Below are positions 1 to 64,000 of a DNA stretch of 64,000 nucleotides, piece by piece; positions within the stretch are counted from its first letter, which is position 1; every line of letters starts with the position of its first letter. Both the position numbers and the translations under genes were made by a program. This stretch comes from Planctomyces sp. SH-PL62. Lineage in GTDB: Bacteria; Planctomycetota; Planctomycetia; Isosphaerales; Isosphaeraceae. The stretch spans positions 5,332,001 to 5,396,000 of the forward strand of contig NZ_CP011273.1 of NCBI RefSeq assembly GCF_001610895.1. Direction: 5' to 3'. Below the pieces are notes generated by a model. The model saw only the letters and a program-made list of their open reading frames with translations. It did not search any database and was not told where the DNA came from.

Positions 1-435
1 GACATGGGCGCCCCCCGCGGCAACCTCCAGATCCAGATCATGGTGCGCAAGCACGAGTTCTTCGAACGCCGGCGAAACGACCTGCTCTGCCAGGTCCCCA
101 TCAGCTTCGCCCAGGCCGCCCTCGGCGCCGAGGTCGAGGTCCCCACGCTCGAAGGGCCCGGCCGCGTCCAGGTCCCCCGCGGGACCCAGAGCGGAGACTC
201 CATCCGGCTCAAGGGACGCGGCATGCCGGACATCGGCGGCCGAGGCCGGGGCGATGAAATCGTCGAGGTCGTCGTCGAGACCCCCCGGCACCTGACGACC
301 CGCCAGGAGGAACTGCTCCGCGAGTTCGCCGAGATCGAGCACGAACAGGTCAGCCCCCGTCGCCGAAGCTTCTTCGAGAGGCTCCGCGATTACTTCACCG
401 AAGAGGACGAGTCCGAGACCCCCGAATCGACCTGA
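1..435 (+). CDS. dnaJ: Chaperone protein DnaJ, 3' part only
   Basis: This is the C-terminal ~144 residues of a DnaJ/Hsp40 co-chaperone, cut by the window edge, so the true start lies upstream and the reading frame is open from base 1. It shows the second substrate-binding beta domain of DnaJ: GAPRGNLQIQI, then a stretch matching the family pattern F-A-Q-A-A-L-G-A-E-V-E-V-P-T-L, then the VPRGTQSGDSIRLKGRGMP motif that closes the C-terminal domain. The J domain and zinc fingers would be upstream and cannot be checked. DnaJ stimulates DnaK ATPase in cytoplasmic protein folding. The next gene is grpE, 80 bases downstream, which fits a heat-shock operon. The last ~35 residues are acidic and less conserved. 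Confidence 0.93.
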   Translation, partial: DMGAPRGNLQIQIMVRKHEFFERRRNDLLCQVPISFAQAALGAEVEVPTLEGPGRVQVPRGTQSGDSIRLKGRGMPDIGGRGRGDEIVEVVVETPRHLTTRQEELLREFAEIEHEQVSPRRRSFFERLRDYFTEEDESETPEST

Positions 436-515
436 CGCCGACGCATCCCGTCGGCGCCCGCGACCGCTCGCATCCTCCCAGGCCCTCGATCGTCCCAGGT
501 CAGGAGATCCGCATC

Positions 516-1052
516 ATGTCCGACGCCGCCAACCGCTCCGCTCCCCCCCCGAACGAAGACCAGCACCAGGCCGCCGAGCCGTTCGTCGAGGCCGAGACCG
601 CATCCCCGACGGCCCAGCTCGAGAAGGAGCGGGACGAGGCCCGCGAACAGTCCCTGCGGACCCGCGCCGAGTTCATCAACTTCCAGAAGCGCAGCAAGCA
701 GCAGGCCGAGGCCGACCGACTCTACGCCGTCGGCAACCTCAGCCAGGATCTGCTGGAGGTCCTCGACAACCTCGAGCGGGCCGCCGACGCCATCCGCGGG
801 AGCCAGGCCGAGGGGGTGGCCTCCGGCCTGGACATCGTCCACAAGCAGTTCCTCGCCACCCTGGCGAAGTACGGCGTCGAGCCCATCGAGGCCCTGGGCC
901 GACCGTTCGACCCCAACTTCCACGACGCCCTCATGCAGCAGCCCGACGCCGACGCCCCCGCGGGGACCGTCGTCGCCGAGCTGAGCAAGGGATACACGAT
1001 CCACGACCGCGTGCTGAGGCCCAGCAAGGTGGCCGTCTCGGTCAAGCCCTGA
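516..1052 (+). CDS. grpE: Nucleotide exchange factor GrpE
   Basis: A 178-residue protein with the GrpE layout. A variable, charged N-terminus leads into a long helix (about residues 32-75, E/K/R-rich, with RTRAEFINFQKR), then the conserved region LLEVLDNLERA and FDPNFHDALM, and a C-terminal beta part ending GYTIHDRVLRPSKVAVS. GrpE releases ADP from DnaK. The start is supported by an AGGAG Shine-Dalgarno sequence about nine bases upstream. It sits between dnaJ and a small zinc-ribbon gene on the same strand with short gaps, so it is probably co-transcribed. No CIRCE-like inverted repeat is visible in the 80-base gap, so any heat-shock control must act from upstream of the window. Confidence 0.95.
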   Translation: MSDAANRSAPPPNEDQHQAAEPFVEAETASPTAQLEKERDEAREQSLRTRAEFINFQKRSKQQAEADRLYAVGNLSQDLLEVLDNLERAADAIRGSQAEGVASGLDIVHKQFLATLAKYGVEPIEALGRPFDPNFHDALMQQPDADAPAGTVVAELSKGYTIHDRVLRPSKVAVSVKP

Positions 1053-1070
1053 CGCGGAGGAGAGCCCACG

Positions 1071-1379
1071 ATGCCCACCTACGACTACATCTGCGACGCC
1101 TGCGGACACGAGTTCGAGGCCTACGAGTCCATCAAGGCCGACCCCCAGACCCTCTGCCCCGGCTGCGAGAAGCACACCCTCCGCCGCAAGATCGGCCCCG
1201 GCGCGGCCATCCTCTTCAAGGGCTCGGGCTTCTATCAGACCGACTACCGCAGCGACTCCTACAAGAAAGCCGCCAAGGCCGACACCTCGAGCGGCGGCTC
1301 CTCTTCCGGCGGCGACGCCCCCAAGTCGACCCCGGCGCCCGCCCCCCCGGCTTCCTCCAGCGGCGGGACCACGGCATGA
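1071..1379 (+). CDS. FmdB-family zinc-ribbon protein
   Basis: A 102-residue protein beginning MPTYDYICDACGHEFE, the hallmark of the FmdB/CxxC_CxxC_SSSS putative regulatory family. Four cysteines in two CxxC pairs (residues 8/11 and 29/32) should bind one zinc. About residues 44-60 carry the conserved end of the domain (ILFKGSGFYQTDYR). The remaining ~40 residues are a low-complexity S/G then P/A tail without predicted fold. The start has a strong GGAGGAG ribosome binding site. The stop overlaps the next start as ATGA, implying translational coupling with yacG. Members often sit in the dnaJ-grpE neighbourhood of planctomycetes. The molecular role of the family is unclear. Confidence 0.85.
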   Translation: MPTYDYICDACGHEFEAYESIKADPQTLCPGCEKHTLRRKIGPGAAILFKGSGFYQTDYRSDSYKKAAKADTSSGGSSSGGDAPKSTPAPAPPASSSGGTTA

Positions 1380-1603
1380 TCCAGGGCCGCTGCCCAACCT
1401 GCTCCAAACCCTTCGCGGTCGCCAGCATCGACGACCTGCCGACGTTCCCGTTCTGCTCCGAACGCTGTCGGCTCGTCGACCTCGGCCGCTGGATCGACGA
1501 GGACTACGCCATCCCCGGCCCCCCGGTCGAACTCGGGCCCGAAGACCAGGACGGGTCGACCCGCCCCCCCGAGGCGAACGGCCGATTCGACGAAGAGGAC
1601 TGA
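1376..1603 (+). CDS. yacG: DNA gyrase inhibitor YacG
   Basis: A 75-residue protein with the YacG zinc finger: cysteines at 6, 9, 27 and 31 (CPTC and FCSERC), followed by the signature RLVDLGRWIDEDYAIPG. In E. coli YacG binds GyrB and inhibits gyrase activity. Its length is close to the usual 60-70 residues, with a short acidic tail. It overlaps the upstream zinc-ribbon gene by four bases (ATGA) and ends the dnaJ-grpE operon. The next gene is convergent. Confidence 0.88.
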   Translation: MIQGRCPTCSKPFAVASIDDLPTFPFCSERCRLVDLGRWIDEDYAIPGPPVELGPEDQDGSTRPPEANGRFDEED

Positions 1604-1641
1604 TCTCGCGCCGACACGGCCACACGCTCATTTCGGTCAGG

Positions 1642-2628
1642 TCAGTACGCGTCGGCCGAGACGACCTCGCCCCCGGCCGACGTGCTCAACGAGCGCCAGA
1701 CCTGGATGGCGATCTCGTTGCGAATGAACCGCACTCCGCCGTCCGCCATCGTCGCGTTGATCCCCCCCGGATGGCGGCTTCGGGCGGCGTAGTTGTCCGG
1801 CAAGGCCGTGGTCTTGCCGACGCAGGGGGGATTGGGCGACTGGTTCGCACAGTAGTACGGACTGAAGAGGACGTCCGGGAACGAGCTGTTGGGGGCCAAA
1901 AAGGCTTCGAATCCCGCCGCATCCCCCCACCAGGAGAAGCCTCGGAGGTCGCGCCCCTGCCCGACCACGACCTCGGACGCCAGCAGCGTGGAACTGAGGC
2001 CGTCGGTCAGGGCGGCGATTCCCACGGTCTTCTTGCCGGGCCGCAACTCGTCCGTCAACGGCGAGCCCACGTCCACGAACGGCGCCCCGCCGAACCGGAC
2101 ACCCTGGAAATCCACCTGCGTCTGGACCGAGTTGCCCAGGTTCACCGCGTAATTGTGCGACGTGCAGGCGAGCGTCCTCCCCTGCAACGTCTCGGAGATC
2201 GGGGCGTTGCGGCCGTCGCTGGGACAGAGGTACGCGCCGACCCACTGCGAGGTCACCGTCTGATTGGCGGGCCCGAAATAGCGCAGATCCTCGTCGAACG
2301 CGGTCGGCCATCCCGGCGCGTTGCTCCCCCCCTGATTCCAGGCGTTATACATCGGCTGCTGCTCAAGCTGGGGGAGGACGAAAATCAGCCACGTCCCCCA
2401 GCAGCAGCCCTTCTTCGCGGGGGGGAATGTGCCGTGGACGTCATGATAATTGTGCGTCGCCAGGGCGATCTGCTTCAGGTTGTTGACGCACTGGGAGCGT
2501 CGCGCCGCCTCCCGCGCCGACTGGACGGCGGGCAGCAGCAGGGCGATCAGGACCGCGATGACGGCGATCACCACCAGCAGCTCGATCAGCGTGAAGCCCC
2601 GGCGGCCGTCGCTCGTCGCTCGCATCAA
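1642..2628 (-). CDS. DUF1559 pseudopilin-like protein
   Basis: A 328-residue member of the large planctomycete DUF1559 family. The N-terminus has a class III prepilin signal (GRRGFTLIELLVVIAVIAVL, residues 8-27), where cleavage would follow the glycine before F and the rest forms the pilin helix and membrane segment. Directly after comes AREAARRSQCVNNLKQIALATHNYHD, the family signature, then a G/A/N-rich globular domain containing SRHPGGINATMADGGVRFI near the C-terminus, also diagnostic (the H-x-G-G-x-N and DGSV/DGGV pattern). Such proteins occur in dozens of paralogues per genome and are probably assembled by a type II/IV pilus-like machine, but the exact role is unknown. A small lipoprotein gene lies 39 bases upstream on the same strand. 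Confidence 0.9.
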   Translation of the reverse strand: MMRATSDGRRGFTLIELLVVIAVIAVLIALLLPAVQSAREAARRSQCVNNLKQIALATHNYHDVHGTFPPAKKGCCWGTWLIFVLPQLEQQPMYNAWNQGGSNAPGWPTAFDEDLRYFGPANQTVTSQWVGAYLCPSDGRNAPISETLQGRTLACTSHNYAVNLGNSVQTQVDFQGVRFGGAPFVDVGSPLTDELRPGKKTVGIAALTDGLSSTLLASEVVVGQGRDLRGFSWWGDAAGFEAFLAPNSSFPDVLFSPYYCANQSPNPPCVGKTTALPDNYAARSRHPGGINATMADGGVRFIRNEIAIQVWRSLSTSAGGEVVSADAY

Positions 2629-2667
2629 CGAATCTCCAGTTTTGTATATCTACGGACGTGCGCCCGA

Positions 2668-3174
2668 TCAGGGATCTCCGGCCGCCGAGCGACCGCCGGA
2701 TCGGGCGACGATCTCGAATCGCAGGTGGTTTCGGCCGTCCGACCGGATCTCCACAGTGCGCGTCGATTTCGCGTTGTAATCCTCCGGGATCCTCTCGACC
2801 ATCGCTCTCGGCTTCCTGTCCGACGTCCCCGGCGGCGCCGGGGCCTGCACCCGGCTGCTCGCATAGATGCGGACCCGGTAGAGGCCGGGGACCGGGCCCT
2901 CGGATAAGGGGATCGAGAACCCGCCCGCCCGGATCGTCGAGCCGACCGCCGTGGAGGGACCCACAGGCCCCGGCTCCAGCATGATCGCCCCCGAGTCAAG
3001 GGGCTCGCCGTCCAGGAAGACCTCTCCCGTCACCGCGACGCGGCCCAGAGGGTCCGGGGCCGAGCAGCCGGACGCCGCAACGACAGCCGTCGCAAAGGCG
3101 ACGACCCAGGCGTGAATTCGATCCTGAGCCCGGCCCGCCGGTCGTCGCGGTTCTCTCGACGGCTTTCCCGACAT
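2668..3174 (-). CDS. Putative lipoprotein with carboxypeptidase-regulatory-like (transthyretin-type) domain
   Basis: A 168-residue protein with a basic N-terminus, a hydrophobic stretch (about 22-34) and a lipobox-like ASGC with Cys at residue 37, so it is probably exported and lipid-anchored. The mature part, VAVTGEVFLDGEPLDSGAI followed by GLYRVRIYAS, matches the small beta-sandwich proteins annotated in planctomycetes as carboxypeptidase regulatory-like or transthyretin-like lipoproteins. These usually travel with DUF1559 genes, as here (DUF1559 is 39 bases downstream). An AGGATGAGG ribosome binding site precedes the ATG. It is divergent from the ECF sigma gene at 3363. The function is unknown; partnership with the pseudopilin is inferred from synteny. 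Confidence 0.7.
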   Translation of the reverse strand: MSGKPSREPRRPAGRAQDRIHAWVVAFATAVVAASGCSAPDPLGRVAVTGEVFLDGEPLDSGAIMLEPGPVGPSTAVGSTIRAGGFSIPLSEGPVPGLYRVRIYASSRVQAPAPPGTSDRKPRAMVERIPEDYNAKSTRTVEIRSDGRNHLRFEIVARSGGRSAAGDP

Positions 3175-3362
3175 ACGGCCTCATCCTTGCGAGAAGGATT
3201 CGGAAAGATGAGAATTCGCCACGCCGCGCTGATCTTTCGATCATGCTGAAGCCGCCGTCGGATTTCCAGAGAAGTTGAAAAGTTGAACCCGGGAAGCCGT
3301 CCGGGTGCAGGTTAGTCGTAGAGCCGAGCTTCGACCGGCCTGATCCGAGCGAGCCAACGAGC

Positions 3363-4238
3363 ATGTATCAAGACGACCCCCGACTTCTGGCCGACTTCAT
3401 CGAGCAATCCGACCCGGAGGCGTTCGCCGCCCTAGTCGCCAGGCACGGTCCCATGGTCCTCCGCGTCTGCCGGGGCGTGTTGATCGACGCGCATCTGGCG
3501 GAAGACGCGTTCCAGGCGACCTTCCTGACTCTCTTCCAGAAAGCCGGGGCGATCCGGGATCCCAACACGCTTCGGGGCTGGCTCTGCGGGACGGCCTACA
3601 AGACCGCGTCTCGGATCCGTAAACGATCCATCCGCCTCTCCCAGCGGGAGCGGACCTCGGAAGTGGACCCGACCGACCCCGATCAAGCCCAGGGCCCGGA
3701 CTACGAGCTGTTCCTCCTCGTACGGGAAGAACTGGACCTGCTGCCGGAGAAGTACCGGGCCCCCCTGATCCTCTGCTATCTGGAAGGCCTGACCCACGAA
3801 GAGGCCGCGTCGCAGCTCGAATGGGCCTCGGGTACGGTCAAGGTGCGGCTGGTGCGGGGCCGCAAGCTCCTTCGCGAACGCCTCGACCGCCGCAAGGTCG
3901 CCATGGCCACGGGCCTGGTCCTCCTCTGGAGGCGCGAGGCGGGCGCCGCCGATCCGGGATTCGTCGAATCGACGCTCCGAGCCGCGGAGACGATCACGAC
4001 TTCGCAAGCCCTCGCCCGGCCGACTGTGGGCTCCTCCTCCTTGCCCCGAATCGTCGCGCCGCCGATGGCCCGGTGGGCGATGCTCCGACGGGCTCTCCTG
4101 ATCCTCGCGGTCACGGCCGCCCTGGCGGCGACCGCCGCCGCCGCCGTCATCCTCCCCACCTCGCCCCCCCCCGCCGGCGATGGCCATGAGGATCTCCCGG
4201 GCAACCTGACCGACGTCCTCGGGATCGACTGCACCTGA
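3363..4238 (+). CDS. ECF RNA polymerase sigma factor with C-terminal membrane segment
   Basis: A 291-residue sigma-70 family protein of the planctomycete ECF type. Region 2 spans about residues 15-90 (DPEAFAALVARHGPMVLRVC, AEDAFQATFLTLFQKA, LRGWLCGTAYKTASR). Region 4 spans about 115-175 (LPEKYRAPLILCYLEGLTHEEAA, then GTVKVRLVRGRKLLRERL). Beyond the core are ~110 extra residues: a linker and then a clear membrane segment (about 244-264, Ala/Leu/Val-rich) followed by a 27-residue tail. No anti-sigma gene is adjacent, so the fused membrane segment may serve to sequester the factor. Likely targets are unknown; the ferritin-like and PEP-CTERM genes downstream are candidates by position only. Confidence 0.9.
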   Translation: MYQDDPRLLADFIEQSDPEAFAALVARHGPMVLRVCRGVLIDAHLAEDAFQATFLTLFQKAGAIRDPNTLRGWLCGTAYKTASRIRKRSIRLSQRERTSEVDPTDPDQAQGPDYELFLLVREELDLLPEKYRAPLILCYLEGLTHEEAASQLEWASGTVKVRLVRGRKLLRERLDRRKVAMATGLVLLWRREAGAADPGFVESTLRAAETITTSQALARPTVGSSSLPRIVAPPMARWAMLRRALLILAVTAALAATAAAAVILPTSPPPAGDGHEDLPGNLTDVLGIDCT

Positions 4239-4368
4239 TCCGAGTCCCGCCGAGACCAGCCGGGATCGGCCCGACCCTTCACGAGTTTTTCATTCTCTTA
4301 TTCTCATAGGTTCATTCACTTTCCTTGCTCTCCTCGCCTTTCCCCCCCCAGACCCAGGAGCGACCCCG

Positions 4369-5046
4369 ATGAAGACCGACCAGCAGGAAGCCCTCGGATC
4401 GGAGCCCCTTCCGCGCGACGGACGCCGATCCTTCATGAAGTCGGCGATGGCCGTCGCGACCATCCCGGCGGCGGCCGCCGTCCTTGGCGGGTCCGCCTCC
4501 GGCGCGACCAATCCGAACTACATCCCGACCTTGTACCGGGGCTGGAACGCCAGGAATTTCCGAGCTATCCAGGAGCATGAGAACGATCACGTCGACGCGA
4601 TCCTGGACACCTTGGGGGACCTGGCCCGCCCCAAGCCGGTCTTCCGGAATCTGTTGCAGCCCAACTTGATGGCGTTCGTCAACCTCTCGCGGACCCTGGA
4701 GAACGTGGGGGTCGGGGCGTATCTCGGGGCGCTGCCGCTGATCCAGGATGCGGGCTACGTTTCGGCCGCCGGGTCGATCGCGCTGGTGGAGGCTCGCCAC
4801 GCGGGCTACCTGAACACGCTTCTGGACCAGGGACTCACGCGGGACGCCCTCGGCGAGGAGTCGAGCTTCGACCAGGCGCTGACCCCTGAGAAGGTCGTCG
4901 AACTGGCCGGGCCGTTCATCGCCAGCCTCAACGGCGGGCCGCCGCTCCTCCCCTTGATGAACGACGTGGACATCTTCAACTTCGCGCTGGCGCTCGAGTA
5001 CCTCGAGGCTGAGTACTACAACCTCAACGTCCCCCGGTTCTTCTGA
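4369..5046 (+). CDS. Tat-exported ferritin-like domain protein
   Basis: A 225-residue protein with a twin-arginine signal (RRSFMK at residues 19-24, then a hydrophobic A/V-rich segment ending near GGSASGA) and a four-helix ferritin-like domain resembling desiccation-related/DUF4439-type proteins. Possible metal ligands lie in EHENDH (helix 1), EARH (helix 3) and LEAEY (helix 4). Whether it binds iron cannot be decided here. The ATG follows a CAGGAGCG ribosome binding site, and the 130-base upstream region is unusually pyrimidine- and AT-rich. It lies between the membrane-anchored ECF sigma gene and a PEP-CTERM gene on the same strand, suggesting an envelope or extracytoplasmic stress role, which is inference. 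Confidence 0.75.
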   Translation: MKTDQQEALGSEPLPRDGRRSFMKSAMAVATIPAAAAVLGGSASGATNPNYIPTLYRGWNARNFRAIQEHENDHVDAILDTLGDLARPKPVFRNLLQPNLMAFVNLSRTLENVGVGAYLGALPLIQDAGYVSAAGSIALVEARHAGYLNTLLDQGLTRDALGEESSFDQALTPEKVVELAGPFIASLNGGPPLLPLMNDVDIFNFALALEYLEAEYYNLNVPRFF

Positions 5047-5179
5047 GCCTCGGCGCGAGGATTCATCCGACTCGAACCGACGTCGGCGACGGAGCGGGCC
5101 GAGCCCGCCCGTTGCCCCGCCGGGTCGGGCCCTTCGCGTTCATCCCCATCCACGTCGTCTTCAAGGGAGCTTACACCCC

Positions 5180-5926
5180 ATGCCCGCTTCGCACTCACCG
5201 GCTCGCCGGCCGTTCTTCGCGGCCGCCGTCCTCGCCCTGGCCCTGATCGCGGCCCCAGCCCGCGCGGGGGACGCCGTGTCGGCCTCGGAGCTTGAATCCT
5301 TCCTCGGCCTCTCGACCGGCGCGCTCGACGGGATCGGCGGTCCGGCCTTCAACGGCTCGGGCCTGCGGACGAGCTTCACGGCCGCCGCGGGCGACGTCCT
5401 GACGTTTCAATTCAACTTCCTGACGAATGAAGATCCGTCGCTCCTGGGCGACCTGATCAACGATTTCGCCTTCGTCAGCCTCAACGGCGCCGACCCGATG
5501 GTCATCGCCGAGGTGGCGACGACGCCGTTCACGGCCTCGTCCAGTTCGTTCTCGATGGAGTCTGGTCTCCTCTCGTTTTCGACGACGCTCGTCTCGGCCG
5601 GGATCTATCAGCTGGGTATGGGCGTCGTGAACGTGGTCGACGAGATGCTCCCCTCCGCGCTCTTGCTCGACGCCTTCCAGCTCAACGGCCTCGGGCTCCC
5701 GGGCGGTGACTTCGAGCCCGGCTCGCAAGGCTTTGAGAGCATCGGGGCGTTCTCGATGGTCGGCGGCGAGTTCGGCCCGACCCCCGATGGACGCTTCCAG
5801 GGCTTCCTGAGCAGCGGAACCACGGCCGTCCCGGAGCCGGCCGGCGTGATCTCCCTGCTCGTCGGCACCGTCGGCGTGGCGACGTGCGCGGCGTGTCGTG
5901 GCCGCGAGACGCCGACGCGGGAATGA
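5180..5926 (+). CDS. PEP-CTERM sorting domain protein
   Basis: A 248-residue exported protein. Residues 1-28 form a signal peptide (ARRPFFAAAVLALALIAAP, then ARAG). The middle is a beta-rich domain with FNFLTNED and NDFAFVSLNGADP, as in choice-of-anchor/PEP-CTERM proteins. The C-terminus carries VPEPAG at about 217-222 followed by a hydrophobic helix and a short basic end (CRGRE), the PEP-CTERM sorting signal recognised by exosortase. An AAGGGAG ribosome binding site precedes the ATG. It should be exported, processed and released or attached at the surface. It ends in a strong bidirectional hairpin shared with lpdA. Confidence 0.85.
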   Translation: MPASHSPARRPFFAAAVLALALIAAPARAGDAVSASELESFLGLSTGALDGIGGPAFNGSGLRTSFTAAAGDVLTFQFNFLTNEDPSLLGDLINDFAFVSLNGADPMVIAEVATTPFTASSSSFSMESGLLSFSTTLVSAGIYQLGMGVVNVVDEMLPSALLLDAFQLNGLGLPGGDFEPGSQGFESIGAFSMVGGEFGPTPDGRFQGFLSSGTTAVPEPAGVISLLVGTVGVATCAACRGRETPTRE

Positions 5927-5977
5927 ACCACCGTTCGCGATCGCCCTCGAAACGAAGGCCTCTCGGATCACGAAAAC

Positions 5978-6010
5978 GCCCCGCCCCCCCTGAACATGGG
6001 GGGGCGGGGC
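5978..6010. terminator. Bidirectional hairpin between PEP-CTERM gene and lpdA
   Basis: A perfect 13-bp inverted repeat (arm GCCCCGCCCCCCC, 7-base loop) lies between two convergent genes. On the plus strand it is followed by ATTGTTTCGTT and on the minus strand by GTTTTCG, both short T-rich tails, so it could end transcription in both directions. Confidence 0.75.
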
Positions 6011-6059
6011 ATTGTTTCGTTCGGTGGTACGCGGACCTGCGGTCCGGGCGAGATTGGGC

Positions 6060-7445
6060 TCAGATGTGGACGGACTCGCCGAGGCCCTGGCCGGCGGCCT
6101 CCATGATCGACTCGGAGAAGGTCGGGTGCGGGTGCATGGCGTGGAGGATCTCCTCCTCGGTGGCTTCGAGCTTCATCGCCATGACCAGCTCGCTGATCAT
6201 CTCGGTGGCGGCCGACCCGATGAGGTGGGCGCCCAGCAGCTCGCCGTACTTCTTGCCGAAGATCAGCTTCACGAAGCCTTCGCTCTCGCCGGCGGCCAGG
6301 GCCCGGCCGCTGAAGGCGAACGGGAACTTGCCGATCCGGATCTCGTGGCCGGCCTCGCGGGCGGCCTTCTCGGTCAGGCCCACGCTGGCGACGCCCGGCT
6401 CGGTGTAGGTGCAGCCGGGGATGATCCCGTAGTCCACCGTGCGCTGGGAGTGGCCGGCGATCCGCTCGATGCAGCAGAGGGCCTCGTGGTGGGCGACGTG
6501 CGCCAGCCAGGGGGGGCCGATGACGTCGCCGACGGCGTAGACGCCCGGCACGGCGGTGACGAAGCCGTTCTCGCGGTCGACCTTGATGTGCCCTCGGTCG
6601 AGCTCGACCTTGACCTCGGGGGCGAACAGGCCCTCGACGTTCCCGGTCACGCCGATGGCGACCAGCGCGACGTCGGCCTCGATGGTCTTCTTGCCCTGGG
6701 GCGTCTCGATCTCCGCCTTCACGCCCTTGGCGGTCTTCTCCAGCTTCGTGGTCTTGGAGCTGGTGTGGATCTCGATCCCCTTGGCCGTCAGGCTCTTCTT
6801 GAGGGTGTCGGAGACCTCCTCGTCCTCGATCGGCAGCACGCGGTCGAGCATCTCGACGACGGTGACCTTGGTGCCGATCGCGTTGTAGAAGTAGCCGAAC
6901 TCCAGGCCGATGGCCCCCGCCCCGATGATCAGCATCGACTTGGGCTGGGTCGGCAGCGACATCGCCTCCTTGGAGGTGATGACGGTCTTGCCGTCGAACT
7001 CCACGCCGGGGAACGGCCTGGGCCGGGCGCCGGTGGCGACGACGATGGCGTCGGTCGTGACGACCTCGTCGCCGACCTGGACCTTGCCCGGCGCGATCAC
7101 CTTGGCCACGCCGAACTTCGACTTGACCTTGTACTTGCGGAAGAGGCCCTCGATCCCCTTGTTGAGCTGCCCGGCCACGCCCCGGCTGCGGCCGATGATC
7201 TCGCCGAAGTTCCAGTCGCCCTTGCCGTGGTAGCCGAACTGCGCGCCGTGTCGGTTCACCATCTCGACGAGGTGGGCGTTCGAGAGGAGCGCCTTGGTGG
7301 GGATGCATCCCCAGTTGAGGCAGACGCCGCCGAGCTTGTCGCGCTCGACGCAGAGCACGCGCTTGCCGAGCTGGGCCGCCCGGATCGCCCCGGCGTAGCC
7401 GGCGGGACCGCCGCCGATCACCACGATGTCGTAGTCGTTGGCCAT
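6060..7445 (-). CDS. lpdA: Dihydrolipoyl dehydrogenase (E3)
   Basis: A 461-residue FAD-dependent disulfide oxidoreductase. It has the N-terminal Rossmann motif VVIGGGPAGY (about 8-17), the redox-active disulfide CLNWGC (Cys42 and Cys47), a second NAD-binding GAGAIGLEF motif near residue 180, and the C-terminal catalytic histidine in HPHPTFSES. It reoxidises the dihydrolipoyl arm of 2-oxo-acid dehydrogenase complexes, making NADH. It lies downstream of pdhA-pdhB-aceF on the same strand but is separated by 201 bases holding a terminator-like hairpin and a consensus -10 element, so it can probably be transcribed separately and may serve several complexes. Confidence 0.96.
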   Translation of the reverse strand: MANDYDIVVIGGGPAGYAGAIRAAQLGKRVLCVERDKLGGVCLNWGCIPTKALLSNAHLVEMVNRHGAQFGYHGKGDWNFGEIIGRSRGVAGQLNKGIEGLFRKYKVKSKFGVAKVIAPGKVQVGDEVVTTDAIVVATGARPRPFPGVEFDGKTVITSKEAMSLPTQPKSMLIIGAGAIGLEFGYFYNAIGTKVTVVEMLDRVLPIEDEEVSDTLKKSLTAKGIEIHTSSKTTKLEKTAKGVKAEIETPQGKKTIEADVALVAIGVTGNVEGLFAPEVKVELDRGHIKVDRENGFVTAVPGVYAVGDVIGPPWLAHVAHHEALCCIERIAGHSQRTVDYGIIPGCTYTEPGVASVGLTEKAAREAGHEIRIGKFPFAFSGRALAAGESEGFVKLIFGKKYGELLGAHLIGSAATEMISELVMAMKLEATEEEILHAMHPHPTFSESIMEAAGQGLGESVHI

Positions 7446-7541
7446 GGTCGTATTCGTCGCATTTCCAGGAAGGGGGTGTACCGGGCGCCGCCGTCGCGCC
7501 GACTCGTCGCGTCCGCTCGCCGGACTTTCATTGATTCCGTC

Positions 7542-7547
7542 ATTATA
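7542..7547 (-). promoter_or_regulatory. Candidate -10 element upstream of lpdA
   Basis: On the minus strand a perfect TATAAT (in CCTATAATGACGG) sits about 95 bases upstream of the lpdA start in an otherwise GC-rich gap. No good -35 is seen at normal spacing (TTTCGG at 17 bases), so this is only a candidate. Confidence 0.4.
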
Positions 7548-7576
7548 GGGGGGATCGCCGCGGACCGAAACGCGAA

Positions 7577-7622
7577 GGCCCCGACGCCGGGCTCGCGAGG
7601 TCGCGAAGGCCGGGACGGGGCC
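7577..7622 (-). terminator. Hairpin after aceF
   Basis: Outer arms GGCCCCG/CGGGGCC with inner CCGG/CCGG and TCGCGA pairing form a long imperfect stem just after the aceF stop. The minus-strand tail TTCGCGTTTCGG is only weakly T-rich. It probably separates pdhA-pdhB-aceF transcription from lpdA. Confidence 0.4.
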
Positions 7623-7646
7623 TGCTGCGGGCCGGGTCCGGAAGAA

Positions 7647-9014
7647 TCAGAGCAGCATCCGCGCCGGCTCTTCCAGCAGGTTCTTGAGCGTCCGCATGAA
7701 GTCCGCGGCCGTCGCGCCGTCGACCGCGCGGTGGTCGGCGCTCAGGGTGAGCGTCATCACGTCGCCGACGACGATCGCGTCGCCCTGGACCACCGGCCGC
7801 TTCTCGGCGGCCGAGACCGCGAGGATGGCGACCTCGGGCAGGTTGATGATGGCGTCGAACTGCTTCACGCCGTACATGCCCAGGTTGCTGATCGTGAACG
7901 TCCCGCCGGAGAGCTGCTCGCCGGAGAGGTTCCCGTTGCGGGCGGCCGAGGCCAGTCCCTCGCTCCCCTTGCGAATCTCGATCAGGCCCATCTCGTCGGC
8001 GTGATGCAGAACGGGGACGATCAGGCCTTCCTCCAGCGCCACGGCGATGCCGATGTTGACCTCGCCGTGGCGAATGATCGCGTCGGGCTCGAACGAGGCG
8101 TTCAGGGCCGGGTGGCGGCGCAGGGCGACGGCGACCGCCTTGGTGACGAAGTCGCCGACCGAGAGCTTGACCTTCTCGGCGGCCAGCTCCTTGTTCAGCG
8201 TCTCGCGGAGGGCGACCAGCTTGTCGGCCCGGACGTCCATCGTGACGTGGATTTCCGGCACGGACTGCTTGGACTGGAGCATCCGCTGGGCGATCGTCTT
8301 GCGCATCCGCGAGTTGGGGATGCGCTGCTCTTGCAGCGGCGCCGTCGAGATCCGGGCGGCCGGCCTGGCCGGCGCGGGGGACGCCGAAGCGGCGGCGGGC
8401 GCCACGGCCTGCCTGTCGGCCTTCGGGGCCTTGGCGGCGGCCTGGGACGAGCCCTTGCCGGCGAGGAAGTCCTCGACGTCGCGGCGGACGACCCGCCCTC
8501 CGGGCCCGCTCCCCTTGACGCGGCTCAGGTCGATCCGGGCCTCGGCCGCGATCTTGCGGGCCAGCGGGCTCGACTTCACCCGGCCGCCGGCGCCGACGGC
8601 GACCAGCTCTTCCTCGTCCTCATCGGCTTCGGCTTCCGCCGCCGCGGCCGGGGCCGAGCCCGAGGCCTGGCGCTTGCCGTTCTCGTCGCCGACCGGCTGG
8701 CCTTCTTCCGTCTTCTCGGCCTTCGCCGCGCCGGCGGCCGCCCCCAGGGAGGCGGCGACGGCCTTCGGGTCCTCGCCCTTCTTGGCGAGGACCATCACGC
8801 GATCGCCCAGGGCGACCTCGTCGCCGGCCTGGTGGTCGATGTGGGCGATGACGCCGTCTTCGTACGACTTCATCTGCATCGTGGCCTTGTCGGTCTCGAT
8901 GTCGGCCAGGACGTCGCCTTCCTTGATCGCGTCCCCCACCTTGACCAGCCACTGCGCGATGACCCCGCTCTCCATCGTGGGGCTGAGCTTGGGCATTGTC
9001 ACTTCGATCGGCAC
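7647..9014 (-). CDS. aceF: Pyruvate dehydrogenase E2, dihydrolipoamide acetyltransferase
   Basis: A 455-residue E2 component. It has one lipoyl domain (residues 1-78, with lipoyl lysine 43 in ETDKATM) and an A/E-rich linker. A peripheral subunit-binding domain follows at about 150-185 (SPLARKIAAEARIDLSRV then GGRVVRRDVEDFL), and then the catalytic domain with DHRAVDGA near residue 428. The chosen start is GTG, giving MPIEVTMPKLSPTM, the family's standard beginning; an ATG six codons later would clip the first strand. It transfers acetyl groups to CoA in the pyruvate dehydrogenase complex. It follows pdhB after 93 bases and is likely in one operon with pdhA and pdhB. Confidence 0.95.
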   Translation of the reverse strand: MPIEVTMPKLSPTMESGVIAQWLVKVGDAIKEGDVLADIETDKATMQMKSYEDGVIAHIDHQAGDEVALGDRVMVLAKKGEDPKAVAASLGAAAGAAKAEKTEEGQPVGDENGKRQASGSAPAAAAEAEADEDEEELVAVGAGGRVKSSPLARKIAAEARIDLSRVKGSGPGGRVVRRDVEDFLAGKGSSQAAAKAPKADRQAVAPAAASASPAPARPAARISTAPLQEQRIPNSRMRKTIAQRMLQSKQSVPEIHVTMDVRADKLVALRETLNKELAAEKVKLSVGDFVTKAVAVALRRHPALNASFEPDAIIRHGEVNIGIAVALEEGLIVPVLHHADEMGLIEIRKGSEGLASAARNGNLSGEQLSGGTFTISNLGMYGVKQFDAIINLPEVAILAVSAAEKRPVVQGDAIVVGDVMTLTLSADHRAVDGATAADFMRTLKNLLEEPARMLL

Positions 9015-9107
9015 GAGTCTGCTCCTGGGGGCCGTTTCGAAGGCCCGCGCGCTCTATCGAACTCTCGGAAAGCGGTCATGTCGTTCGGATTCGCGGGGGC
9101 GGTCGGG

Positions 9108-10085
9108 TCAGCGATAGACCACTTCGTTCACCGCCGCCAGGATCCGGGGCACGGAGGGGAGCATCGAGGCTTCGAGCTGCTTGTTGTAGGGGATCGGCGC
9201 GTCGGCCGAGGCGACCCGGAGGATCGGCGCGTCCAGCTCGTCGAAGATCTCGCGGGTGATCCGGTCGGAGATCCCGGCGCCGAGGCCGCAGTACGGCCAG
9301 TCTTCCTCGACGATCACGGCGCGGTGGGTGCGGGAGACCGACTGCACCAGCGTCTCGATGTCGAGCGGGCGGATGCTCCGGAGGTCGATCACCTCGGCGT
9401 CGATCCCCTTCGCCGCCAGCTCCTCGGCCGCGGCCATGGTCGGCTTCAGCGACCGCGAGTAGGTGATGAGGGTCACGTCGGAGCCCGGCCGGCGGACGGC
9501 CGCCTTGCCGAAGGGGACCAGGTGCTCGCCGTCGGGGATCTCCCCGCGCTCGTGGTAGAGCACCTCATGCTCGATGAAGATGACCGGGTCGTCGGACCGG
9601 ATGGCGCTCTTCAGCAGGCCCTTGGCGTCGGCGGGGGTCGCCGGCAGGATCACGATCAGGCCGGGGATCTGGGCGTACCAGGCTTCCAGGCGGTGCGAGT
9701 GGGTCGCGCCGAGGCAGCCGGCCATGCCCGAGCTCCCCCGGAAGACGATCGGCACCGCGAACTGGCCGCCGCTCATGTACCGCATGTTGGCGGCGTTGTT
9801 GACGATCTGGTCGATCGCCACCAGGCTGAAGCTGAAGGTCATGAACTCGATGATCGGCCGGAGGCCCACCATCGCCGCGCCGATGCCGATGCCCGCGAAG
9901 CCTTCCTCGGAGATCGGGGTATCGATCACCCGCCGGGGGCCGAACTGCTTCAGCATCCCCTGGCTGACCTTGTAGGCGCCGTCGTACTCGGCGACCTCCT
10001 CGCCCATCAGGAAGACGCTGTCGTCGCGCTCCATCTCCTCGGTCATGGCCTGGTTGAGCGCTTCGCGATACGAAAAAACCGCCAT
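9108..10085 (-). CDS. pdhB: Pyruvate dehydrogenase E1 component, beta subunit
   Basis: A 325-residue transketolase-like protein. The start at MAVFSYREALNQAM is preferred over longer in-frame extensions because an AGGAG site lies just upstream, inside the pdhA end, and family members start here. Motifs seen are LMGEEVAEYDGAYKVSQG (thiamine diphosphate pocket side), GAAMVGLRPIIEFM, and the C-terminal RVASADAPIPYNKQLE. It pairs with PdhA to decarboxylate pyruvate using thiamine diphosphate. Only two bases separate it from pdhA, so translation is probably coupled. Confidence 0.95.
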   Translation of the reverse strand: MAVFSYREALNQAMTEEMERDDSVFLMGEEVAEYDGAYKVSQGMLKQFGPRRVIDTPISEEGFAGIGIGAAMVGLRPIIEFMTFSFSLVAIDQIVNNAANMRYMSGGQFAVPIVFRGSSGMAGCLGATHSHRLEAWYAQIPGLIVILPATPADAKGLLKSAIRSDDPVIFIEHEVLYHERGEIPDGEHLVPFGKAAVRRPGSDVTLITYSRSLKPTMAAAEELAAKGIDAEVIDLRSIRPLDIETLVQSVSRTHRAVIVEEDWPYCGLGAGISDRITREIFDELDAPILRVASADAPIPYNKQLEASMLPSVPRILAAVNEVVYR

Positions 10086-10087
10086 GT

Positions 10088-11101
10088 TCACTCCTGAGGG
10101 ATGAAGGGGGCTACCGTGATGTCTTCGTAGAGGGCCTCGAGGGGAGGATTCTGGCTCTTCTCGGCGAAGTCGATCGCTTCCTCGATCTCGGCCTTGACCT
10201 CCTCGCGCATCGCCTCGATCGCCTCGTCGTCGATCCAGCCGCGCTCCTTGAGGACGTTCTCGTAGACGACGATCGGGTCTTTCTTCAGGTAGCTGTCCAG
10301 CTCGTCGCGCATCCGGTACTTGCCCGGGTCGCTGATCGAGTGGCCCTTGTAGCGATAGGTCTGGGCCTCGATGAAGCTCGGGCCTTCGCCGGCCCGCGCG
10401 TGGTCGACGGCCTCCAGCGTGGTCCGGGCCATCAGCTCGATGTCGTTGCCGTTGATCCGGTGGCCGGGGATGCCGTACGGCGTGGCGCAGCGGAGGGTCA
10501 GGTCCTGGCGGGAGCTGGAGCGGACCAGCGAGGTCCCCATCGCGTACTGGTTGTTCTCGACGATGTAGATCACCGGCAGCTTCCACAGGGCGGCCATGTT
10601 CAGGGCCTCGTGGACCGAGCCCTGGTTGATCGCCCCGTCGCCCAGGTAGCACAGGGCCACCCGGTCCTCGCCCCGGTACTTGCTCGCGAACGCGAAGCCC
10701 GCCGCCAGCGGGATGTGGCTGCCGACGATCGCGTGGCCCCCCATCATCCCCTTCTCGGCGTCGAAGAAGTGCATCGAGCCGCCCTTGCCCTTCGAGCAGC
10801 CCGTCACCTTCCCCAGCAGTTCGGCCATCCCCGACCGCGCCGTCATCCCCAGGGCCAGGGCGTGGCCGTGGTCGCGGTAGGCGGTGATGACCCAGTCGTC
10901 CTCGCGGAGCACTCCGATCGACCCCACCGCCACCGGCTCCTGGCCGCTGTACTGGTGGAAAAATCCGCCGATCTTGTTCCCCTTCTGATACAGCATCTCC
11001 GCCCGTTCCTCGAACCGGCGGATCAGCATCATCTGGCGGAGCCAGTCCTGGGCGCGGGACTTGTCGACGATCGGCTGAGCTTCCGTTTGGACTGAGGCCA
11101 T
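10088..11101 (-). CDS. pdhA: Pyruvate dehydrogenase E1 component, alpha subunit
   Basis: A 337-residue E1-alpha. The thiamine diphosphate motif runs from GDGAINQGSVHEALNMA to ENNQYAMGT, and the N-terminal half has RRFEERAEMLYQKGKI-like sequence and GHALALGM. I choose ATG at 11101 (MASVQTEAQ) because it has AGGAG ten bases upstream; the longer frame from 11134 lacks a ribosome binding site. It is the first gene of the pdhA-pdhB-aceF set, transcribed away from a second ECF sigma gene across a 442-base gap. The heterodimeric E1 plus lipoyl E2 arrangement is the alpha/beta type rather than the single-chain AceE type. Confidence 0.95.
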   Translation of the reverse strand: MASVQTEAQPIVDKSRAQDWLRQMMLIRRFEERAEMLYQKGNKIGGFFHQYSGQEPVAVGSIGVLREDDWVITAYRDHGHALALGMTARSGMAELLGKVTGCSKGKGGSMHFFDAEKGMMGGHAIVGSHIPLAAGFAFASKYRGEDRVALCYLGDGAINQGSVHEALNMAALWKLPVIYIVENNQYAMGTSLVRSSSRQDLTLRCATPYGIPGHRINGNDIELMARTTLEAVDHARAGEGPSFIEAQTYRYKGHSISDPGKYRMRDELDSYLKKDPIVVYENVLKERGWIDDEAIEAMREEVKAEIEEAIDFAEKSQNPPLEALYEDITVAPFIPQE

Positions 11102-11543
11102 AACAACCAGACTCCTGAGTGAACGGCGGACCATGCGGATGCCGGCGGGGCCGGCGACGGCGAGTTCAGGGGCCGATCCGTCGGCGAGCTCGGGCGGCGG
11201 GGCGAGTGTCGCGCGCGAATCGCCGACCGGTCGGAGGCGGGGATTCCTCTCTCCACGGCCCGAGGCGAATGCCGCTCAAGAACGGGGGGACGCCACGGCC
11301 GGGCCGAATTCCGGGTCCACCGTCCGCCGATTGTGTTTGGTCCACCATCTTATACAAAAGCGTCCCGCTTCCGCCAGGCAGGAAGCTCGACGAAGGGCCG
11401 AACCTCCCGGCCTCGCCGGCCCTCCAAGGGGAATTTCCCCTTTTTTCTCGAAATCGACGAAAATCGCCACGCCGACCGGGTCTCTCTCCGAAGAAGGCCC
11501 ACCAGGGCCGACCCGCGAAACCGACGACGAGACCCGGACCTCC
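11102..11543. other. Divergent intergenic region between pdhA and sigma factor gene
   Basis: These 442 bases contain no convincing gene, although long open frames cross them because of composition. The one AT-rich island (about 11331-11357, containing TTATAC on plus and TATAAG on minus) is where promoters for either side would be expected. I could not pair it with a good -35 element on either strand. Confidence 0.4.
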
Positions 11544-12074
11544 ATGCACGAACCGGCCGAACGAATGGCGCGAGGCGATCCCGGGGCGTTCCGGGCCGTT
11601 TACGACGCGCTCGCCGACCGGCTGCACCATTATCTGATGCTCCGTCTAGGTGCATCGGCCGATGCCGACGACGTCCTCCAGGAGACGTTCGTCCGCCTGG
11701 TTCGAAATCGCGACGGATTGCGGCGAGTGGACGACCTCGCCGCCTTCGCCTTCACGATCGCCCGCAACGAATCGAACCGCTGGCTCGACGCCCGCCGCCG
11801 TCGCGGCGAGGCGATCGCCGCCGCAACCTCCCGAGGTCTGTTCGAGGAAGCCGAGTCCGACGGCGCCGAGGCCCGCGAGGCGGCCGATTCCGTCGCCCTC
11901 GCCCTGGCCAGCCTCGACGCCGAGGACCGCGAGATCGTCGAGCTGAGAGTCTACGCGGAGCTGACGTTCCGCGAGATCGGCGAAATCCTGGGACGCCCCC
12001 TGGGAACCGTCGCCGCCCGGTTCCACGCGGCCCTGTCCCGAATGCAGGTGCACCTCGCCGGGGAGCGACGATGA
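11544..12074 (+). CDS. ECF RNA polymerase sigma factor
   Basis: A 176-residue minimal ECF sigma factor. Region 2 covers about residues 10-80 (ADADDVLQETFVRLVRN and DLAAFAFTIARNESNRWLD, the second being the -10-binding helix). Region 4 covers about 115-170 (LDAEDREIVELRVYAELTFREIGEILG followed by GTVAARFHAALSRM). The frame extends 137 codons further upstream without a homologous domain, so the start MHEPAERMARG is preferred. Its stop overlaps the next gene as ATGA, the usual sigma/anti-sigma coupling. No strong ribosome binding site is visible. The signal it answers is unknown. Confidence 0.88.
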   Translation: MHEPAERMARGDPGAFRAVYDALADRLHHYLMLRLGASADADDVLQETFVRLVRNRDGLRRVDDLAAFAFTIARNESNRWLDARRRRGEAIAAATSRGLFEEAESDGAEAREAADSVALALASLDAEDREIVELRVYAELTFREIGEILGRPLGTVAARFHAALSRMQVHLAGERR

Positions 12075-12619
12075 GCGACGAACTCGAACGACACCTGAAA
12101 CGGCTCACACCCCGGAAGGCCCCGCCCGAACTCCGCGCCCGGGTCCTGGCGGCGATGGACGCCGAACTGGCGACGGCCGCCCCTCGACGCCGGTTCCCGG
12201 CCGCGACCGCAACGGCCGCCCTCCTGCTCCTGGCCGCCGGGCTGAATTTCCTGGCCACTCGGGAGAACGAGGATCGGCTGGCGCGGGCGTTCGGCCCCCG
12301 GCCCATACCTCGCGACGTCCTGGACCTGGCACGCGACGTCTCCGAGCACGCAAGCCCCGAGGCCGGCCGCCGGCTGCTCGACCGGCTCGCGGCCCGCCCG
12401 CCCCGTCCCACCGCCTCGACCACCGAGGCCGACCTCCGCCGCCACGCGGACCTGCTCGAACACCTGGCCCGCGAATCGACCTTCGAGCCCCGGAAGGATG
12501 ACGATGAAACGGTTCCTCAAGCGATTCCTCAAGTGGACCGCGATCGCCGCCGGCCTGCTCCTGGCCGCCTTCTTGTTATGGAGCGCGGCCTATACCTGGA
12601 CCACCGGCCGTCGGCTTGA
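12071..12619 (+). CDS. Putative anti-sigma factor, single-pass membrane protein
   Basis: A 182-residue protein starting inside the sigma factor stop (ATGA overlap). The first ~35 residues are charged and helical (ERHLKRLTPRKAPPELRARV), as in sigma-binding domains, without the HxxxCxxC zinc motif. One membrane segment lies at about 43-62. The rest is an extracytoplasmic helical region rich in R, D and L. The assignment as anti-sigma factor rests on gene order, size and topology, not on a recognised domain. Oddly the frame runs 116 bases into the next gene, and its last ~40 residues look like out-of-frame translation (DRDRRRPAPGR). A real end near residue 145 with a sequence error or frameshift upstream is possible. 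Confidence 0.6.
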   Translation: MSDELERHLKRLTPRKAPPELRARVLAAMDAELATAAPRRRFPAATATAALLLLAAGLNFLATRENEDRLARAFGPRPIPRDVLDLARDVSEHASPEAGRRLLDRLAARPPRPTASTTEADLRRHADLLEHLARESTFEPRKDDDETVPQAIPQVDRDRRRPAPGRLLVMERGLYLDHRPSA

Positions 12620-13787
12620 GGCCCGGCTCGCCGCGATCCGGCAGGCCGGCGAGCCGATCTCGATCGCCGATTTCGCGGTCGCGACGATCCCCCCCGAGAG
12701 CAACGCCGACGCCCTGCTGGAAGCCGCCGCGACCGACGTCGAGGCCGTCGAGAAGGGCCTGCTCGCCCTCCATCCCAAATCCGGTCGCCCGACCTGGCCG
12801 ATCAAGTCGGGCGAGGAGGTCCCGCTGGAGGAGGTCTTCCGCAGCCATCCCCGCGCCGTCCCGCAACTCCTGGAGGCCGCCGAGCGGTCCGATTATGAGC
12901 ACGCCTTCGACGACGCCGCGACCACGGCCCTCCTGACCGACCGGCTGATCCAGCAGTCCAGGAAGCACCGCGCGGCGGTCCGTGTGCTGGAGAGCTGGTC
13001 GATGCTCCGACTGGCGCGAGGGGAGGGCGACGAGGCCCTGGCCGCCGCCGTGGCTTCCTTGAAGCTGTCGCGGCACTGGGGACGCGACCCGGGCTTCATC
13101 AGCTCGCTGACCGCCATCGCCTGCTCGCGCGTGTCGGCCGCCTCGGCGGCGCGGGTGCTGGAAGCCGCGGGCGTCTCCGTCTCCGAAGACGGCCGCCGCG
13201 CCCTCGACGCGGAACTGGCCCGCCACGACGACGGCGAACTGCTGCGCCGGGGTCTGAAGACCGAACGCGCCTACGCCCTGACCTCCGTCGCGGAGATGTC
13301 GGCCTCGATCTTCTGGCTCAGAGGCTGGATGCGCAATAATCTGACCGTGATGTTCCTGGACCTCTTCGACGAGGAGCTGGCGAAAGCCGACCTCGGGCCT
13401 CGGAAGTCGCGCGGGAGCTGGTCCGTCCCCTCGCCCGCGCTCAACCGATTGTGGCACCCGCTGAAGCTGCTGGCCGAGCTGCTCAGGCCTGCCACGCAAA
13501 GCTTCCACGAGGCCGCCGCGGTGCATCGGGCCGCCGCCCGGGCGCTCCGCGTGCTCAACGCCCTCCAGGCCCACGTCCCTCCCGACGGCGACGCCCCGCC
13601 CGACCTCGAAGCGCTGGGCCTCCCCCGCGAAACGACGCTCGACCCTTTCACCGACGAGCCGCTGCAAGTGCGGAAGCGCCCCGAAGGCTGGCTGGTCTAC
13701 TCCGTCGGCAAGGATCTCGTCGACGACGGCGGCGAACTGGAGAGAGACCGGGACGTCGGGTTCGGGCCGCCCGCGATCGAGCCCTGA
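12504..13787 (+). CDS. Membrane-anchored protein of unknown function
   Basis: A 427-residue protein I do not recognise by family name. A basic N-terminus and one membrane helix (about 11-30) precede a long helical, A/L/R/E-rich extracytoplasmic region. The end carries LDPFTDEPLQVRKRPEGWLVYSVGKD, a motif shared with planctomycete proteins that have a pseudopilin-like C-terminus (D-P-F-x-G/D-x-P-L ... Y-S-x-G-x-D). ATG at 12504 is preferred over 12498 because GGAAGG lies at proper spacing. It follows and overlaps the putative anti-sigma gene, so it may act in the same signalling unit. That link is inferred from position. Confidence 0.65.
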   Translation: MKRFLKRFLKWTAIAAGLLLAAFLLWSAAYTWTTGRRLEARLAAIRQAGEPISIADFAVATIPPESNADALLEAAATDVEAVEKGLLALHPKSGRPTWPIKSGEEVPLEEVFRSHPRAVPQLLEAAERSDYEHAFDDAATTALLTDRLIQQSRKHRAAVRVLESWSMLRLARGEGDEALAAAVASLKLSRHWGRDPGFISSLTAIACSRVSAASAARVLEAAGVSVSEDGRRALDAELARHDDGELLRRGLKTERAYALTSVAEMSASIFWLRGWMRNNLTVMFLDLFDEELAKADLGPRKSRGSWSVPSPALNRLWHPLKLLAELLRPATQSFHEAAAVHRAAARALRVLNALQAHVPPDGDAPPDLEALGLPRETTLDPFTDEPLQVRKRPEGWLVYSVGKDLVDDGGELERDRDVGFGPPAIEP

Positions 13788-13944
13788 TCGGGACGCGCGA
13801 CCCGCCATCCCGGGTCGACGCCCCTCGCTCGCTCGCTCGCAAACCGCGCCCGATGTCCCATGATGACTATGGGGCGGTCCGTGCGCGCCGCGAGGGTTGC
13901 TGGGCGGTCGAGACGATTCCGGGCCGTCCCGCATGAGGAAGAAA

Positions 13945-14064
13945 CGCCGAACGAACCCAATCCCCGAACGTCGATATGCATCACAAGTCAATACCACACA
14001 ATCTTTTGCGACAAATGGCTTTGATCTGGCCCGGCGGGAACGAAGCCAATCTCGAGGGTCGTCC
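13945..14064 (+). repeat. Diverged direct repeat, copy A
   Basis: Copy A begins CGCCGAACGAACCCAATC and ends CCAATCTCGAGGGTCGTCC. It matches copy B (14160-14280) along nearly its whole ~120 bases with substitutions and about one net indel. The best conserved parts are the two ends and GCAAATGGCTT/GACAAATGGCTT in the middle. Each copy has the core GAACGRASCCAATC near both ends. Confidence 0.75.
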
Positions 14065-14079
14065 CAATCCCCGGCCGGT

Positions 14080-14102
14080 CCACGGGTTCGCGGAACCCGT
14101 GG
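14080..14102. repeat. Perfect 10-bp hairpin between the repeat copies
   Basis: Arms CCACGGGTTC and GAACCCGTGG pair perfectly around a three-base loop, 16 bases after copy A. A second smaller hairpin (GAACTC/GAGTTC, 14123-14138) follows. Neither has a T-tract. Confidence 0.65.
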
Positions 14103-14159
14103 CACCCGGAGCGGTTCCGCCGGAACTCGGTGGAGTTCGGTGAGAAGTCTCATGAAAAC

Positions 14160-14280
14160 CGCCGAACGGACCCAATCCACGAACGCGGAAATCCTCCACA
14201 AACCAATTTCAGTACGATGTTTACGGCAAATGGCTTCGATCCCGCCCCGGCGCGAACGAAGCCAATCTCGAAGGTCGTCC
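14160..14280 (+). repeat. Diverged direct repeat, copy B
   Basis: Copy B begins CGCCGAACGGACCCAATC and ends CCAATCTCGAAGGTCGTCC, about 215 bases downstream of the same points in copy A. Like copy A, it is followed shortly by a perfect hairpin (14317-14353). Confidence 0.75.
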
Positions 14281-14316
14281 GACGGGGGACGATGCCGAAC
14301 TCGACGGGTTCGAAGG

Positions 14317-14353
14317 CGAACGAGCCCCCCGGATGACCCGGGGGGCTCGTTCG
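14317..14353. terminator. Strong hairpin downstream of aconitase
   Basis: A perfect 16-bp stem (CGAACGAGCCCCCCGG and its complement) has a five-base loop and lies 25 bases after the acnA stop on the minus strand. It lacks a T-run, so it may be a rho-independent-like terminator or an mRNA 3'-end stabiliser. Confidence 0.6.
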
Positions 14354-14378
14354 TCGGGCGTGGATCGGCGGTGGGGCG

Positions 14379-17096
<2,718 letters not shown>

Positions 17097-17229
17097 CGCC
17101 CGTCCCTTCGAAACTTCGGGAGGTCCGCTCCGATCCGGGAGGGGACCTCGACTCAATCGGAGCGGGGGCGAGGCGTCCGGGACCATCCGGGCGCCTCGAA
17201 GGCGCCCGATCGCGGCCTCGCCCTCGGGA

Positions 17230-18075
17230 TCATCCCACGAATTGTAGGGCAAGCGGGCCCGGGACCAAACCCATTTCCGCCCCGCGATCCAGGAAGAGCT
17301 TGACCGCCTGGCGACCTTCCGGGCCGTAATCGACGGTCCGCTGGTTCACGTACATGCCGACGAACCGGTCGGCCAGGGCCGGGTCGAGGTCGCGGGCGTA
17401 CTTCAAGGCGTAGTCGAGCGCCTCCTGGCGGTTGTCCAGGGCATACTGGATGCTCGCCTTCAGGAGCCGGGCGATCTTGAGGATCATCTCCTCGCCCAGG
17501 TCCTTGCGGACGACGTTCCCCCCCAGCGGCAGCGGCAGCCCGGTCTCGTCGTTCCACCAGACGCCCAGGTCCAGGACCTGGTGCAGCCCCTTCTCCTGGT
17601 AGTAGAGCTGGCCCTCGTGGATGATCACGCCGGCGGCGACCTCGCCCGACTGGACGGCGGGGAGGATGGCGTCGAAGGCCATCTGGACGACCGGCGTGTC
17701 CTTGCCGAGGCAGAGCAGCAGCGCCATGTAGGCCGAGGTCATCGTGCCGGGGACGGCGATCGTCTTCCCCTTGAGCTGCTCCAGGGTCATCGGCTCGCGG
17801 GTCACGATGTTGGGGCCGTAGCGCTCGCCCATGCTGGCGCCCGAGGAGAGCAGGGCGTAGCGGTCGGCGATGTAGGCGAAGGCGTGGATGCTGACCGCGG
17901 AGACTTCCAGCTCGCCGGCGATGGCCCGCTTGTTGAGGGTCTGGATGTCCTCGAGCTGGTGGACGAAGCGGAGGCCCTCGGTGTCGATCCGGTCGTGGGT
18001 GAGGGCGTAGAACATGAAGGCGTCGTCGGAGTCGGGGCTGTGGCCGACCCGGATGATCGTCTCTCCGGTGCTCAT
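17230..18075 (-). CDS. MqnD-like (DUF178) protein, putative 1,4-dihydroxy-6-naphthoate synthase
   Basis: A 281-residue periplasmic-binding-protein-fold enzyme. It begins [20 protein letters not shown], has [26 protein letters not shown], then an [16 protein letters not shown] hinge and [19 protein letters not shown]. These match the MqnA/MqnD (DUF178) superfamily, MqnD being the last specific step of futalosine-pathway menaquinone synthesis. No other mqn gene is in the window, and many DUF178 members are annotated only as substrate-binding proteins, so the pathway role is likely but not proven. It lacks a signal peptide, consistent with a cytoplasmic enzyme. A terminator-like hairpin upstream separates it from the ABC operon. 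Confidence 0.65.
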
Positions 18076-18096
18076 CGAAGGGCCTTTCTCGGCTGG

Positions 18097-18142
18097 AAAA
18101 CGCCCCGGCCCCGGCCGCCCCTCGGGGAGCGGCCGGAGCCGG
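18097..18142 (-). terminator. Intrinsic terminator of the ABC exporter operon
   Basis: On the minus strand a 14-bp GC-rich stem (CCGGCTCCGGCCGC with its partner, one G-U pair) and a ten-base loop are followed by GGCGTTTTCC. It lies just past the stop of the gene ending at 18180 and before the MqnD-like gene. Confidence 0.65.
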
Positions 18143-18179
18143 GTTGGGAATTCGAAGTCGGGGCGACGCGGGTCGCCGC

Positions 18180-19655
18180 TTACTGGCCGGCCTTGGGGAC
18201 GGCGTCCGCCGCCGGCTGGCCGGAGGAGCGGCCGGAGGTCGGCGGCGGGGTCGTGGAAACCTCGCCCGCGCCGACGCCCAGCATCTCGATCGCGTCGAAC
18301 GGGTCGACCGTGTTGTCGGCCTCGGCGGCCGCCAGCAGGTCCTTGAACGGCAGGGTGTCGGGGACCGGCTCGCCGAGCTGGCGGAGGACCCGGACGTACC
18401 GCTTGACGACCAGGCCGGTGTCCTTGCGGTTGAGGTCGTCCTCGCGATAGGTCGGGAAGTTCTTGAGGTTCTCGTTCCAGATGGTCAGGCCGTCGCGGAA
18501 CTTGCCCGCCGCCAGGGTGAAGTCGCCGGTCTTGTAGGCCTTGGTCCCCTCGTAGAAGAGCTGGCGGGCGGCCACCCCTTCGGAGGTCATCTCGGCCTGG
18601 CAGCGCTCCTTCCAGTAGCGGTAGTTCATCTGGTCGGCCCAGCGGTCGGTCCAGTACTGGGCGTTCTCGGTGAGGGTGCTGTACCGCTCCCGATTGGTGG
18701 CGTCGTCGAGGCGGACCTCGTCGCGGACCAGCTTGCCGTCGCGGAGGACCTCGTTGTGCGACATGAAGACGTGCGAGCCGAACTTGACCCACTCGTTGAG
18801 GGCCCGCGCCCACTCGTTCTTGGCGACCTCGCCGAAGGTGGCCTCGATCCCGGCCATGCTCATCTTCTCAAGCGCCGCGGCGTAGTGGGTCTGGGCGTGC
18901 GAGGGCATCGACCGGAAGGCGATGTCGTCGGCGCGGCCCTTGCGCTGCGGGGTCGGGTCGATGTACTGGATGTTCTCGGCCGTGCCGCCGCCGAGCCGCG
19001 CGCCCCCTTCGTCCACGAGCCGGACGGCCCGGCTGAACCAGCCGTAGCCGAGCTGGAAGTTGTCGCCGCGGACGACCTCCAGGCCGCTCTCGGGGTCGCG
19101 GTAGGTCTTGAACGCCTCGTCGTCGTCGTCGCGGAAGAGCCGACGGAGGATGATCGACTCGTCCGAGAAGCCGAGCTTGTGGTAGTAGAACCAGGCGGTG
19201 TCCCAGATCAGGTCGGGGGACCGCTGGTTGTTCTCCACGCCTTTCTGGACGAACTTGATCCCCTGCTTGATCCACTCGTACTTGTCTTCCGGGGCGTCCC
19301 ACTCGACCGAGACGTTGTAGGCCAGGTTCCAGCCCTGGAACGTCCAGATGGAGAGGAAGTGGGGCTGGAGCTTGGTGATCAGGTCGACGGTGGCCTTCAG
19401 GCGGTCCCAGTCGTGGTTCTTCTTGTAGTCCTCGGCCTGGATCCAGAGGTAGTTCGCGACGATGCCGCGGAACCCGCCCAGGAGGAACAGCTTCATCATG
19501 AAGCTGCCGGTGTCGATCTGGCCGATGGCGGCCTCGCCGAGGTCCTTCTCCACCTTCACCCGGTTGAGCCACTGGGTGTAGGGGTACATCGCGCTGAAGA
19601 GCAGCACGATGACCAGGCCGTAGATGATCTTCTTGGTCTGGTTCAGCGACCTCAT
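18180..19655 (-). CDS. Membrane-anchored helical-repeat protein coupled to ABC permease
   Basis: A 491-residue protein with an N-terminal membrane anchor (about 10-27, after a basic start) and a long extracytoplasmic region. That region is rich in aromatic and helical segments (FRGIVANYLWIQAEDYKKNHDWDRLKATVDLITKLQPHF), reminiscent of TPR-like repeats. A P/T/G-rich tail ends it. Relatives in planctomycetes carry only vague or misleading names; I cannot name a family with a known function. Its ATG overlaps the stop of the 806-residue permease by four bases (ATGA), so the two are made together and probably work together. The signature sequence suggests an adaptor or assembly factor for the exporter, which is inference. 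Confidence 0.7.
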   Translation of the reverse strand: MRSLNQTKKIIYGLVIVLLFSAMYPYTQWLNRVKVEKDLGEAAIGQIDTGSFMMKLFLLGGFRGIVANYLWIQAEDYKKNHDWDRLKATVDLITKLQPHFLSIWTFQGWNLAYNVSVEWDAPEDKYEWIKQGIKFVQKGVENNQRSPDLIWDTAWFYYHKLGFSDESIILRRLFRDDDDEAFKTYRDPESGLEVVRGDNFQLGYGWFSRAVRLVDEGGARLGGGTAENIQYIDPTPQRKGRADDIAFRSMPSHAQTHYAAALEKMSMAGIEATFGEVAKNEWARALNEWVKFGSHVFMSHNEVLRDGKLVRDEVRLDDATNRERYSTLTENAQYWTDRWADQMNYRYWKERCQAEMTSEGVAARQLFYEGTKAYKTGDFTLAAGKFRDGLTIWNENLKNFPTYREDDLNRKDTGLVVKRYVRVLRQLGEPVPDTLPFKDLLAAAEADNTVDPFDAIEMLGVGAGEVSTTPPPTSGRSSGQPAADAVPKAGQ

Positions 19656-22072
19656 GCGGCCACCTCGCGATTCTTGAGGATGAAGTATCCGGCGATGGAG
19701 AAGGGCAAGGCGTAGGCCACGGCCAGGAGCGTGTTGCCGACCATCAGCCGCCAGTCGACCGCGAAGCCGTCGGCCACCGTGTTGCTCACGTCCAGGACCT
19801 GGAAGTTGGGGACGACGTAGACCAGCATCGACATGATCGGCATGACCAGCGAGTCCAGCGTCTTGGCGACGACGACGCCCGCGGTGGGCGCCAGCTCGGA
19901 CATCTGGTTGTCATGCGTGACCAGCCGGATCAGCGACTCGAACGGCCCGCCCCCCAGGATCGCCTGGCGGGTGAAGTCGATCAGGAAGCCGAAGGCGAGC
20001 TGCCCGGCGATGAAGAAGGCGATCGTCGTCAAGAGGGCCACCGGCCAGCTCAGGAAGGTGCCGGCGAACACGCCGATGGCGGTCAGCACCATCGCCTGCA
20101 GCCAGATGCCGAACAGGCCCTTCATGTAGTTGCGGCCGAAGTTGCCGTTCTCGGAGAGCAGGTACAGGTCGCTCTCGGCCATCCCCAGGTACTGGGTCGG
20201 GCTGATGCAGCGGACCTCGATCTTGAGGTTGCCGAGCGAGCCGGTCAGGATCCCCGGGTCGATGTCTCGGCGGTTGGTGTAGTATTCCTTGATCGGGAAG
20301 ACGTCGGCGACCGAGGCGCCGGTCGAGGAGTTCGTGACCTCGATCTCGGCGTAGACCGGCTTGCCCGGCTCTCCCTTGGTCGTCCGGTAGATGTTGAACG
20401 TCATCTCGATCCGGAGCAAAGGCGCGTGCAGGGCGGCCGCCCCCGCGTCGTCGCCGGCGGCCTTCAGCTCGTCGGCGCGGGCGGAGAGCGACTCGAACTC
20501 GGCCCGGACGCGGTCCAGCTCCGTCTTGTTGCGGGCGATGGCCCCGTCGAGCCGGCTCACGTCCGCCGGGCTGGCCTCGGGCCGGGACTTCTCCTGCTCG
20601 GCCGCGACGATCTGGGCCTGCAGCTCCAGCATCCGGTTCTGCTCGCCCTCGACGGTCCCGCGGGGCAGGAACTGCTCCACGTCGATCCGGCGATCCAGCA
20701 TGACCGGCCGGTTGGGGGGCGAGAACGGGTCGGGGACGACGCCGTACCGCCAGATGGCCGTCGCCGGGGTCGCCCCTTCGATGTGGCTGCGGGGCTCCCG
20801 CATCGACTGCTCCTGGCCGACGTCGATCCCCATCGCGTGGGGCGTCCCCTTGGAGTCCAGGAACGACAGCGAGCCCTTGACCGGGACGCGGGCCGCCATC
20901 CGCGAGGCGAGCTGCTCGGCCTGCTCGTAAAGCTGATTGGCGTCGCGGGTCCGGCCGTCGGCCTCGGCCTTCTGGGCGGCGGCCGTGGTCCGGGCGATCT
21001 GCCCCTGGACGGTCCGCCACAGGTAGGCCAGGCTCACGCCGCCGAACAGGGCGACCAGGACGGTCACCAGCGCCATGAAGCCGAGCATCCGGCCCCAGAC
21101 GATCTCCAGGCGGCGGACCGGCTTGGTCACCACGGTGTAGATCGTCTGCTGCTGGATGTCGGCCGGCAGGCTGATCGGGGCGAGGATCGTCACCATCGAG
21201 GTCAACAGCAGCGAGCACAGCAGGGTCAGGGTGCCGACGTAGAGCCGCCCCATCTCCGCGGCCCGAGGGGGCTGCAGGAACCAGTGCGTGAACGCCAGGA
21301 CCATCCCGAAGACGATGATCACCACCCAGGGGGCCCACATCTTCCGGTTCGACTCATAGAGCGTGACCCGGCCGATCGCGTAGAGCCGACGGGCCCGGAC
21401 CGAGGCCAGCTCGGCCAGCAGCAGGCCCGCCACCCGGGCCAGCACCACGAAGCCCATGTAGGTCACGCTCAGCCGCGCGCCGTAGACGACGCCGTCGCGC
21501 CAGCTGCTGGTGGGGGAGCCGATGATCTGCGGCAGCAATTGGACGTTCGCCATGACCAGGCCGACGCCCAGGCCCAAAATGAACGCCAGGGCGATCCCGA
21601 CCAGCACGAGATAATCGACCCGCTTGCCCAGCCGGCCGATCGTCCGCCAGACGCCGATCAGCGCCCAGACTCCCAGGAAGAAGACCGCCGCGAAGCCCAT
21701 CAGGCTGGTCAGCGGGACCGAGGCGATCGTCGTCGCCTTGATCCACTTCTCCCCCTGGATCACCTGGACGAAGACGGTCAGGGGGATCAGGAGCAGGGCG
21801 GCCAGGCCGAGGTAGTCGTACCACTTGCCGACGCCGACGACCCGCTCCTTGACGGCGGTGATCACCCAGTAGCCGGTCCAGCCGATCAGGGAGAGCAGGC
21901 CCACGGCCTTGGTCCAGGTGAGCAGCCCCCCCAGCAGGCCGGGGAGCGAGAGCGAGGGCTCGCCGAAGAGGAAGAACCAGACGAGGGCGTTTTGCAGCGC
22001 CGGGGCGATATCGGGCGGCGGGGGGGTGGCCGCCTGCGCCCAGAAGAGGGGCCAACTCAGGAACGAGGACAT
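19652..22072 (-). CDS. ABC-2 type transporter permease with large extracytoplasmic insert
   Basis: An 806-residue membrane protein. Several membrane helices occupy the first ~360 residues (for example LIGWTGYWVITAVKERVVG and LYAIGRVTLYESNRKMWAPW). A soluble coiled-coil/beta insert follows at about 365-620, with heptad-like E/A/K stretches and ITNSSTGASVADVFPIKEY-like beta sequence. At least four more helices run to the C-terminus. GRVTLYE...N and TVVTKPVRRLEIVWGRMLG are typical of ABC-2 permeases of the NatB/GldF-like class. It lies 224 bases downstream of an ABC ATPase gene and is translationally coupled to the next gene. The substrate is unknown. Confidence 0.75.
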   Translation of the reverse strand: MSSFLSWPLFWAQAATPPPPDIAPALQNALVWFFLFGEPSLSLPGLLGGLLTWTKAVGLLSLIGWTGYWVITAVKERVVGVGKWYDYLGLAALLLIPLTVFVQVIQGEKWIKATTIASVPLTSLMGFAAVFFLGVWALIGVWRTIGRLGKRVDYLVLVGIALAFILGLGVGLVMANVQLLPQIIGSPTSSWRDGVVYGARLSVTYMGFVVLARVAGLLLAELASVRARRLYAIGRVTLYESNRKMWAPWVVIIVFGMVLAFTHWFLQPPRAAEMGRLYVGTLTLLCSLLLTSMVTILAPISLPADIQQQTIYTVVTKPVRRLEIVWGRMLGFMALVTVLVALFGGVSLAYLWRTVQGQIARTTAAAQKAEADGRTRDANQLYEQAEQLASRMAARVPVKGSLSFLDSKGTPHAMGIDVGQEQSMREPRSHIEGATPATAIWRYGVVPDPFSPPNRPVMLDRRIDVEQFLPRGTVEGEQNRMLELQAQIVAAEQEKSRPEASPADVSRLDGAIARNKTELDRVRAEFESLSARADELKAAGDDAGAAALHAPLLRIEMTFNIYRTTKGEPGKPVYAEIEVTNSSTGASVADVFPIKEYYTNRRDIDPGILTGSLGNLKIEVRCISPTQYLGMAESDLYLLSENGNFGRNYMKGLFGIWLQAMVLTAIGVFAGTFLSWPVALLTTIAFFIAGQLAFGFLIDFTRQAILGGGPFESLIRLVTHDNQMSELAPTAGVVVAKTLDSLVMPIMSMLVYVVPNFQVLDVSNTVADGFAVDWRLMVGNTLLAVAYALPFSIAGYFILKNREVAA

Positions 22073-22296
22073 CGGTGGGGTTGCTCCTCGGATGCCGGAC
22101 GGCGACCGCCCGGGGCTCGCGGCGAGGCTCCGCGGCCCGGAGGCCGGGCTCGTCGCCGAGCTTTCGCGATGACGGGGATGAATAAGGACCTTTAACGATC
22201 ACGACGAGGCCGGACGCGGGCGCGAGCGAGAGTCGGAAACCCGAGGGCGAGGGCCGCGCGGGGCGGCGCGTCGGCCCCCGCGCGTCGGGCTTCGGG

Positions 22297-23220
22297 TCAG
22301 GAGGGCTTGGAGGCCGACTCGACGACGGGCTGCGCGGCCGGCGCGGCGACCTTGCGGCGGCCCGGGTGCAGCTCGCTCTCGCGGACGATCCGCAGGAAGA
22401 GTTCTTCCAGCGTGGTGGTCGGGTTGTCGATCGTGATCTGCTCGCCGCCGTGGCGGGCGATGAGCTCGCGGATCTCCTGGAGCGCCTCGGGGGCGAGGTT
22501 GCGGGCCTTGATCTGGGTCACGTCCTGGACGGTCAGGAGGTCGGTGACCTTGCCCATCTCCTTCAGCTCGCCGCGGTGGAGGATCGCGATCCGGTCGCAG
22601 ATGTCCTGCATGTCGGCCAGCAGGTGGCCCGAGAGGACGACCGTCTTCCCCTGCTCGCGAAGCTCGCGGATCAGCTCCTTGATCTCGGCCGTGCCGATCG
22701 GGTCCAGGCCCGAGGTCGGCTCGTCGAGGAGGATCAGCTCGGGATTGTTGATCAGGGCCTGGGCCAGCCCGATCCGCCGCTGCATGCCCTTGGAGTACTC
22801 GCGGAGCTGGCGGTGCTTGGCGGCCGAGAGCCCCACCATGTCGATGAGCTGGCCGACCCGCTTCTTCCGCTCCGAGGAGGGCATCTTGAACAGCCGGCCG
22901 TAGAAGTGGAGCGTCTCCTCGGCGTTGAGGAACTTGTAGAGGTAGGTCTCCTCGGGCAGATAGCCGATCCGCTCGTTCTTGGAGACGTTGGAGGTGGGCT
23001 CGTTGAAGATCAGGGCGTCCCCTTCGGTCGGGAACAGCAGCCCCAGGAGGAGCTTGATCGTCGTCGTCTTGCCGGAGCCGTTGGGGCCCAGGAGTCCGAA
23101 GATCTCGCCGCGATGGACCTGGAGGTCAAGCGCCTTCAGCGCCTGGACCTTCGGCCTTCCCCAGAAGTCGCGATAAACCTTGGTCAGATTCCGCGTCTCG
23201 ATGATGACTTCGGAACTCAT
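22297..23220 (-). CDS. ABC transporter ATP-binding protein (ABC-2 exporter type)
   Basis: A 307-residue ATPase of the CcmA/NatA class. Walker A GPNGSGKT is at residues 45-52, the signature YSKGMQRR near 140 and Walker [14 protein letters not shown] near 160. The switch histidine region [17 protein letters not shown] lies near 200. A C-terminal ~90-residue extension ([26 protein letters not shown]) resembles the regulatory tail of these exporters. It should energise the ABC-2 permease encoded downstream. The start at [19 protein letters not shown] is the first Met and fits the domain border. A promoter candidate lies about 340 bases upstream. Confidence 0.92.
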
Positions 23221-23678
23221 GTAAGACGGAGCCTCAACTCAGGTTGGAACTCGGAAATGCGGCGACGGATCGACGGCCGGGATGCGGGAGCCCTCAGCCG
23301 AGGCCGAAGTCGATGTCGGGAACGATCGATCGATTTACAAAATACCAGATGAAGACGAGCGAATGACCCGGCGGCCGTGTCTCGAAACACGGATCGGGGC
23401 GGAGCCCGGACGATCGCGCACGGGAGGCGCGGCGGTCGCGGGCCACGAAGGGCCGTCGCGTGCTGGTGCTACGACCCCTCGGGCCGAAAGGTTCGCGAGG
23501 TTTCCTCGACGACGCATTCGGCGCATCGCCAGGGGTCGCGACATCCGGATCACTCGATCGTAAAGAAATGCTAGGACGTTGGCAAGCACCGCACAAGGCG
23601 ACGCCCGTGCACCCCGGCCTGGGCCTGCACGGGCGGTCGAGCCGGGTCGCCGCGTCGCGACGGATCCGAGGGGCCGGA
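23221..23678. other. Intergenic region upstream of the ABC operon
   Basis: These 458 bases lie between the ABC ATPase start and the stop of the His-rich protein gene, both on the minus strand. They hold a promoter candidate (23557-23585) and an AT-richer patch around 23330-23350. I see no gene; the short open frames lack ribosome binding sites and domains. Confidence 0.5.
23557..23585 (-). promoter_or_regulatory. Candidate sigma-70-type promoter for the ABC operon
   Basis: On the minus strand TTGCCA (5 of 6 matches to TTGACA) and TACGAT (4 of 6 to TATAAT) are separated by exactly 17 bases. Transcription would start near 23550, giving a leader of about 330 bases before the ATPase gene. Confidence 0.4.
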
Positions 23679-24224
23679 TCAGGGGGTCAGGCCGGTGCCG
23701 CCGGAGGCGGGAAGGGGCGGGGCGTCGACCCGGCCGCGAAGCGTCGGCACGGGCGAGGTCGGCTGCGCGCCGTCCATCGAGGTGTAGGGCTGCACCGGGC
23801 TGGTCGACGAATCCTGCGGCATCCCCCCGGCCGGGTGGTCGCCCCCCGCCCCCGCGAACGGCAGGTAGCGCTGGCCGCGATTGACGTAGGGGTTGTAGTC
23901 GGTCCCGGGGAACATCTGCTCCGGGGGGACGGCGAAGTAGCGCGGGAAGTAGTAGTCGGCGGTGCGGTCGGCCCCCAGCGGCAGATAATGGCCGGGCGAG
24001 TACCAGCCGGCGTTGTGGGGCTCGCCGTTGGGGAACCCCCAGCCGTCGCCGGGGCCCGGGGGGAGGATCCAGCCGGCCGAACGTCCGTGGCCGCCGTGGC
24101 CGTGCGCATGGCCCCCTCGGGCGTGGTGATGGTGCACCCCCTGAACGCATCCCGCGCAGGAAGGCCCCTGTCCCACGCCGCCGACGGCCAGCGCCAATCC
24201 CAACGTCATGATCGCGGCGGTCAT
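23679..24224 (-). CDS. Secreted His/Gly-rich protein of unknown function
   Basis: A 181-residue exported protein. Start MTAAIMTLGLALAVGG is chosen because AAGGAGG sits at ideal spacing; an earlier in-frame start lacks one. A signal peptide of about 20 residues is followed by a CxxC (Cys23, Cys26). A histidine cluster comes next, with eight His between residues 31 and 46 in a His/Gly/Ala context. The remainder is P/G/Y-rich with repeated tyrosine-proline patches (GWYSPGHYLPLG, YYFPRYFAVPP). I do not recognise a domain. The His-rich stretch suggests binding of transition metals or a surface/matrix role. It diverges from trpG. Confidence 0.6.
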   Translation of the reverse strand: MTAAIMTLGLALAVGGVGQGPSCAGCVQGVHHHHARGGHAHGHGGHGRSAGWILPPGPGDGWGFPNGEPHNAGWYSPGHYLPLGADRTADYYFPRYFAVPPEQMFPGTDYNPYVNRGQRYLPFAGAGGDHPAGGMPQDSSTSPVQPYTSMDGAQPTSPVPTLRGRVDAPPLPASGGTGLTP

Positions 24225-24358
24225 CTTCGATCCTCCTTGTCGAAACCCGAGCAAGCGCGCGAACCCCCGCCTCCGGGCGAGACTCCAGAGGACTCTAGCA
24301 CGCGCCAGGGCCGCGAGCGGCGAATCCCGGTCGGCTTCTCTTCCCGGCGCCCGCCCTG

Positions 24359-24378
24359 GACGATACGATCGTCTCGTC
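24359..24378. promoter_or_regulatory. 20-bp near-perfect palindrome upstream of trpG/pabA
   Basis: A 20-base inverted repeat centred on ACGATCGT, with GACGA and TCGTC as its outer ends and a single mismatched pair, sits 41 bases before the start codon in the divergent gap. Its size and position fit a repressor operator, but nothing identifies the regulator. Confidence 0.35.
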
Positions 24379-24418
24379 GTTCGCGACCGAAACAGAACGC
24401 GCCGCGGAAGGTTCCGTC

Positions 24419-24994
24419 ATGATCCTGCTGATCGATAACTACGACTCCTTCACCTACAACCTCGTCCAGCGCCTGGGCGAGATCGACCCCGGCGTCGAAC
24501 TGGAGGTCGTCCGCAACGATCAGATCACGATCGAGGACGTGGCGTTCAGGAATCCGTCCCACCTGATCATCTCGCCGGGCCCCTGCACCCCCCTGGAGGC
24601 GGGGATCTCCAACGAGGTCATCCGTACCTTCGGCCCTCGGATCCCGCTGCTGGGCGTCTGCCTCGGACATCAGTGCATGGGCCACACCTTCGGCGCGAAG
24701 GTCGTCCGGGCGGAGCGGATCATGCACGGCAAGACCTCGATGATCCATCACGACGGGAAGGGCCTCTACAAAGGGGTCTCGAACCCGTTCCAGGCCACTC
24801 GCTACCACAGCCTGATCATCCAGCCGGACACCCTCCCCGACGAACTGGAAGTCGTCGCCCGGACCGAGGAGGGGGAGATCATGGGCGTGCGTCACAGGAC
24901 GTATCCGATGGAAGGGGTGCAGTACCACCCCGAGAGCTTCCTCACCCTCGAAGGGATCAAGCTCCTGCGGAACTTCCTGGAGCAGCGGGCATGA
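24419..24994 (+). CDS. Glutamine amidotransferase, anthranilate/aminodeoxychorismate synthase component II
   Basis: A 191-residue class I glutamine amidotransferase, starting MILLIDNYDSFTYNLVQ as TrpG and PabA do. The catalytic triad is visible: Cys81 in LLGVCLGHQ, and His170 with Glu172 in VQYHPESFLT. It supplies ammonia to chorismate in tryptophan or folate synthesis. Component I (TrpE/PabB) is not in the window, so TrpG and PabA cannot be separated. Many bacteria use one amphibolic subunit for both. GGAAGG precedes the ATG. The next gene, moeA, follows after 34 bases. Confidence 0.92.
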   Translation: MILLIDNYDSFTYNLVQRLGEIDPGVELEVVRNDQITIEDVAFRNPSHLIISPGPCTPLEAGISNEVIRTFGPRIPLLGVCLGHQCMGHTFGAKVVRAERIMHGKTSMIHHDGKGLYKGVSNPFQATRYHSLIIQPDTLPDELEVVARTEEGEIMGVRHRTYPMEGVQYHPESFLTLEGIKLLRNFLEQRA

Positions 24995-25028
24995 GCCGAC
25001 CCCGCGCCGGGCTCGGCGAGGCGACGTC

Positions 25029-26255
25029 ATGCTGAGGGTCCCCGAAGCGCTGGCGCGGGTCCTTGAACTCGCGGCCCCCTTGCCGGCCGTCGACCGCCCG
25101 TTGGAGGCGTCTCTCGACCGCTGGCTCGCCGACGACGTCTGGGCCGACGCCGACCAGCCGACGTTCGACAAGGCCGTGGTCGACGGCTTCGCGGTCCGTT
25201 TCGAGGACCTGGCCGAACTCCCCCGCCGCCTCCGCGTGGTCGAGACGATCCTCGCCGGCCAGGTTCCGACCCGCCCCCTGGCGTCGGGCGAGGCCGCCGA
25301 GATCACGACCGGGGCCCCCCTGCCGCCGAACGCCGACGCCGTGATCATGCACGAGCGGACGGATCGGGACGGCGAGTTCGTCGCGATCCGCCCCCAGGCG
25401 ATCAAGCCCGACATGAACCGGCTGGCGAGGGGCCGCGTCTACCGCTCGGGAGACCGCCTGCTGGCCGGCGGCGTCGTGCTCACCCCCGCGCGGATGGGCC
25501 TGCTGGCGGCGGTCGGGGCGAGCGTGGTCCGCGTCGTCCCTCCCCCCCGGGTCGCGATCGTCCCGACCGGGGACGAGCTGGTCGACTTCCGGGAGACGCC
25601 CGGACCGGGACGCATCCGAAACTCGAACGCGGTCATGCTCGAAGCCCTGGCGGCCCGCCGGGGCGCGGAGCCCTGGACCTCGCCGATCCTCCCCGACGAG
25701 CCGGAAGCCCTCCACGAAGGCCTGCGGCGGGCGCTCGAGGCCGACGTGGCGCTGGTGATCGGCGGGGTTTCGGCCGGACAGAAGGATCTCGTGCCGGGGA
25801 CGCTCCGGGCGCTCGGCGTGCGCGAGGTCTTCCACAAGGTCCGGCTCAAGCCGGGCAAGCCTCTCTGGTTCGGCGTCGGCCCCGCTCGCGACGGTCGGCC
25901 GCCGACGCTGGTCTTCGGGCTCCCCGGCAACCCGCTGAGCGGGCTGGTGAACTTCCTGCTCTTCGTCGCCCCGGCGCTCGACGTCCTCGAAGGCCGCCCC
26001 CCTCGCGGCGCGGGCGTCGTCCCGGCCCTCGCCGCGAAACGGCTGGAGCACGGGGGCGACCGAGCCACCTACCTGCCGGCCCGGATCGTGGGCGAGCCCC
26101 ACGGGCCTTCCGGCATGGCCGCCGTCGAGCCGATCGACTGGAGCGGCTCGGCCGACCTGGTCTCCGTGGTCCGGGCCGACGGCTTCCTGGTCCTCCCCGA
26201 CCACGAGACGACCGTCGAGCCCGGTGACGTCGTCGGTTTCCTCCCCCTGCATTAA
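25029..26255 (+). CDS. moeA: Molybdopterin molybdotransferase MoeA
   Basis: A 408-residue protein with the MoeA domain order. The N-terminal part has PTFDKAVVDGFAVR and TGAPLPPNADAVIMHE. The central MogA-like domain has VAIVPTGDELV, RIRNSNAVML and VIGGVSAGQKDLV. HKVRLKPGKPLWFG and GLPGNPLSGLVNF lead into the C-terminal beta barrel. It inserts molybdate into adenylylated molybdopterin to give molybdenum cofactor. No other moa/moe gene is close by. It is probably co-transcribed with the amidotransferase upstream and lnt downstream (53-base gap), a set with no obvious pathway link. Confidence 0.95.
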   Translation: MLRVPEALARVLELAAPLPAVDRPLEASLDRWLADDVWADADQPTFDKAVVDGFAVRFEDLAELPRRLRVVETILAGQVPTRPLASGEAAEITTGAPLPPNADAVIMHERTDRDGEFVAIRPQAIKPDMNRLARGRVYRSGDRLLAGGVVLTPARMGLLAAVGASVVRVVPPPRVAIVPTGDELVDFRETPGPGRIRNSNAVMLEALAARRGAEPWTSPILPDEPEALHEGLRRALEADVALVIGGVSAGQKDLVPGTLRALGVREVFHKVRLKPGKPLWFGVGPARDGRPPTLVFGLPGNPLSGLVNFLLFVAPALDVLEGRPPRGAGVVPALAAKRLEHGGDRATYLPARIVGEPHGPSGMAAVEPIDWSGSADLVSVVRADGFLVLPDHETTVEPGDVVGFLPLH

Positions 26256-26308
26256 AGGCCCGAGGCCGACCGCCTCGACGCCGCCGAACCGCCAGGAACG
26301 ACGCCGAC

Positions 26309-28030
26309 ATGAACGCTGGAACCGCCGTCACGCAGGCCATGGAGGAAGAGCGACGGCTCACCCTCAGCGAACGCGCGTCGCGCCACCCGATCGCCGCGGG
26401 GATGCTGTCGGGCTTCCTGCTCTGGTCCTCGTTCCCCCCCCTGGAGTGGAGCTGGGCGGCCTGGCTGGCTCTCACGCCCCTGTTCCGGCTCGTCGTCGAA
26501 CCGACCGCGCGCTGGCGGGTCTACCTGGGCGCCTGGGCCGGCGGGCTGGTCTTCTGGCTGCTCAGCCTGCAATGGGTCCGGCTCACCGACGCCACCGCCT
26601 GGTCCGCCTGGCTGACGATGGCGCTGATCTTCTCGGCCTGGTGGCCGGGCTTCCTGGCGCTGACGCGACACGCCGTCTTCAAGCTGGAGATCCCGCTGCT
26701 CCTGGCCGCGCCGATCCTGTGGGTGGGCCTGGAACACGTGCGGGCGTTCCTCCTTTCCGGCTTCCCCTGGTATTACCTCGGCCACTCGCAGTATCGGGCG
26801 CTGCCGCTGATCCAGATCGCCGACGTGACGGGGGCGCTCGGGATCAGTTTCCTGATCGTGATGGTCAACGCCCTGGTGGTCGACCTCCTGACGCTCCCCC
26901 TGCTCTCCCGCTCGGAGAAGGGCGCCCGAATCCGGCCCAGGCAGGCGGCGAGGCTCTGGATCGTCGGCCTGGCGCTGGTCGGGACGCTCGCCTACGGGGG
27001 GCATCGGCTCGCCAACTCCCGATTCACCGAGGGGCCCCGCATCGCCCTGCTCCAGACCAACTTCGAGCAGCGGTACAAGTCCAACGCCGATCCGGTCGCC
27101 ATCCTGACCCGGATCGAGGCCCTGGCCCTCAAGGCGACCTCGCGCGATCCCAAGCCCGACCTCATCGCCTGGCCCGAGACGTCATACCCTTACGGCACGA
27201 TCGCGATCGCCCCCGAACTGCCGGCCGACGCCTTCGAACGCCAAGTGCGGCAGGTCTCCGACGAGCTGACCGTGGCCGCCTGGCGGGACAAGAAGCAGAA
27301 GATCGACGAGTACCTGCACGCGACGACCGACGCCTTGGGCGTGCCGATGATCGTGGGGAGCCTCCGCTACGACCACGGCCTCGGCGGCCTCCACAAGTTC
27401 AACGGGGCGCTCCTCTACCAGCCCGGCTCGGCGGCGGTCCAGTCCTACGACAAGATCCAGCTCGTGCCGTTCGGCGAGTACATCCCCCTGCTCGAGGCCC
27501 TCCCCTGGCTGACCGTCTTCACCCCCTACCACGACGGCTACGTCCCGAGCCTGACGTTCGGCCGCGAAACCAAGGCGCTCGACGTCGGCGGCCACCGGAT
27601 CGCCGTGGGCATCTGCTTCGAGGACACGGTCCCCCACCTGATCCGGCGGTTCTTCGCCGAGGCCCCCGACGGCCGCCAGCCCGACGTCCTCCTCGACATC
27701 TCCAACGACGGCTGGTTCCACGGCTCCGAGGAGCTGGACATGCACCTGGCCGTCAGCGTCTTCCGCAGCGTCGAGAACCGCGTCCCCCTGGCGCGGGCGG
27801 TCAACACCGGGATCTCCGCCCTGATCGACGGCGACGGCCGGATCCTCCAAACCCTCCCCCGGCTCACCGAGGGGGTGCTCCAGGCCGGCGTCCCGCTGGA
27901 CGACCGCTCCAGCCTCTACATCGCCTGGGGAGACTGGCTGGGGATCACCTGCCTGGCCGTCTGCATCGGACTGGTCCCCGCCGGGGCGGCCTCGCGCCGG
28001 ATCCGGTCGAGGAACCGGACCGGTTCCTGA
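26309..28030 (+). CDS. lnt: Apolipoprotein N-acyltransferase
   Basis: A 573-residue inner-membrane enzyme that adds the third acyl chain to lipoproteins. The N-terminal half has about six membrane helices (FLLWSSFPPLEWSWAAWLAL onwards). The C-terminal half is a nitrilase domain with the triad Glu290 (AWPETSYP), Lys382 (YDKIQLVPFGEYIPL) and Cys436 (VGICFEDTVPHLIRR). A DISNDGWFHGS motif and a final membrane helix follow. Its length is above the E. coli enzyme (~510) because of loops and a longer N-terminus. CAGGAACG precedes the ATG. Its presence agrees with diderm, triacylated lipoproteins in planctomycetes. Confidence 0.94.
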   Translation: MNAGTAVTQAMEEERRLTLSERASRHPIAAGMLSGFLLWSSFPPLEWSWAAWLALTPLFRLVVEPTARWRVYLGAWAGGLVFWLLSLQWVRLTDATAWSAWLTMALIFSAWWPGFLALTRHAVFKLEIPLLLAAPILWVGLEHVRAFLLSGFPWYYLGHSQYRALPLIQIADVTGALGISFLIVMVNALVVDLLTLPLLSRSEKGARIRPRQAARLWIVGLALVGTLAYGGHRLANSRFTEGPRIALLQTNFEQRYKSNADPVAILTRIEALALKATSRDPKPDLIAWPETSYPYGTIAIAPELPADAFERQVRQVSDELTVAAWRDKKQKIDEYLHATTDALGVPMIVGSLRYDHGLGGLHKFNGALLYQPGSAAVQSYDKIQLVPFGEYIPLLEALPWLTVFTPYHDGYVPSLTFGRETKALDVGGHRIAVGICFEDTVPHLIRRFFAEAPDGRQPDVLLDISNDGWFHGSEELDMHLAVSVFRSVENRVPLARAVNTGISALIDGDGRILQTLPRLTEGVLQAGVPLDDRSSLYIAWGDWLGITCLAVCIGLVPAGAASRRIRSRNRTGS

Positions 28031-28360
28031 TCTTCCGTCGCCTCGCCCGTCTCTCTAGCTTACGCCGCTTGCCTTCTCCCAAGTCGTGGGGTAGATTTTG
28101 GGCAAGTTGCGCCGGCGAGCGAGGAGCATGGTTTCTCGTGTGGCTTTCTCATGTTGCGACATGAGTGGGGCTTGTCGTTCCGGGCGACGCGGCGTTACAT
28201 TCGAATGAGCGAAACCGCCCCCACGGCCTGGCGTCGTCGGGGGGTCCCGCCATATCTCCAGGGATTACCACGGTCCAGCCCAATCCCGTCCTTGACGCAC
28301 GGCGGATACGTCGCGCGGGTGGTTGGCCGGCCGTCTTACTTTGAATGGTAGGATGGGACC
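28031..28360. other. Intergenic region upstream of the coiled-coil protein gene
   Basis: This 330-base gap contains no credible gene. It holds one perfect 7-bp inverted repeat (28148-28165) and a weak promoter-like pair (TTGTCG, 17 bases, TTACAT near 28173-28200). A short AT-richer run lies just before the next start. Confidence 0.4.
28148..28165. promoter_or_regulatory. Inverted repeat CTCATGT-4-ACATGAG
   Basis: Perfect 7-bp arms with a TGCG spacer lie about 200 bases upstream of the coiled-coil gene. This could be a small operator or hairpin. The regulator is unknown. Confidence 0.3.
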
Positions 28361-29218
28361 ATGACTACCGTCGGAAAGATACTTGTTCTGTTCATCATGG
28401 CCTTCTCGCTCATTTTGAGCGCGGTCTCTTCGGTGGTCTTCACGACCTCGAAGAACTGGAAGGTCGCGACGGAAGCCGAGAAGAAGAAAGTCAACGACCT
28501 GACGACGAAGCTGCGCGACGCGGAAGCCAAGACGGCCGCAGCCCAGAAGGACCTGGACACCGAGAAGATCAACTACGACGCCCAGGCCAAGCAGCTGAAC
28601 GACCGGATCGCGGCCGTCGAGCAGCAGAACCAGCTGGCCCAGCAGCAGATCACCACCGCCAACGGCCAGGTCGCCACGGCCCAGCAGAACGCCAAGACCG
28701 CGCTCGAGGAGGCCGAGGCCAATCGCAAGGAGACGCTCCAGCTCCGCGAGCTGAAGTCGGCCGTCGAGGCCCAGGCCGCCGAATTCAAGCTGCACAACGC
28801 GGAGCAGAACGACAAGATCCGCGAGATGGAGCGGGCCCTCGAAGCGGCCACCAAGAACAACACCGACCTCCGCGAGCGGGTCGCCAAATACTCCACCCTC
28901 CTACGGTCCTCGGGCCTCCCCGACGACATCACGCAGGTGAAGGGACTTGAGAGCCCCCCGCCGGTCGTGGGCGAGGTCACTCGGGTCGACGCGACCAATC
29001 GCAAGCTCGAGGCCTCCATCGGCTCGAACGACGGCCTGGTCGCGGGCCACGAACTCAATCTCCTCCGGACGTCGCCTCGTCCGGAATACCTCGGCAGGGT
29101 GAAGGTCCTCTCCGTCGACCCGAACCAGTCGGTTCTCCAGGTCATCGGAAACACATACCAAGGCAAGAAGATACAGGAGGGCGACATTGTCTCGTCTACG
29201 ATCAAGCCGCGCCTCTAA
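28361..29218 (+). CDS. Membrane-anchored coiled-coil protein with MreC-like layout
   Basis: A 285-residue protein. One N-terminal membrane helix (about 7-28) is followed by a long coiled coil (about 33-175, K/E/A/Q-rich with few prolines). A C-terminal beta domain (about 200-285) has GEVTRVDATNRKLEASIGSNDGLVAGHELNLLR and LGRVKVLSVDPNQSVLQVI. That final pattern (G-x-V, charged strand, G-x-x-x-G-L/V-x-x-G, then a second G-x-V with S-x-x-x-V) resembles the C-terminal barrels of MreC and FlgT-like proteins. MreC links cell-wall synthesis to MreB. I infer similar topology, not proven homology. A small membrane protein gene overlaps its end. Confidence 0.6.
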   Translation: MTTVGKILVLFIMAFSLILSAVSSVVFTTSKNWKVATEAEKKKVNDLTTKLRDAEAKTAAAQKDLDTEKINYDAQAKQLNDRIAAVEQQNQLAQQQITTANGQVATAQQNAKTALEEAEANRKETLQLRELKSAVEAQAAEFKLHNAEQNDKIREMERALEAATKNNTDLRERVAKYSTLLRSSGLPDDITQVKGLESPPPVVGEVTRVDATNRKLEASIGSNDGLVAGHELNLLRTSPRPEYLGRVKVLSVDPNQSVLQVIGNTYQGKKIQEGDIVSSTIKPRL

Positions 29219-29477
29219 TACCGGGGCCTCCCGCACGGCCGCCGCGCCTCGGCAGCGCGGCGTCCTCGTCCAGGCGCCCAAGAGCGACATCTACGTCGCC
29301 CTCCTGGGCATCTCCCTGGCCGCCGTCATCATCGGCTGCATCCTGATGACGCTCCTCCTGATGAAGTACGAGTGGAAGATCTCCGTCTCCTCCGCCGCGC
29401 CGGTCCCGTCGGCCCTCGCGTCGAGCCCCATCCAGCTCGCCGCGATCACCCCGACGGCCCTCACCGACTGCGGCTGA
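29187..29477 (+). CDS. Small single-pass membrane protein
   Basis: A 96-residue protein with a basic, serine-rich N-terminus (R at 3, 5, 8, 16), a membrane helix at about 36-58 (VALLGISLAAVIIGCILMTLLL) and a short A/S/P tail. The start codon is TTG, supported by a perfect AGGAGG five bases upstream, and it overlaps the previous gene by 32 bases, so translation is coupled. It is followed by a strong terminator. It probably works with the coiled-coil membrane protein; the function is unknown. I do not recognise a family. Confidence 0.6.
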   Translation: MSRLRSSRASNTGASRTAAAPRQRGVLVQAPKSDIYVALLGISLAAVIIGCILMTLLLMKYEWKISVSSAAPVPSALASSPIQLAAITPTALTDCG

Positions 29478-29502
29478 CCCAGGCCCGAGCACCGATCTTT
29501 CT

Positions 29503-29554
29503 CGCCCGCCTCCGCCGCGTCACCGACGACCGGCGAAGGCGGGCGATTTTTTTT
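29503..29554 (+). terminator. Intrinsic terminator
   Basis: A 15-bp GC-rich stem (CGCCCGCCTCCGCCG with CGGCGAAGGCGGGCG, one mismatch) with a 13-base loop is followed by eight T residues. This is the clearest rho-independent terminator in the window. It ends the coiled-coil/small membrane protein unit. Confidence 0.88.
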
Positions 29555-29564
29555 GGTTTTTCCG

Positions 29565-29592
29565 TTTACTGTACAGATGACACGTATATAAT
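29565..29592 (+). promoter_or_regulatory. Promoter of the Rad52-like gene
   Basis: TTTACT (4 of 6 to the -35 consensus), a 16-base spacer and a perfect TATAAT lie in a sharply AT-rich island immediately after a terminator. Transcription should begin near 29600, about 115 bases before the start codon. CTGTACAG overlaps the -35/spacer junction. Confidence 0.7.
29569..29576. promoter_or_regulatory. CTGTACAG palindrome inside the promoter
   Basis: An 8-bp perfect palindrome overlaps the end of the -35 hexamer and the spacer of the Rad52-like gene's promoter, where a bound repressor would block polymerase. Its half-site CTGT is the same as in E. coli-type LexA boxes, but the spacing differs, so the regulator is open. 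Confidence 0.35.
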
Positions 29593-29714
29593 CGGGTCGT
29601 GAGGGAAATGACGATTGAGCCGAGATGGATCGTCGCTCGACTCGCCCGAGATCAGGAACAGGGCGCTCAGGAGTCGTCGGCTTCCCCTCCTCTATCAGGA
29701 AAGAACGACCACTC

Positions 29715-30479
29715 ATGTCCCAGCACATCGAGATTTTCGCGGCGCTCGCCGCTCCGTTCGCGAACGACGAAGTGCGGTCCCGGAGCCAGGGGGGCCGTGA
29801 GTTCCAGTATGTGACGGCCCGGACGGTCATGAATCGCCTGGACGAGGTCCTCGGCCCCGCGAACTGGTGGGACGAGTACACGCCGATGGACAACGCGATC
29901 ATCTGCCGGCTGACGGTCCGCCTGCCGGACGGGACGACGCTGACCAAGAGCGACGCCGGCGGGTTCACGACCACGGCCGACACCAGCGACTACGAAAAGA
30001 GCGGCTTCTCCGACGCCTTCAAGCGGGCCGCGGTCAAGTTCGGCGTGGGCCGTTATCTCTACGGCGACGGCGTCCCGCAGTCGATCCGCGAGACCCTCGT
30101 CCGCGTCCGCCGCGAGCAGGCCGCCGCGGCCGCGCCGCAGGCCCCCGCCCCGGCGCCGGCCCCGGCCCCGGCCGTCGAGGCCGAGCGGATCGCCGCGGAA
30201 CCGCTCCAGCCGGCCCCGCGGTCCGCCCCGGAAGTCTCCGCGGGGGTCGCCCCGAAGTCGGGCAAGGCCCTCTTCGCCTGGGTCAAGGAACGCGACGAGA
30301 AGCTCGGCGTCGACCTCCTGAGGACCCTCAGCGATTGGGGCAAGAACAACCACTTCCCCGCCCGGATGGTCCAGTGGAGCGGCGAGCAGGTCGACCAGGG
30401 CCACTCCGAGGCCGTCCGCCTGCTCTCGGGAATGATGGCCGACGGCCCCGCACTGGCCTCCGCCGGGCCCCGCCGTTGA
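29715..30479 (+). CDS. Rad52/Rad22-family DNA single-strand annealing protein
   Basis: A 254-residue protein. Residues 1-125 match the Rad52 annealing domain: FQYVTARTVMNRLDEVLGPANWWDEYTP, CRLTVRLPDGTTLTKSDAGGFT, and YEKSGFSDAFKRAAVKFGVGRYLY, the last being the most conserved signature. A proline/alanine-rich linker (about 140-185) leads to a C-terminal region (KALFAWVKERDEKLGVDLLRTLSDWGK) of unknown role. Such proteins anneal complementary single strands during recombination and are best known from phages and eukaryotes. No phage genes surround this copy. The start follows AGGAAAG. It is a single-gene unit with its own promoter, discussed separately. Confidence 0.85.
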   Translation: MSQHIEIFAALAAPFANDEVRSRSQGGREFQYVTARTVMNRLDEVLGPANWWDEYTPMDNAIICRLTVRLPDGTTLTKSDAGGFTTTADTSDYEKSGFSDAFKRAAVKFGVGRYLYGDGVPQSIRETLVRVRREQAAAAAPQAPAPAPAPAPAVEAERIAAEPLQPAPRSAPEVSAGVAPKSGKALFAWVKERDEKLGVDLLRTLSDWGKNNHFPARMVQWSGEQVDQGHSEAVRLLSGMMADGPALASAGPRR

Positions 30480-30533
30480 AACGATCGCGGACGCCAAAGC
30501 TCCAGTCGACGTCGGCCTCCGACCGATGACGCC

Positions 30534-30562
30534 TTGTGAGGCCGCAAAGGCTGCTCTAAAGT
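30534..30562 (+). promoter_or_regulatory. Candidate promoter for glgA
   Basis: TTGTGA (4 of 6) and TAAAGT (4 of 6) are separated by 17 bases, with a predicted start near 30569. This would give a leader of about 120 bases before the GTG start of glgA. Confidence 0.4.
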
Positions 30563-30564
30563 AA

Positions 30565-30593
30565 GGGGGTCGCCCCATCGGCGACCTCCCCCC
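30565..30593 (+). other. Hairpin between the Rad52-like gene and glgA
   Basis: A stem of GTCGCC/GGCGAC with flanking G/C pairing lies right after the candidate glgA promoter. It could end Rad52 transcription or form at the 5' end of the glgA mRNA. There is no T-run. Confidence 0.35.
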
Positions 30594-30690
30594 CGCGGTC
30601 GAGCAGCCCCGGCCTCGGATCGCCGCCCCTTCGTCGTCGTGCGGACGATTGCGAGGCCGGCGTCCGGGCCTTGTCGAGGGACGGCGTTCC

Positions 30691-32202
30691 GTGAACATCG
30701 TGTTCGTCGCTTCCGAAGGCGTCCCGTTCGCCAAGACGGGGGGCCTGGCCGACGTCGCCGGCGCCCTCCCCAGGGCCGTGGCGGACCTCGGCCACTCCAC
30801 GTCGCTGTTCATCCCCTGCTACCGCAAGGTCTGGGAGGCGAACCGCGATCTCGCCGCCACCGGCATCACCCTCCGCATTCCGATCGGGACCTCGACCGTC
30901 CTCGGCCACGTCTTCGAGGGTCGCCTGCCGGATTCCGACGTCCCCGTCTATCTCATCGACCAGCCCGACTATTTCGATCGCGACGGATTCTACGGGCACC
31001 TCGGCCACGACTTCGAGGACAACTGCGAGCGTTTCGTCTTCTTCCAGCGCGCCGTGCTGGAGGCGGTCGTCGCGCTGGGGATCAAGCCCGACGTCTTCCA
31101 TTGCAATGACTGGCAGACCGGCCTACTCCCCGTCTATCTGAAGTCGCTGTATCACAACATCCCCGAGTTGGCCTCCGCCGGCTGCCTGTTCACGATCCAC
31201 AACCTGGCCTATCAAGGCCTGTTCTGGCACTGGGACCTCCCGCTCACCGGGCTGGACTGGAGCTATTTCAACTACCGGGCGTTGGAGTTCCACGGCAAGC
31301 TCAGCTTCATGAAGGCCGGGCTCGTCTTCTCCGACATGCTGACGACCGTGAGCCCGACCTACGCGTCGGAGATCCAGGCCCAGAGGCACGGCGCCGGGCT
31401 CGACGGCCTGCTTCGAGATCGCCAGGCCGATCTCCGCGGCATCGTCAACGGCATCGACGAGAGATCCTGGACGCCCCGGCACGAGACGATGCTGGCCGCG
31501 AACTACGACGTCGACACGGTCGCGACCGGCAAGGCGGCCTGCAAGGCCTGGCTTCAACGACGCGCCGGGCTCCCGGTCCGGCCGGACGCCCCCCTGTTCG
31601 CTCAGATCGGCCGGCTCGACCCCCAGAAGGGCTGGGACCTGCTCGCCGAGGTGGCCGACCGCCTCCTGGAGCACGACGTCCAGTTGATCGTCCTGGGGAC
31701 CGGCCACCCCAAGTACCACAACCTTCTGGAAGCGCTGGTCCACCGCCACCCCGGCAAGGTCTGGGCCTACCTGGGGTTCTCCGACGACCTGGCGCACCAG
31801 ATTGAGGCCGGCGCAGACGTCTTCCTGATGCCCAGCCTCTTCGAACCGTGCGGCCTGAACCAGCTTTACAGCCTGGCGCACGGCACGGTCCCCGTGGTCC
31901 ACGCCACCGGCGGTCTGGTCGACACCGTCGTCGACCTCACCCCCCAGACGCTGGCCGAGGGCCGGGCCACCGGCTTCGTCTTCCACGAGCCCACCGCGGC
32001 CTCCGTGTGGCGGGCGCTGGAACGGGTCCTCCAGACCTGGAGCGACCGCCCCACCTGGGAAAAGCTCGTCAAGGCGGGCATGTCCGACGACTGGTCCTGG
32101 AAGCAAAGCGCGGGACGTTACGTCGAGCTCTATCACGAGATCCAGCGGAGGCGTCGGCCTCAGCTTGCCCAGCCCACCAGGGAAAAGCCGGTTCCGGCTT
32201 GA
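30691..32202 (+). CDS. glgA: Glycogen synthase (GT5)
   Basis: A 503-residue GT5 glycosyltransferase adding glucose from a sugar nucleotide (usually ADP-glucose) to alpha-1,4-glucan. Start VNIVFVASEGVPFAKTGGLADV is a GTG. KTGGLADV is the sugar-nucleotide/acceptor signature. HCNDWQTGLLPVYLK, TIHNLAYQGLF and IVNGIDERSWTP follow. The second Rossmann domain has IGRLDPQKGWDLL and the catalytic-site stretch MPSLFEPCGLNQLYSLAHGTVPVVHATGGLVDTV. It heads a plus-strand glucan cluster with two GH57 enzymes and a GalT-like gene. No glgC or glgB is in the window. Confidence 0.95.
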   Translation: MNIVFVASEGVPFAKTGGLADVAGALPRAVADLGHSTSLFIPCYRKVWEANRDLAATGITLRIPIGTSTVLGHVFEGRLPDSDVPVYLIDQPDYFDRDGFYGHLGHDFEDNCERFVFFQRAVLEAVVALGIKPDVFHCNDWQTGLLPVYLKSLYHNIPELASAGCLFTIHNLAYQGLFWHWDLPLTGLDWSYFNYRALEFHGKLSFMKAGLVFSDMLTTVSPTYASEIQAQRHGAGLDGLLRDRQADLRGIVNGIDERSWTPRHETMLAANYDVDTVATGKAACKAWLQRRAGLPVRPDAPLFAQIGRLDPQKGWDLLAEVADRLLEHDVQLIVLGTGHPKYHNLLEALVHRHPGKVWAYLGFSDDLAHQIEAGADVFLMPSLFEPCGLNQLYSLAHGTVPVVHATGGLVDTVVDLTPQTLAEGRATGFVFHEPTAASVWRALERVLQTWSDRPTWEKLVKAGMSDDWSWKQSAGRYVELYHEIQRRRRPQLAQPTREKPVPA

Positions 32203-32311
32203 CTCCGACGATTCCCTTCAAGTCCTCCCGACGACATTCCGAGCCATAGTACCGTACCACTCGGCGCAGGCCAGGGACGGGCCGAGGTGAATTCTGTCGA
32301 GGGACGAAGGA

Positions 32312-34501
32312 ATGTCGCGAGTCTCGCTGGCCTTGATGTGGCACCAGCATCAGCCCTACTACCCGGACGACGCGACCGGCGAGAACCCGATGCCCTGGGT
32401 CCGCCTCCACGCCGTCAAGGATTACCTGGGGATGGCCCTCCACCTGGAGGAAGTGCCCGAGTTCCACTGCACGATCAACCTCGTCCCCAGCCTGCTCGAT
32501 CAGCTCGAAGCGTATGTCGACGGGGCCACCGACACGCACCTGACCGCATCCCGCAAGCCGGTCGACGGGCTCTCGCGCGACGACCTGTTCTATATCCTCG
32601 ACAACTTCTTCATGGCGTTCCCAGACGCCATGATCCGCCCCCACCCTCGCTACCACGAACTGTTCATGCTGCGCTCCTCCTGGAGCAGCAACGCCGAGCA
32701 GGCGCGGACGCGGTTCCGCCCCAAGGACCTGCGCGACCTCCAGGTCTGGTCGAACCTGGCCTGGTTCCACCCGATCCTGTTCGAGAAGGACCGTGAACTC
32801 GCCGAGTTCAAGGCGAAGGACCGCAACTACACCGAAGAAGACAAGCAGTGGCTCCTGGATAAGCAGCGCGACCTGCTGGGCCAGGTCGTCCCGCTGCATC
32901 GCAAGCTCGCCGAGCGTGGGCAAGTCGAGCTGACGACGACGCCCCACTACCACCCGATCCTGCCGCTGCTCCTGGACAAGAAGCTGGCGCGCGAGGCCAT
33001 GCCGGAAGTCGCGCTACCGGCCTACCGCGAGGGTTACCCCGAGGACGCCGAGGTCCACGTCCGTCGCGCCGTCGAGAGCCACACGCGACGGTTCGGGACG
33101 CCTCCCAGGGGGATGTGGCCGAGCGAAGGCTCCGTCTGCCAGGCCCTCGTCCCGCTCCTGCGTCGCCACGGGATCGAGTGGATCGCGACCGACGAGGAGA
33201 TCCTCGGCTGTTCCACCGGCGGGGTCGTCGGCCGCGACGGCCGGGGCCACGTCCGCCGGCCCGACCTGCTCTACCGGGGCTGGAACGTCCGCGAGGGGGA
33301 CTCGCAGCTCGGGATCGTCTTCCGCGACCACTCGATGTCGGACCAGGTCGGCTTCCACTACCAGCGGAGCCCCGGGCCGATCGCCGCCGCCGACTTCCTC
33401 GGCAAGCTGCACGCCATCGGCGACGCCTGCCGACACAACCCGGCGACCCTCGTCCCCGTCGTCCTCGACGGCGAGAACTGCTGGGAGTACTACCCGGACG
33501 GCGGCGTCTCGTTCCTCCGCTCGCTCTACCAGGAGGCCGTCCGCGACCCCCGCGTCCAGCCCGTCAAGATCGGCGAACACCTGCGCGAGAACCCGCCCGG
33601 CGACACCCTCCAGAGGCTCTTCGCCGGGAGCTGGATCAGCCACAACTTCGCCATCTGGATCGGCCATCCCGAGGACAACAGCGGCTGGGACGCCCTCCAC
33701 GAGACCCGCGAGTTCCTCGTCCGCGAGCAGCAGACCGGGCGGCACGACGCGGCGGCCCTGGCCAGGGCCTGGGAGGAGATCTACATCGCGGAAGGCTCCG
33801 ACTGGTTCTGGTGGTACGGCGACGACCACTCCTGCGCCCAGGACGCACTGTTCGACCACCTCTTCCGCAAGCATCTCCGCAACGTCTACGCCTTCCTCGG
33901 CTGCGACCCCCCCGGCTCGCTCTTCACGCCGATCTCGAAGGCCGCGAGCCCGAGGGCGGCCAACGAGCAGCCCCGGAGCTTCCTCAACGTCAAGATCGAC
34001 GGCCGCGCGAGCTACTTCGAGTGGATCGACGGCGCCCGCTACGTCTGCGGCAACGACCGGGGGACGATGACGCTGGTCACCCGAGGCCTGATGCACGTCG
34101 TCTGGTTCGGCTTCGACGCCGAGCGGTTCCTGGTCCGGATCGACACCGAAGGGGGTCCGGCCGCCGAGCGGCTGGCCGAGGTCGACCGCCTCCGCATCGG
34201 CTTCGTCGACCCGGCCGAGCGCGAGATCGTGGTCGTCCAGCCCAGCCGGGACCGGCCCCTCGGCTACCTGAACCACGCGGGACACGCCTCGGCCAACGGC
34301 GACACCGTCTCCTCGGCGACCGGGGCCATCTTCGAGACGGCCGTCGCGTTCGACCGCCTGGGGCTCAAGCCGGGCGACCCGATCCGCTTCTACGTCGAGC
34401 TGCTGGAGGGGGAATCCAGCCTCGACCGCGCGCCCCGCGAAGGGGTCTTCGAGTTGACCACGCCCTCCCCGGACTTCGAGCGGGTCCTGTGGCAGGTCTG
34501 A
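32312..34501 (+). CDS. GH57 family glycoside hydrolase (alpha-amylase type, COG1449-like)
   Basis: A 729-residue GH57 enzyme. It opens [13 protein letters not shown], the conserved region-1 HQPY motif. The retaining nucleophile is Glu272 in GMWPSEGSV (region 3). The acid/base aspartate is probably Asp386 in [12 protein letters not shown] (region 4). [11 protein letters not shown] near residue 505 is typical of the subgroup, and a C-terminal beta domain follows. It should act on alpha-1,4 (possibly alpha-1,6) glucans. Whether it hydrolyses, debranches or transfers cannot be told from sequence alone. It lies between glgA and the GalT-like gene. No signal peptide is seen, so it acts inside the cell, on stored glycogen. 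Confidence 0.85.
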
Positions 34502-34509
34502 CCGGGCGT

Positions 34510-34527
34510 GGGCCGCGCGAGCGGCCC
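34510..34527. other. Hairpin between GH57 gene and GalT-like gene
   Basis: Perfect GGGCCGC/GCGGCCC arms with a GCGA tetraloop lie eight bases after the GH57 stop. The loop is of the stable GNRA type. It may tune expression between genes; there is no T-tract. Confidence 0.35.
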
Positions 34528-34556
34528 GCCCATCCCATCAAGGAAGGGGGAGACGG

Positions 34557-35636
34557 ATGCCCGAGCTTCGGAAGGACCCGATCGTCGGCCGCTGGGTGAT
34601 CATCGCGGACGAGCGGGCCCGCCGCCCGCACGACTTCAAGGCGGCCCAGGCCCCGCTGGTCGGCGCGCAGACCTGCCCGTTCTGCGAGGGTCACGAGGAG
34701 ATGACCCCGCCCGAGATCCTCGCCTATCGGGACTTCGGCAGCCGGCCGAACGGCCCCGGTTGGCGGGTCCGGGTCGTCCCCAACCGCTTCCCCGCACTCA
34801 AGATCGAGGGCGAGCTGGACAAGCGGGGCGACGGCATCTACGACCGGATGGCCGGCGTCGGCGCGCACGAGGTCATCATCGAGAGCCCGCACCACCACGT
34901 CTCCACCGCCTCGCTCCCCGTCGAGAACATCCGCGAGGTCCTCTGGGTCTACCGCGACCGCCTGGTCGACCTGAAGCGCGATCGCCGGCTGGTCCACGGC
35001 ATGCTCTTCAAGAACGTCGGCGAGGGGGGCGGCGCGAGCCTGGAGCACACCCACAGCCAGCTCATCGTCACCCCCATCGTGCCGATCTCGGTCTGGGAGG
35101 AGATGACCGGGGCGCTGGAGTTCTTCAACTACCGGGGCCGCTGCATCTACTGCGACATCGTCCAGCAGGAGACGGCCGCCGAGAAGCGCGTGGTCCTCGA
35201 CACCCCCCACTTCACCGCCTTCTGCCCCTACGCCAGCCGCTTCCCGTTCGAGACCTGGATCGTCCCCAAGACCCACGAGAGCCACTTCGAGAACATCCCC
35301 AAGCCGGCCGTCGACGACCTGGGGCACGTGCTCCATCAGGTCCTCGGCAAGCTGGAGACGGCCCTCGATTCGCCGTCGTACAACTACATCGTGCACACGG
35401 CCCCCTTTGACCATTCCGAGTTGCCGCACTATCATTGGCATATCGAAGTGATCCCCCGACTGACCCGGGTCGCCGGCTTCGAGTGGGGCTCCGGATTCTA
35501 CATCAATCCGGTCCCCCCCGAGCACGCGGCCGCCTTCCTGCGCGAGGTGGAAGTCGCGACGCCCCGCACGGGCGCCGCGGCGCGGGAATGGGTCACGGGG
35601 GGTCGGCCTCAACCGCTCGCGTCGAAGGTCCCCTGA
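34557..35636 (+). CDS. GalT-like nucleotidyltransferase (galactose-1-P uridylyltransferase or ADP-glucose phosphorylase)
   Basis: A 359-residue member of the GalT branch of the HIT superfamily. It begins [25 protein letters not shown]. Metal-ligand cysteine pairs are [14 protein letters not shown] and CIYCDI. The active site reads HTHSQ (His164, His166), replacing the HPHGQ of true GalT; His166 would carry the nucleotidyl group. [14 protein letters not shown] is the C-terminal conserved His segment. The HxHSQ form recalls ADP-glucose phosphorylases more than GalT. Placed among glgA and two GH57 genes, a role in making or breaking ADP- or UDP-glucose is likely. No galK or galE is nearby. Confidence 0.8.
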
Positions 35637-35643
35637 CCGACAG

Positions 35644-35659
35644 GGATCGACGTCGATCC
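35644..35659. promoter_or_regulatory. Perfect 16-bp palindrome
   Basis: GGATCGACGTCGATCC is a perfect palindrome eight bases after the GalT-like stop, in a 216-base gap before the second GH57 gene. It may be an operator or chance in GC-rich DNA. Confidence 0.25.
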
Positions 35660-35852
35660 GTGGCCTCTTTGGGACGCGCGATGGACCCCTCGGCCGGCCG
35701 TTTCGCCCTGCCCCCCGGCGCGCCCCCAGGCCATCCTCCACCCCCGACGCGACGCGCGTCGCATCCCCCGCGACCGCCCCAGCTTCACGCCCCTCGACGA
35801 CCCGGCGGACGCCGGCGGCGTCGGGGGGCTCCGTCTTCCACGAGGCCGTTCC

Positions 35853-38045
35853 ATGTCGAACCTGCGCCTGATCCTCGCGCTGCACAACCATCAGCCCGTG
35901 GGGAACTTCGAAGCCGTCTTCGAGACCGCCTACCGCGACAGCTATCTGCCGTTCCTGGAGGTGCTGGAGCGGCATCCCGAGATCGCCTTCGCGCTGCACA
36001 CCTCCGGGCCGCTGCTGGAGTGGCTGGTCGACCAGAAGCCCGACTACGTGGCGCGGGTGCGGGGGCTGGTGGAGGCCGGCCGCGTCGAGATCCTCGGCGG
36101 CGGCTACTTCGAACCGATCATGACGATGATCCCCCACGTCGACCGGGTGGGCCAGATCCGCGCGTTCACGGAGTATCTCGAAGAGGTCTTCGGCGCCAGG
36201 GTCCGGGGGATGTGGACGCCGGAGCGGGTCTGGGAGCAGCACCTGGTCTCGGCCTTCGCCGAGGCCGGCGTCGAGTACACCATCCTCGACGACTTCCATT
36301 TCGAACGCGCCGGGGTCTCCGGCGACGACCTGTTCGGCTACTACCTCACCGAGGACGAGGGGAGGCTCCTGAAGGTCTTCCCCGGCTCCGAGACGCTCCG
36401 CTACACGATCCCGTTCCAGGAACCCCACGCGACCTACGAGTTCCTCCGAGGCCTGGCCGCGCGGCGCCCCGGCGCGACGGTCGTCTTCGCCGACGACGGC
36501 GAGAAGTTCGGCTCCTGGCCCGAGACGCACGAACACGTCTACAAGCGAGGCTGGCTGAATCGGTTCTGCGACATGATCGTCGGCAACCGCGACTGGCTGG
36601 GCTCCACGACCTTCGGCCGCACGGTCGACGCCACGCTCCCCCTGGGCAAGCTCTACATCGCCGACGGCTCCTATCGCGAGATGACCGAGTGGGCCCTCCC
36701 GCCGGCCGGCCATCGGGCCTACGAACAGGCGGCCCGGTCGGTCCGCCAGCACGACCGCTCGGCCGAGATCAAGCCCTTCTTCCGCGCCGGCGGCTTCTGG
36801 CGGAACTTCAAGGCCCGCTACCCCGAGAGCGACGAGATGTACGCCCGGATGCTCGGCCTGTCGAAACGGCTCGCCGCGCTCGCCGCCCGTCCCGACGTCG
36901 ACCCCGACTACCTGGAGGCCGCCCGCCGCGAGCTGCACCGAGGCCAGTGCAACTGCCCCTACTGGCACGGCGCGTTCGGCGGGCTCTACCTGCCCCACCT
37001 GCGGGGCGCGATCTACCAGGCCCTCATCGCCTGCCACGACGCGCTCGACGAGGCCGAGGGCCGGGACGGGCCCCGAGTCTCGCTGGAGGTCGGCGACTTC
37101 AACCTCGACGCCCGCCAGGAGGTCCGCATCGAGAACGACCGCCTGATCGCCTTCGTCCGCCCGGCGCAAGGAGGGCATCTCTACGAGCTGGACGTCCGCA
37201 AGGCCGGCGTCAACGTCCTGGCCACCCTCGACCGCCGTCCCGAGGCCTATCACCAGACGATCCTCGACGTCATCCGCGCCCGAGGCTCCGCCGAGCAGGG
37301 CGCGACGTCCTTCGGCGGCGAGGATCGCGTCGTCCTGAAGCAAGACAACCTCGACGACCTGATCGTTTACGACGACCACCCCCGCAAGGCCCTCGTCGAC
37401 CACTTCTACCCGCTCGACGTCTCCCTCGACGACCTGATCGCCTGCCGAAACGTCGAGCGCGGGGACTTCGTCACGGGCGCCTACCTCACCCGGGTCCGCG
37501 GCGACGACGCCCGAGCGGCCGTGGTGATGGAACGCCCCGGGCTCGCCGACGGCCATCCGGTGCGGATCCGCAAGTCCATCGAGGCCGCGGCCGGCTCGCC
37601 GGCGCTCGTGATCCGCTACGAGATCGAGGACCTTCCCCCCGACGCCTGCCTCCACTTCGCCGTGGAGATCAACCTCGCGGGCATGGCCGGACGGGCCGAC
37701 GACCGCTACTACTCGGGCCTCTCCGGCGAACGCCTGGGGACCCTCGATTCCCGCATCGACCGGCCCCACATGGAGGGGCTGAGCCTCACCGATGAGTGGC
37801 TCGACCTGGTCGCCGACCTGACCTGGACGAAGCCCTGCGGCCTCTGGTGCTTCCCGATCGAGACGGTCAGCCAGAGCGAGGGCGGCTTCGAGGGGGTCTA
37901 CCAGTCGTCGGCCGTGATCCCCCACTGGCACGTCGTCGGCGACGAGGCGGGCCGCTGGGAGGTCGCGATCCGCATGTCGTTCGACTCGCGGAAGCCGGCG
38001 GCCGATCCCTCCCCCCGACATCGGGCGAGCCTGGCCGAGGTCTGA
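35853..38045 (+). CDS. GH57 4-alpha-glucanotransferase with DUF1925/DUF1926 domains
   Basis: A 730-residue protein like the Thermococcus 4-alpha-glucanotransferase. The N-terminal GH57 barrel opens with LRLILALHNHQPVGNFE. The nucleophile is Glu124 (GMWTPERVWEQ) and the acid/base Asp214 or Asp215 (VVFADDGEKFGSWPE), close to Glu123/Asp214 of the Thermococcus litoralis enzyme. ADGSYREMTEWALP is subgroup specific. A middle helical DUF1925 segment (about 290-375) has GQCNCPYWHGAFGGLYLPHLR, and the C-terminal beta-sandwich DUF1926 covers about 410-730. It disproportionates or trims alpha-1,4-glucans. No export signal is seen. It probably completes the glucan cluster begun by glgA. Confidence 0.9.
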   Translation: MSNLRLILALHNHQPVGNFEAVFETAYRDSYLPFLEVLERHPEIAFALHTSGPLLEWLVDQKPDYVARVRGLVEAGRVEILGGGYFEPIMTMIPHVDRVGQIRAFTEYLEEVFGARVRGMWTPERVWEQHLVSAFAEAGVEYTILDDFHFERAGVSGDDLFGYYLTEDEGRLLKVFPGSETLRYTIPFQEPHATYEFLRGLAARRPGATVVFADDGEKFGSWPETHEHVYKRGWLNRFCDMIVGNRDWLGSTTFGRTVDATLPLGKLYIADGSYREMTEWALPPAGHRAYEQAARSVRQHDRSAEIKPFFRAGGFWRNFKARYPESDEMYARMLGLSKRLAALAARPDVDPDYLEAARRELHRGQCNCPYWHGAFGGLYLPHLRGAIYQALIACHDALDEAEGRDGPRVSLEVGDFNLDARQEVRIENDRLIAFVRPAQGGHLYELDVRKAGVNVLATLDRRPEAYHQTILDVIRARGSAEQGATSFGGEDRVVLKQDNLDDLIVYDDHPRKALVDHFYPLDVSLDDLIACRNVERGDFVTGAYLTRVRGDDARAAVVMERPGLADGHPVRIRKSIEAAAGSPALVIRYEIEDLPPDACLHFAVEINLAGMAGRADDRYYSGLSGERLGTLDSRIDRPHMEGLSLTDEWLDLVADLTWTKPCGLWCFPIETVSQSEGGFEGVYQSSAVIPHWHVVGDEAGRWEVAIRMSFDSRKPAADPSPRHRASLAEV

Positions 38046-38076
38046 CACGAATCGGCAGCGGGACGAGGAGCGTGGC

Positions 38077-39011
38077 ATGTTCTGGCCGTTCCGCCGACGA
38101 CCGACCCCCGAGCCCCCGCCCGCCCGACGATCGACGCCGCGGCCGTCGTCCGCCGCGCGCGTCGACTCCGATTCCGCGTCCGCCCCCAGGCCCTGCTCCA
38201 GCTCGCCGGGGCCTACCACGGCGCGAGGCCCGGCGAGGGCCTGACCTTCGCCGAGCTTCACGCTTATGAGCCGGGCGACGACGTGCGGCACCTGGACTGG
38301 AACGTCACCGCCCGCCAGGGCCGACCGTTCGTCCGCCGCTACGTCGAGGAGCGTTCGTTCGTCCTCTGGATCGTGGTCGACGCCTCGGCCAGCATGCGGT
38401 TCGGCCGCGAGGGTTGCACCAAGGCCGACCGCGCCGCCCAGGCCGCGGCGCTGCTGGCGACGGCCGCCGTCCACAACGGCGACCGCGTCGGCCTCCTGAT
38501 CGTCAGCGACCGCGTCGAGCTGGAAATCCCGGCCGGGGGCGGCGTCTGCCATCTCTCGCGGGTCGTCCGCGCGCTGGTGGCGACGCCGACCACCTCGCGC
38601 GCGACCCGGCTCCAGGCCGGCCTGCCGCGCCTTCGCCGGGCCTCGCGGCGGGCCATGCTCGTGGTCCTCGGCGATTTCCAGCCCGATGAGCCGGTCGGCG
38701 CCTGGCGAGAAGCCGGACGACGGCACGACGTGGTGGCCCTGCGGCTCGTCGACCCCCTGGAGGAGCGGCTCCCCGACGTCGGCCTCCTCGCCGTGCGCGA
38801 CGCCGAGGGGGACGGACGCTTCCTCCTCGACTCGCACCGCAAACGCCGACGCGCCGCCTACGCTCGACGCGCCGAGGATCGCCGGCGAGAATTCGTGCGA
38901 TGGTGCGGGGCCGCGGCCGTCGAAGGCCACGACCTGTCGACCGAGACCGATCCCCTCCAGACCCTGATGCAGGTCTTCGAACGCCGCGCCTCGCGCCGAG
39001 GCCGTTCATGA
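38077..39011 (+). CDS. DUF58 protein with vWA-like fold (reading frame broken by an apparent one-base indel)
   Basis: A DUF58/YeaD-like protein, about 311 residues if one base is restored. The ATG at 38077 has a GAGGAG site six bases upstream and encodes MFWPFRRRPTPEPP. The conserved body (TIDAAAVVRRARRLRF, GLTFAELHAYEPGDDVRHLDWN, FVLWIVVDASASMRFG) is in the -1 frame from about 38118. The switch falls in a C-run-rich stretch (38105-38126), so a missing base is likely. WIVVDASASM is the MIDAS-like motif of the vWA fold. Family members neighbour MoxR ATPases; none is seen here. The stop overlaps the next gene as ATGA. Confidence 0.75.
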
Positions 39012-39556
39012 GCCTCCAGGCGGGCGCCCCCCCCGACCCGACGACCGGTGCGACGGGACTCGTCCCCCCCCGCCCGAACCTCGGCCCCGAGCCCTGGCGC
39101 GACGAGAACGCTCCGACCTCCCCGCTGGCCTGGATCGCGACGGCGACGGTCGCGGCCCTGCTCGTCGCGTGGATCATGCGGCGGCGAAGGCGCGGGGCCG
39201 GTTCCATCGCGACGGCCTCGTCCGCCGAGGTCGACGACTCGCCGGAGGGCCGACTCGTCGCGCTCGGCGATCGTCTCCGCGCCGTGCTAGCCTCGCGGCT
39301 CGGCCCCTCGCTCCGAGCGAGGACCACGGAGGAGATCGCGGGCGATCCCCGGTTGGCGGAACGACTCGACGGCGAGGATCTGGACCGACTGGTCGCGATC
39401 CTGGGCGCGGGCGACCGCGTGAAGTTCGCGCGGCGGGGCGTCGCCGAGGGCCTCCTCGAACGCCTCCCCGAATGGACCGCGTGGGCGGGCTCGCTCGACG
39501 GCCGCCTCGCCTCGACGCCGGGATCGGGAGGAAAGCGTCAGCCGCCGTCGCCGTGA
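39008..39556 (+). CDS. Single-pass membrane protein linked to DUF58
   Basis: A 182-residue protein whose ATG overlaps the DUF58 stop. A proline-rich N-terminus precedes one membrane helix (about 38-57) and a basic RRRRR stop-transfer. A cytoplasmic helical domain follows, with GRLVALGDRLRAVLASRLGPSLRARTTEEIAGD and LVAILGAGDRVKFARR. That pattern (a regular helix, T-x-E-E-I, then D-x-x-K-F) is like the DUF4381/BatA-neighbour proteins of DUF58 loci, where a small helical membrane protein follows the vWA-like protein. The specific family is not certain. It converges with and overlaps the next gene's end by 19 bases. Confidence 0.65.
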   Translation: MSLQAGAPPDPTTGATGLVPPRPNLGPEPWRDENAPTSPLAWIATATVAALLVAWIMRRRRRGAGSIATASSAEVDDSPEGRLVALGDRLRAVLASRLGPSLRARTTEEIAGDPRLAERLDGEDLDRLVAILGAGDRVKFARRGVAEGLLERLPEWTAWAGSLDGRLASTPGSGGKRQPPSP

Positions 39557-40581
39557 ATCTCGCCCCGGCCGAACCGCACGGCGACGTCCGCCCGCTCGGG
39601 CCGATCCGCGGCGGTCCGCACGCGGAATCGCCAGGTCAGGGTCGGCCCCAGGCGCGACGAGGGGACCGGCTCGCTGACCAGGACCACGTCCTCCGACTCC
39701 CCCGGCGCGATGGCCGGGAACGTCTGCTCGTCCATCGTCCACTCGGTCCGCGGCCCGAGGGTGAACAGGCCGAGGCGCGCGCCCGGAGGGGACTCGATCG
39801 CGAACGCCTCGCCGTCGAGGAGATCCGCGACGTCGAGCGGCTGGAGCGACTCGCCGGACGATAGGTTCTTCAGGCGGAGCGTCAGGACCAGGCAGTCGTC
39901 GTGGTCCCGGACCAGCCGCTCCTCGCCCAGGTCCCGCGAGATCCGCACGCTTCTGTGCAGGACCACCAGCGGGAGGATCTCCAGGTCGTCGACCACGATC
40001 GCCTCTCCCAGCGCGGTCGTCCGGGCGGCGGGGACGCCCGGCAAGTCCGAGACGGGGGGCGGCGGTTCGACGGCCCTCCTCCGAGACGCCGGGGCCTCCC
40101 GGCTCGTCGCGGCGGGGGCGGGGCCCCTGGGGATCGTCTTCCCGGTCCACAGGACCCAGATCAGGGCCAGCGTGACCGCGCTGGCGTAGCTTCGGAGGAG
40201 CACGCCCGACCACGAGTAGGCGGCGGCGTCCGCGCCGTCCGTCGACCCGCCGGCGGTCGCAAAGCGAACGACCGGCGCGGCGGTCTCGACGCCGATGTCC
40301 ACGCGGTCGGACGAGCGGCCCCGCGACGTCCCCTCGGCCGCTTGCTCGCGTGCGATCCGCGCCAGGTCCCAGGAACTCGCCCCTCCCAGCATCGGGTCGG
40401 GCTCCGGCTCGGTCATCGCCGACGACAGCATCACGCTGATCTCGTCGCTGGTGGGCGTCGGCGGCGGGCCGGTCGACGGACGGCCGGCGCGCGGCTTCTT
40501 CTTCGGGGCCGGCGGGACGTCGGGATCGTCCGACCGCGAGCGGGGTTCGTCGGGTGACGAGGAGGAATGGCGAGGGCTCAT
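39538..40581 (-). CDS. Membrane-anchored protein with extracytoplasmic beta domain, unknown function
   Basis: A 347-residue protein. The N-terminal ~120 residues are P/S/D-rich and disordered-looking, with a central SSWDLARIAREQA helix. One membrane helix follows at about 126-147 (AVTLALIWVLWTG). The ~190-residue C-terminal region is a beta-sandwich-like domain: ILPLVVLHRSVRI, DDCLVLTLRLKNLSS, LQPLDVADLL, and WRFRVRTA near the end. I do not recognise a named family. The start MSPRHSSSSPDEP lacks a strong ribosome binding site. It lies between the DUF58 set (convergent) and the SAM hydrolase on the same strand, 38 bases downstream of it. Confidence 0.6.
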   Translation of the reverse strand: MSPRHSSSSPDEPRSRSDDPDVPPAPKKKPRAGRPSTGPPPTPTSDEISVMLSSAMTEPEPDPMLGGASSWDLARIAREQAAEGTSRGRSSDRVDIGVETAAPVVRFATAGGSTDGADAAAYSWSGVLLRSYASAVTLALIWVLWTGKTIPRGPAPAATSREAPASRRRAVEPPPPVSDLPGVPAARTTALGEAIVVDDLEILPLVVLHRSVRISRDLGEERLVRDHDDCLVLTLRLKNLSSGESLQPLDVADLLDGEAFAIESPPGARLGLFTLGPRTEWTMDEQTFPAIAPGESEDVVLVSEPVPSSRLGPTLTWRFRVRTAADRPERADVAVRFGRGEIHGDGG

Positions 40582-40619
40582 GGTGGAGATTCCGGGGGAC
40601 GAAACGGTCGCGACGGACG

Positions 40620-41411
40620 TCAGGTCTTCGGCCGCAGCCAGACGGTCGTGCCCGGGCCCGCCGACAGGAGCCGGCCCGCATCGCCGTTCACGACGGCCAC
40701 TTCCAGCCAGCCGCCGCTGCCGATCAGCGCGATCAGCGAGCCGGAGGCGCTCTCGGCGTAGGTCCTCCCCACCCCGTCGATCCGGCGGCCGCCGACCTCG
40801 ACGGTCCAGGAGCCCGCCGGTCGGGCCGCCATCTGGTCCTCCTTGATATTCGTGATCAGGTTGCCGAACGCGTCCTTGAAGATCACCTCGCCGATGCAGA
40901 CCTGACCGTCGGCCGACGCCTCGAAGTTGCGAATCGTGATGAAACGGGACGTGGCCGCCCCCAGCTCGCCCGGATCGCCCCCCTTCATCAGATGCGCGGC
41001 GGCCGGGGCCAGGACGTCCCGGCCGTGGAAGGTCGGCGAGACCTGGCGGCGGGCGAGTCCCGGATTGCTGATCTCCCAGGCCCCCTCGATCTCGTGCGTG
41101 CGGGCGACCCCCGTGATCAGGCCGTTGTCCGGGAGGGTGAACCACTGGCCCGCGGCCTTGATCGCCAGCAGCCTCCGCGCGGTCCCCACCCCGGGGTCGA
41201 CGACGGCGAGGTGGACCGTGTCGGGCGGGAAGGCGTCGACGATCGCCGAGAGGACGAACGCCCCTTCGAGCACGTTCTGGGGGGCGATCGCATGGCAGAC
41301 GTCGACCAGCGTCACGCCCGGCGCCAGCCCGAGCATGATCCCTTTCATCGCCGCGACGTACGGCCCTTCCGGCCCGAAGTCGGTCGTGAGGGTGACGATT
41401 CCCGGTTTCAT
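40620..41411 (-). CDS. S-adenosyl-L-methionine hydrolase (hydroxide adenosyltransferase, DUF62)
   Basis: A 263-residue DUF62/fluorinase-superfamily protein. It begins IVTLTTDFGPEGPYVAAMKG. The Asp-Arg-His set of hydroxide adenosyltransferases is present: Asp72 and Arg79 in VDPGVGTARR and His129 in TFHGRDVLAP. DNGL at 95-98 binds SAM, and the C-terminal barrel follows from about residue 160. These enzymes cleave SAM to adenosine and methionine with water; halogenases of the fold lack this triad. Its cellular purpose is unclear. queF lies 76 bases downstream on the same strand. Confidence 0.88.
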   Translation of the reverse strand: MKPGIVTLTTDFGPEGPYVAAMKGIMLGLAPGVTLVDVCHAIAPQNVLEGAFVLSAIVDAFPPDTVHLAVVDPGVGTARRLLAIKAAGQWFTLPDNGLITGVARTHEIEGAWEISNPGLARRQVSPTFHGRDVLAPAAAHLMKGGDPGELGAATSRFITIRNFEASADGQVCIGEVIFKDAFGNLITNIKEDQMAARPAGSWTVEVGGRRIDGVGRTYAESASGSLIALIGSGGWLEVAVVNGDAGRLLSAGPGTTVWLRPKT

Positions 41412-41487
41412 GGGGCCTCCCCTGATCGACCCGTCCCCCTGGCTTCCGCCACGTCCTGGAAGCGATCGGGGGGCGGCCCGGAGCCGG

Positions 41488-41838
41488 TCAAGCGCGACCG
41501 GCCTGGTGCGTCGCCGTGATCTTCGAGGTCATACCCCCTCGCGGGTTGAAGTGGCCGACGACCGTCATCCGCCGGGGGCGGCAGGCCGCGACCAGGTCGT
41601 CGAGTATCGTGTTGATCGAATGCTCGTAGAAGATGCCCCGGTTGCGGAAGTCGAACAGGTAGAGCTTGAAGCTCTTGAGTTCCAGGCAGGTTTCCGCCGG
41701 GACGTAGGTGACGACGATCGTGCCGAAGTCGGGCTGGCCGGTCTTGGGACAGACGGCCGTGAACTCCGGGAAGGTGATCTCGATCTCGTATTCGCGATCC
41801 GGGAACTGGTTGGGGAACGTCTCCACCGCGCCTGCCAT
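41488..41838 (-). CDS. queF: NADPH-dependent 7-cyano-7-deazaguanine reductase QueF, unimodular type
   Basis: A 116-residue T-fold enzyme reducing preQ0 to preQ1 in queuosine synthesis. The nucleophile Cys30 and general acid Asp37 are in VCPKTGQPDFGT. ELKSFKLYLFDFRNRG is the QueF signature, and YEHSIN carries the substrate-side Glu-His. The short length is the YkvM-like (Bacillus) form rather than the two-domain E. coli form. No queC, queD or queE is near, so the pathway is scattered. Confidence 0.93.
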   Translation of the reverse strand: MAGAVETFPNQFPDREYEIEITFPEFTAVCPKTGQPDFGTIVVTYVPAETCLELKSFKLYLFDFRNRGIFYEHSINTILDDLVAACRPRRMTVVGHFNPRGGMTSKITATHQAGRA

Positions 41839-42296
41839 GTCGGTCGGGCCCTCTCGTCGGGATCGTTCGGAGTGATGCGTGCAGGCCGACGTACGCCGCG
41901 ACGATCGTCGCCGATCGGGCCCACCCTTCTATTGTAGGCCGCCTCGGCGGCGATTCGTAGCCGGCACCGGGTCGGAGTCCGGGGTGTCGGGGAGGAATTT
42001 CGCGCGGCGGGCGGACGGCGGATCATGGTATGATCACGCCGGCTGGATCGGCCTTGGTCGCGGAACTCCGCCCCTTCGGACGAGGCGTCGCCGGACGTCG
42101 CGGCTTTTCATTGGTGGCCTCTTGATTCCTCGACGTTTTTTGCTAAATGTGTTGGTAACGCAGGTTTCTGGCCTCCCCGACCCGACTGCGCGACTCGCGC
42201 CGGCGTCGGACGGCTTCGCGTGCGGGACCGACCCGATCGCATCCCAGTAAACCCGAATGATTTGGTGCGGTTCCCGTCCCCGACAGGAGTTCCCCG
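41839..42296. other. Divergent intergenic region between queF and STAS gene
   Basis: The 458 bases carry no visible gene. A TG-extended -10-like element, TGGTATGAT, lies at 42026-42034 on the plus strand. An AT-richer stretch (GTTTTTTGCTAAATG) lies around 42137-42151. I cannot assign either to a start with confidence. No tRNA-like fold is apparent. Confidence 0.4.
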
Positions 42297-42656
42297 ATGT
42301 CGCAAGGCCCTCGCCGTCTCCTCCGCCTCGAAACCGTCGATGGAGTGACCGTCGTCAGCTTCGTCGACACCAAGATCGTGACCGAAGAACAGATTCAGGA
42401 AGTTGGCGAACAGCTTTACAGCCTGGTCGAGGACGAAGGCCACAAGAGCCTGCTGCTGAACTTCGGCAACGTCCAGTATCTCTCCAGCGCCGCGCTGGGC
42501 AAGCTGATCAACCTCAAGAAGAAGGTCTCGGCGGTCAAGGGCAAGCTCAAGCTCTGCTGCATCCACCCCGACCTCCTCGAGGTTTTCCGCATCACCCGCC
42601 TGGATCAGGTCTTCGAGATCTTCCCGGAGGAGCAGACGGCCCTCGACAAGTTCTGA
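42297..42656 (+). CDS. STAS-domain anti-anti-sigma factor
   Basis: A 119-residue STAS protein of the SpoIIAA/RsbV type. RLETVDGVTVVSFVDTKI is the first strand pair. LLLNFGNVQYLSSAALGKLINL contains the usual phosphorylation serine, here S-S-A-A in YLSSAALG. VFRITRLDQVFEIFPEE is the C-terminal helix. These proteins bind and free sigma factors from kinase anti-sigma factors when unphosphorylated. No partner kinase or phosphatase is in the window. CAGGAG precedes the ATG. Confidence 0.9.
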   Translation: MSQGPRRLLRLETVDGVTVVSFVDTKIVTEEQIQEVGEQLYSLVEDEGHKSLLLNFGNVQYLSSAALGKLINLKKKVSAVKGKLKLCCIHPDLLEVFRITRLDQVFEIFPEEQTALDKF

Positions 42657-42801
42657 ACCGGCCCCTGGGGCCGCCCGAGTTCGCGTACGACGCCCCCCGC
42701 GCTGGGACGGGGGTCGCCCACCCGATCGCGGGCCTTTTCGGCGTGGCGGTCTCGCACCCCCCTCGAGGGACGCGGGCCGCTTTTTCGTTGGTGGAGCGTA
42801 G

Positions 42802-45423
42802 ATGGCCGATCCCACGCCGACCCCGATGATGCAGCAATATCGCGAGATGAAGGCTCGCGACCCCGACGCCCTGCTCCTGTTCCGGATGGGCGACTTCTAC
42901 GAGATGTTCGGCGACGACGCCGTCCGCGCCTCGGCCCTGCTCGGCATCGCGGTCACCAGCCGCGACAAGGACAAGGGGGACCAGTCGGTCCCGATGTCCG
43001 GCTTTCCGCACCAGGCCCTCGAGACCTACCTCGCCAAGATCGTCCAGGCCGGCCAGCGCGCCGCGGTCTGCGAGCAGGTCGAGGACGCCAAACAGGCGAA
43101 GGGGCTGGTCAAGCGCGACATCGTCCGCGTGGTGTCGCCGGGGACGCTCACCGACGAGGCCCTGCTCGACCCGCGATCGGCCAACTACCTGGCCGCAGTC
43201 GTCGAGTCGGGCTCGAAAATGGGCCTGGCCTGGGTCGAGCTCTCCACCGGCCGTTTCTCGCTCACCAGCCTGCTCCGCACCGAGCTGGCCGACGAGCTGG
43301 CCCGGCTGAGCCCGGCCGAGACCCTGGCCTCGGAGCTGGCGACCGACGCCCCGTGGCTTCGCGCCCTGCGATCCCAGCAGCAGCACGTCGTCACCACGCG
43401 ACCCTCCTGGGACTTCCAGGCGGAGCAGGCGCGGAAGGCCCTCCACGAGCACTTCGGCGTGGCGACCGTCGAGGGCTTCGGCGTCGACGATCGCGGCCCG
43501 GAGATCCAGGCGGCCGGCGCTCTGGTGGCTTATCTTCGCGAGACCCAGAAGTCCTCGCTCGGCCACATCGCCCGGCTCACCCCCTATCGCCGGGCCGACG
43601 TCCTCGCCCTCGACGAGACCACCCGTCGCAGCCTGGAGCTGACCCGGACCCTCCGCGAAGGCAAACGCGAGGGCTCGCTGCTCCAGGTGATCGATCAGAC
43701 CGCCACCGCGATGGGCGCACGGCTGCTCGCGGAGTACGTCACCTCCCCCCTGACCTCTCCGGCCCTGATCGAGGAGCGGCTGGCGGCCGTCGACGAACTG
43801 TTCCAGGATTCGGGGCTCCGCGGCGACCTCCGCCACGCCCTCGGCGAGGCCTACGACCTGGAGCGGCTCGCAGCCCGATCCGCCACCGGTCGCGCCACCC
43901 CGCGCGATCTCGGCGCCCTGGCGCGCACCCTGGCGATCCTGCCCAAGCTCAAGGCCCGGCTCGCCGCCCGGCGGTCGAAGCGGCTCACGGAACTGGAAGA
44001 GGCGCTGGAACTCTGCCCCGAAGTCCGCTCGGCCATCGAGTCGGCCCTGGTCGACGAGCCCCCGCTCACGATCAAGGAAGGGGGCCTGATCCGGCCCGGC
44101 TACCACGAGGAGCTGGACCGCCTGCGGTCGGCCTCGAAGGACGGCAAGGCGTGGATCGCCCGCTACCAGTCCGAGCAGATCCGCCGCACCGGGATCAGCG
44201 GCCTGAAGGTCGGCTTCAACAACGTCTTCGGCTACTACATCGAGATCTCCCACGCCCAGGCCCAGCGCGGGGAGGTCCCGGCCGACTACATCCGCAAGCA
44301 GACCGTCAAGAACGCCGAGCGCTACTATACGCCCGAGCTGAAGGAGTTCGAGAACGAGGTCCGCAACGCCGACGAACGCGCCAACGCCCTCGAATACGAG
44401 CTGTTCACGAGCCTCCGCGATCGGGTTTCGGCCGACGCCCCGAGGCTGATCCAGGCCGGATCGGCGCTGGCGCAGGTCGACGTCCTGTCGTCGCTCGCGG
44501 AGCTGGCGGCGCGGCAGGGCTACTGCCGCCCCGAGGTCGTCGCCGAGCCCGTCTTCGAGGTCGAGGCCGGACGCCACCCCGTGCTGGACGCCCTCCTCCC
44601 GCGCGGCGAGTTCGTCCCCAACGACACGAAGCTCGGCCCCGATTGGGGCGACCTGCTCCTCATCACCGGCCCGAACATGGCGGGCAAGAGCACGTACATC
44701 CGCCAGGTCGCCCTCATGGCGATCCTCGCCCAGATCGGCAGCTTCGTGCCGGCGCGCCGGGCTCGGATCGGCGTGGTCGACCGGCTGTTCGCGCGGGTGG
44801 GGGCCACCGACGAGCTGTCGCGCGGACAGAGCACGTTCATGGTCGAGATGACCGAGACGGCCAACATCCTCAACAACGCGACGAAGCAAAGCCTCGTCAT
44901 CCTCGACGAGATCGGCCGCGGCACCAGCACGTTCGACGGCGTTTCGCTCGCCTGGGCGATCACCGAGCACCTGCACGACGCCGTCGGCTGCCGGGCGCTC
45001 TTCGCCACCCACTATCACGAGCTGGTCGAGCTGGAAAAGACCAAACCGCGGCTCCGCAACGCCAACGTGGCGGTCGGCGAGAGCCAGGGGGAGATCGTCT
45101 TCCTCCACCGGATCGCCCCCGGCGGCGCCGACCAGAGCTACGGCATCCACGTCGCGAGGCTGGCGGGGGTCCCCTCCCCCGTCCTCGACCGCGCCCGGGA
45201 GATCCTCGCCTTCCTGGAGAAGCAGCACGGGCCCGACCCGGGGCTGCCGGAGCCCGAAGGCCCGATCCGCCGCAAGGTGAAGTCCGGCCGGGGCCTCCAG
45301 GGGAGCCTCTTCGCCGCGCTCCCCGACCCCCTCCTGACCGAACTTCGACGCCTGGACATCGACGCCGTCCCGCCCGAGCAGGCCGTCGCGCTGCTCCGGC
45401 GGCTCCGCGAACTGGCGGACTGA
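42802..45423 (+). CDS. mutS: DNA mismatch repair protein MutS
   Basis: An 873-residue MutS. The N-terminal mismatch-binding domain holds [16 protein letters not shown], with the conserved F-x-E that stacks on the mismatch. Connector and lever domains follow ([14 protein letters not shown]). The ATPase has Walker [10 protein letters not shown] at residues 623-631, [14 protein letters not shown] and a [15 protein letters not shown] Walker B. ATHYHEL is the composite-site histidine. A short C-terminal region with SLFAALPDP follows. It recognises mismatches and activates MutL; mutL is not in the window. GGAGCG precedes the ATG. Confidence 0.97.
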
Positions 45424-45429
45424 CCCCTC

Positions 45430-45774
45430 ATGAGCCAAGAGCCCCCCGACCCGACCGATCGTCGCGACGCCCCCCGGCCCGGTCCGCGACCGACGTCGAG
45501 CCGACTCCGCCTCGACGCCGAGCCCCTGGATGTCCAGCTCGCCCGCCGTCGCGCCGTCTGCTGGGTCCTCACCGCCGTCACTACGGCGATCGCCGCCGCG
45601 TTCCTCGCCCTCTTCGCGGCCTTCGACCGCCCCGACCTGGGACTGGCCCTCGCCGCCCTGCTCTGGCTCCCCATCGTGGGAGGCTCCTGGTGGGATTTCT
45701 CCCGGCTCGCCCGCGAGGCGAGGACCCTTGAAGAACACCTCGCCGACGGTGCGGGAAGCTCGACCGACGGATGA
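45430..45774 (+). CDS. Small two-helix membrane protein
   Basis: A 114-residue protein starting six bases after the mutS stop, so it is likely co-transcribed. The N-terminus is proline- and arginine-rich. Two membrane helices (about 42-64 and 70-88, separated by RPD) precede an acidic tail. I recognise no family. Its role beside mutS is unknown. Confidence 0.6.
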   Translation: MSQEPPDPTDRRDAPRPGPRPTSSRLRLDAEPLDVQLARRRAVCWVLTAVTTAIAAAFLALFAAFDRPDLGLALAALLWLPIVGGSWWDFSRLAREARTLEEHLADGAGSSTDG

Positions 45775-45808
45775 CGCAAGCGAAGCACGGCCGGTCGATT
45801 TCGAGATC

Positions 45809-46294
45809 CTAGGCCCGCGCCAGGATCATCGCGAGGCGGTCGCGGACGTCGGCGGGGGCGGTGAATCGGATCGTCCGCCGGGTCTCGTCGACGGGCTCGA
45901 TCGCGACCCGCCAGGCGTCGGGGGGGAGCGATTCGGGGACGCGGTCGGCCCACTCGACGAGGCAGACGCCGCCGGCGGTCCAGTAGTCGGAGGCGCCCAG
46001 GTCCTCGAACGCCGCCGGCGACGGGAGCCGGTAGGCGTCGAAGTGATAGATCGGCATCACGCCTTCATATTCATGGATGAGCACGAACGTGGGGCTGGCG
46101 ATCGCCGCGGGGTCGACGTCGAGGGCCTCGGCGATCGCGCGGCTGAGGCGCGTCTTCCCCGCGCCGAGCGGGCCGACCAGGCCGACGACGACGTCGGGCG
46201 CGACGACCTCGGCGAGCGCCCGGCCGAGCGCGACGGTCTCCGACTCGCCTTCCACTTCGATCCGCAAGGCGTTCTCGAGGCGCTGGACGTTCAT
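45809..46294 (-). CDS. tsaE: tRNA threonylcarbamoyladenosine biosynthesis ATPase TsaE
   Basis: A 161-residue P-loop ATPase. Walker A GPLGAGKT is at residues 41-48, SPTFVLIHEYEG and IYHFDAYRL follow, and VCLVEWADR is the Walker B-like signature of TsaE/YjeE. It supports the t6A37 tRNA modification with TsaB and TsaD, which are not in the window. A longer open frame runs upstream, but the domain begins at MNVQRLENALRIEVEGE. That start overlaps the thiL stop as ATGA, so translation is coupled. Confidence 0.93.
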   Translation of the reverse strand: MNVQRLENALRIEVEGESETVALGRALAEVVAPDVVVGLVGPLGAGKTRLSRAIAEALDVDPAAIASPTFVLIHEYEGVMPIYHFDAYRLPSPAAFEDLGASDYWTAGGVCLVEWADRVPESLPPDAWRVAIEPVDETRRTIRFTAPADVRDRLAMILARA

Positions 46295-47250
46295 CGCGGC
46301 GACGGCCCCTTCATGTGGTCGAAGCCCCTCGCCTCGATCGGGGTCGTGCGGCCGTCGGTTCCTCGGAGGAGCAGGCCGGGCGACTCGACGATCACGCCGA
46401 TGCGGTGGAGCCGGACCCCGTCGGGGGGTGTCGCGGAGAGCGCGTCGGCCGCGTCGGGCGGGGCGGTGAAGCAGAGTTCGAAATCCTCGCCGTCGTTCAG
46501 GGCGTGGACGATCGGCGAGACGCCGTCGGCGAGAGAATGAGCGTGGGCGTCGGCGTGGATCGGCACGACCGAGGCGTCGAGCACCGCTCCCAGGCCACCG
46601 CTCTCCTCCAGGATGTGGCCGAGGTCGGACGACAGGCCGTCGGAGAGGTCGATCATCGCGTGCAAGGGGACGGCGTCCGCCAGCGCGAGGGCCTCGACCA
46701 CCCGGGGCTCGGGACGGAGGTGGCGGCCCCGGAAAAAGCTGCCGCCGAGCGGGCCGGTGACGAAGATCGCGTCGCCGACCTTCGCGTCGGAGCGTTTCCG
46801 CACGCCATGTTCGGTCGCGGTCCCCATGAGCGTCACCGAGATGACGAGCGGGCCGTCCCAGGCGTTGGTGTCGCCGCCGATCAGCGAGACGCCGAAGCGG
46901 TCGGCCATGCGTCGCATCCCTTCGTGCAGGCCCTTCGCCACCTCGACCGCCGCGCCTCGGGGAAGGGCGACCGCGACGACCGCGAACCGGGGGACGCCCG
47001 CCATCGCGGCGACGTCCGACAGGTTCACGCCCATCGCCTTGCGACCCACGGCCTCGGGGCCGTCTTCCGCCAGCCGGAAGTGGCGGCCGTCCATGAGCAT
47101 GTCCGCCGTGACCAGGACCTGCGCGCCCTGGAAGTCGACCACCGCGCAGTCGTCGCCGATGCCGAGCGCGAGGCCGTCGACCCCGCCCGCCGCCCGACGT
47201 CGGATCCATTCAATGAGGCCGAATTCGCCCATGCCGCTTTCTTCATTCAT
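46291..47250 (-). CDS. thiL: Thiamine-monophosphate kinase
   Basis: A 319-residue ThiL of the AIR-synthase-like fold. GEFGLIEWIRRR opens the domain. LGIGDDCAVVDF gives the metal-binding aspartates, ADMLMDGRHF follows, and LIGGDTNAWDGPLVISVTLMG is the ATP loop. FVTGPLGGS and DLSDGLSSDLGHI complete the pattern. It makes thiamine diphosphate from the monophosphate, the cofactor of the E1 encoded earlier in this window. ATG at 47250 is chosen for its AGGGGG site; GTG at 47259 and ATG at 47232 are alternatives. It overlaps the glycerate kinase end by eight bases and tsaE by four. Confidence 0.93.
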   Translation of the reverse strand: MNEESGMGEFGLIEWIRRRAAGGVDGLALGIGDDCAVVDFQGAQVLVTADMLMDGRHFRLAEDGPEAVGRKAMGVNLSDVAAMAGVPRFAVVAVALPRGAAVEVAKGLHEGMRRMADRFGVSLIGGDTNAWDGPLVISVTLMGTATEHGVRKRSDAKVGDAIFVTGPLGGSFFRGRHLRPEPRVVEALALADAVPLHAMIDLSDGLSSDLGHILEESGGLGAVLDASVVPIHADAHAHSLADGVSPIVHALNDGEDFELCFTAPPDAADALSATPPDGVRLHRIGVIVESPGLLLRGTDGRTTPIEARGFDHMKGPSPR

Positions 47251-48408
47251 GGGGGACACCCCCTTGCGACCCGTTGCGGACCCCGGCGAGGAAGCCGCGC
47301 ACCGCCTGTTCGGCGGCCTGGGCGAGCAGTTCCGGGGCCCGGGCCAGGGCGTCTTCGAGCGACATCGGGCCCCGAGTGATCGGGAAGTAGGCGTCGATCC
47401 CGCGACCCAGGCAGGCTTCGGCCCCCTCGCCGATCGAGCCCACCAGGGCGAAGGTCGGGACTCCGAGCGAGCGGGCGAGCCGGGCGACGCCCACGGCGGT
47501 CTTGCCGAAGGCGCTCTGGGCGTCGAGCGAACCCTCGCCCGTCAGGCAGAGGTCGGCGCCCTGGAGCTTGTCGGCCAGGCCGACGGCCGCTGTCACGAGG
47601 TCGATCCCACGCTCCAGGCGGCCCCCCGCGAACGCGACGAGACCGCCGCCGAGGCCCCCCGCGGCCCCGCGCCGGGAATCTCGGCGACGGCCGCGCCAAG
47701 GTCGCGCTCGATGATCCGGGCCAGTCGGTCCAGGTTGCGGTCGAGCTCCTCGACCATGTCGGGCGTCGCCCCCTTCTGCGGGCCGTAGACGGCCGAGGCG
47801 CCAGTGGGGCCGCAGAGCGGATTGGTGACGTCGCAGGCCACGGACACCTCGACCCCCTTCAGGGCGGTCCCCGCGTCGGGAGGCGTGATGCGATCGAGGG
47901 CCCTGAGCGCGCCGCCGCCGGGCGCGAGGTCGCGGCCCTGGGCGTCGAGCAATCGGAACCCGAGCGCCTGCGCCATCCCCGCGCCGCCGTCGTTGGTCGC
48001 GCTGCCGCCGATGCCGACGATCAGGCGTCCGACGCCCAGATCCGCGGCGGCCAGCATCAGCTCGCCGACGCCCCGCGTGGTGGTTCGTCGAGGGTCGCGG
48101 CGATCCCTGGGGACCAGCGCCAGGCCGGCTGCGGCGGCCATCTCCACGACGGCCGTGCGACCGTCGCCGAGCAGGCCGAATCGCGCGGGGACGGGCGACC
48201 CGAGGGGGCCCGTGACGCGAGCTTCGTGGTAGGAACCGCCGGTGGCCGCGACCAGCGCCTCCACGACCCCTTCGCCGCCGTCGGCCATGGGGACGGCGAG
48301 GATCTCGGCCGTCGGCTCCGCCGCACGAACTCCCCGCGCGAGGGCCTTGGCCGCTTCGGGAGCCGTCAGGCTCCCCTTGAACTTGTCGGGGGCGATTACG
48401 ATCCGCAT
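47243..48408 (-). CDS. Glycerate kinase, GlxK family (frame broken by an apparent one-base indel)
   Basis: A class I glycerate kinase, 388 residues if one base is restored. The N-terminal part (MRIVIAPDKFKGSLTAPEAA, VPMADGGEGVVEAL, IGGSATNDGGAGMAQALG) is in one frame from 48408. The C-terminal part (GLGGGLVAFAGGRLERGIDLV, GADLCLTGEGSLDAQSAFGKT, PTFALVGSIGEGAE) is in another and ends at 47243. The switch lies at 47665-47668, where one base added to a four-base G run (minus strand) restores the family motif PGAGAAGGLG. It phosphorylates glycerate, probably to 2-phosphoglycerate. It follows csrA and overlaps thiL. Confidence 0.85.
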
Positions 48409-48429
48409 CGGTTTCCACCTGGACCTGGA

Positions 48430-48455
48430 ACGAGGGCCGGACCTCCGGCCCTCGT
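48430..48455 (-). other. Perfect hairpin between csrA and glycerate kinase gene
   Basis: An 11-bp perfect stem (ACGAGGGCCGG and complement) has the loop AGGT on the minus strand, giving GGAGG at the tip. It lies 38 bases after the csrA stop and about 20 before the kinase start. There is no T-run. A GGA at a loop is what CsrA binds, so this may be a target rather than a terminator. Confidence 0.4.
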
Positions 48456-48492
48456 CAGGTCGTCCAGTGTGGGCGCGCCGGGGATGGGGTCG

Positions 48493-48693
48493 TCAAGCGC
48501 TCACCGCCTCCAGAAGCCGATCGGCCTCCTCGGCGGAGGCGAGCTCGAAGCAGATTTCCTGGCGCTTGATCGAGACGCTCATGGGGGCCTCGATGCCGAT
48601 GCGGACCTGGTGGCCGTCGATCTTCGCGACGACGATGCGGATGTCCGAACCGATGTGGATCGCCTCGCCCAACTTCCTGCTCAGGACCAGCAT
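48493..48693 (-). CDS. csrA: Carbon storage regulator CsrA
   Basis: A 66-residue CsrA. It begins MLVLSRKLGEAIHIG, contains VRIGIEAP and ends in a helical tail (EEADRLLEAV). Conserved strand residues around Leu4 and Arg6, and the ARG/R44-like SIKRQEI position, are present. It binds GGA motifs in mRNA leaders to change translation and stability. A perfect AAGGAGG lies eight bases before the ATG. It is upstream of the glycerate kinase-thiL-tsaE genes on the same strand. Confidence 0.95.
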   Translation of the reverse strand: MLVLSRKLGEAIHIGSDIRIVVAKIDGHQVRIGIEAPMSVSIKRQEICFELASAEEADRLLEAVSA

Positions 48694-48721
48694 GATTCTT
48701 CCTCCTTGTTCGATCGAGTCG

Positions 48722-48727
48722 ATTATC
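48722..48727 (-). promoter_or_regulatory. Candidate -10 element for csrA
   Basis: GATAAT (5 of 6 matches) lies about 30 bases upstream of the csrA start on the minus strand. No recognisable -35 is found at normal spacing. Confidence 0.3.
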
Positions 48728-48971
48728 GGTCATCTCGGCGGTGGGCCGAGCGTCACTCCTGGACGGTTTGGCCTTCGATTGCCGGTTATAGAGAGCAGCT
48801 CCCATGCCAAGACGATGCGAAGACCGGCGAGGTTCGCTCCAGGAACCGATATCGGCCGAGAAAAGGCCGCGAGCCGCCGTCGGAGGCCGCGCGGGCGGTG
48901 ACGGTCAAGCCGGATTCCTGTAAGATCGCCCGAGAATTTGCAAAAGTTACCTGCAGCGAAAGGCCGACGGA

Positions 48972-51467
48972 GTGGACGAGGCCGTGTCATCGGGGAAGTC
49001 GAGTGCGCCCGCGCGGGTCCATACCCCCCGAGGTGCGATCGTGGCGAGCCTGGCGCTGGTCCTGGCGCTTCTCGTCTGGCTCCTGCCGTTCAGTTTGGGA
49101 ACCGCAATGCCCATCGGCGGCGACGTCACCCAGTTTTTCCTGGGTTTGATGAGCGTCCTGGCCGATTCGCTGGCCGATCGCCGCCTTCCCGTCTGGAACG
49201 ACCTGTGGGGATATGGCTTCCCGGGCGTCGGCGAGAGCCAGATGGGCGTCTTCTATCCGCCGCACCTCCTCCTTTATGGGCTGCTGGCCGTGGAGCGTGC
49301 GTACGTCGCGAGCCTGGTGCTGCACACCATATGGGGGGGACTGGGGGCGTTCTGGTGCGCGCGGACGTTCGGCGTCGGGCGACCGGGATCGGCGGTTTCG
49401 GGCTTCGCGTTCGCGGCGTCGGGCTTCTTCGTGATCCACATGCCGCACCCATGGGGCTACACGACGGGGTCGTGGCTCCCCTGGGCGTGGGGCCTGGCGT
49501 GGTCGTTGTTGAGCCATGCCGGTCCCGGTTCGGCCAGGCGACTGTTCTTTTTGAGCGTCGTGCTGGCGATGCAAGTCTTGCCCGGCCACTTCCAGATCGC
49601 CTTCATGACGCAGGCGACGATCGCGATCCTGGCCGTCTGGGCGATTGCGGAGGGGGTCGTTCGGCGAGAGGGCCCTGGTGCCTTTCGGCGCTCGGGGGTG
49701 GTGGTGCTGGGGCTGGCGGTCGTCCTGCCCCTGGGCGCAATGCAGGTCTGGCCGACGGCGAGGCTGGCGGGGATGGCCGCCGATCGTCGCGACTTCGAGT
49801 ATCTCTCCGGGTTCGCCGCGACCCCGTTCCATCTGGTCAGCCTGGTCGCCCCCAACCTCTTCCACCGCTCGCCGCTCTGGCGTCCGCTGGTCTGGGACCC
49901 GTTCCACACGTCGCCGGAGGAATACCTGGCGTACGTCGGGATCGTCCCGCTGTTCCTGGCGGCGCTGGCGATCGTCCGTGAAGGCCGTCGCGACGCGGCG
50001 GTGCGGGGGCTGGCGGTTCTGGCGGCCGTCTCACTGTTCCTCAGCCTGGGGCCGTACGTCCCCGGCTTCCGGACGTTGATCGAGCTTCCCGGCTTCTCGT
50101 TCTTCCGGGCGCCCGCGCGTTGGGGGCTGCCGATGACGCTGGCCCTGGCGGTCCTGGCGGGCGTGGGGCTGGATCGGTGGCGATCGTGGGAGCGTCCTTC
50201 GCAAGGGCTCCTGGTCCTGACGGCGGTCGCCCTGCTCGGGATCACGACGACCCTGGGAATGATCGAGCTGGCGCTATGGTCGACGTCCCCCTCGGGAGGT
50301 CGGGGCGCGGCCGACCTGTTCGAGCGAGCGTTCCGGGCGAGGCCCTGGGAGGGCGACCCGGACTTCCGCAGCGTGGCGAGCCTGGCGCGACGGCCGACGG
50401 CGAACCTCGGCTCGTTCGAGGAGCGGCGGTACTCGATCTATCAAACCGAGCTTGTCGAGACGCTGGGGCTGCTGGCGGCGGTCGCGGCGGTGGCGGGGCT
50501 CTCGGCCGTCCCCCGCCTGCGAGGTCTCGCGCCCGCGGCGCTCGTCGTTCTGACGGGGGCCGACCTGATGCTGCTGGGCCGTCATCGACTGGTCGACGTC
50601 GGGCCGCTCCGGCCGCTGGCCGAGCAGAGCCCGGTCCTGGCGAGGCTGGCCGAGGAGCCGAGCGGGACGCGGACGATCGACCCCTTGCGGAACCTGCCGA
50701 TGGCCGCCGGACTGGCGCCGGTGCAGGCGTATCGGACGCTCGACCTCCCGGCGCTCACGCCGCTCGCCGCCCTGGCGCGAGGCCCGCTCGACGGCGGGCC
50801 CGGAGGCGCCCAGGCCCTTCGCGCGATGCGCGCGACCGGCGCGGGGCTGCGGGTGCTCGACCCGACCGAGCCCGTCGTTCGGAGCCCGGACGAGTCGGTC
50901 GAGACGATCGCCGACCCGAACCTGGCGCGGTGGCTGTTCGGACGGGACTGGAACCCGGAGCGTCGTCCTTCGGCCGACGCCTTTCGGATCGTGCGGACCA
51001 GGGCCGACGCCCCCCGAGCCTGGTCGACGGGCTCGGACGTCCCGGAGGAGTCGAATGGCGACCCCAGGCCGGTCCTCGACGCGATCGACGCGGCGCGGCC
51101 GTTGAAGGCCGTCGCGCGGGCGCCGATCGAGTGGGAGATTTCGCTGGAAGGGGTCGAGCGTCCCGGCGCGGTGCTCGTCTCGGTGTTGTACGACCCGCAG
51201 TGGCGGGCGGTCGTCGTCGAGGAGGGCCGCCCGGGGGCGCCCGCGAACATCCGACCGGCGTTCCGGGTCGGTAAGGCGGGGGGCGGCTGGATGCGGGTGG
51301 CGGTCGATGGGCCGTCGGCGCCGGGGGCCGTCCTGCGTCTGACGTACGACGCGGCCGACGTCCGCCGGGGGCTCGGGGCGTCGGGAGCTTGCTGGGCGGC
51401 GTGGTGCTCGGCGATAATCTACGCCATGCGGCGGGAGCGTCGCGGCGCCTCGCTCGCGACGGGTTGA
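48972..51467 (+). CDS. YfhO-like polytopic membrane protein
   Basis: An 831-residue membrane protein with a GTG start. Around ten or more membrane helices occupy residues 25-510. The first loop has [37 protein letters not shown], typical of YfhO-family membrane proteins (polytopic, glycosyltransferase GT-C like). [26 protein letters not shown] is the conserved family block near residue 375. A soluble C-terminal domain follows, ending in a hydrophobic segment. YfhO relatives are implicated in envelope glycosylation; the substrate here is unknown. GTG at 48984 is an alternative start. It diverges from csrA across 278 bases. Confidence 0.75.
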
Positions 51468-51508
51468 GGCGGGGCGAGACGAAGCCGGGACGGGAAGGGG
51501 ATCGAGTC

Positions 51509-52534
51509 GTGGCGGAACCAGTCGGCGTGGCGGTGGTGGGGGCCTCGGGGTACGCGGCCCGCGAGTTGATCCAGATCCTCCTGAAGCATCCGGGCGTCCG
51601 GGTGACCGTGGCGACCTCGCGACAGGACGAGTCCCCGAGGCTCGACGCGATCCACCCCAGCCTGGCGAAGCGCATCGACCTGGCCTGCGAGCCCTTCGAC
51701 GCCGACCGCGTGGCCGAGCGCGCGCAGTTCGCCTTCCTCGCCCTGCCCCACACCGCGAGCATGGCGGTCGTCCCGTCGCTCCGCGAGCGCGGGGTGAAGG
51801 TGATCGACCTCAGCGCCGACTACCGGCTGACCGACGCGCAAGTTTACGAGGATTGGTACGGCCACGCCCACACGGACGCCGATGGCCTGAAGTCGGCCGT
51901 CTACGGCCTGCCGGAGTTGTTCCGCAGCCAGATCCCGGCGGCGGACCTGATCGCCAACCCCGGCTGCTACACCTCGACGAGCATCCTCGCGCTGGCGCCG
52001 CTGGTGGCAGAGGGGCTGATCGAGCGGACGGGCGTGATCATCGACGCCAAGAGCGGCGTCTCAGGCGCGGGGCGGTCGCCCAAGCTGGGGACGCACTTCC
52101 CGGAGTGCAACGAGAGCTTCTCCGCGTACAACGTCGGCCGGCACCGCCACACGCCGGAGATCGACCAGATCCTCACCACGGCCGGCGGCGAGGGCGAGGC
52201 CGTCGAGGTCATCTTCACGCCCCACCTGGTGCCGATGGACCGGGGCATCTTCGCCACCATCTACGCCAGGCCGATCAAGCCGGCCGTCGAGCACGACCTG
52301 CTGGAACTCTACCGCTCGTTCTACGCCGACAGCCCGTTCGTCCGCGTCATCAACCACCTGCCGGCGACGAAGGATTCCGCCTTCACCAACTTCTGCGACA
52401 TCACCGTCCGCGTGGTTCGGGGCCGGATCGTCGTCCTCGCCTGCCTCGACAACCTCATCAAGGGCGCGTCCGGAGTCGCCGTCCAGAACCTCAACCTGAT
52501 GCTCGGCGCGCCCGAGACGACGGCCCTCTTCTGA
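51509..52534 (+). CDS. argC: N-acetyl-gamma-glutamyl-phosphate reductase
   Basis: A 341-residue ArgC, the third step of arginine synthesis. [20 protein letters not shown] binds NADP. The catalytic cysteine is in [12 protein letters not shown], and [14 protein letters not shown] carries the catalytic histidine. DLSADYRL and [11 protein letters not shown] are also typical. The GTG start giving [11 protein letters not shown] is chosen over a longer frame, supported by GGAAGGGG upstream. No other arg gene is adjacent. Confidence 0.95.
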
Positions 52535-52565
52535 CGGAGGGCCGTCGGCGCGAAGGCGATTCCGG

Positions 52566-53819
52566 TCAGGGAAGGTCGGCGTCGAACTCGATCCGCTGCC
52601 CCGGCACGAGGCGGTCGGACTCGATGGTCAGCTTGGGGGTCTCGCCCCCGGCGTCGATCGCGAACGTCCGCGATTCCTTCGGCGGCAGGCCCCGGAGCGA
52701 GTCCTTCGCCCGGACCCCGTTCACGGCGGGGAACGCGTCGTGATAGATCGGCGCGATCCCCGTATTCTCGATCGTCACCTCGGCCCGGCTCGCCGAGGCC
52801 GCGAATCGGGAGACCCGGAATCGGTAGCCGCAGGCCATCCCCGCCTCTCGGATACGTTCCGGCTTCTGATGGCGCGGCTGGGCGTCGCCGATCATGAACG
52901 AGATGTGGAACTTCGCGGCGTGCCGGGAGAACTCCACGCCGTGCGGCCCCGTGGGCGAGAGCGCCTCGCGCTGGTCCTTCGGCTCGTAGAAGCTGAACTC
53001 CCCGCCCATCGGCGCGATCTTCCAGCGGTCCCGCCCCAGCCGATCCCAGTTCGGCTCGTTCACCTCGGCGTGGCGGGCGTGGTTGAAGGAGTCGTCGAAC
53101 AGCCCGAACGGCAAGGCGAGGAGCTTCGGGTCGGAGGCGAACGGGGCGCGATCGGCGGCCGCGTCCACCGAGATCATCCAGGGCGTCCGATGGAACCTCG
53201 CGGCCATCCGCTCGGCGAACTCGCGCTGGAAGGCGAGCGAGGGGAACGTCTTGCCCATCTCCATCGGGCCGTCGTAGATGTGGTACTCGGCCCAGAGGCC
53301 GAAGCCCACCTCCAGGAAGGCCAGGCGGGGGTCGCGGTCGTACTTCTCGGCGAACCGATCCAGGAATTCCAGCAGGAACCGCCGAAGTTCCGGGTGCGAC
53401 CAGTCGGGGAACGCGGTGCGCTTCTGCTCGCTGAGGGCCACGGTCTCGCGGTAGTCCGGGAGCAGCCGGACGGAGTCCGGGACGCCCGAGGGTTTGCCGA
53501 CGTAGGTGTCATGCCAGCGGAGGATCGCCTGATGCTTGCGACCGGCGACCTCGTCCAGCAGCTTCTCGATCGGGGACCAGTCGTACTCCCCCTTCGCGTT
53601 CACCACCTCACGATAGGTGACGTAGCGGAATTCCAGCTGGATCGGCGCGGTCTCGACCGCCGCGTTGGTCGACCACAGGACGATCCCGGTCATCGGCTGG
53701 ACGTCCTGGATCCGGGCGGTCAGGGGGATCGGCCGGAGGTCGTCCGCGAGCACGGCCGTCGCGGCCAGGCCCATCCCGAGCCAGAGGGTTCCCAGCGAGA
53801 TTCGAGGGCGTATCTTCAT
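52566..53819 (-). CDS. Secreted DUF4832 domain protein
   Basis: A 417-residue exported protein with a signal peptide (about 1-25, ending VLADD). A GH-like barrel segment (LEFRYVTYREVVNAKGEYDWSPIEKLLDEVAGRKHQAILRW, EVGFGLWAEYHIYDGP) precedes a C-terminal DUF4832 beta domain (GMACGYRFRVSRFA, VTIENTGIAPIYHDAFPAV, GLPPKESRTFAID). Family members are predicted carbohydrate-active proteins of unproven activity. It converges with argC with a gap of 31 bases. Confidence 0.8.
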   Translation of the reverse strand: MKIRPRISLGTLWLGMGLAATAVLADDLRPIPLTARIQDVQPMTGIVLWSTNAAVETAPIQLEFRYVTYREVVNAKGEYDWSPIEKLLDEVAGRKHQAILRWHDTYVGKPSGVPDSVRLLPDYRETVALSEQKRTAFPDWSHPELRRFLLEFLDRFAEKYDRDPRLAFLEVGFGLWAEYHIYDGPMEMGKTFPSLAFQREFAERMAARFHRTPWMISVDAAADRAPFASDPKLLALPFGLFDDSFNHARHAEVNEPNWDRLGRDRWKIAPMGGEFSFYEPKDQREALSPTGPHGVEFSRHAAKFHISFMIGDAQPRHQKPERIREAGMACGYRFRVSRFAASASRAEVTIENTGIAPIYHDAFPAVNGVRAKDSLRGLPPKESRTFAIDAGGETPKLTIESDRLVPGQRIEFDADLP

Positions 53820-53870
53820 GATTGACTCCGTGGCCTGGTTCGAAAGCCCGTCGAAGGATTACGTGAGAAT

Positions 53871-54380
53871 CTAACGGGCCGTCGGCGCCGGCTCAACGAG
53901 TAAAGGAACGGTCCCGCTGCGCCGCAGGCGTCCAGAAGCGGGCTCGGCGTCGGCCGCCCGAGGCGAGGGTGCGTCGAACACAGAGAGACCGATCGCTTGC
54001 CCGGCGCGATTTCCTGGTTGCTCGATCGCGCCTGCTCGCCTCAGGATTTCCACGACCTCCTTGCTGCCCGTGTGCCGGGCGGCTTCCAGGGCGGAGGTCC
54101 CATCCTCCCAGGTCGCGTTCGGATCGGCTCCGGCGGCTAACAAGGATTTGATCCGTCCCACGTCCCCCTCGACCGCAGCGATGAACAGCCGTTCGTCAAG
54201 CCAGAAGGCCTGATAGAGATGACGAACGAAGAGCGCCGACAACCCCAAAAAAGCCAGGCAGGACGCGGGCACGATCCAGCGTCGGATCGAGGATCGGAAG
54301 AAATAGGCGGCGGCGAGAAGACTCGTGATCGTGAAGCCGACGGCCAGGAGAAACGTCAAAGCCGTGCTACTGATTCCCAT
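53871..54380 (-). CDS. Membrane protein with ankyrin repeat
   Basis: A 169-residue protein with two N-terminal membrane helices (about 5-28 and 34-56). About two ankyrin repeats follow: DERLFIAAVEGDVGRIKSLLAAGADPNATWEDGTSALEAARH, then GSKEVVEILRRAGA. A C-terminal disordered tail ends it. The ankyrin part should face the cytoplasm or periplasm as a protein-binding module. The partner is unknown. It lies next to the AT-richer DUF1493 gene on the same strand. Confidence 0.75.
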   Translation of the reverse strand: MGISSTALTFLLAVGFTITSLLAAAYFFRSSIRRWIVPASCLAFLGLSALFVRHLYQAFWLDERLFIAAVEGDVGRIKSLLAAGADPNATWEDGTSALEAARHTGSKEVVEILRRAGAIEQPGNRAGQAIGLSVFDAPSPRAADAEPASGRLRRSGTVPLLVEPAPTAR

Positions 54381-54492
54381 GGGGACGGCCTCCGTCGGAT
54401 CGGTGGTCGTGTTGTGCCAGGACGCGGCAACAAGCCGACAGAGGTTCGCCGGTTCTCAGCAGAGCACCTTTTCCTCTTGCTCGCCTCCCCCC

Positions 54493-54846
54493 TCAGAGAC
54501 TCTCGGTCTCGCCGACGCGCCATTTCCCAGCGCGGGCGGAGTCGATCAGATCCAGCAGCCGAATGGGCACGTGCTTTTGAGGTCGCCACGACGTGAAGAT
54601 CATCCACAGAAGGGTGCATCCCTCGGGGCTTGTGTGTCGTTCCCATCGAAACTCTGAGATGTCAACATTAAACCGTCGGCTGAAGTCGACGATGAACTCG
54701 CACACGTCATCACCATAGATCTTGCTTTCGCTAATAAGATCGCAGTTGATTTTTACGGCAGAATTTATCCACGGCATCTGTTCGCCTACGAACGCTCGAA
54801 CGACTTCTTCAAGATCATCGCATTCTGAATTATTGGGATTGCTCAT
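54493..54846 (-). CDS. DUF1493 family protein (acyl-carrier-like)
   Basis: A 117-residue protein with the DUF1493 pattern: an N-terminal acidic helix (DDLEEVVRAFVGEQM), then YGDDVCEFIVDFSRRFNVDISEFRWERHTSPEG, resembling the G-D-D-A-x-E-L-x-x-x-F stretch of acyl-carrier-like proteins. No phosphopantetheine serine is obvious. The longer open frame upstream is rejected because homology starts at MSNPNNSE. The first half of the gene is notably AT-rich for this window (TTGATTTTTACGGCAG and similar), suggesting recent acquisition. Confidence 0.65.
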   Translation of the reverse strand: MSNPNNSECDDLEEVVRAFVGEQMPWINSAVKINCDLISESKIYGDDVCEFIVDFSRRFNVDISEFRWERHTSPEGCTLLWMIFTSWRPQKHVPIRLLDLIDSARAGKWRVGETESL

Positions 54847-54973
54847 GTTCGTCGAAGGCAATTTTGCGTAACCGTTCTCGGGGCCTCGCGGACGTGCCGC
54901 CGCTTCCGCCGCAGACCTGAGAGACGCTGCGCGGACACCGCAGTATAGGATAGATGAGGAGTCGCCTGGAGGA

Positions 54974-55987
54974 CTACGGACTGATGAGCCGGTCCATTTG
55001 GGATTCGTCGCCGAGGGCCGGGTCGGGGAACGTGAACATCGGTTTGGACGATCGGCCGGGCTCCTCGAAGGCCGCCAACGCCGCGCGCCAGTCGGCGAGG
55101 GGGAAGGGACGGACGTCGGGGATCGGGGCGAGGCGGAGGAGCGGCCAGAGGCGTTGGAACCAACCCCGCCAGGTCCCGGAGGGCACGGCTTCCAATCGGT
55201 CGCGAAGGTGAAACCGGTGCACGGTCGGGCCGGTCGCGATCGGCAGGAAGGGCTCGCCGGACAGCAGGCCGTAGGAGACCAGCGCGGCGTCGCGAGGCAT
55301 CGCGGCGAGGAGGGTCTCGGCAAGCCGCCCCCCCACGGCGTCGAAGGAGACGTCGGCCTTCGCGGCGACGGCGGCGAGCGTCCGGTCGTCCTGGCGGACC
55401 GGCGACAGGCCGAGGGCGGCCAGGGCCTCGGCATGCACCGGCGAGCGATGAACGGCGAACACCTCCGCGGCCCCCGCGGCGACGGCCCAGGCGCCGAGCA
55501 GTCGCCCGCAGGTCGAGCCGGCGGCCGTCAGCAGTACGCGGCGGCCGGTGACGGGCCAGCCCTCCAGCATCAGCAGCGCGGCGAGCGGGTTGATGTAGGC
55601 CCGCGCCGCGAGCGAGTCGGGGACGTCGTCCGGGACGGGGATGATCGATTCGCGATCGGCCTGGACGAACTGCTGCCAGGTTCCCTCGCCTCGCAACGGC
55701 AGGACGCGACGGTTGAGGAGGGCGCGGTCGCCCGCCTCGACGACGATCCCGCAGCCCTCGTAGCCGGCGACCCGAGGCGGGACGACGCGATGCCGGTACG
55801 CCCCGGTGATCGGGATCAGGTCGGACGGGTTGATCGGCGCGGCGAGCATTCGGACCCGGACGCGGCAAGGCGTGAGCGGGGCGAGTTCGGCAGCCTCCAG
55901 GGCGAGCACGTCGCGGGGTGGGCCGAAGCGTCGATACCAGAGGGCCTGGTTGATCGGCCTGGACGCTGCGTCGCTCAAGCGATCCAC
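54974..55987 (-). CDS. MDR-superfamily oxidoreductase (quinone oxidoreductase / enoyl reductase type)
   Basis: A 337-residue medium-chain dehydrogenase/reductase. The GroES-like N-terminal domain has AAPINPSDLIPITGAYRHR and VAGYEGCGIVVEAG. The NADP domain has VLLTAAGSTCGRLLGAWAVAAGA and FDAVGGRLAETLL. No zinc-ligand set is seen, so it is of the zinc-free quinone oxidoreductase or 2-enoyl thioester reductase branch rather than an alcohol dehydrogenase. It overlaps the end of the upstream gene by 13 bases. Confidence 0.82.
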   Translation of the reverse strand: MDRLSDAASRPINQALWYRRFGPPRDVLALEAAELAPLTPCRVRVRMLAAPINPSDLIPITGAYRHRVVPPRVAGYEGCGIVVEAGDRALLNRRVLPLRGEGTWQQFVQADRESIIPVPDDVPDSLAARAYINPLAALLMLEGWPVTGRRVLLTAAGSTCGRLLGAWAVAAGAAEVFAVHRSPVHAEALAALGLSPVRQDDRTLAAVAAKADVSFDAVGGRLAETLLAAMPRDAALVSYGLLSGEPFLPIATGPTVHRFHLRDRLEAVPSGTWRGWFQRLWPLLRLAPIPDVRPFPLADWRAALAAFEEPGRSSKPMFTFPDPALGDESQMDRLISP

Positions 55988-56379
55988 GTCTCCGGACCTT
56001 CGACGACGATGAATTCCTCGACGTCCTTCCGCAGGACGAATCGCCCGCCGTCGCCCACCGTCTGCCAGCCCGCGCCAACGTCCACGATGTAGTCCGAGCC
56101 ATCCTGGGACACGATGTTCAGTTCAAGCCCGCAGGGGACGAAGGGATCGAGCAACTGATCGAGCGGTGCCCCGGCGATGTCCTTCTCGGCGAGGAACTTC
56201 ATGCATAGGAGTCTGTCCTTCTGGCCCGACAGCGTGGTGAGCATCGCGCGGAGGCCCGGCTCGGTGAGCCGTTCCACGAGGTCGGCGAGGTAGGCTAGGA
56301 GCTTCCGTTCGCGCTCCTGCGGGGGGCCGTAGTATTCGGTGAGGAGCCGTTCGTCCGGGTCGTCGAAGTTCGATTCCAT
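55975..56379 (-). CDS. Small protein of unknown function
   Basis: A 134-residue soluble, acidic protein with no signal or membrane segment. An N-terminal helix (RLLTEYYGPPQERERKLLAYLADLVERLTE) precedes a beta-rich second half (ELNIVSQDGSDYIVDVGAGWQTVGDGGRFVL and EEFIVVEGPETWIA). I recognise no family. Its translation probably couples to the MDR oxidoreductase through the 13-base overlap. Confidence 0.55.
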   Translation of the reverse strand: MESNFDDPDERLLTEYYGPPQERERKLLAYLADLVERLTEPGLRAMLTTLSGQKDRLLCMKFLAEKDIAGAPLDQLLDPFVPCGLELNIVSQDGSDYIVDVGAGWQTVGDGGRFVLRKDVEEFIVVEGPETWIA

Positions 56380-56495
56380 GACAGGCTCCCACGTCGACGG
56401 GGAAAGCGAAACGGCCGGGACGCTTCAGGCTGTGGAGCCCGGCGTCCCGGCCGTTGGTGGAATCCGAGTGGACCGTCGGTCGAATCGGAGTCGGA

Positions 56496-56849
56496 TCAGA
56501 TCACCTGGTCGCCGCCGGCGGACGTCTGCGGTCCCTTCTGCATGTGGAGGCGGCCGATGGTGGATTCGATGATCCGGAAGATCTTCTCCGACGCGCCGTC
56601 GACCGATTCGTCGATCGTGGCGGCCTGGTGGCTGGCGACGAGCGGCTGATGGCCGGCGAGGCGGGCTTCGATCAAACAGCGCTTATCGTTGTCGGCGCCC
56701 TTGGGGCCGTTGACGTCGGCCAGGTGGACGTCGACGCGGGTGATCTGCTCGCCGTACCGTTGCAGGGTACTTACGAGACCCTGGGAGATCTCCTCGACGA
56801 GACGCTCGCTGCCCTGAATGTGATTGTCGGTGAGGACATGAATCTGCAT
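56496..56849 (-). CDS. HPF/RaiA-family ribosome-associated protein
   Basis: A 117-residue protein with the sigma-54-modulation/HPF/RaiA fold. MQIHVLTDNHIQGSERLVEEI is the first strand and helix. RYGEQITRVDVHLADVNGPKGADNDKRCLIEARL is the central strand pair, and ASHQAATIDESVDGASEKIFRIIESTIGRL the second helix. Members bind the 30S subunit to hibernate or dimerise ribosomes. The long-HPF C-terminal domain is absent. The S1-domain protein gene lies 127 bases downstream on the same strand. Confidence 0.82.
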   Translation of the reverse strand: MQIHVLTDNHIQGSERLVEEISQGLVSTLQRYGEQITRVDVHLADVNGPKGADNDKRCLIEARLAGHQPLVASHQAATIDESVDGASEKIFRIIESTIGRLHMQKGPQTSAGGDQVI

Positions 56850-56976
56850 CGTTCACCTCGCTGGCACTGCGTTCGAAGCGAAGGGCCTCGCGCGGCCCCG
56901 CCGCTGAGAATGGTACGTCATGGGGGGCCTTTTGCAAGAGACGCCCCCGTCGGCGCCCGGCTTTCTCTTATGCAAG

Positions 56977-58431
56977 TCACGAGCCGAGCTTCGGGAACAA
57001 CGGGTCGCCGTCGCCGAGGCCACCCTTGAGGGGGATCTTCCGCTCGGGCTTGGGAACGGGCGGCGCGTCGTCGTCCTCGACGTCTTCTTCCTCCGCCTGA
57101 TCCTTGGCGGCCAGGGGGAGGAGCGACAGGCTGATGCGCCGGGCGTCGGATTCGACCTTCAGGATTCGGACTTCGACTTCCTGCCCCGGCTGCACCACGT
57201 CGGCTATTCTACGAACCCGGGTGGGAGAAAGTTCGGAAACGTGGATCAGGCCCTCGACGCCCGGCTCCAGCTCGACGAAGGCGCCGAACTCCATGATCTT
57301 GGTGACCTTGCCGCGGATCGTCGCGCCCCGCGCGTAGTTGTCGTCGGCGTCGTCCCAGGGGTTCTTCTGGAGCTGCTTGAGGCCGAAGGTGAGCTTGCGA
57401 GTCTCGCGGTCGATCCGAAGGATCTGGACCTGCACCTTGTCGCCGGGGCGGATCAGGTCGTCGACCTTCTCGACGCGGATCCAGCTCATCTCGCCGATCG
57501 GCAGCAGGCCGTCGACTCCGCCCACGTCGACGAAGGCGCCGAAAGGCTTGACCGATCGGACGACGCCGTCGCGGATCTGGCCCTCTTCGAGGGTCTCCCA
57601 GGTCTTCTCGCGCAGCTCGGCGCGTTCCCGCTCCAGCAGGTCGCGGCGGGAGACGACCAGGTTCTTCTCGCGCTGGTCGGCCTCGGTGACGACCGCCTTG
57701 ACCTTCTGGTTGATGTAGTCGGAGGCGTCCTCGACGCGGTTGAGGTCGATCTGGCTGATGGGCATGAAGCCCCGGATGCCGTCGACGTCGACCTCGACGC
57801 CCCCCTTGACGGCCTTGGTGATCTTGGCCTCGACGATGACCCCTTCGCGGAGGTTGCTCCAGTCGGCCTCGATGGCCGCCCCCTTGAGACGGAGGTGGAC
57901 GATCCCCTCGGAGCGGTCGAAGTGGTCGAACTGGACCTCGATCTCGGAGCCGGCGGCGGGGAACTCTCCCTCGAACTGGTCGAGCGGGACGACTCCCTCG
58001 CTCTTGCCGCCGAGGTCGATGAACAGGCTCCGGCCCCGGACGCCGATCACCCGCCCCTTGCGCAAGCCCTGCTGGGACTCCTGGCCGCGGCCCTTGCTGT
58101 CGGCCGGGAGCCGTTGCTCGCGGGTGCGACGGGCCGGGGCGACGTCGAACGCGTGGGGGTCGAAGCCGCTGAGAGCCGCTTCGAGCTCGGCCTCCAGCTC
58201 GTCATCCCACTGCTTCTTGAGCGGCAGCTCGGCGGCCGCCTGGGACGACGCGCCGCCCAGGGCGGCGTCCATCGCCCGGTCGATGGCCGCGTCGGGCGAC
58301 GAGGCCGAGGCGGAAGCCGCACCGGGCGACGAGGCCGGGGCCGATGCCGAGGAGCGCCGCGGTCCGGAGGGAGGGGGGGCGGGCTGGGAGGGCGTTCCGG
58401 GGGCGTTGGGGGCGTTCGGTTCGTCGGGCAT
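56977..58431 (-). CDS. Ribosomal protein S1-like protein with four S1 domains
   Basis: A 484-residue protein. The first ~75 residues are A/S/P-rich and low complexity. About four S1 RNA-binding domains follow. The first begins GRVIGVRGRSLFIDLGGKSEGVVP. The second has GVIVEAKITKAVKGGVEVDVDGIRGFMP, the third DGVVRSVKPFGAFVDVGGVDGLLP, and the fourth GKVTKIMEFGAFVELEPGVEGLIHVSELS. Fewer domains than E. coli S1 (six) is usual outside proteobacteria. It should help mRNA binding to the ribosome. Its neighbour is an HPF-like factor. Confidence 0.88.
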   Translation of the reverse strand: MPDEPNAPNAPGTPSQPAPPPSGPRRSSASAPASSPGAASASASSPDAAIDRAMDAALGGASSQAAAELPLKKQWDDELEAELEAALSGFDPHAFDVAPARRTREQRLPADSKGRGQESQQGLRKGRVIGVRGRSLFIDLGGKSEGVVPLDQFEGEFPAAGSEIEVQFDHFDRSEGIVHLRLKGAAIEADWSNLREGVIVEAKITKAVKGGVEVDVDGIRGFMPISQIDLNRVEDASDYINQKVKAVVTEADQREKNLVVSRRDLLERERAELREKTWETLEEGQIRDGVVRSVKPFGAFVDVGGVDGLLPIGEMSWIRVEKVDDLIRPGDKVQVQILRIDRETRKLTFGLKQLQKNPWDDADDNYARGATIRGKVTKIMEFGAFVELEPGVEGLIHVSELSPTRVRRIADVVQPGQEVEVRILKVESDARRISLSLLPLAAKDQAEEEDVEDDDAPPVPKPERKIPLKGGLGDGDPLFPKLGS

Positions 58432-58609
58432 GGGATCAGGTCCGTCTTCCAGACTGGTTCATGACAGGGATCGAGGCCGGTCGCGGCGGAATCCGCGCGT
58501 CCTCGCGGGCTCGCCCGGATCCAGACTATCCGTTACGGCGGATCGAGCCAAGGCGTCCCCCCTCGGGGCGACCGGCGGCGCGGCCGTGACGGGGGGGCGT
58601 GGGAGGGCC

Positions 58610-59080
58610 TCAGTCGTAGTGGCGAGGCTCGGGATGGGCGGCGGCGACGGGCTCATAGCGACGGTTCCGCCCCACCGCCTCGTCGGGCCGGACCTGATCC
58701 AGCCGCTTCCCTTCGGCCCCCCACCCGCCCTTGTGGAACTCGAAGACCGCCGTCGCGTGGCGACGCGCCTGGGGGGGCTCATACGGCTCGGGTTCGAAAT
58801 GCACGCAGACCAGGGCGAGGAACCGCCGAGTCTGGCGGTCTCGGGCCCAGACGATCTCGTCGTGCCACTGGGCGTCTTCCCAGCGGACGCCTTCCTCGCG
58901 GTCGAGCCGTCCCAGGCTGGCGACGAAATCCGCCTCCAGATGCTCGCGACGGCGTCGGAACGTCTCGCGCGCCCGATCGACGTGGAGGTCCTCGAAGAAG
59001 AGGCGCAGCGGGCGGTGCAGGATGCACCATCCGGCGAAGACGCAGACGGGAAGGACGCCGGCCCCGATCAGCCATCCCAT
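58610..59080 (-). CDS. Membrane-anchored protein of unknown function
   Basis: A 156-residue protein, start MGWLIGAGVLPVC chosen over a longer frame because GAGGG lies ten bases upstream and the membrane segment (about 3-22) then begins properly. A helical region (ARETFRRRREHLEADFVASLGRLDREEG) and a beta-rich end with ATAVFEFHKGGWGAEGKRLD follow. WHDEIVWARDRQTRRFLALV resembles small planctomycete orphan proteins. No known family is recognised. Confidence 0.55.
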   Translation of the reverse strand: MGWLIGAGVLPVCVFAGWCILHRPLRLFFEDLHVDRARETFRRRREHLEADFVASLGRLDREEGVRWEDAQWHDEIVWARDRQTRRFLALVCVHFEPEPYEPPQARRHATAVFEFHKGGWGAEGKRLDQVRPDEAVGRNRRYEPVAAAHPEPRHYD

Positions 59081-59219
59081 TGGTAGAACCCTCGCCCCTC
59101 GCCTCTGGACAGGTCGGCTGGATAGCGCATTGTAGGAGCGCCCCGGCCCGGACCGCAAGTGACGGCCCGCGCGGAACGTCTCGGTTTCGTCCATTTTTCT
59201 CCCGAACCGGATCTCTCAG

Positions 59220-60119
59220 ATGCCTCGAACAAGCTCGACGACCCGCCGGAAAGCCGTGCCTCCGTTGAAATTGGGGGCGCACATGTCGATCGCCGGCGGC
59301 TACGACCGGGCCGTCCGCGCCGCGCACGCGTTCGGCTTCGAGACGGTCCAGCTTTTCACCAAGAACAACAACCAGTGGAACGCCCCGCCGATCACCGACG
59401 CCCAGGCCGGGGCGTTTCGCGCGGCGATCGACGAGACGGGGGTCGTCGATCCGGTCTCGCACGCCTCCTACCTCATCAACCTGGCGAGCCCCGACGACGT
59501 CCTCTGGAACAAGTCGATCGACGCGATGGTCGTCGAGATCGAGCGCTGCGCCCGGCTGGGGATCGCCGACCTGGTGGTCCACCCCGGCGCGCACGTCGGG
59601 ACCGGTGAGGCGGACGGGCTCAGGCGGGTCGCCCTGGGGATCGACCGGGTGCTGGAGCGGACCGCCGACCTGGCCGTGACCATCGACCTGGAAACGACCG
59701 CCGGCCAGGGGACCTGCCTGGGCCACCGCTTCGAGCATCTCCAGGCGATCCTGGAACTTGCGGCCGACGGGGCGAGGCTGGGGGTCTGCGTGGACACCTG
59801 CCACATTTTCGCGGCGGGCTATTCCTTGCACCTCAAGGAACTGTACGATGAGACGTTGGACCAGCTGGATCGGACGGTCGGGCTGGGCCGGATCCGGGTC
59901 TGGCACGTCAACGACAGCCGCCGCGAGCTGGCCAGTCGGGTCGATCGCCACGCCGGGATCGGCGCCGGCCTGCTCGGCCTGGAGCCGTTCCGGTTCCTGC
60001 TCAACGACCCGCGATTCCGGGGCCTGCCGATGATCCTCGAAACTCCCAAGGGGGTCGAGGACGGCGAGGAACTCGACGCTCGCAACCGAAGGCTCCTGCA
60101 CGGCCTCCTCGCGCCGTGA
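59220..60119 (+). CDS. nfo: Endonuclease IV
   Basis: A 299-residue AP endonuclease of the TIM-barrel, three-zinc Nfo family that nicks DNA at abasic sites. KLGAHMSIAGGYDRAV is the start of the barrel. Zinc ligands appear in SHASYLINLA, VVHPGAHVGTG, LETTAGQG, CVDTCHIFAAGY, VWHVNDS and DRHAGIG, and the last Glu in ILETPKG. ATG at 59220 gives a ~15-residue extension; a GTG at 59256 preceded by GGAAAG is a possible alternative. ppk1 follows after 57 bases on the same strand. Confidence 0.95.
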   Translation: MPRTSSTTRRKAVPPLKLGAHMSIAGGYDRAVRAAHAFGFETVQLFTKNNNQWNAPPITDAQAGAFRAAIDETGVVDPVSHASYLINLASPDDVLWNKSIDAMVVEIERCARLGIADLVVHPGAHVGTGEADGLRRVALGIDRVLERTADLAVTIDLETTAGQGTCLGHRFEHLQAILELAADGARLGVCVDTCHIFAAGYSLHLKELYDETLDQLDRTVGLGRIRVWHVNDSRRELASRVDRHAGIGAGLLGLEPFRFLLNDPRFRGLPMILETPKGVEDGEELDARNRRLLHGLLAP

Positions 60120-60176
60120 GGTAAGTCGAGGCGAGGCGGACGGAGGCGCGGGGCCGCTCCCTCTTTTGAATCGGTC

Positions 60177-62417
60177 ATGGAACCCCTGGACGGTGGTCAT
60201 CGCGTGGGCAAACCGAAGAACCCCCTCACCGGCAATGGCAACGGCGCCCCGAAGAGCCCGGCGCCGCCGGTCGTCGTCGACTCCAGCTTGTTCATCAATC
60301 GCGAGTTGAGCTGGCTCCAGTTCAACGATCGGGTTCTCGAAGAGGCCCGCGACCGTTCCAATCCGCTGCTCGACCGGCTCAAGTTCCTGGCGATCTGCTC
60401 TTCGAACCTGGACGAGTTCTTCGAGGTCCGCGTCGCCGGCCTTCAGGCCCAGCTCTATGAGAGCCTGGAGCCCCAGGACCCGCCCCCGGACGGCATGGGG
60501 CCGCTCGCCCAGCTCCTGGAAATCTCCAAACGAGCCCACGACTTCGTCGCCCGGCTCTACGACGTCTGGCTCAACGAGGTCCGCCCCGAGCTGGAGGGGC
60601 ACGGGATCCGCATCTGCACCCCCGCGGAGCTGACCGAGGCCCAGAATGCGTTCCTGGACGACTACTTCACCCATCAGGTCTACCCGGTCCTCACCCCCCT
60701 GGCGATCGACCCGGCGCACCCGTTCCCGCACGTCCACAACAAGAGCCTGAACCTGCTCTTGCGGGTGGAGTCGCTCAACCAGCACGGCCGGCTCCTCTAC
60801 GCGGTCCTCCAGGTCCCCTCGGTCATCAGCCGGCTGGTGCCGCTTCCCGACGAGCCCGAGGGGGGCAAGCGGTTCGTCCTGCTCGAAGACGTGATCGGCC
60901 CCCGGCTCGACGCCCTCTTCGGCGGCTACCGGACGGTCGAGCGGGTGGCCTTCCGCGCCACCCGGAACAGCGACCTCTCGATCCAGGAGAACGAGGTCAA
61001 GAGCAGCCTGCTCTCGACGATCGAGGAGACCCTCCGCCAGCGCAAGTGGGGCGCCCCGGTCCGGCTGGAAATCTCGGAGCGCGCCGATTCCGACTTCCTC
61101 GCCCAGCTCCTGGCCGCCTCGGCCCTGGAGTTGGAGGAGCGCGACGTCTACAAGGTCCCCGGCCCGGTCGACCTGACGGTCCTGGGAGGGCTCTACAAGC
61201 TCGAGGGCTTCCGCGACCTCCGCGAGCCCGCCTACGAGCCCAAGATGCCCCCGGCCTTCACCGGCCGCAAGAGCGTCTTCCGGGCGATCCGCGACCAGGA
61301 CTTCCTGGTCCATCACCCCTACGAGTCGTTCGGCGCCGTCGTCCAGCTCATCGAGCAGGCGAGCGAAGACCCCAGCGTCCTCGCCATCAAGATGACCCTC
61401 TACCGCACGGCCGACTCCAACCCGATCATCACCGCCCTCGCCCGCGCCGCCGAGAACGGCAAGCAGGTCACCGCCCTCGTCGAACTCCAGGCCCGGCTCG
61501 ACGAGGAGAACAACATCGACAAGGCCCGGATGCTCCAGAAGGCCGGCGTCCACGTCGTCTACGGGATCGTCGGCCTGAAGACCCACTGCAAGGCCGCCCT
61601 GGTCGTCCGCCGCGAGCACGACGGCATCCGACGCTACGTCCATCTGGGGACCGGCAACTACAACCACACCACGGCGAGGCTCTACACCGACCTCAGCTAC
61701 TTCACCTGTCGCTCCGAGATCGGCGAGGACGCCAGCGCCCTGTTCAACCTGCTGACCGGCTACTCCCAGGGCAACACCTGGAAACGCCTCGTCGTCGCGC
61801 CGATGAACCTGGCGGACCGTCTCACGGCCCTGATCCGCCGCGAGGCCGAGCACGCCCAGGCCGGGCTCCCGGCGCGGATCATCGCCAAGATGAACTCGCT
61901 GGTCGATCCCCGGATCATCACCTGCCTGTACGAGGCCTCCCAGGCCGGCGTCCAGATCGACCTCATCATCCGGGGCATCTGCTGCCTCCGCCCCGGCGTC
62001 CCCGGCGTCTCCGAGAACATCCGGGTCCGCAGCATCGTCGACAAGTTCCTGGAGCACTCGCGGATCGCCTACTTCGCCAACGGCGACGACCCCGAGGTCT
62101 TCCTCTCCTCGGCCGACTGGATGCCCCGCAACTTCCGCCGCCGCGTCGAGTTGATGTTCCCCATCGAGGCCCCCGCCCTGCGCTCCAGGGTCATCGACGA
62201 GATCCTCGCCATCTCACTCGCCGACGACGTCAAGGCCCGCGAACTCCTGGCCGACGGCACCTACCGGCTCATCCAGCCCGAGCCCGGCGCGGCGATCGTC
62301 CGCTCTCAGGTCGAGTTCCAGAAGCTGGCCATCGAGCACGCCTCCAGCATCAACATGACCCCCGTCGTCATGCCCGATTCCGAACTCAGCGAGCGCCGAG
62401 GTCCGCCTTACGGCTGA
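60177..62417 (+). CDS. ppk1: Polyphosphate kinase 1
   Basis: A 746-residue PPK1. FINRELSWLQFNDRVLEEA opens the N domain. The H domain follows (AICSSNLDEFFEVRVAGL). The two C domains of phospholipase-D type carry the autophosphorylated histidine in YVHLGTGNYNHTTARLY, and NSLVDPRIITCLYEASQAG, GICCLRPGVPG and HSRIAYFANG. It makes polyphosphate from ATP and back. The first ~35 residues are an extra low-complexity extension. It converges with the glycosyltransferase gene, and their ends overlap by 32 bases. Confidence 0.96.
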   Translation: MEPLDGGHRVGKPKNPLTGNGNGAPKSPAPPVVVDSSLFINRELSWLQFNDRVLEEARDRSNPLLDRLKFLAICSSNLDEFFEVRVAGLQAQLYESLEPQDPPPDGMGPLAQLLEISKRAHDFVARLYDVWLNEVRPELEGHGIRICTPAELTEAQNAFLDDYFTHQVYPVLTPLAIDPAHPFPHVHNKSLNLLLRVESLNQHGRLLYAVLQVPSVISRLVPLPDEPEGGKRFVLLEDVIGPRLDALFGGYRTVERVAFRATRNSDLSIQENEVKSSLLSTIEETLRQRKWGAPVRLEISERADSDFLAQLLAASALELEERDVYKVPGPVDLTVLGGLYKLEGFRDLREPAYEPKMPPAFTGRKSVFRAIRDQDFLVHHPYESFGAVVQLIEQASEDPSVLAIKMTLYRTADSNPIITALARAAENGKQVTALVELQARLDEENNIDKARMLQKAGVHVVYGIVGLKTHCKAALVVRREHDGIRRYVHLGTGNYNHTTARLYTDLSYFTCRSEIGEDASALFNLLTGYSQGNTWKRLVVAPMNLADRLTALIRREAEHAQAGLPARIIAKMNSLVDPRIITCLYEASQAGVQIDLIIRGICCLRPGVPGVSENIRVRSIVDKFLEHSRIAYFANGDDPEVFLSSADWMPRNFRRRVELMFPIEAPALRSRVIDEILAISLADDVKARELLADGTYRLIQPEPGAAIVRSQVEFQKLAIEHASSINMTPVVMPDSELSERRGPPYG

Positions 62418-63874
62418 CCTTCGGCCCCCCCGGATCCGTCGCCGGCCCCTCCCGAGGGCCGGCGAGCGCGACGCTCGCCAGCAACGCCAGCATCAACGCG
62501 AACGTCGGCAGGCCGACCCAGTTGGTCAGCCCGGAAAGCGTCTCGCGCGCGATCCTCACGTCGAACCAGGCGATCCACCCGAAACAGGCCAGGTACGCCG
62601 CCGCCAGCGGTCCTCGACGCACCAGCTTCGCCCGATCCCGGACGAACCAGTAGGGGCCGAGCAGGAACAGGACCATGTAATACTGCGGGAACCCGACCTT
62701 GTAGAGCGCCAGCGTCGTCGTCACCGCCAGCACGCACGAGGCCAGCGGATCGAACCCCGTCCGCCGCGTCCACGACCAGGCCTGATAAAGTGCGAACAGC
62801 AGGACCGGCCCCGCGTACTCGTCCGGCGAGAAGAACAGGGTGTCGCGGCCGATCGGCGAATGCGGGCCGCGCAAGAAGCTGAAGATCGACAGATACGCGG
62901 ACTCGCGCCTCACCGCCAGGCCGATCGGCCGCAGCGCCGAGGTCCCCCAGACGCCGCAGGCGAACGCCATCCCGCCCAGCGCCAGCCCGGCGGTCGCGGC
63001 CAGATACCGCCAGCGAATCCGCCCCCGATCCAGGGCCAGGAACGGCGCGAGCACCCCCGGGAAGAATTTCAGCAGCACGCCCGAAGTCAGCCAGCCGACG
63101 CTCGCCCACCGGCGTCCCCCCAGCCGGGCCTCGGCCGCCGCGATACACGAAAGCGCGACCAGAACGTCGAAATGGCCGAAGAGCGCGATCTCGACCCAGG
63201 CGAACGGGTTCGCGAACCAGACCGCCAGCGCCAGCCCCCCCACGCCGGCAGGCCCGACGCCCCCCCAGGCCCAGGATCAGCCAGGACACGAAGAACCAGT
63301 AGGCCGCCGCGAAGATCAGCTTCGGCCCCAGCGGGTTCCACAAGACCGGCAACGCCAGGACGTTATATAGCGGTCCGTAGGCGTTGAGCGAGAACGACCC
63401 CTGCCCCCCGATGACCAGGAACCAGGGATCGCGGCCGGCCAGGATCTCCCGCCAGATCTGCACGTAGAGGTAGTAGTCCTGGATCGCCCCCTGGAAGATC
63501 GTGAACAAGAAGAAAGCCAGGCTGGCGACGATCAGGAAACCGGCCGTCGCTCGACCCAGCCAGGCGTCGCGACGGGTCGCCCCATCCCACGCGCGACGGC
63601 CCCAGACGCCGATCGCCAGCACCAGCGCCGCATGCACGATCCCCGCCGCCGCGACGGCCGACGCGGCGTCTCGCCATGCCTGAAGCACGTCTTCGGGCGC
63701 TCGCCCCCGCGCGAACCATTTCAACGCGCGATCGAGCGTCGACGCGCCCACCCCGGGGTACGAACTCGCGATCAGCCCCGGCGCGATCGCCGTCGCGAAC
63801 CAGGCCCAGGCCGTCAGGGCCGCGCCGTAGAGGAGGAGGATGAACGCGGTCCGTCGCCAGGCGATCGCCGTCAT
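62386..63874 (-). CDS. Polytopic membrane glycosyltransferase (GT87/DUF2029-like), frame broken by an apparent one-base indel
   Basis: A membrane protein of about 495 residues once the frame is joined. The N-terminal part from 63874 has about four membrane helices (RRTAFILLLYGAALTAWAWF onwards) and FQGAIQDYYLYVQIWREILAGRDPW, a GT-C-like first loop. The C-terminal part, in another frame, has NPFAWVEIALFGHFDVLVAL, LLKFFPGVLAPFLAL and several helices to its end at 62386. A seven-base C run at 63260-63266 is the switch; one base fewer gives LGGVGPAGVGGLALAVWF in one frame. GHFD plus KFFPG is the DUF2029/GT87 pattern of polyprenyl-phosphate-mannose users. Confidence 0.72.
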
Positions 63875-64000
63875 GCCGTGGTCTTCCGGGAATTCCGAGC
63901 CACCCGCGCCGACGCGGGATTCCGCCTGTCACCGGACGCAACCGCGATTCGCGAACCACGGTCGTCCCCACTTCGAGCGACGCCATCTTACAGGACCGGC

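Follow-up and report, generated by a model that had tools for sequence, protein, structure and literature searches.

The locus under study lies within a 64-kb window (the whole stretch of DNA that was analysed) of a 6.8-Mb genome, here G000, which belongs to the same genus as Paludisphaera soli (G003). It comprises a gene for a Rad52-family single-strand annealing protein (SSAP), here called rad52, and the terminator, promoter and leader that precede it (Table 1). The gene start was set at 29715, the start of 11 aligned orthologues, and an ATG at 29625 was not used. An earlier note on this DNA had described a strong terminator and then a TTTACT-N16-TATAAT promoter ahead of the gene, and both were recovered. 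The stem-loop of the terminator has a fold energy of −36.8 kcal/mol, with a z of −7.2 and none of 200 shuffles folding as well, and the terminator was not listed by a simple terminator scan. The promoter was the sole one found in 3 kb, compared with 0.2 ± 0.4 in shuffles; its −10 is kept in all six genomes of the genus and its −35 in five, G002 departing. The 5' leader of the window folds no better than shuffles (z +1.0), and no match to Rfam was obtained in the window at gathering scores.

Table 1. Features of the rad52 locus, in positions of the window
Feature	Positions	Strand	Basis
Intrinsic terminator of the upstream gene (stem-loop 29502-29546, eight T 29547-29554)	29502..29554	+	Fold energy
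Sigma70-type promoter, TTTACT-N16-TATAAT	29565..29592	+	10/12 consensus matches
8-bp palindrome CTGTACAG	29569..29576	.	Lies in promoter; in 3/6 genomes of the genus
Eroded LexA-type operator (candidate), TGTAC-AGAT-GACAC, left half intact	29570..29583	.	Genus comparison
5' leader, partly conserved within the genus	29599..29714	+	Genus alignment
Shine-Dalgarno-like AGGAAAG	29697-29703	+	Sequence
Rad52-family single-strand annealing protein gene, 254 aa	29715..30479	+	Pfam, PHROG, orthologue alignment, structure model
Rad52 annealing domain, residues 6-119	29730..30071	+	Pfam PF04098 and human RAD52 VIA-align
C-terminal helical domain, about residues 180-236	30252..30422	+	Orthologue alignment, model

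The 254-aa protein is a member of the Rad52 superfamily of SSAPs. It matches Pfam Rad52_Rad22 (PF04098) with an E-value of 9.2e-15 (55.3 bits, curated cut-off 20.3), and its best family match is PHROG 1097, 'Erf-like ssDNA annealing protein' (E 1.5e-24). The Rad52-type annealing domain is followed by an Ala/Pro-rich linker and then by the conserved C-terminal helical domain. A structure model of middling confidence (mean pLDDT 67.6, pTM 0.39) was searched with Foldseek, where all 13 hits at E ≤ 0.001 were RAD52 entries (best E 9.7e-6) with low TM-scores by query length (0.25–0.28). With VIA-align the top six rows were all RAD52 over 101–105 residues, human RAD52 covering residues 1–111, at Z 7.0–7.2, where a Z below 8 is weak on its own. 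Solved structures searched by sequence gave no meaningful match. This kind of protein is already known: 1,178 bacterial Rad52 proteins are counted among 10,280 SSAPs (PMC11783212) and Rad52_Rad22 is reported to occur in metagenomes (PMC10140301). The interesting parts are the SOS link and the conserved leader of the sister genera.

A homologue was present in 26 of the 45 genomes of the family Isosphaeraceae, in 10 of 21 genera. One match (G047) was weak, covered the C-terminal part only and was dropped, leaving 25 rad52 loci including the window. Upstream of rad52, on the same strand, 24 of these 25 loci have the same coiled-coil gene (the exception is G024), and the conserved locus spans the genera of Paludisphaera, Singulisphaera (Singulisphaera acidiphila, G055), Aquisphaera (Aquisphaera insulae, G041), Tautonia (Tautonia sociabilis, G058) and others, with glycogen synthase or other glycogen genes 3' of rad52 in many loci. 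The neighbours in the window are Lnt and glycogen synthase (Pfam) and TrpG-, MoeA-, GalT- and GH57-like proteins (by eye); the flanks are cellular and no phage genes were seen adjoining rad52. The earlier description of a chromosomal gene with its own promoter, outside any prophage, is thereby borne out. Outside the family, distant homologues were detected with the protein query in 3 of 15 genomes of the same class (G026, G035 and G039). A phylum-wide PF04098 scan was positive in 2 of 199 genomes, one of them that of the window, so the profile misses distant members; among 14 named controls, PF04098 was positive in two, Deinobacterium chartae and Thermus composti. A scan of named genomes returned 17 loci with an alignment as query and nothing with a single protein as query.

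Relatives were also found on viral contigs, at 2 loci in one search and 12 in another, with a best identity of 61%. Matches occurred in 161 phage records, none of which reached 80% coverage of the query at one place; Rhizobium phage RHph_N2 matched with 42% identity over 44% of the query. A second, shorter Rad52-like gene without the C-terminal domain was found in P. soli (L046, 7989-8453) and in G005 (L047, 7828-8340), in both cases in an island-like setting with integrase-like and primase-like ORFs (by eye). The C-terminal extra domain, which the earlier note had listed for the chromosomal copy, is present and conserved but not peculiar to that copy, as it is found in several viral and mobile relatives, including 8 of the 12 viral loci (by eye). 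It also recurs behind Pro-rich linkers in other ORFs (L029 in G005, L030 in G021), which suggests a shared interaction module, the linkers inflating the match. In a tree of 45 rows, 23 of them chromosomal (G009 and G012 left out), chromosomal, viral and mobile rows were intermixed; several branches are long and the deep order is unsure. The chromosomal label needs 8 changes on this tree, at least 4 of which are forced by starred branches. Because the three kinds of row interleave, the gene has probably moved between hosts and phages, and the mixing of viral with chromosomal copies means that the lineage is not a purely housekeeping one.

The palindrome CTGTACAG, to which a repressor had been proposed to bind, lies in the promoter as claimed. 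It is a single copy in the window, and because about 0.6 copies per window are expected by chance from base composition, it is notable only by its position in the promoter. Conservation in orthologue promoters was found in only three of the six genomes of the genus (G000, G002 and G003, the window included), for which reason the literal palindrome was rejected as the operator, and the sharing with recA and lexA promoters that had been proposed as a check was not seen in the upstream stretches of these two genes examined in G000. The palindrome forms the left half of a longer dyad of 14 bp, TGNNC-N4-GNNCA, one half of which is held by CTGTAC. The elements behind the −35 are TGTACAGATGACAC in G000, TGTACAGATGAACC in G003, TGTACGTGCGAACA in G001, TGTACGTATGTCCA in G005, TGAACGCAGGAACA in G004 and TGTACAGGTGATCC in G002. 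The dyad is exact in three of these genomes, all outside the window, and one base off in two; the window copy departs at two of the six fixed bases, both among the three in the right half. By eye, the dyad shifts its place, from the spacer of −35 and −10 in the Paludisphaera group to the −35 in Singulisphaera (G014 and G055) and to just after the −10 in the Tautonia group, and despite this it stays in or at the core promoter. As it overlaps the core promoter, its conservation may in part be that of the promoter.

Of the 25 genomes searched, all have lexA and 24 have recA. The recA promoters of the family carry dyads like TGATCGGGCGTACA, which is itself the form in G000. A high-scoring dyad was detected at the Y-family polymerase gene (PF00817; UmuC-like by eye) in 8 of the 11 family copies examined, and in six of these it immediately follows a TTGAC −35 box, the arrangement of Paludisphaera rad52 (by eye); the promoter in G000 is TTGACC-TGTTCAGGCGTGCA. 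The TGTTCTGGCGTGCG-like site of lexA is conserved, less perfect than the dyad and beside other conserved blocks. The helix-turn-helix region was nearly unchanged in the 12 LexA proteins compared, out of 25.

Matrices were built from such sites. Eight recA sites were chosen by eye from 14 upstream stretches, in which the 14-mers of G003, G005 and G014 duplicate that of another row, G008 is unclear, and G010 and G011 (cut locus) were not used; recA was without a match in G012 and partial in G015. Five distinct lexA sites came from 12 of 16 family genomes searched, where G009, G011, G012 and G015 have short loci and G010, having another site, was left out; for G005, a site taken by eye was used in preference to a higher-scoring 14-mer. 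The eight UmuC-like sites were the best under the recA matrix in 11 copies, of which G006, G009 and G010, with lower scores there or elsewhere, were left out; three further copies lay outside this set, and scores for the genus's other PF00817 paralogue were kept out of the matrix. Selecting sites in this way works in favour of the motif and not of rad52 itself. The controls, 122 in all, were regions upstream of 12 neighbouring genes in the same genomes, many of them intra-operon or coding and not promoters. A set of 300 decoy matrices was made by permuting positions and bases with the same information and symmetry.

With the recA-only matrix, the mean best score of the rad52 regions was 9.64, against 5.15 for the controls (n=122; Mann-Whitney p 1.2e-9, the rows being related and hence not independent evidence). 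With the combined recA, lexA and UmuC-like matrix, the mean difference between rad52 and control regions was 4.35, larger than with any of the 300 decoys (mean 0.51, maximum 3.80). Ten of the 25 rad52 regions were equalled by at most 2 of the 122 controls and 13 by at most 7. The others were equalled by 8 (G021, G009, G044 and G045), 14 (G058), 20 (G048), 27 (G024), 30 (G019a), 44 (G041), 48 (G040), 83 (G000) and 96 (G011); scores were weak in G024, G019a, G048 and G058, and no convincing dyad was seen in the rad52 upstream regions of the Aquisphaera group (G011, G040 and G041). At the family level, a candidate operator like the sites of recA, lexA and the polymerase gene is present at rad52 in many members. 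An intact operator was not found in the window's own promoter, where the best site in 300 bases scores 3.7, like the controls. Of the SOS link that the earlier note had raised for the palindrome, the relation of the promoter element to recA, UmuC-like and lexA sites is supported, and the 8-bp form and the window copy are not.

Genome-wide, TGWWCNNNNGWWCA was counted 15, 20, 46, 18, 7 and 34 times in G000 to G005, and its reversed control 3, 2, 8, 5, 6 and 5 times; in G004 it is no commoner than the control (7 vs 6). GATC bias may explain part of the excess. The rad52 site is one of the 20 matches in G001 and one of the 7 in G004. Repair genes near matches include recA (G000 and G001) and, judged by eye, genes resembling 3-methyladenine glycosylase (G000), mutL and SplB (both G001); many matches adjoin genes without an evident repair role. 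The sole exact match of G000 inside the window is TGATCTTTCGATCA at 3230-3243, and a near-perfect dyad, TGATCGCACGTACA, was noted in the same genome at C1:2420025-2420038 (L171). In G000 (L169) and G001 (L194), TGTTCGCGTGAACA lies 50 bases upstream of a glyoxalase-like gene (by eye) and may reflect SOS control or be the site of another regulator.

The protein belongs to its family, the locus and promoter are conserved, and the dyad is like the recA and UmuC-like sites. With moderate confidence, we read rad52 as a Rad52-type annealing protein gene in the SOS regulon of the family, its control weakened in the genome of the window. The gene is a resident chromosomal Rad52 superfamily member of Isosphaeraceae and would work alongside RecA. 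Its product is predicted most likely to bind single-stranded DNA as an oligomer, which would anneal complementary strands, or protect ends, in double-strand-break repair. A LexA-type operator, TGNNC-N4-GNNCA, would overlap the promoter in many family members, with LexA blocking rad52 until DNA damage activates RecA; in the window's species this operator would be eroded. Since the right half of the window copy is degenerate, repression in G000 is probably weak or lost. Binding of the dyad by LexA, induction by damage and annealing activity are all what we infer from sequence. The weak points are that the best lexA site, TGTTCTGGCGTGCG, is imperfect and that the UmuC-like and lexA sites were chosen via the recA matrix or by eye. 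The LexA motif reportedly described by Erill and colleagues in 2016 for Verrucomicrobia, TGTTC-N4-GAACA, is close to TGNNC-N4-GNNCA, and comes from another phylum. LexA motifs are diverse (PMC8565304). Among the matches listed in the open-access literature on planctomycete LexA motifs or regulons, on Rad52 with planctomycetes and on repair in the family, no title or abstract opening described such a gene or motif, most subscription literature lying outside this scope. If the SOS reading is true, a second bacterial lineage besides Deinococcus would have a resident, damage-linked Rad52-type repair gene that is not a phage tool, and a LexA motif would be predicted for a planctomycete family.

It is possible, if somewhat doubtful, that the promoter is an ordinary constitutive one and that TGTAC is part of a conserved −35/spacer region with no repressor bound. 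In the genus the element lies next to the −35 or overlaps it, the dyad of the window is eroded, LexA binding is a prediction and the controls are not all promoters, all of which would suit such a promoter; against it, no decoy matrix out of 300 picks out the rad52 promoters as well, TGTAC extends past the −35 hexamer, and a similar dyad stands after the −10 in the Tautonia group and also at recA and the UmuC-like gene. Distinctly unlikely, in our judgement, is that rad52 is a phage recombinase, captured and still working mainly for mobile elements, with the conserved site an accident of a stable locus. The identical upstream neighbour in 24 of 25 loci and the gene's own promoter and leader speak against this, even though relatives on viral contigs and in island-like regions, the changes of chromosomal label on starred branches and the C-terminal domain common to many viral and mobile relatives would agree with it. 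The phage Rad52/Erf/Sak SSAPs (PHROG 1097) share the annealing domain and differ in being phage genes, whereas the Isosphaeraceae gene occupies a fixed chromosomal locus.

Compatible with the SOS reading, and somewhat unlikely, would be a role in DNA-end protection like that of DdrA (DR0423) of Deinococcus radiodurans, in place of strand annealing. DdrA is of another phylum and belongs to another damage regulon than the LexA-type; the LexA-type site and the conserved C-terminal domain are those of the planctomycete gene, and the two are likened by description, not by sequence. The DdrA paper presents a bacterial Rad52-family protein that is induced by DNA damage, including radiation, and binds 3' ends, and for which its authors detected no annealing (PMC515370), in line with end protection; the best family match of the present protein is to phage annealing proteins, which argues the other way.

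In six genomes of sister genera (G021, G046, G045, G048, G009 and G055; loci L037, L213, L211, L212, L221 and L215), the stretch between the promoter and rad52 holds a terminator-like hairpin (−34 to −45 kcal/mol). The order is reversed in the Paludisphaera group, with the terminator first and the promoter after. Weaker hairpins were seen in G012, G019a and G059, and the scripted hairpin search found none in G014, G013, G024, G041, G056, G057, G058 and G044. In a 13-row leader alignment (G045, G048 and G058 left out), 8 of the 11 hairpin pairs were changed on both sides in at least one row, with a small covariation term (−0.71) and with pairs broken in some rows. Near-invariant motifs, TTGCACCCGGT followed by GATCCTCCGGGGGGCG, stand ahead of the start codon in most rows and are missing from G059 and G012. 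The hairpin may serve in attenuation, belong to a small RNA or be a shared terminator that is read through. A rad52 gene fixed in the LexA regulon and doubly controlled in several sister genera, by a LexA-blocked promoter and by the hairpin and leader (through attenuation or an SOS-driven small RNA), is conceivable and, on balance, unlikely.

As a general regulatory motif, GATCCTCCGGGGGGC was rejected, its nine exact matches in nine genomes falling five at rad52 and four in coding sequence (by eye). Two Rfam matches in one sister-genus leader were far below gathering scores and were taken as chance. The rad52 orthologue of G009 (L221/L045, contig C85, about 83806-89365) carries two interrupting inserts, one of about 2.35 kb and one of about 2.41 kb, each of which holds a reverse-transcriptase-like ORF of about 610 codons; by eye, these are two group II introns.
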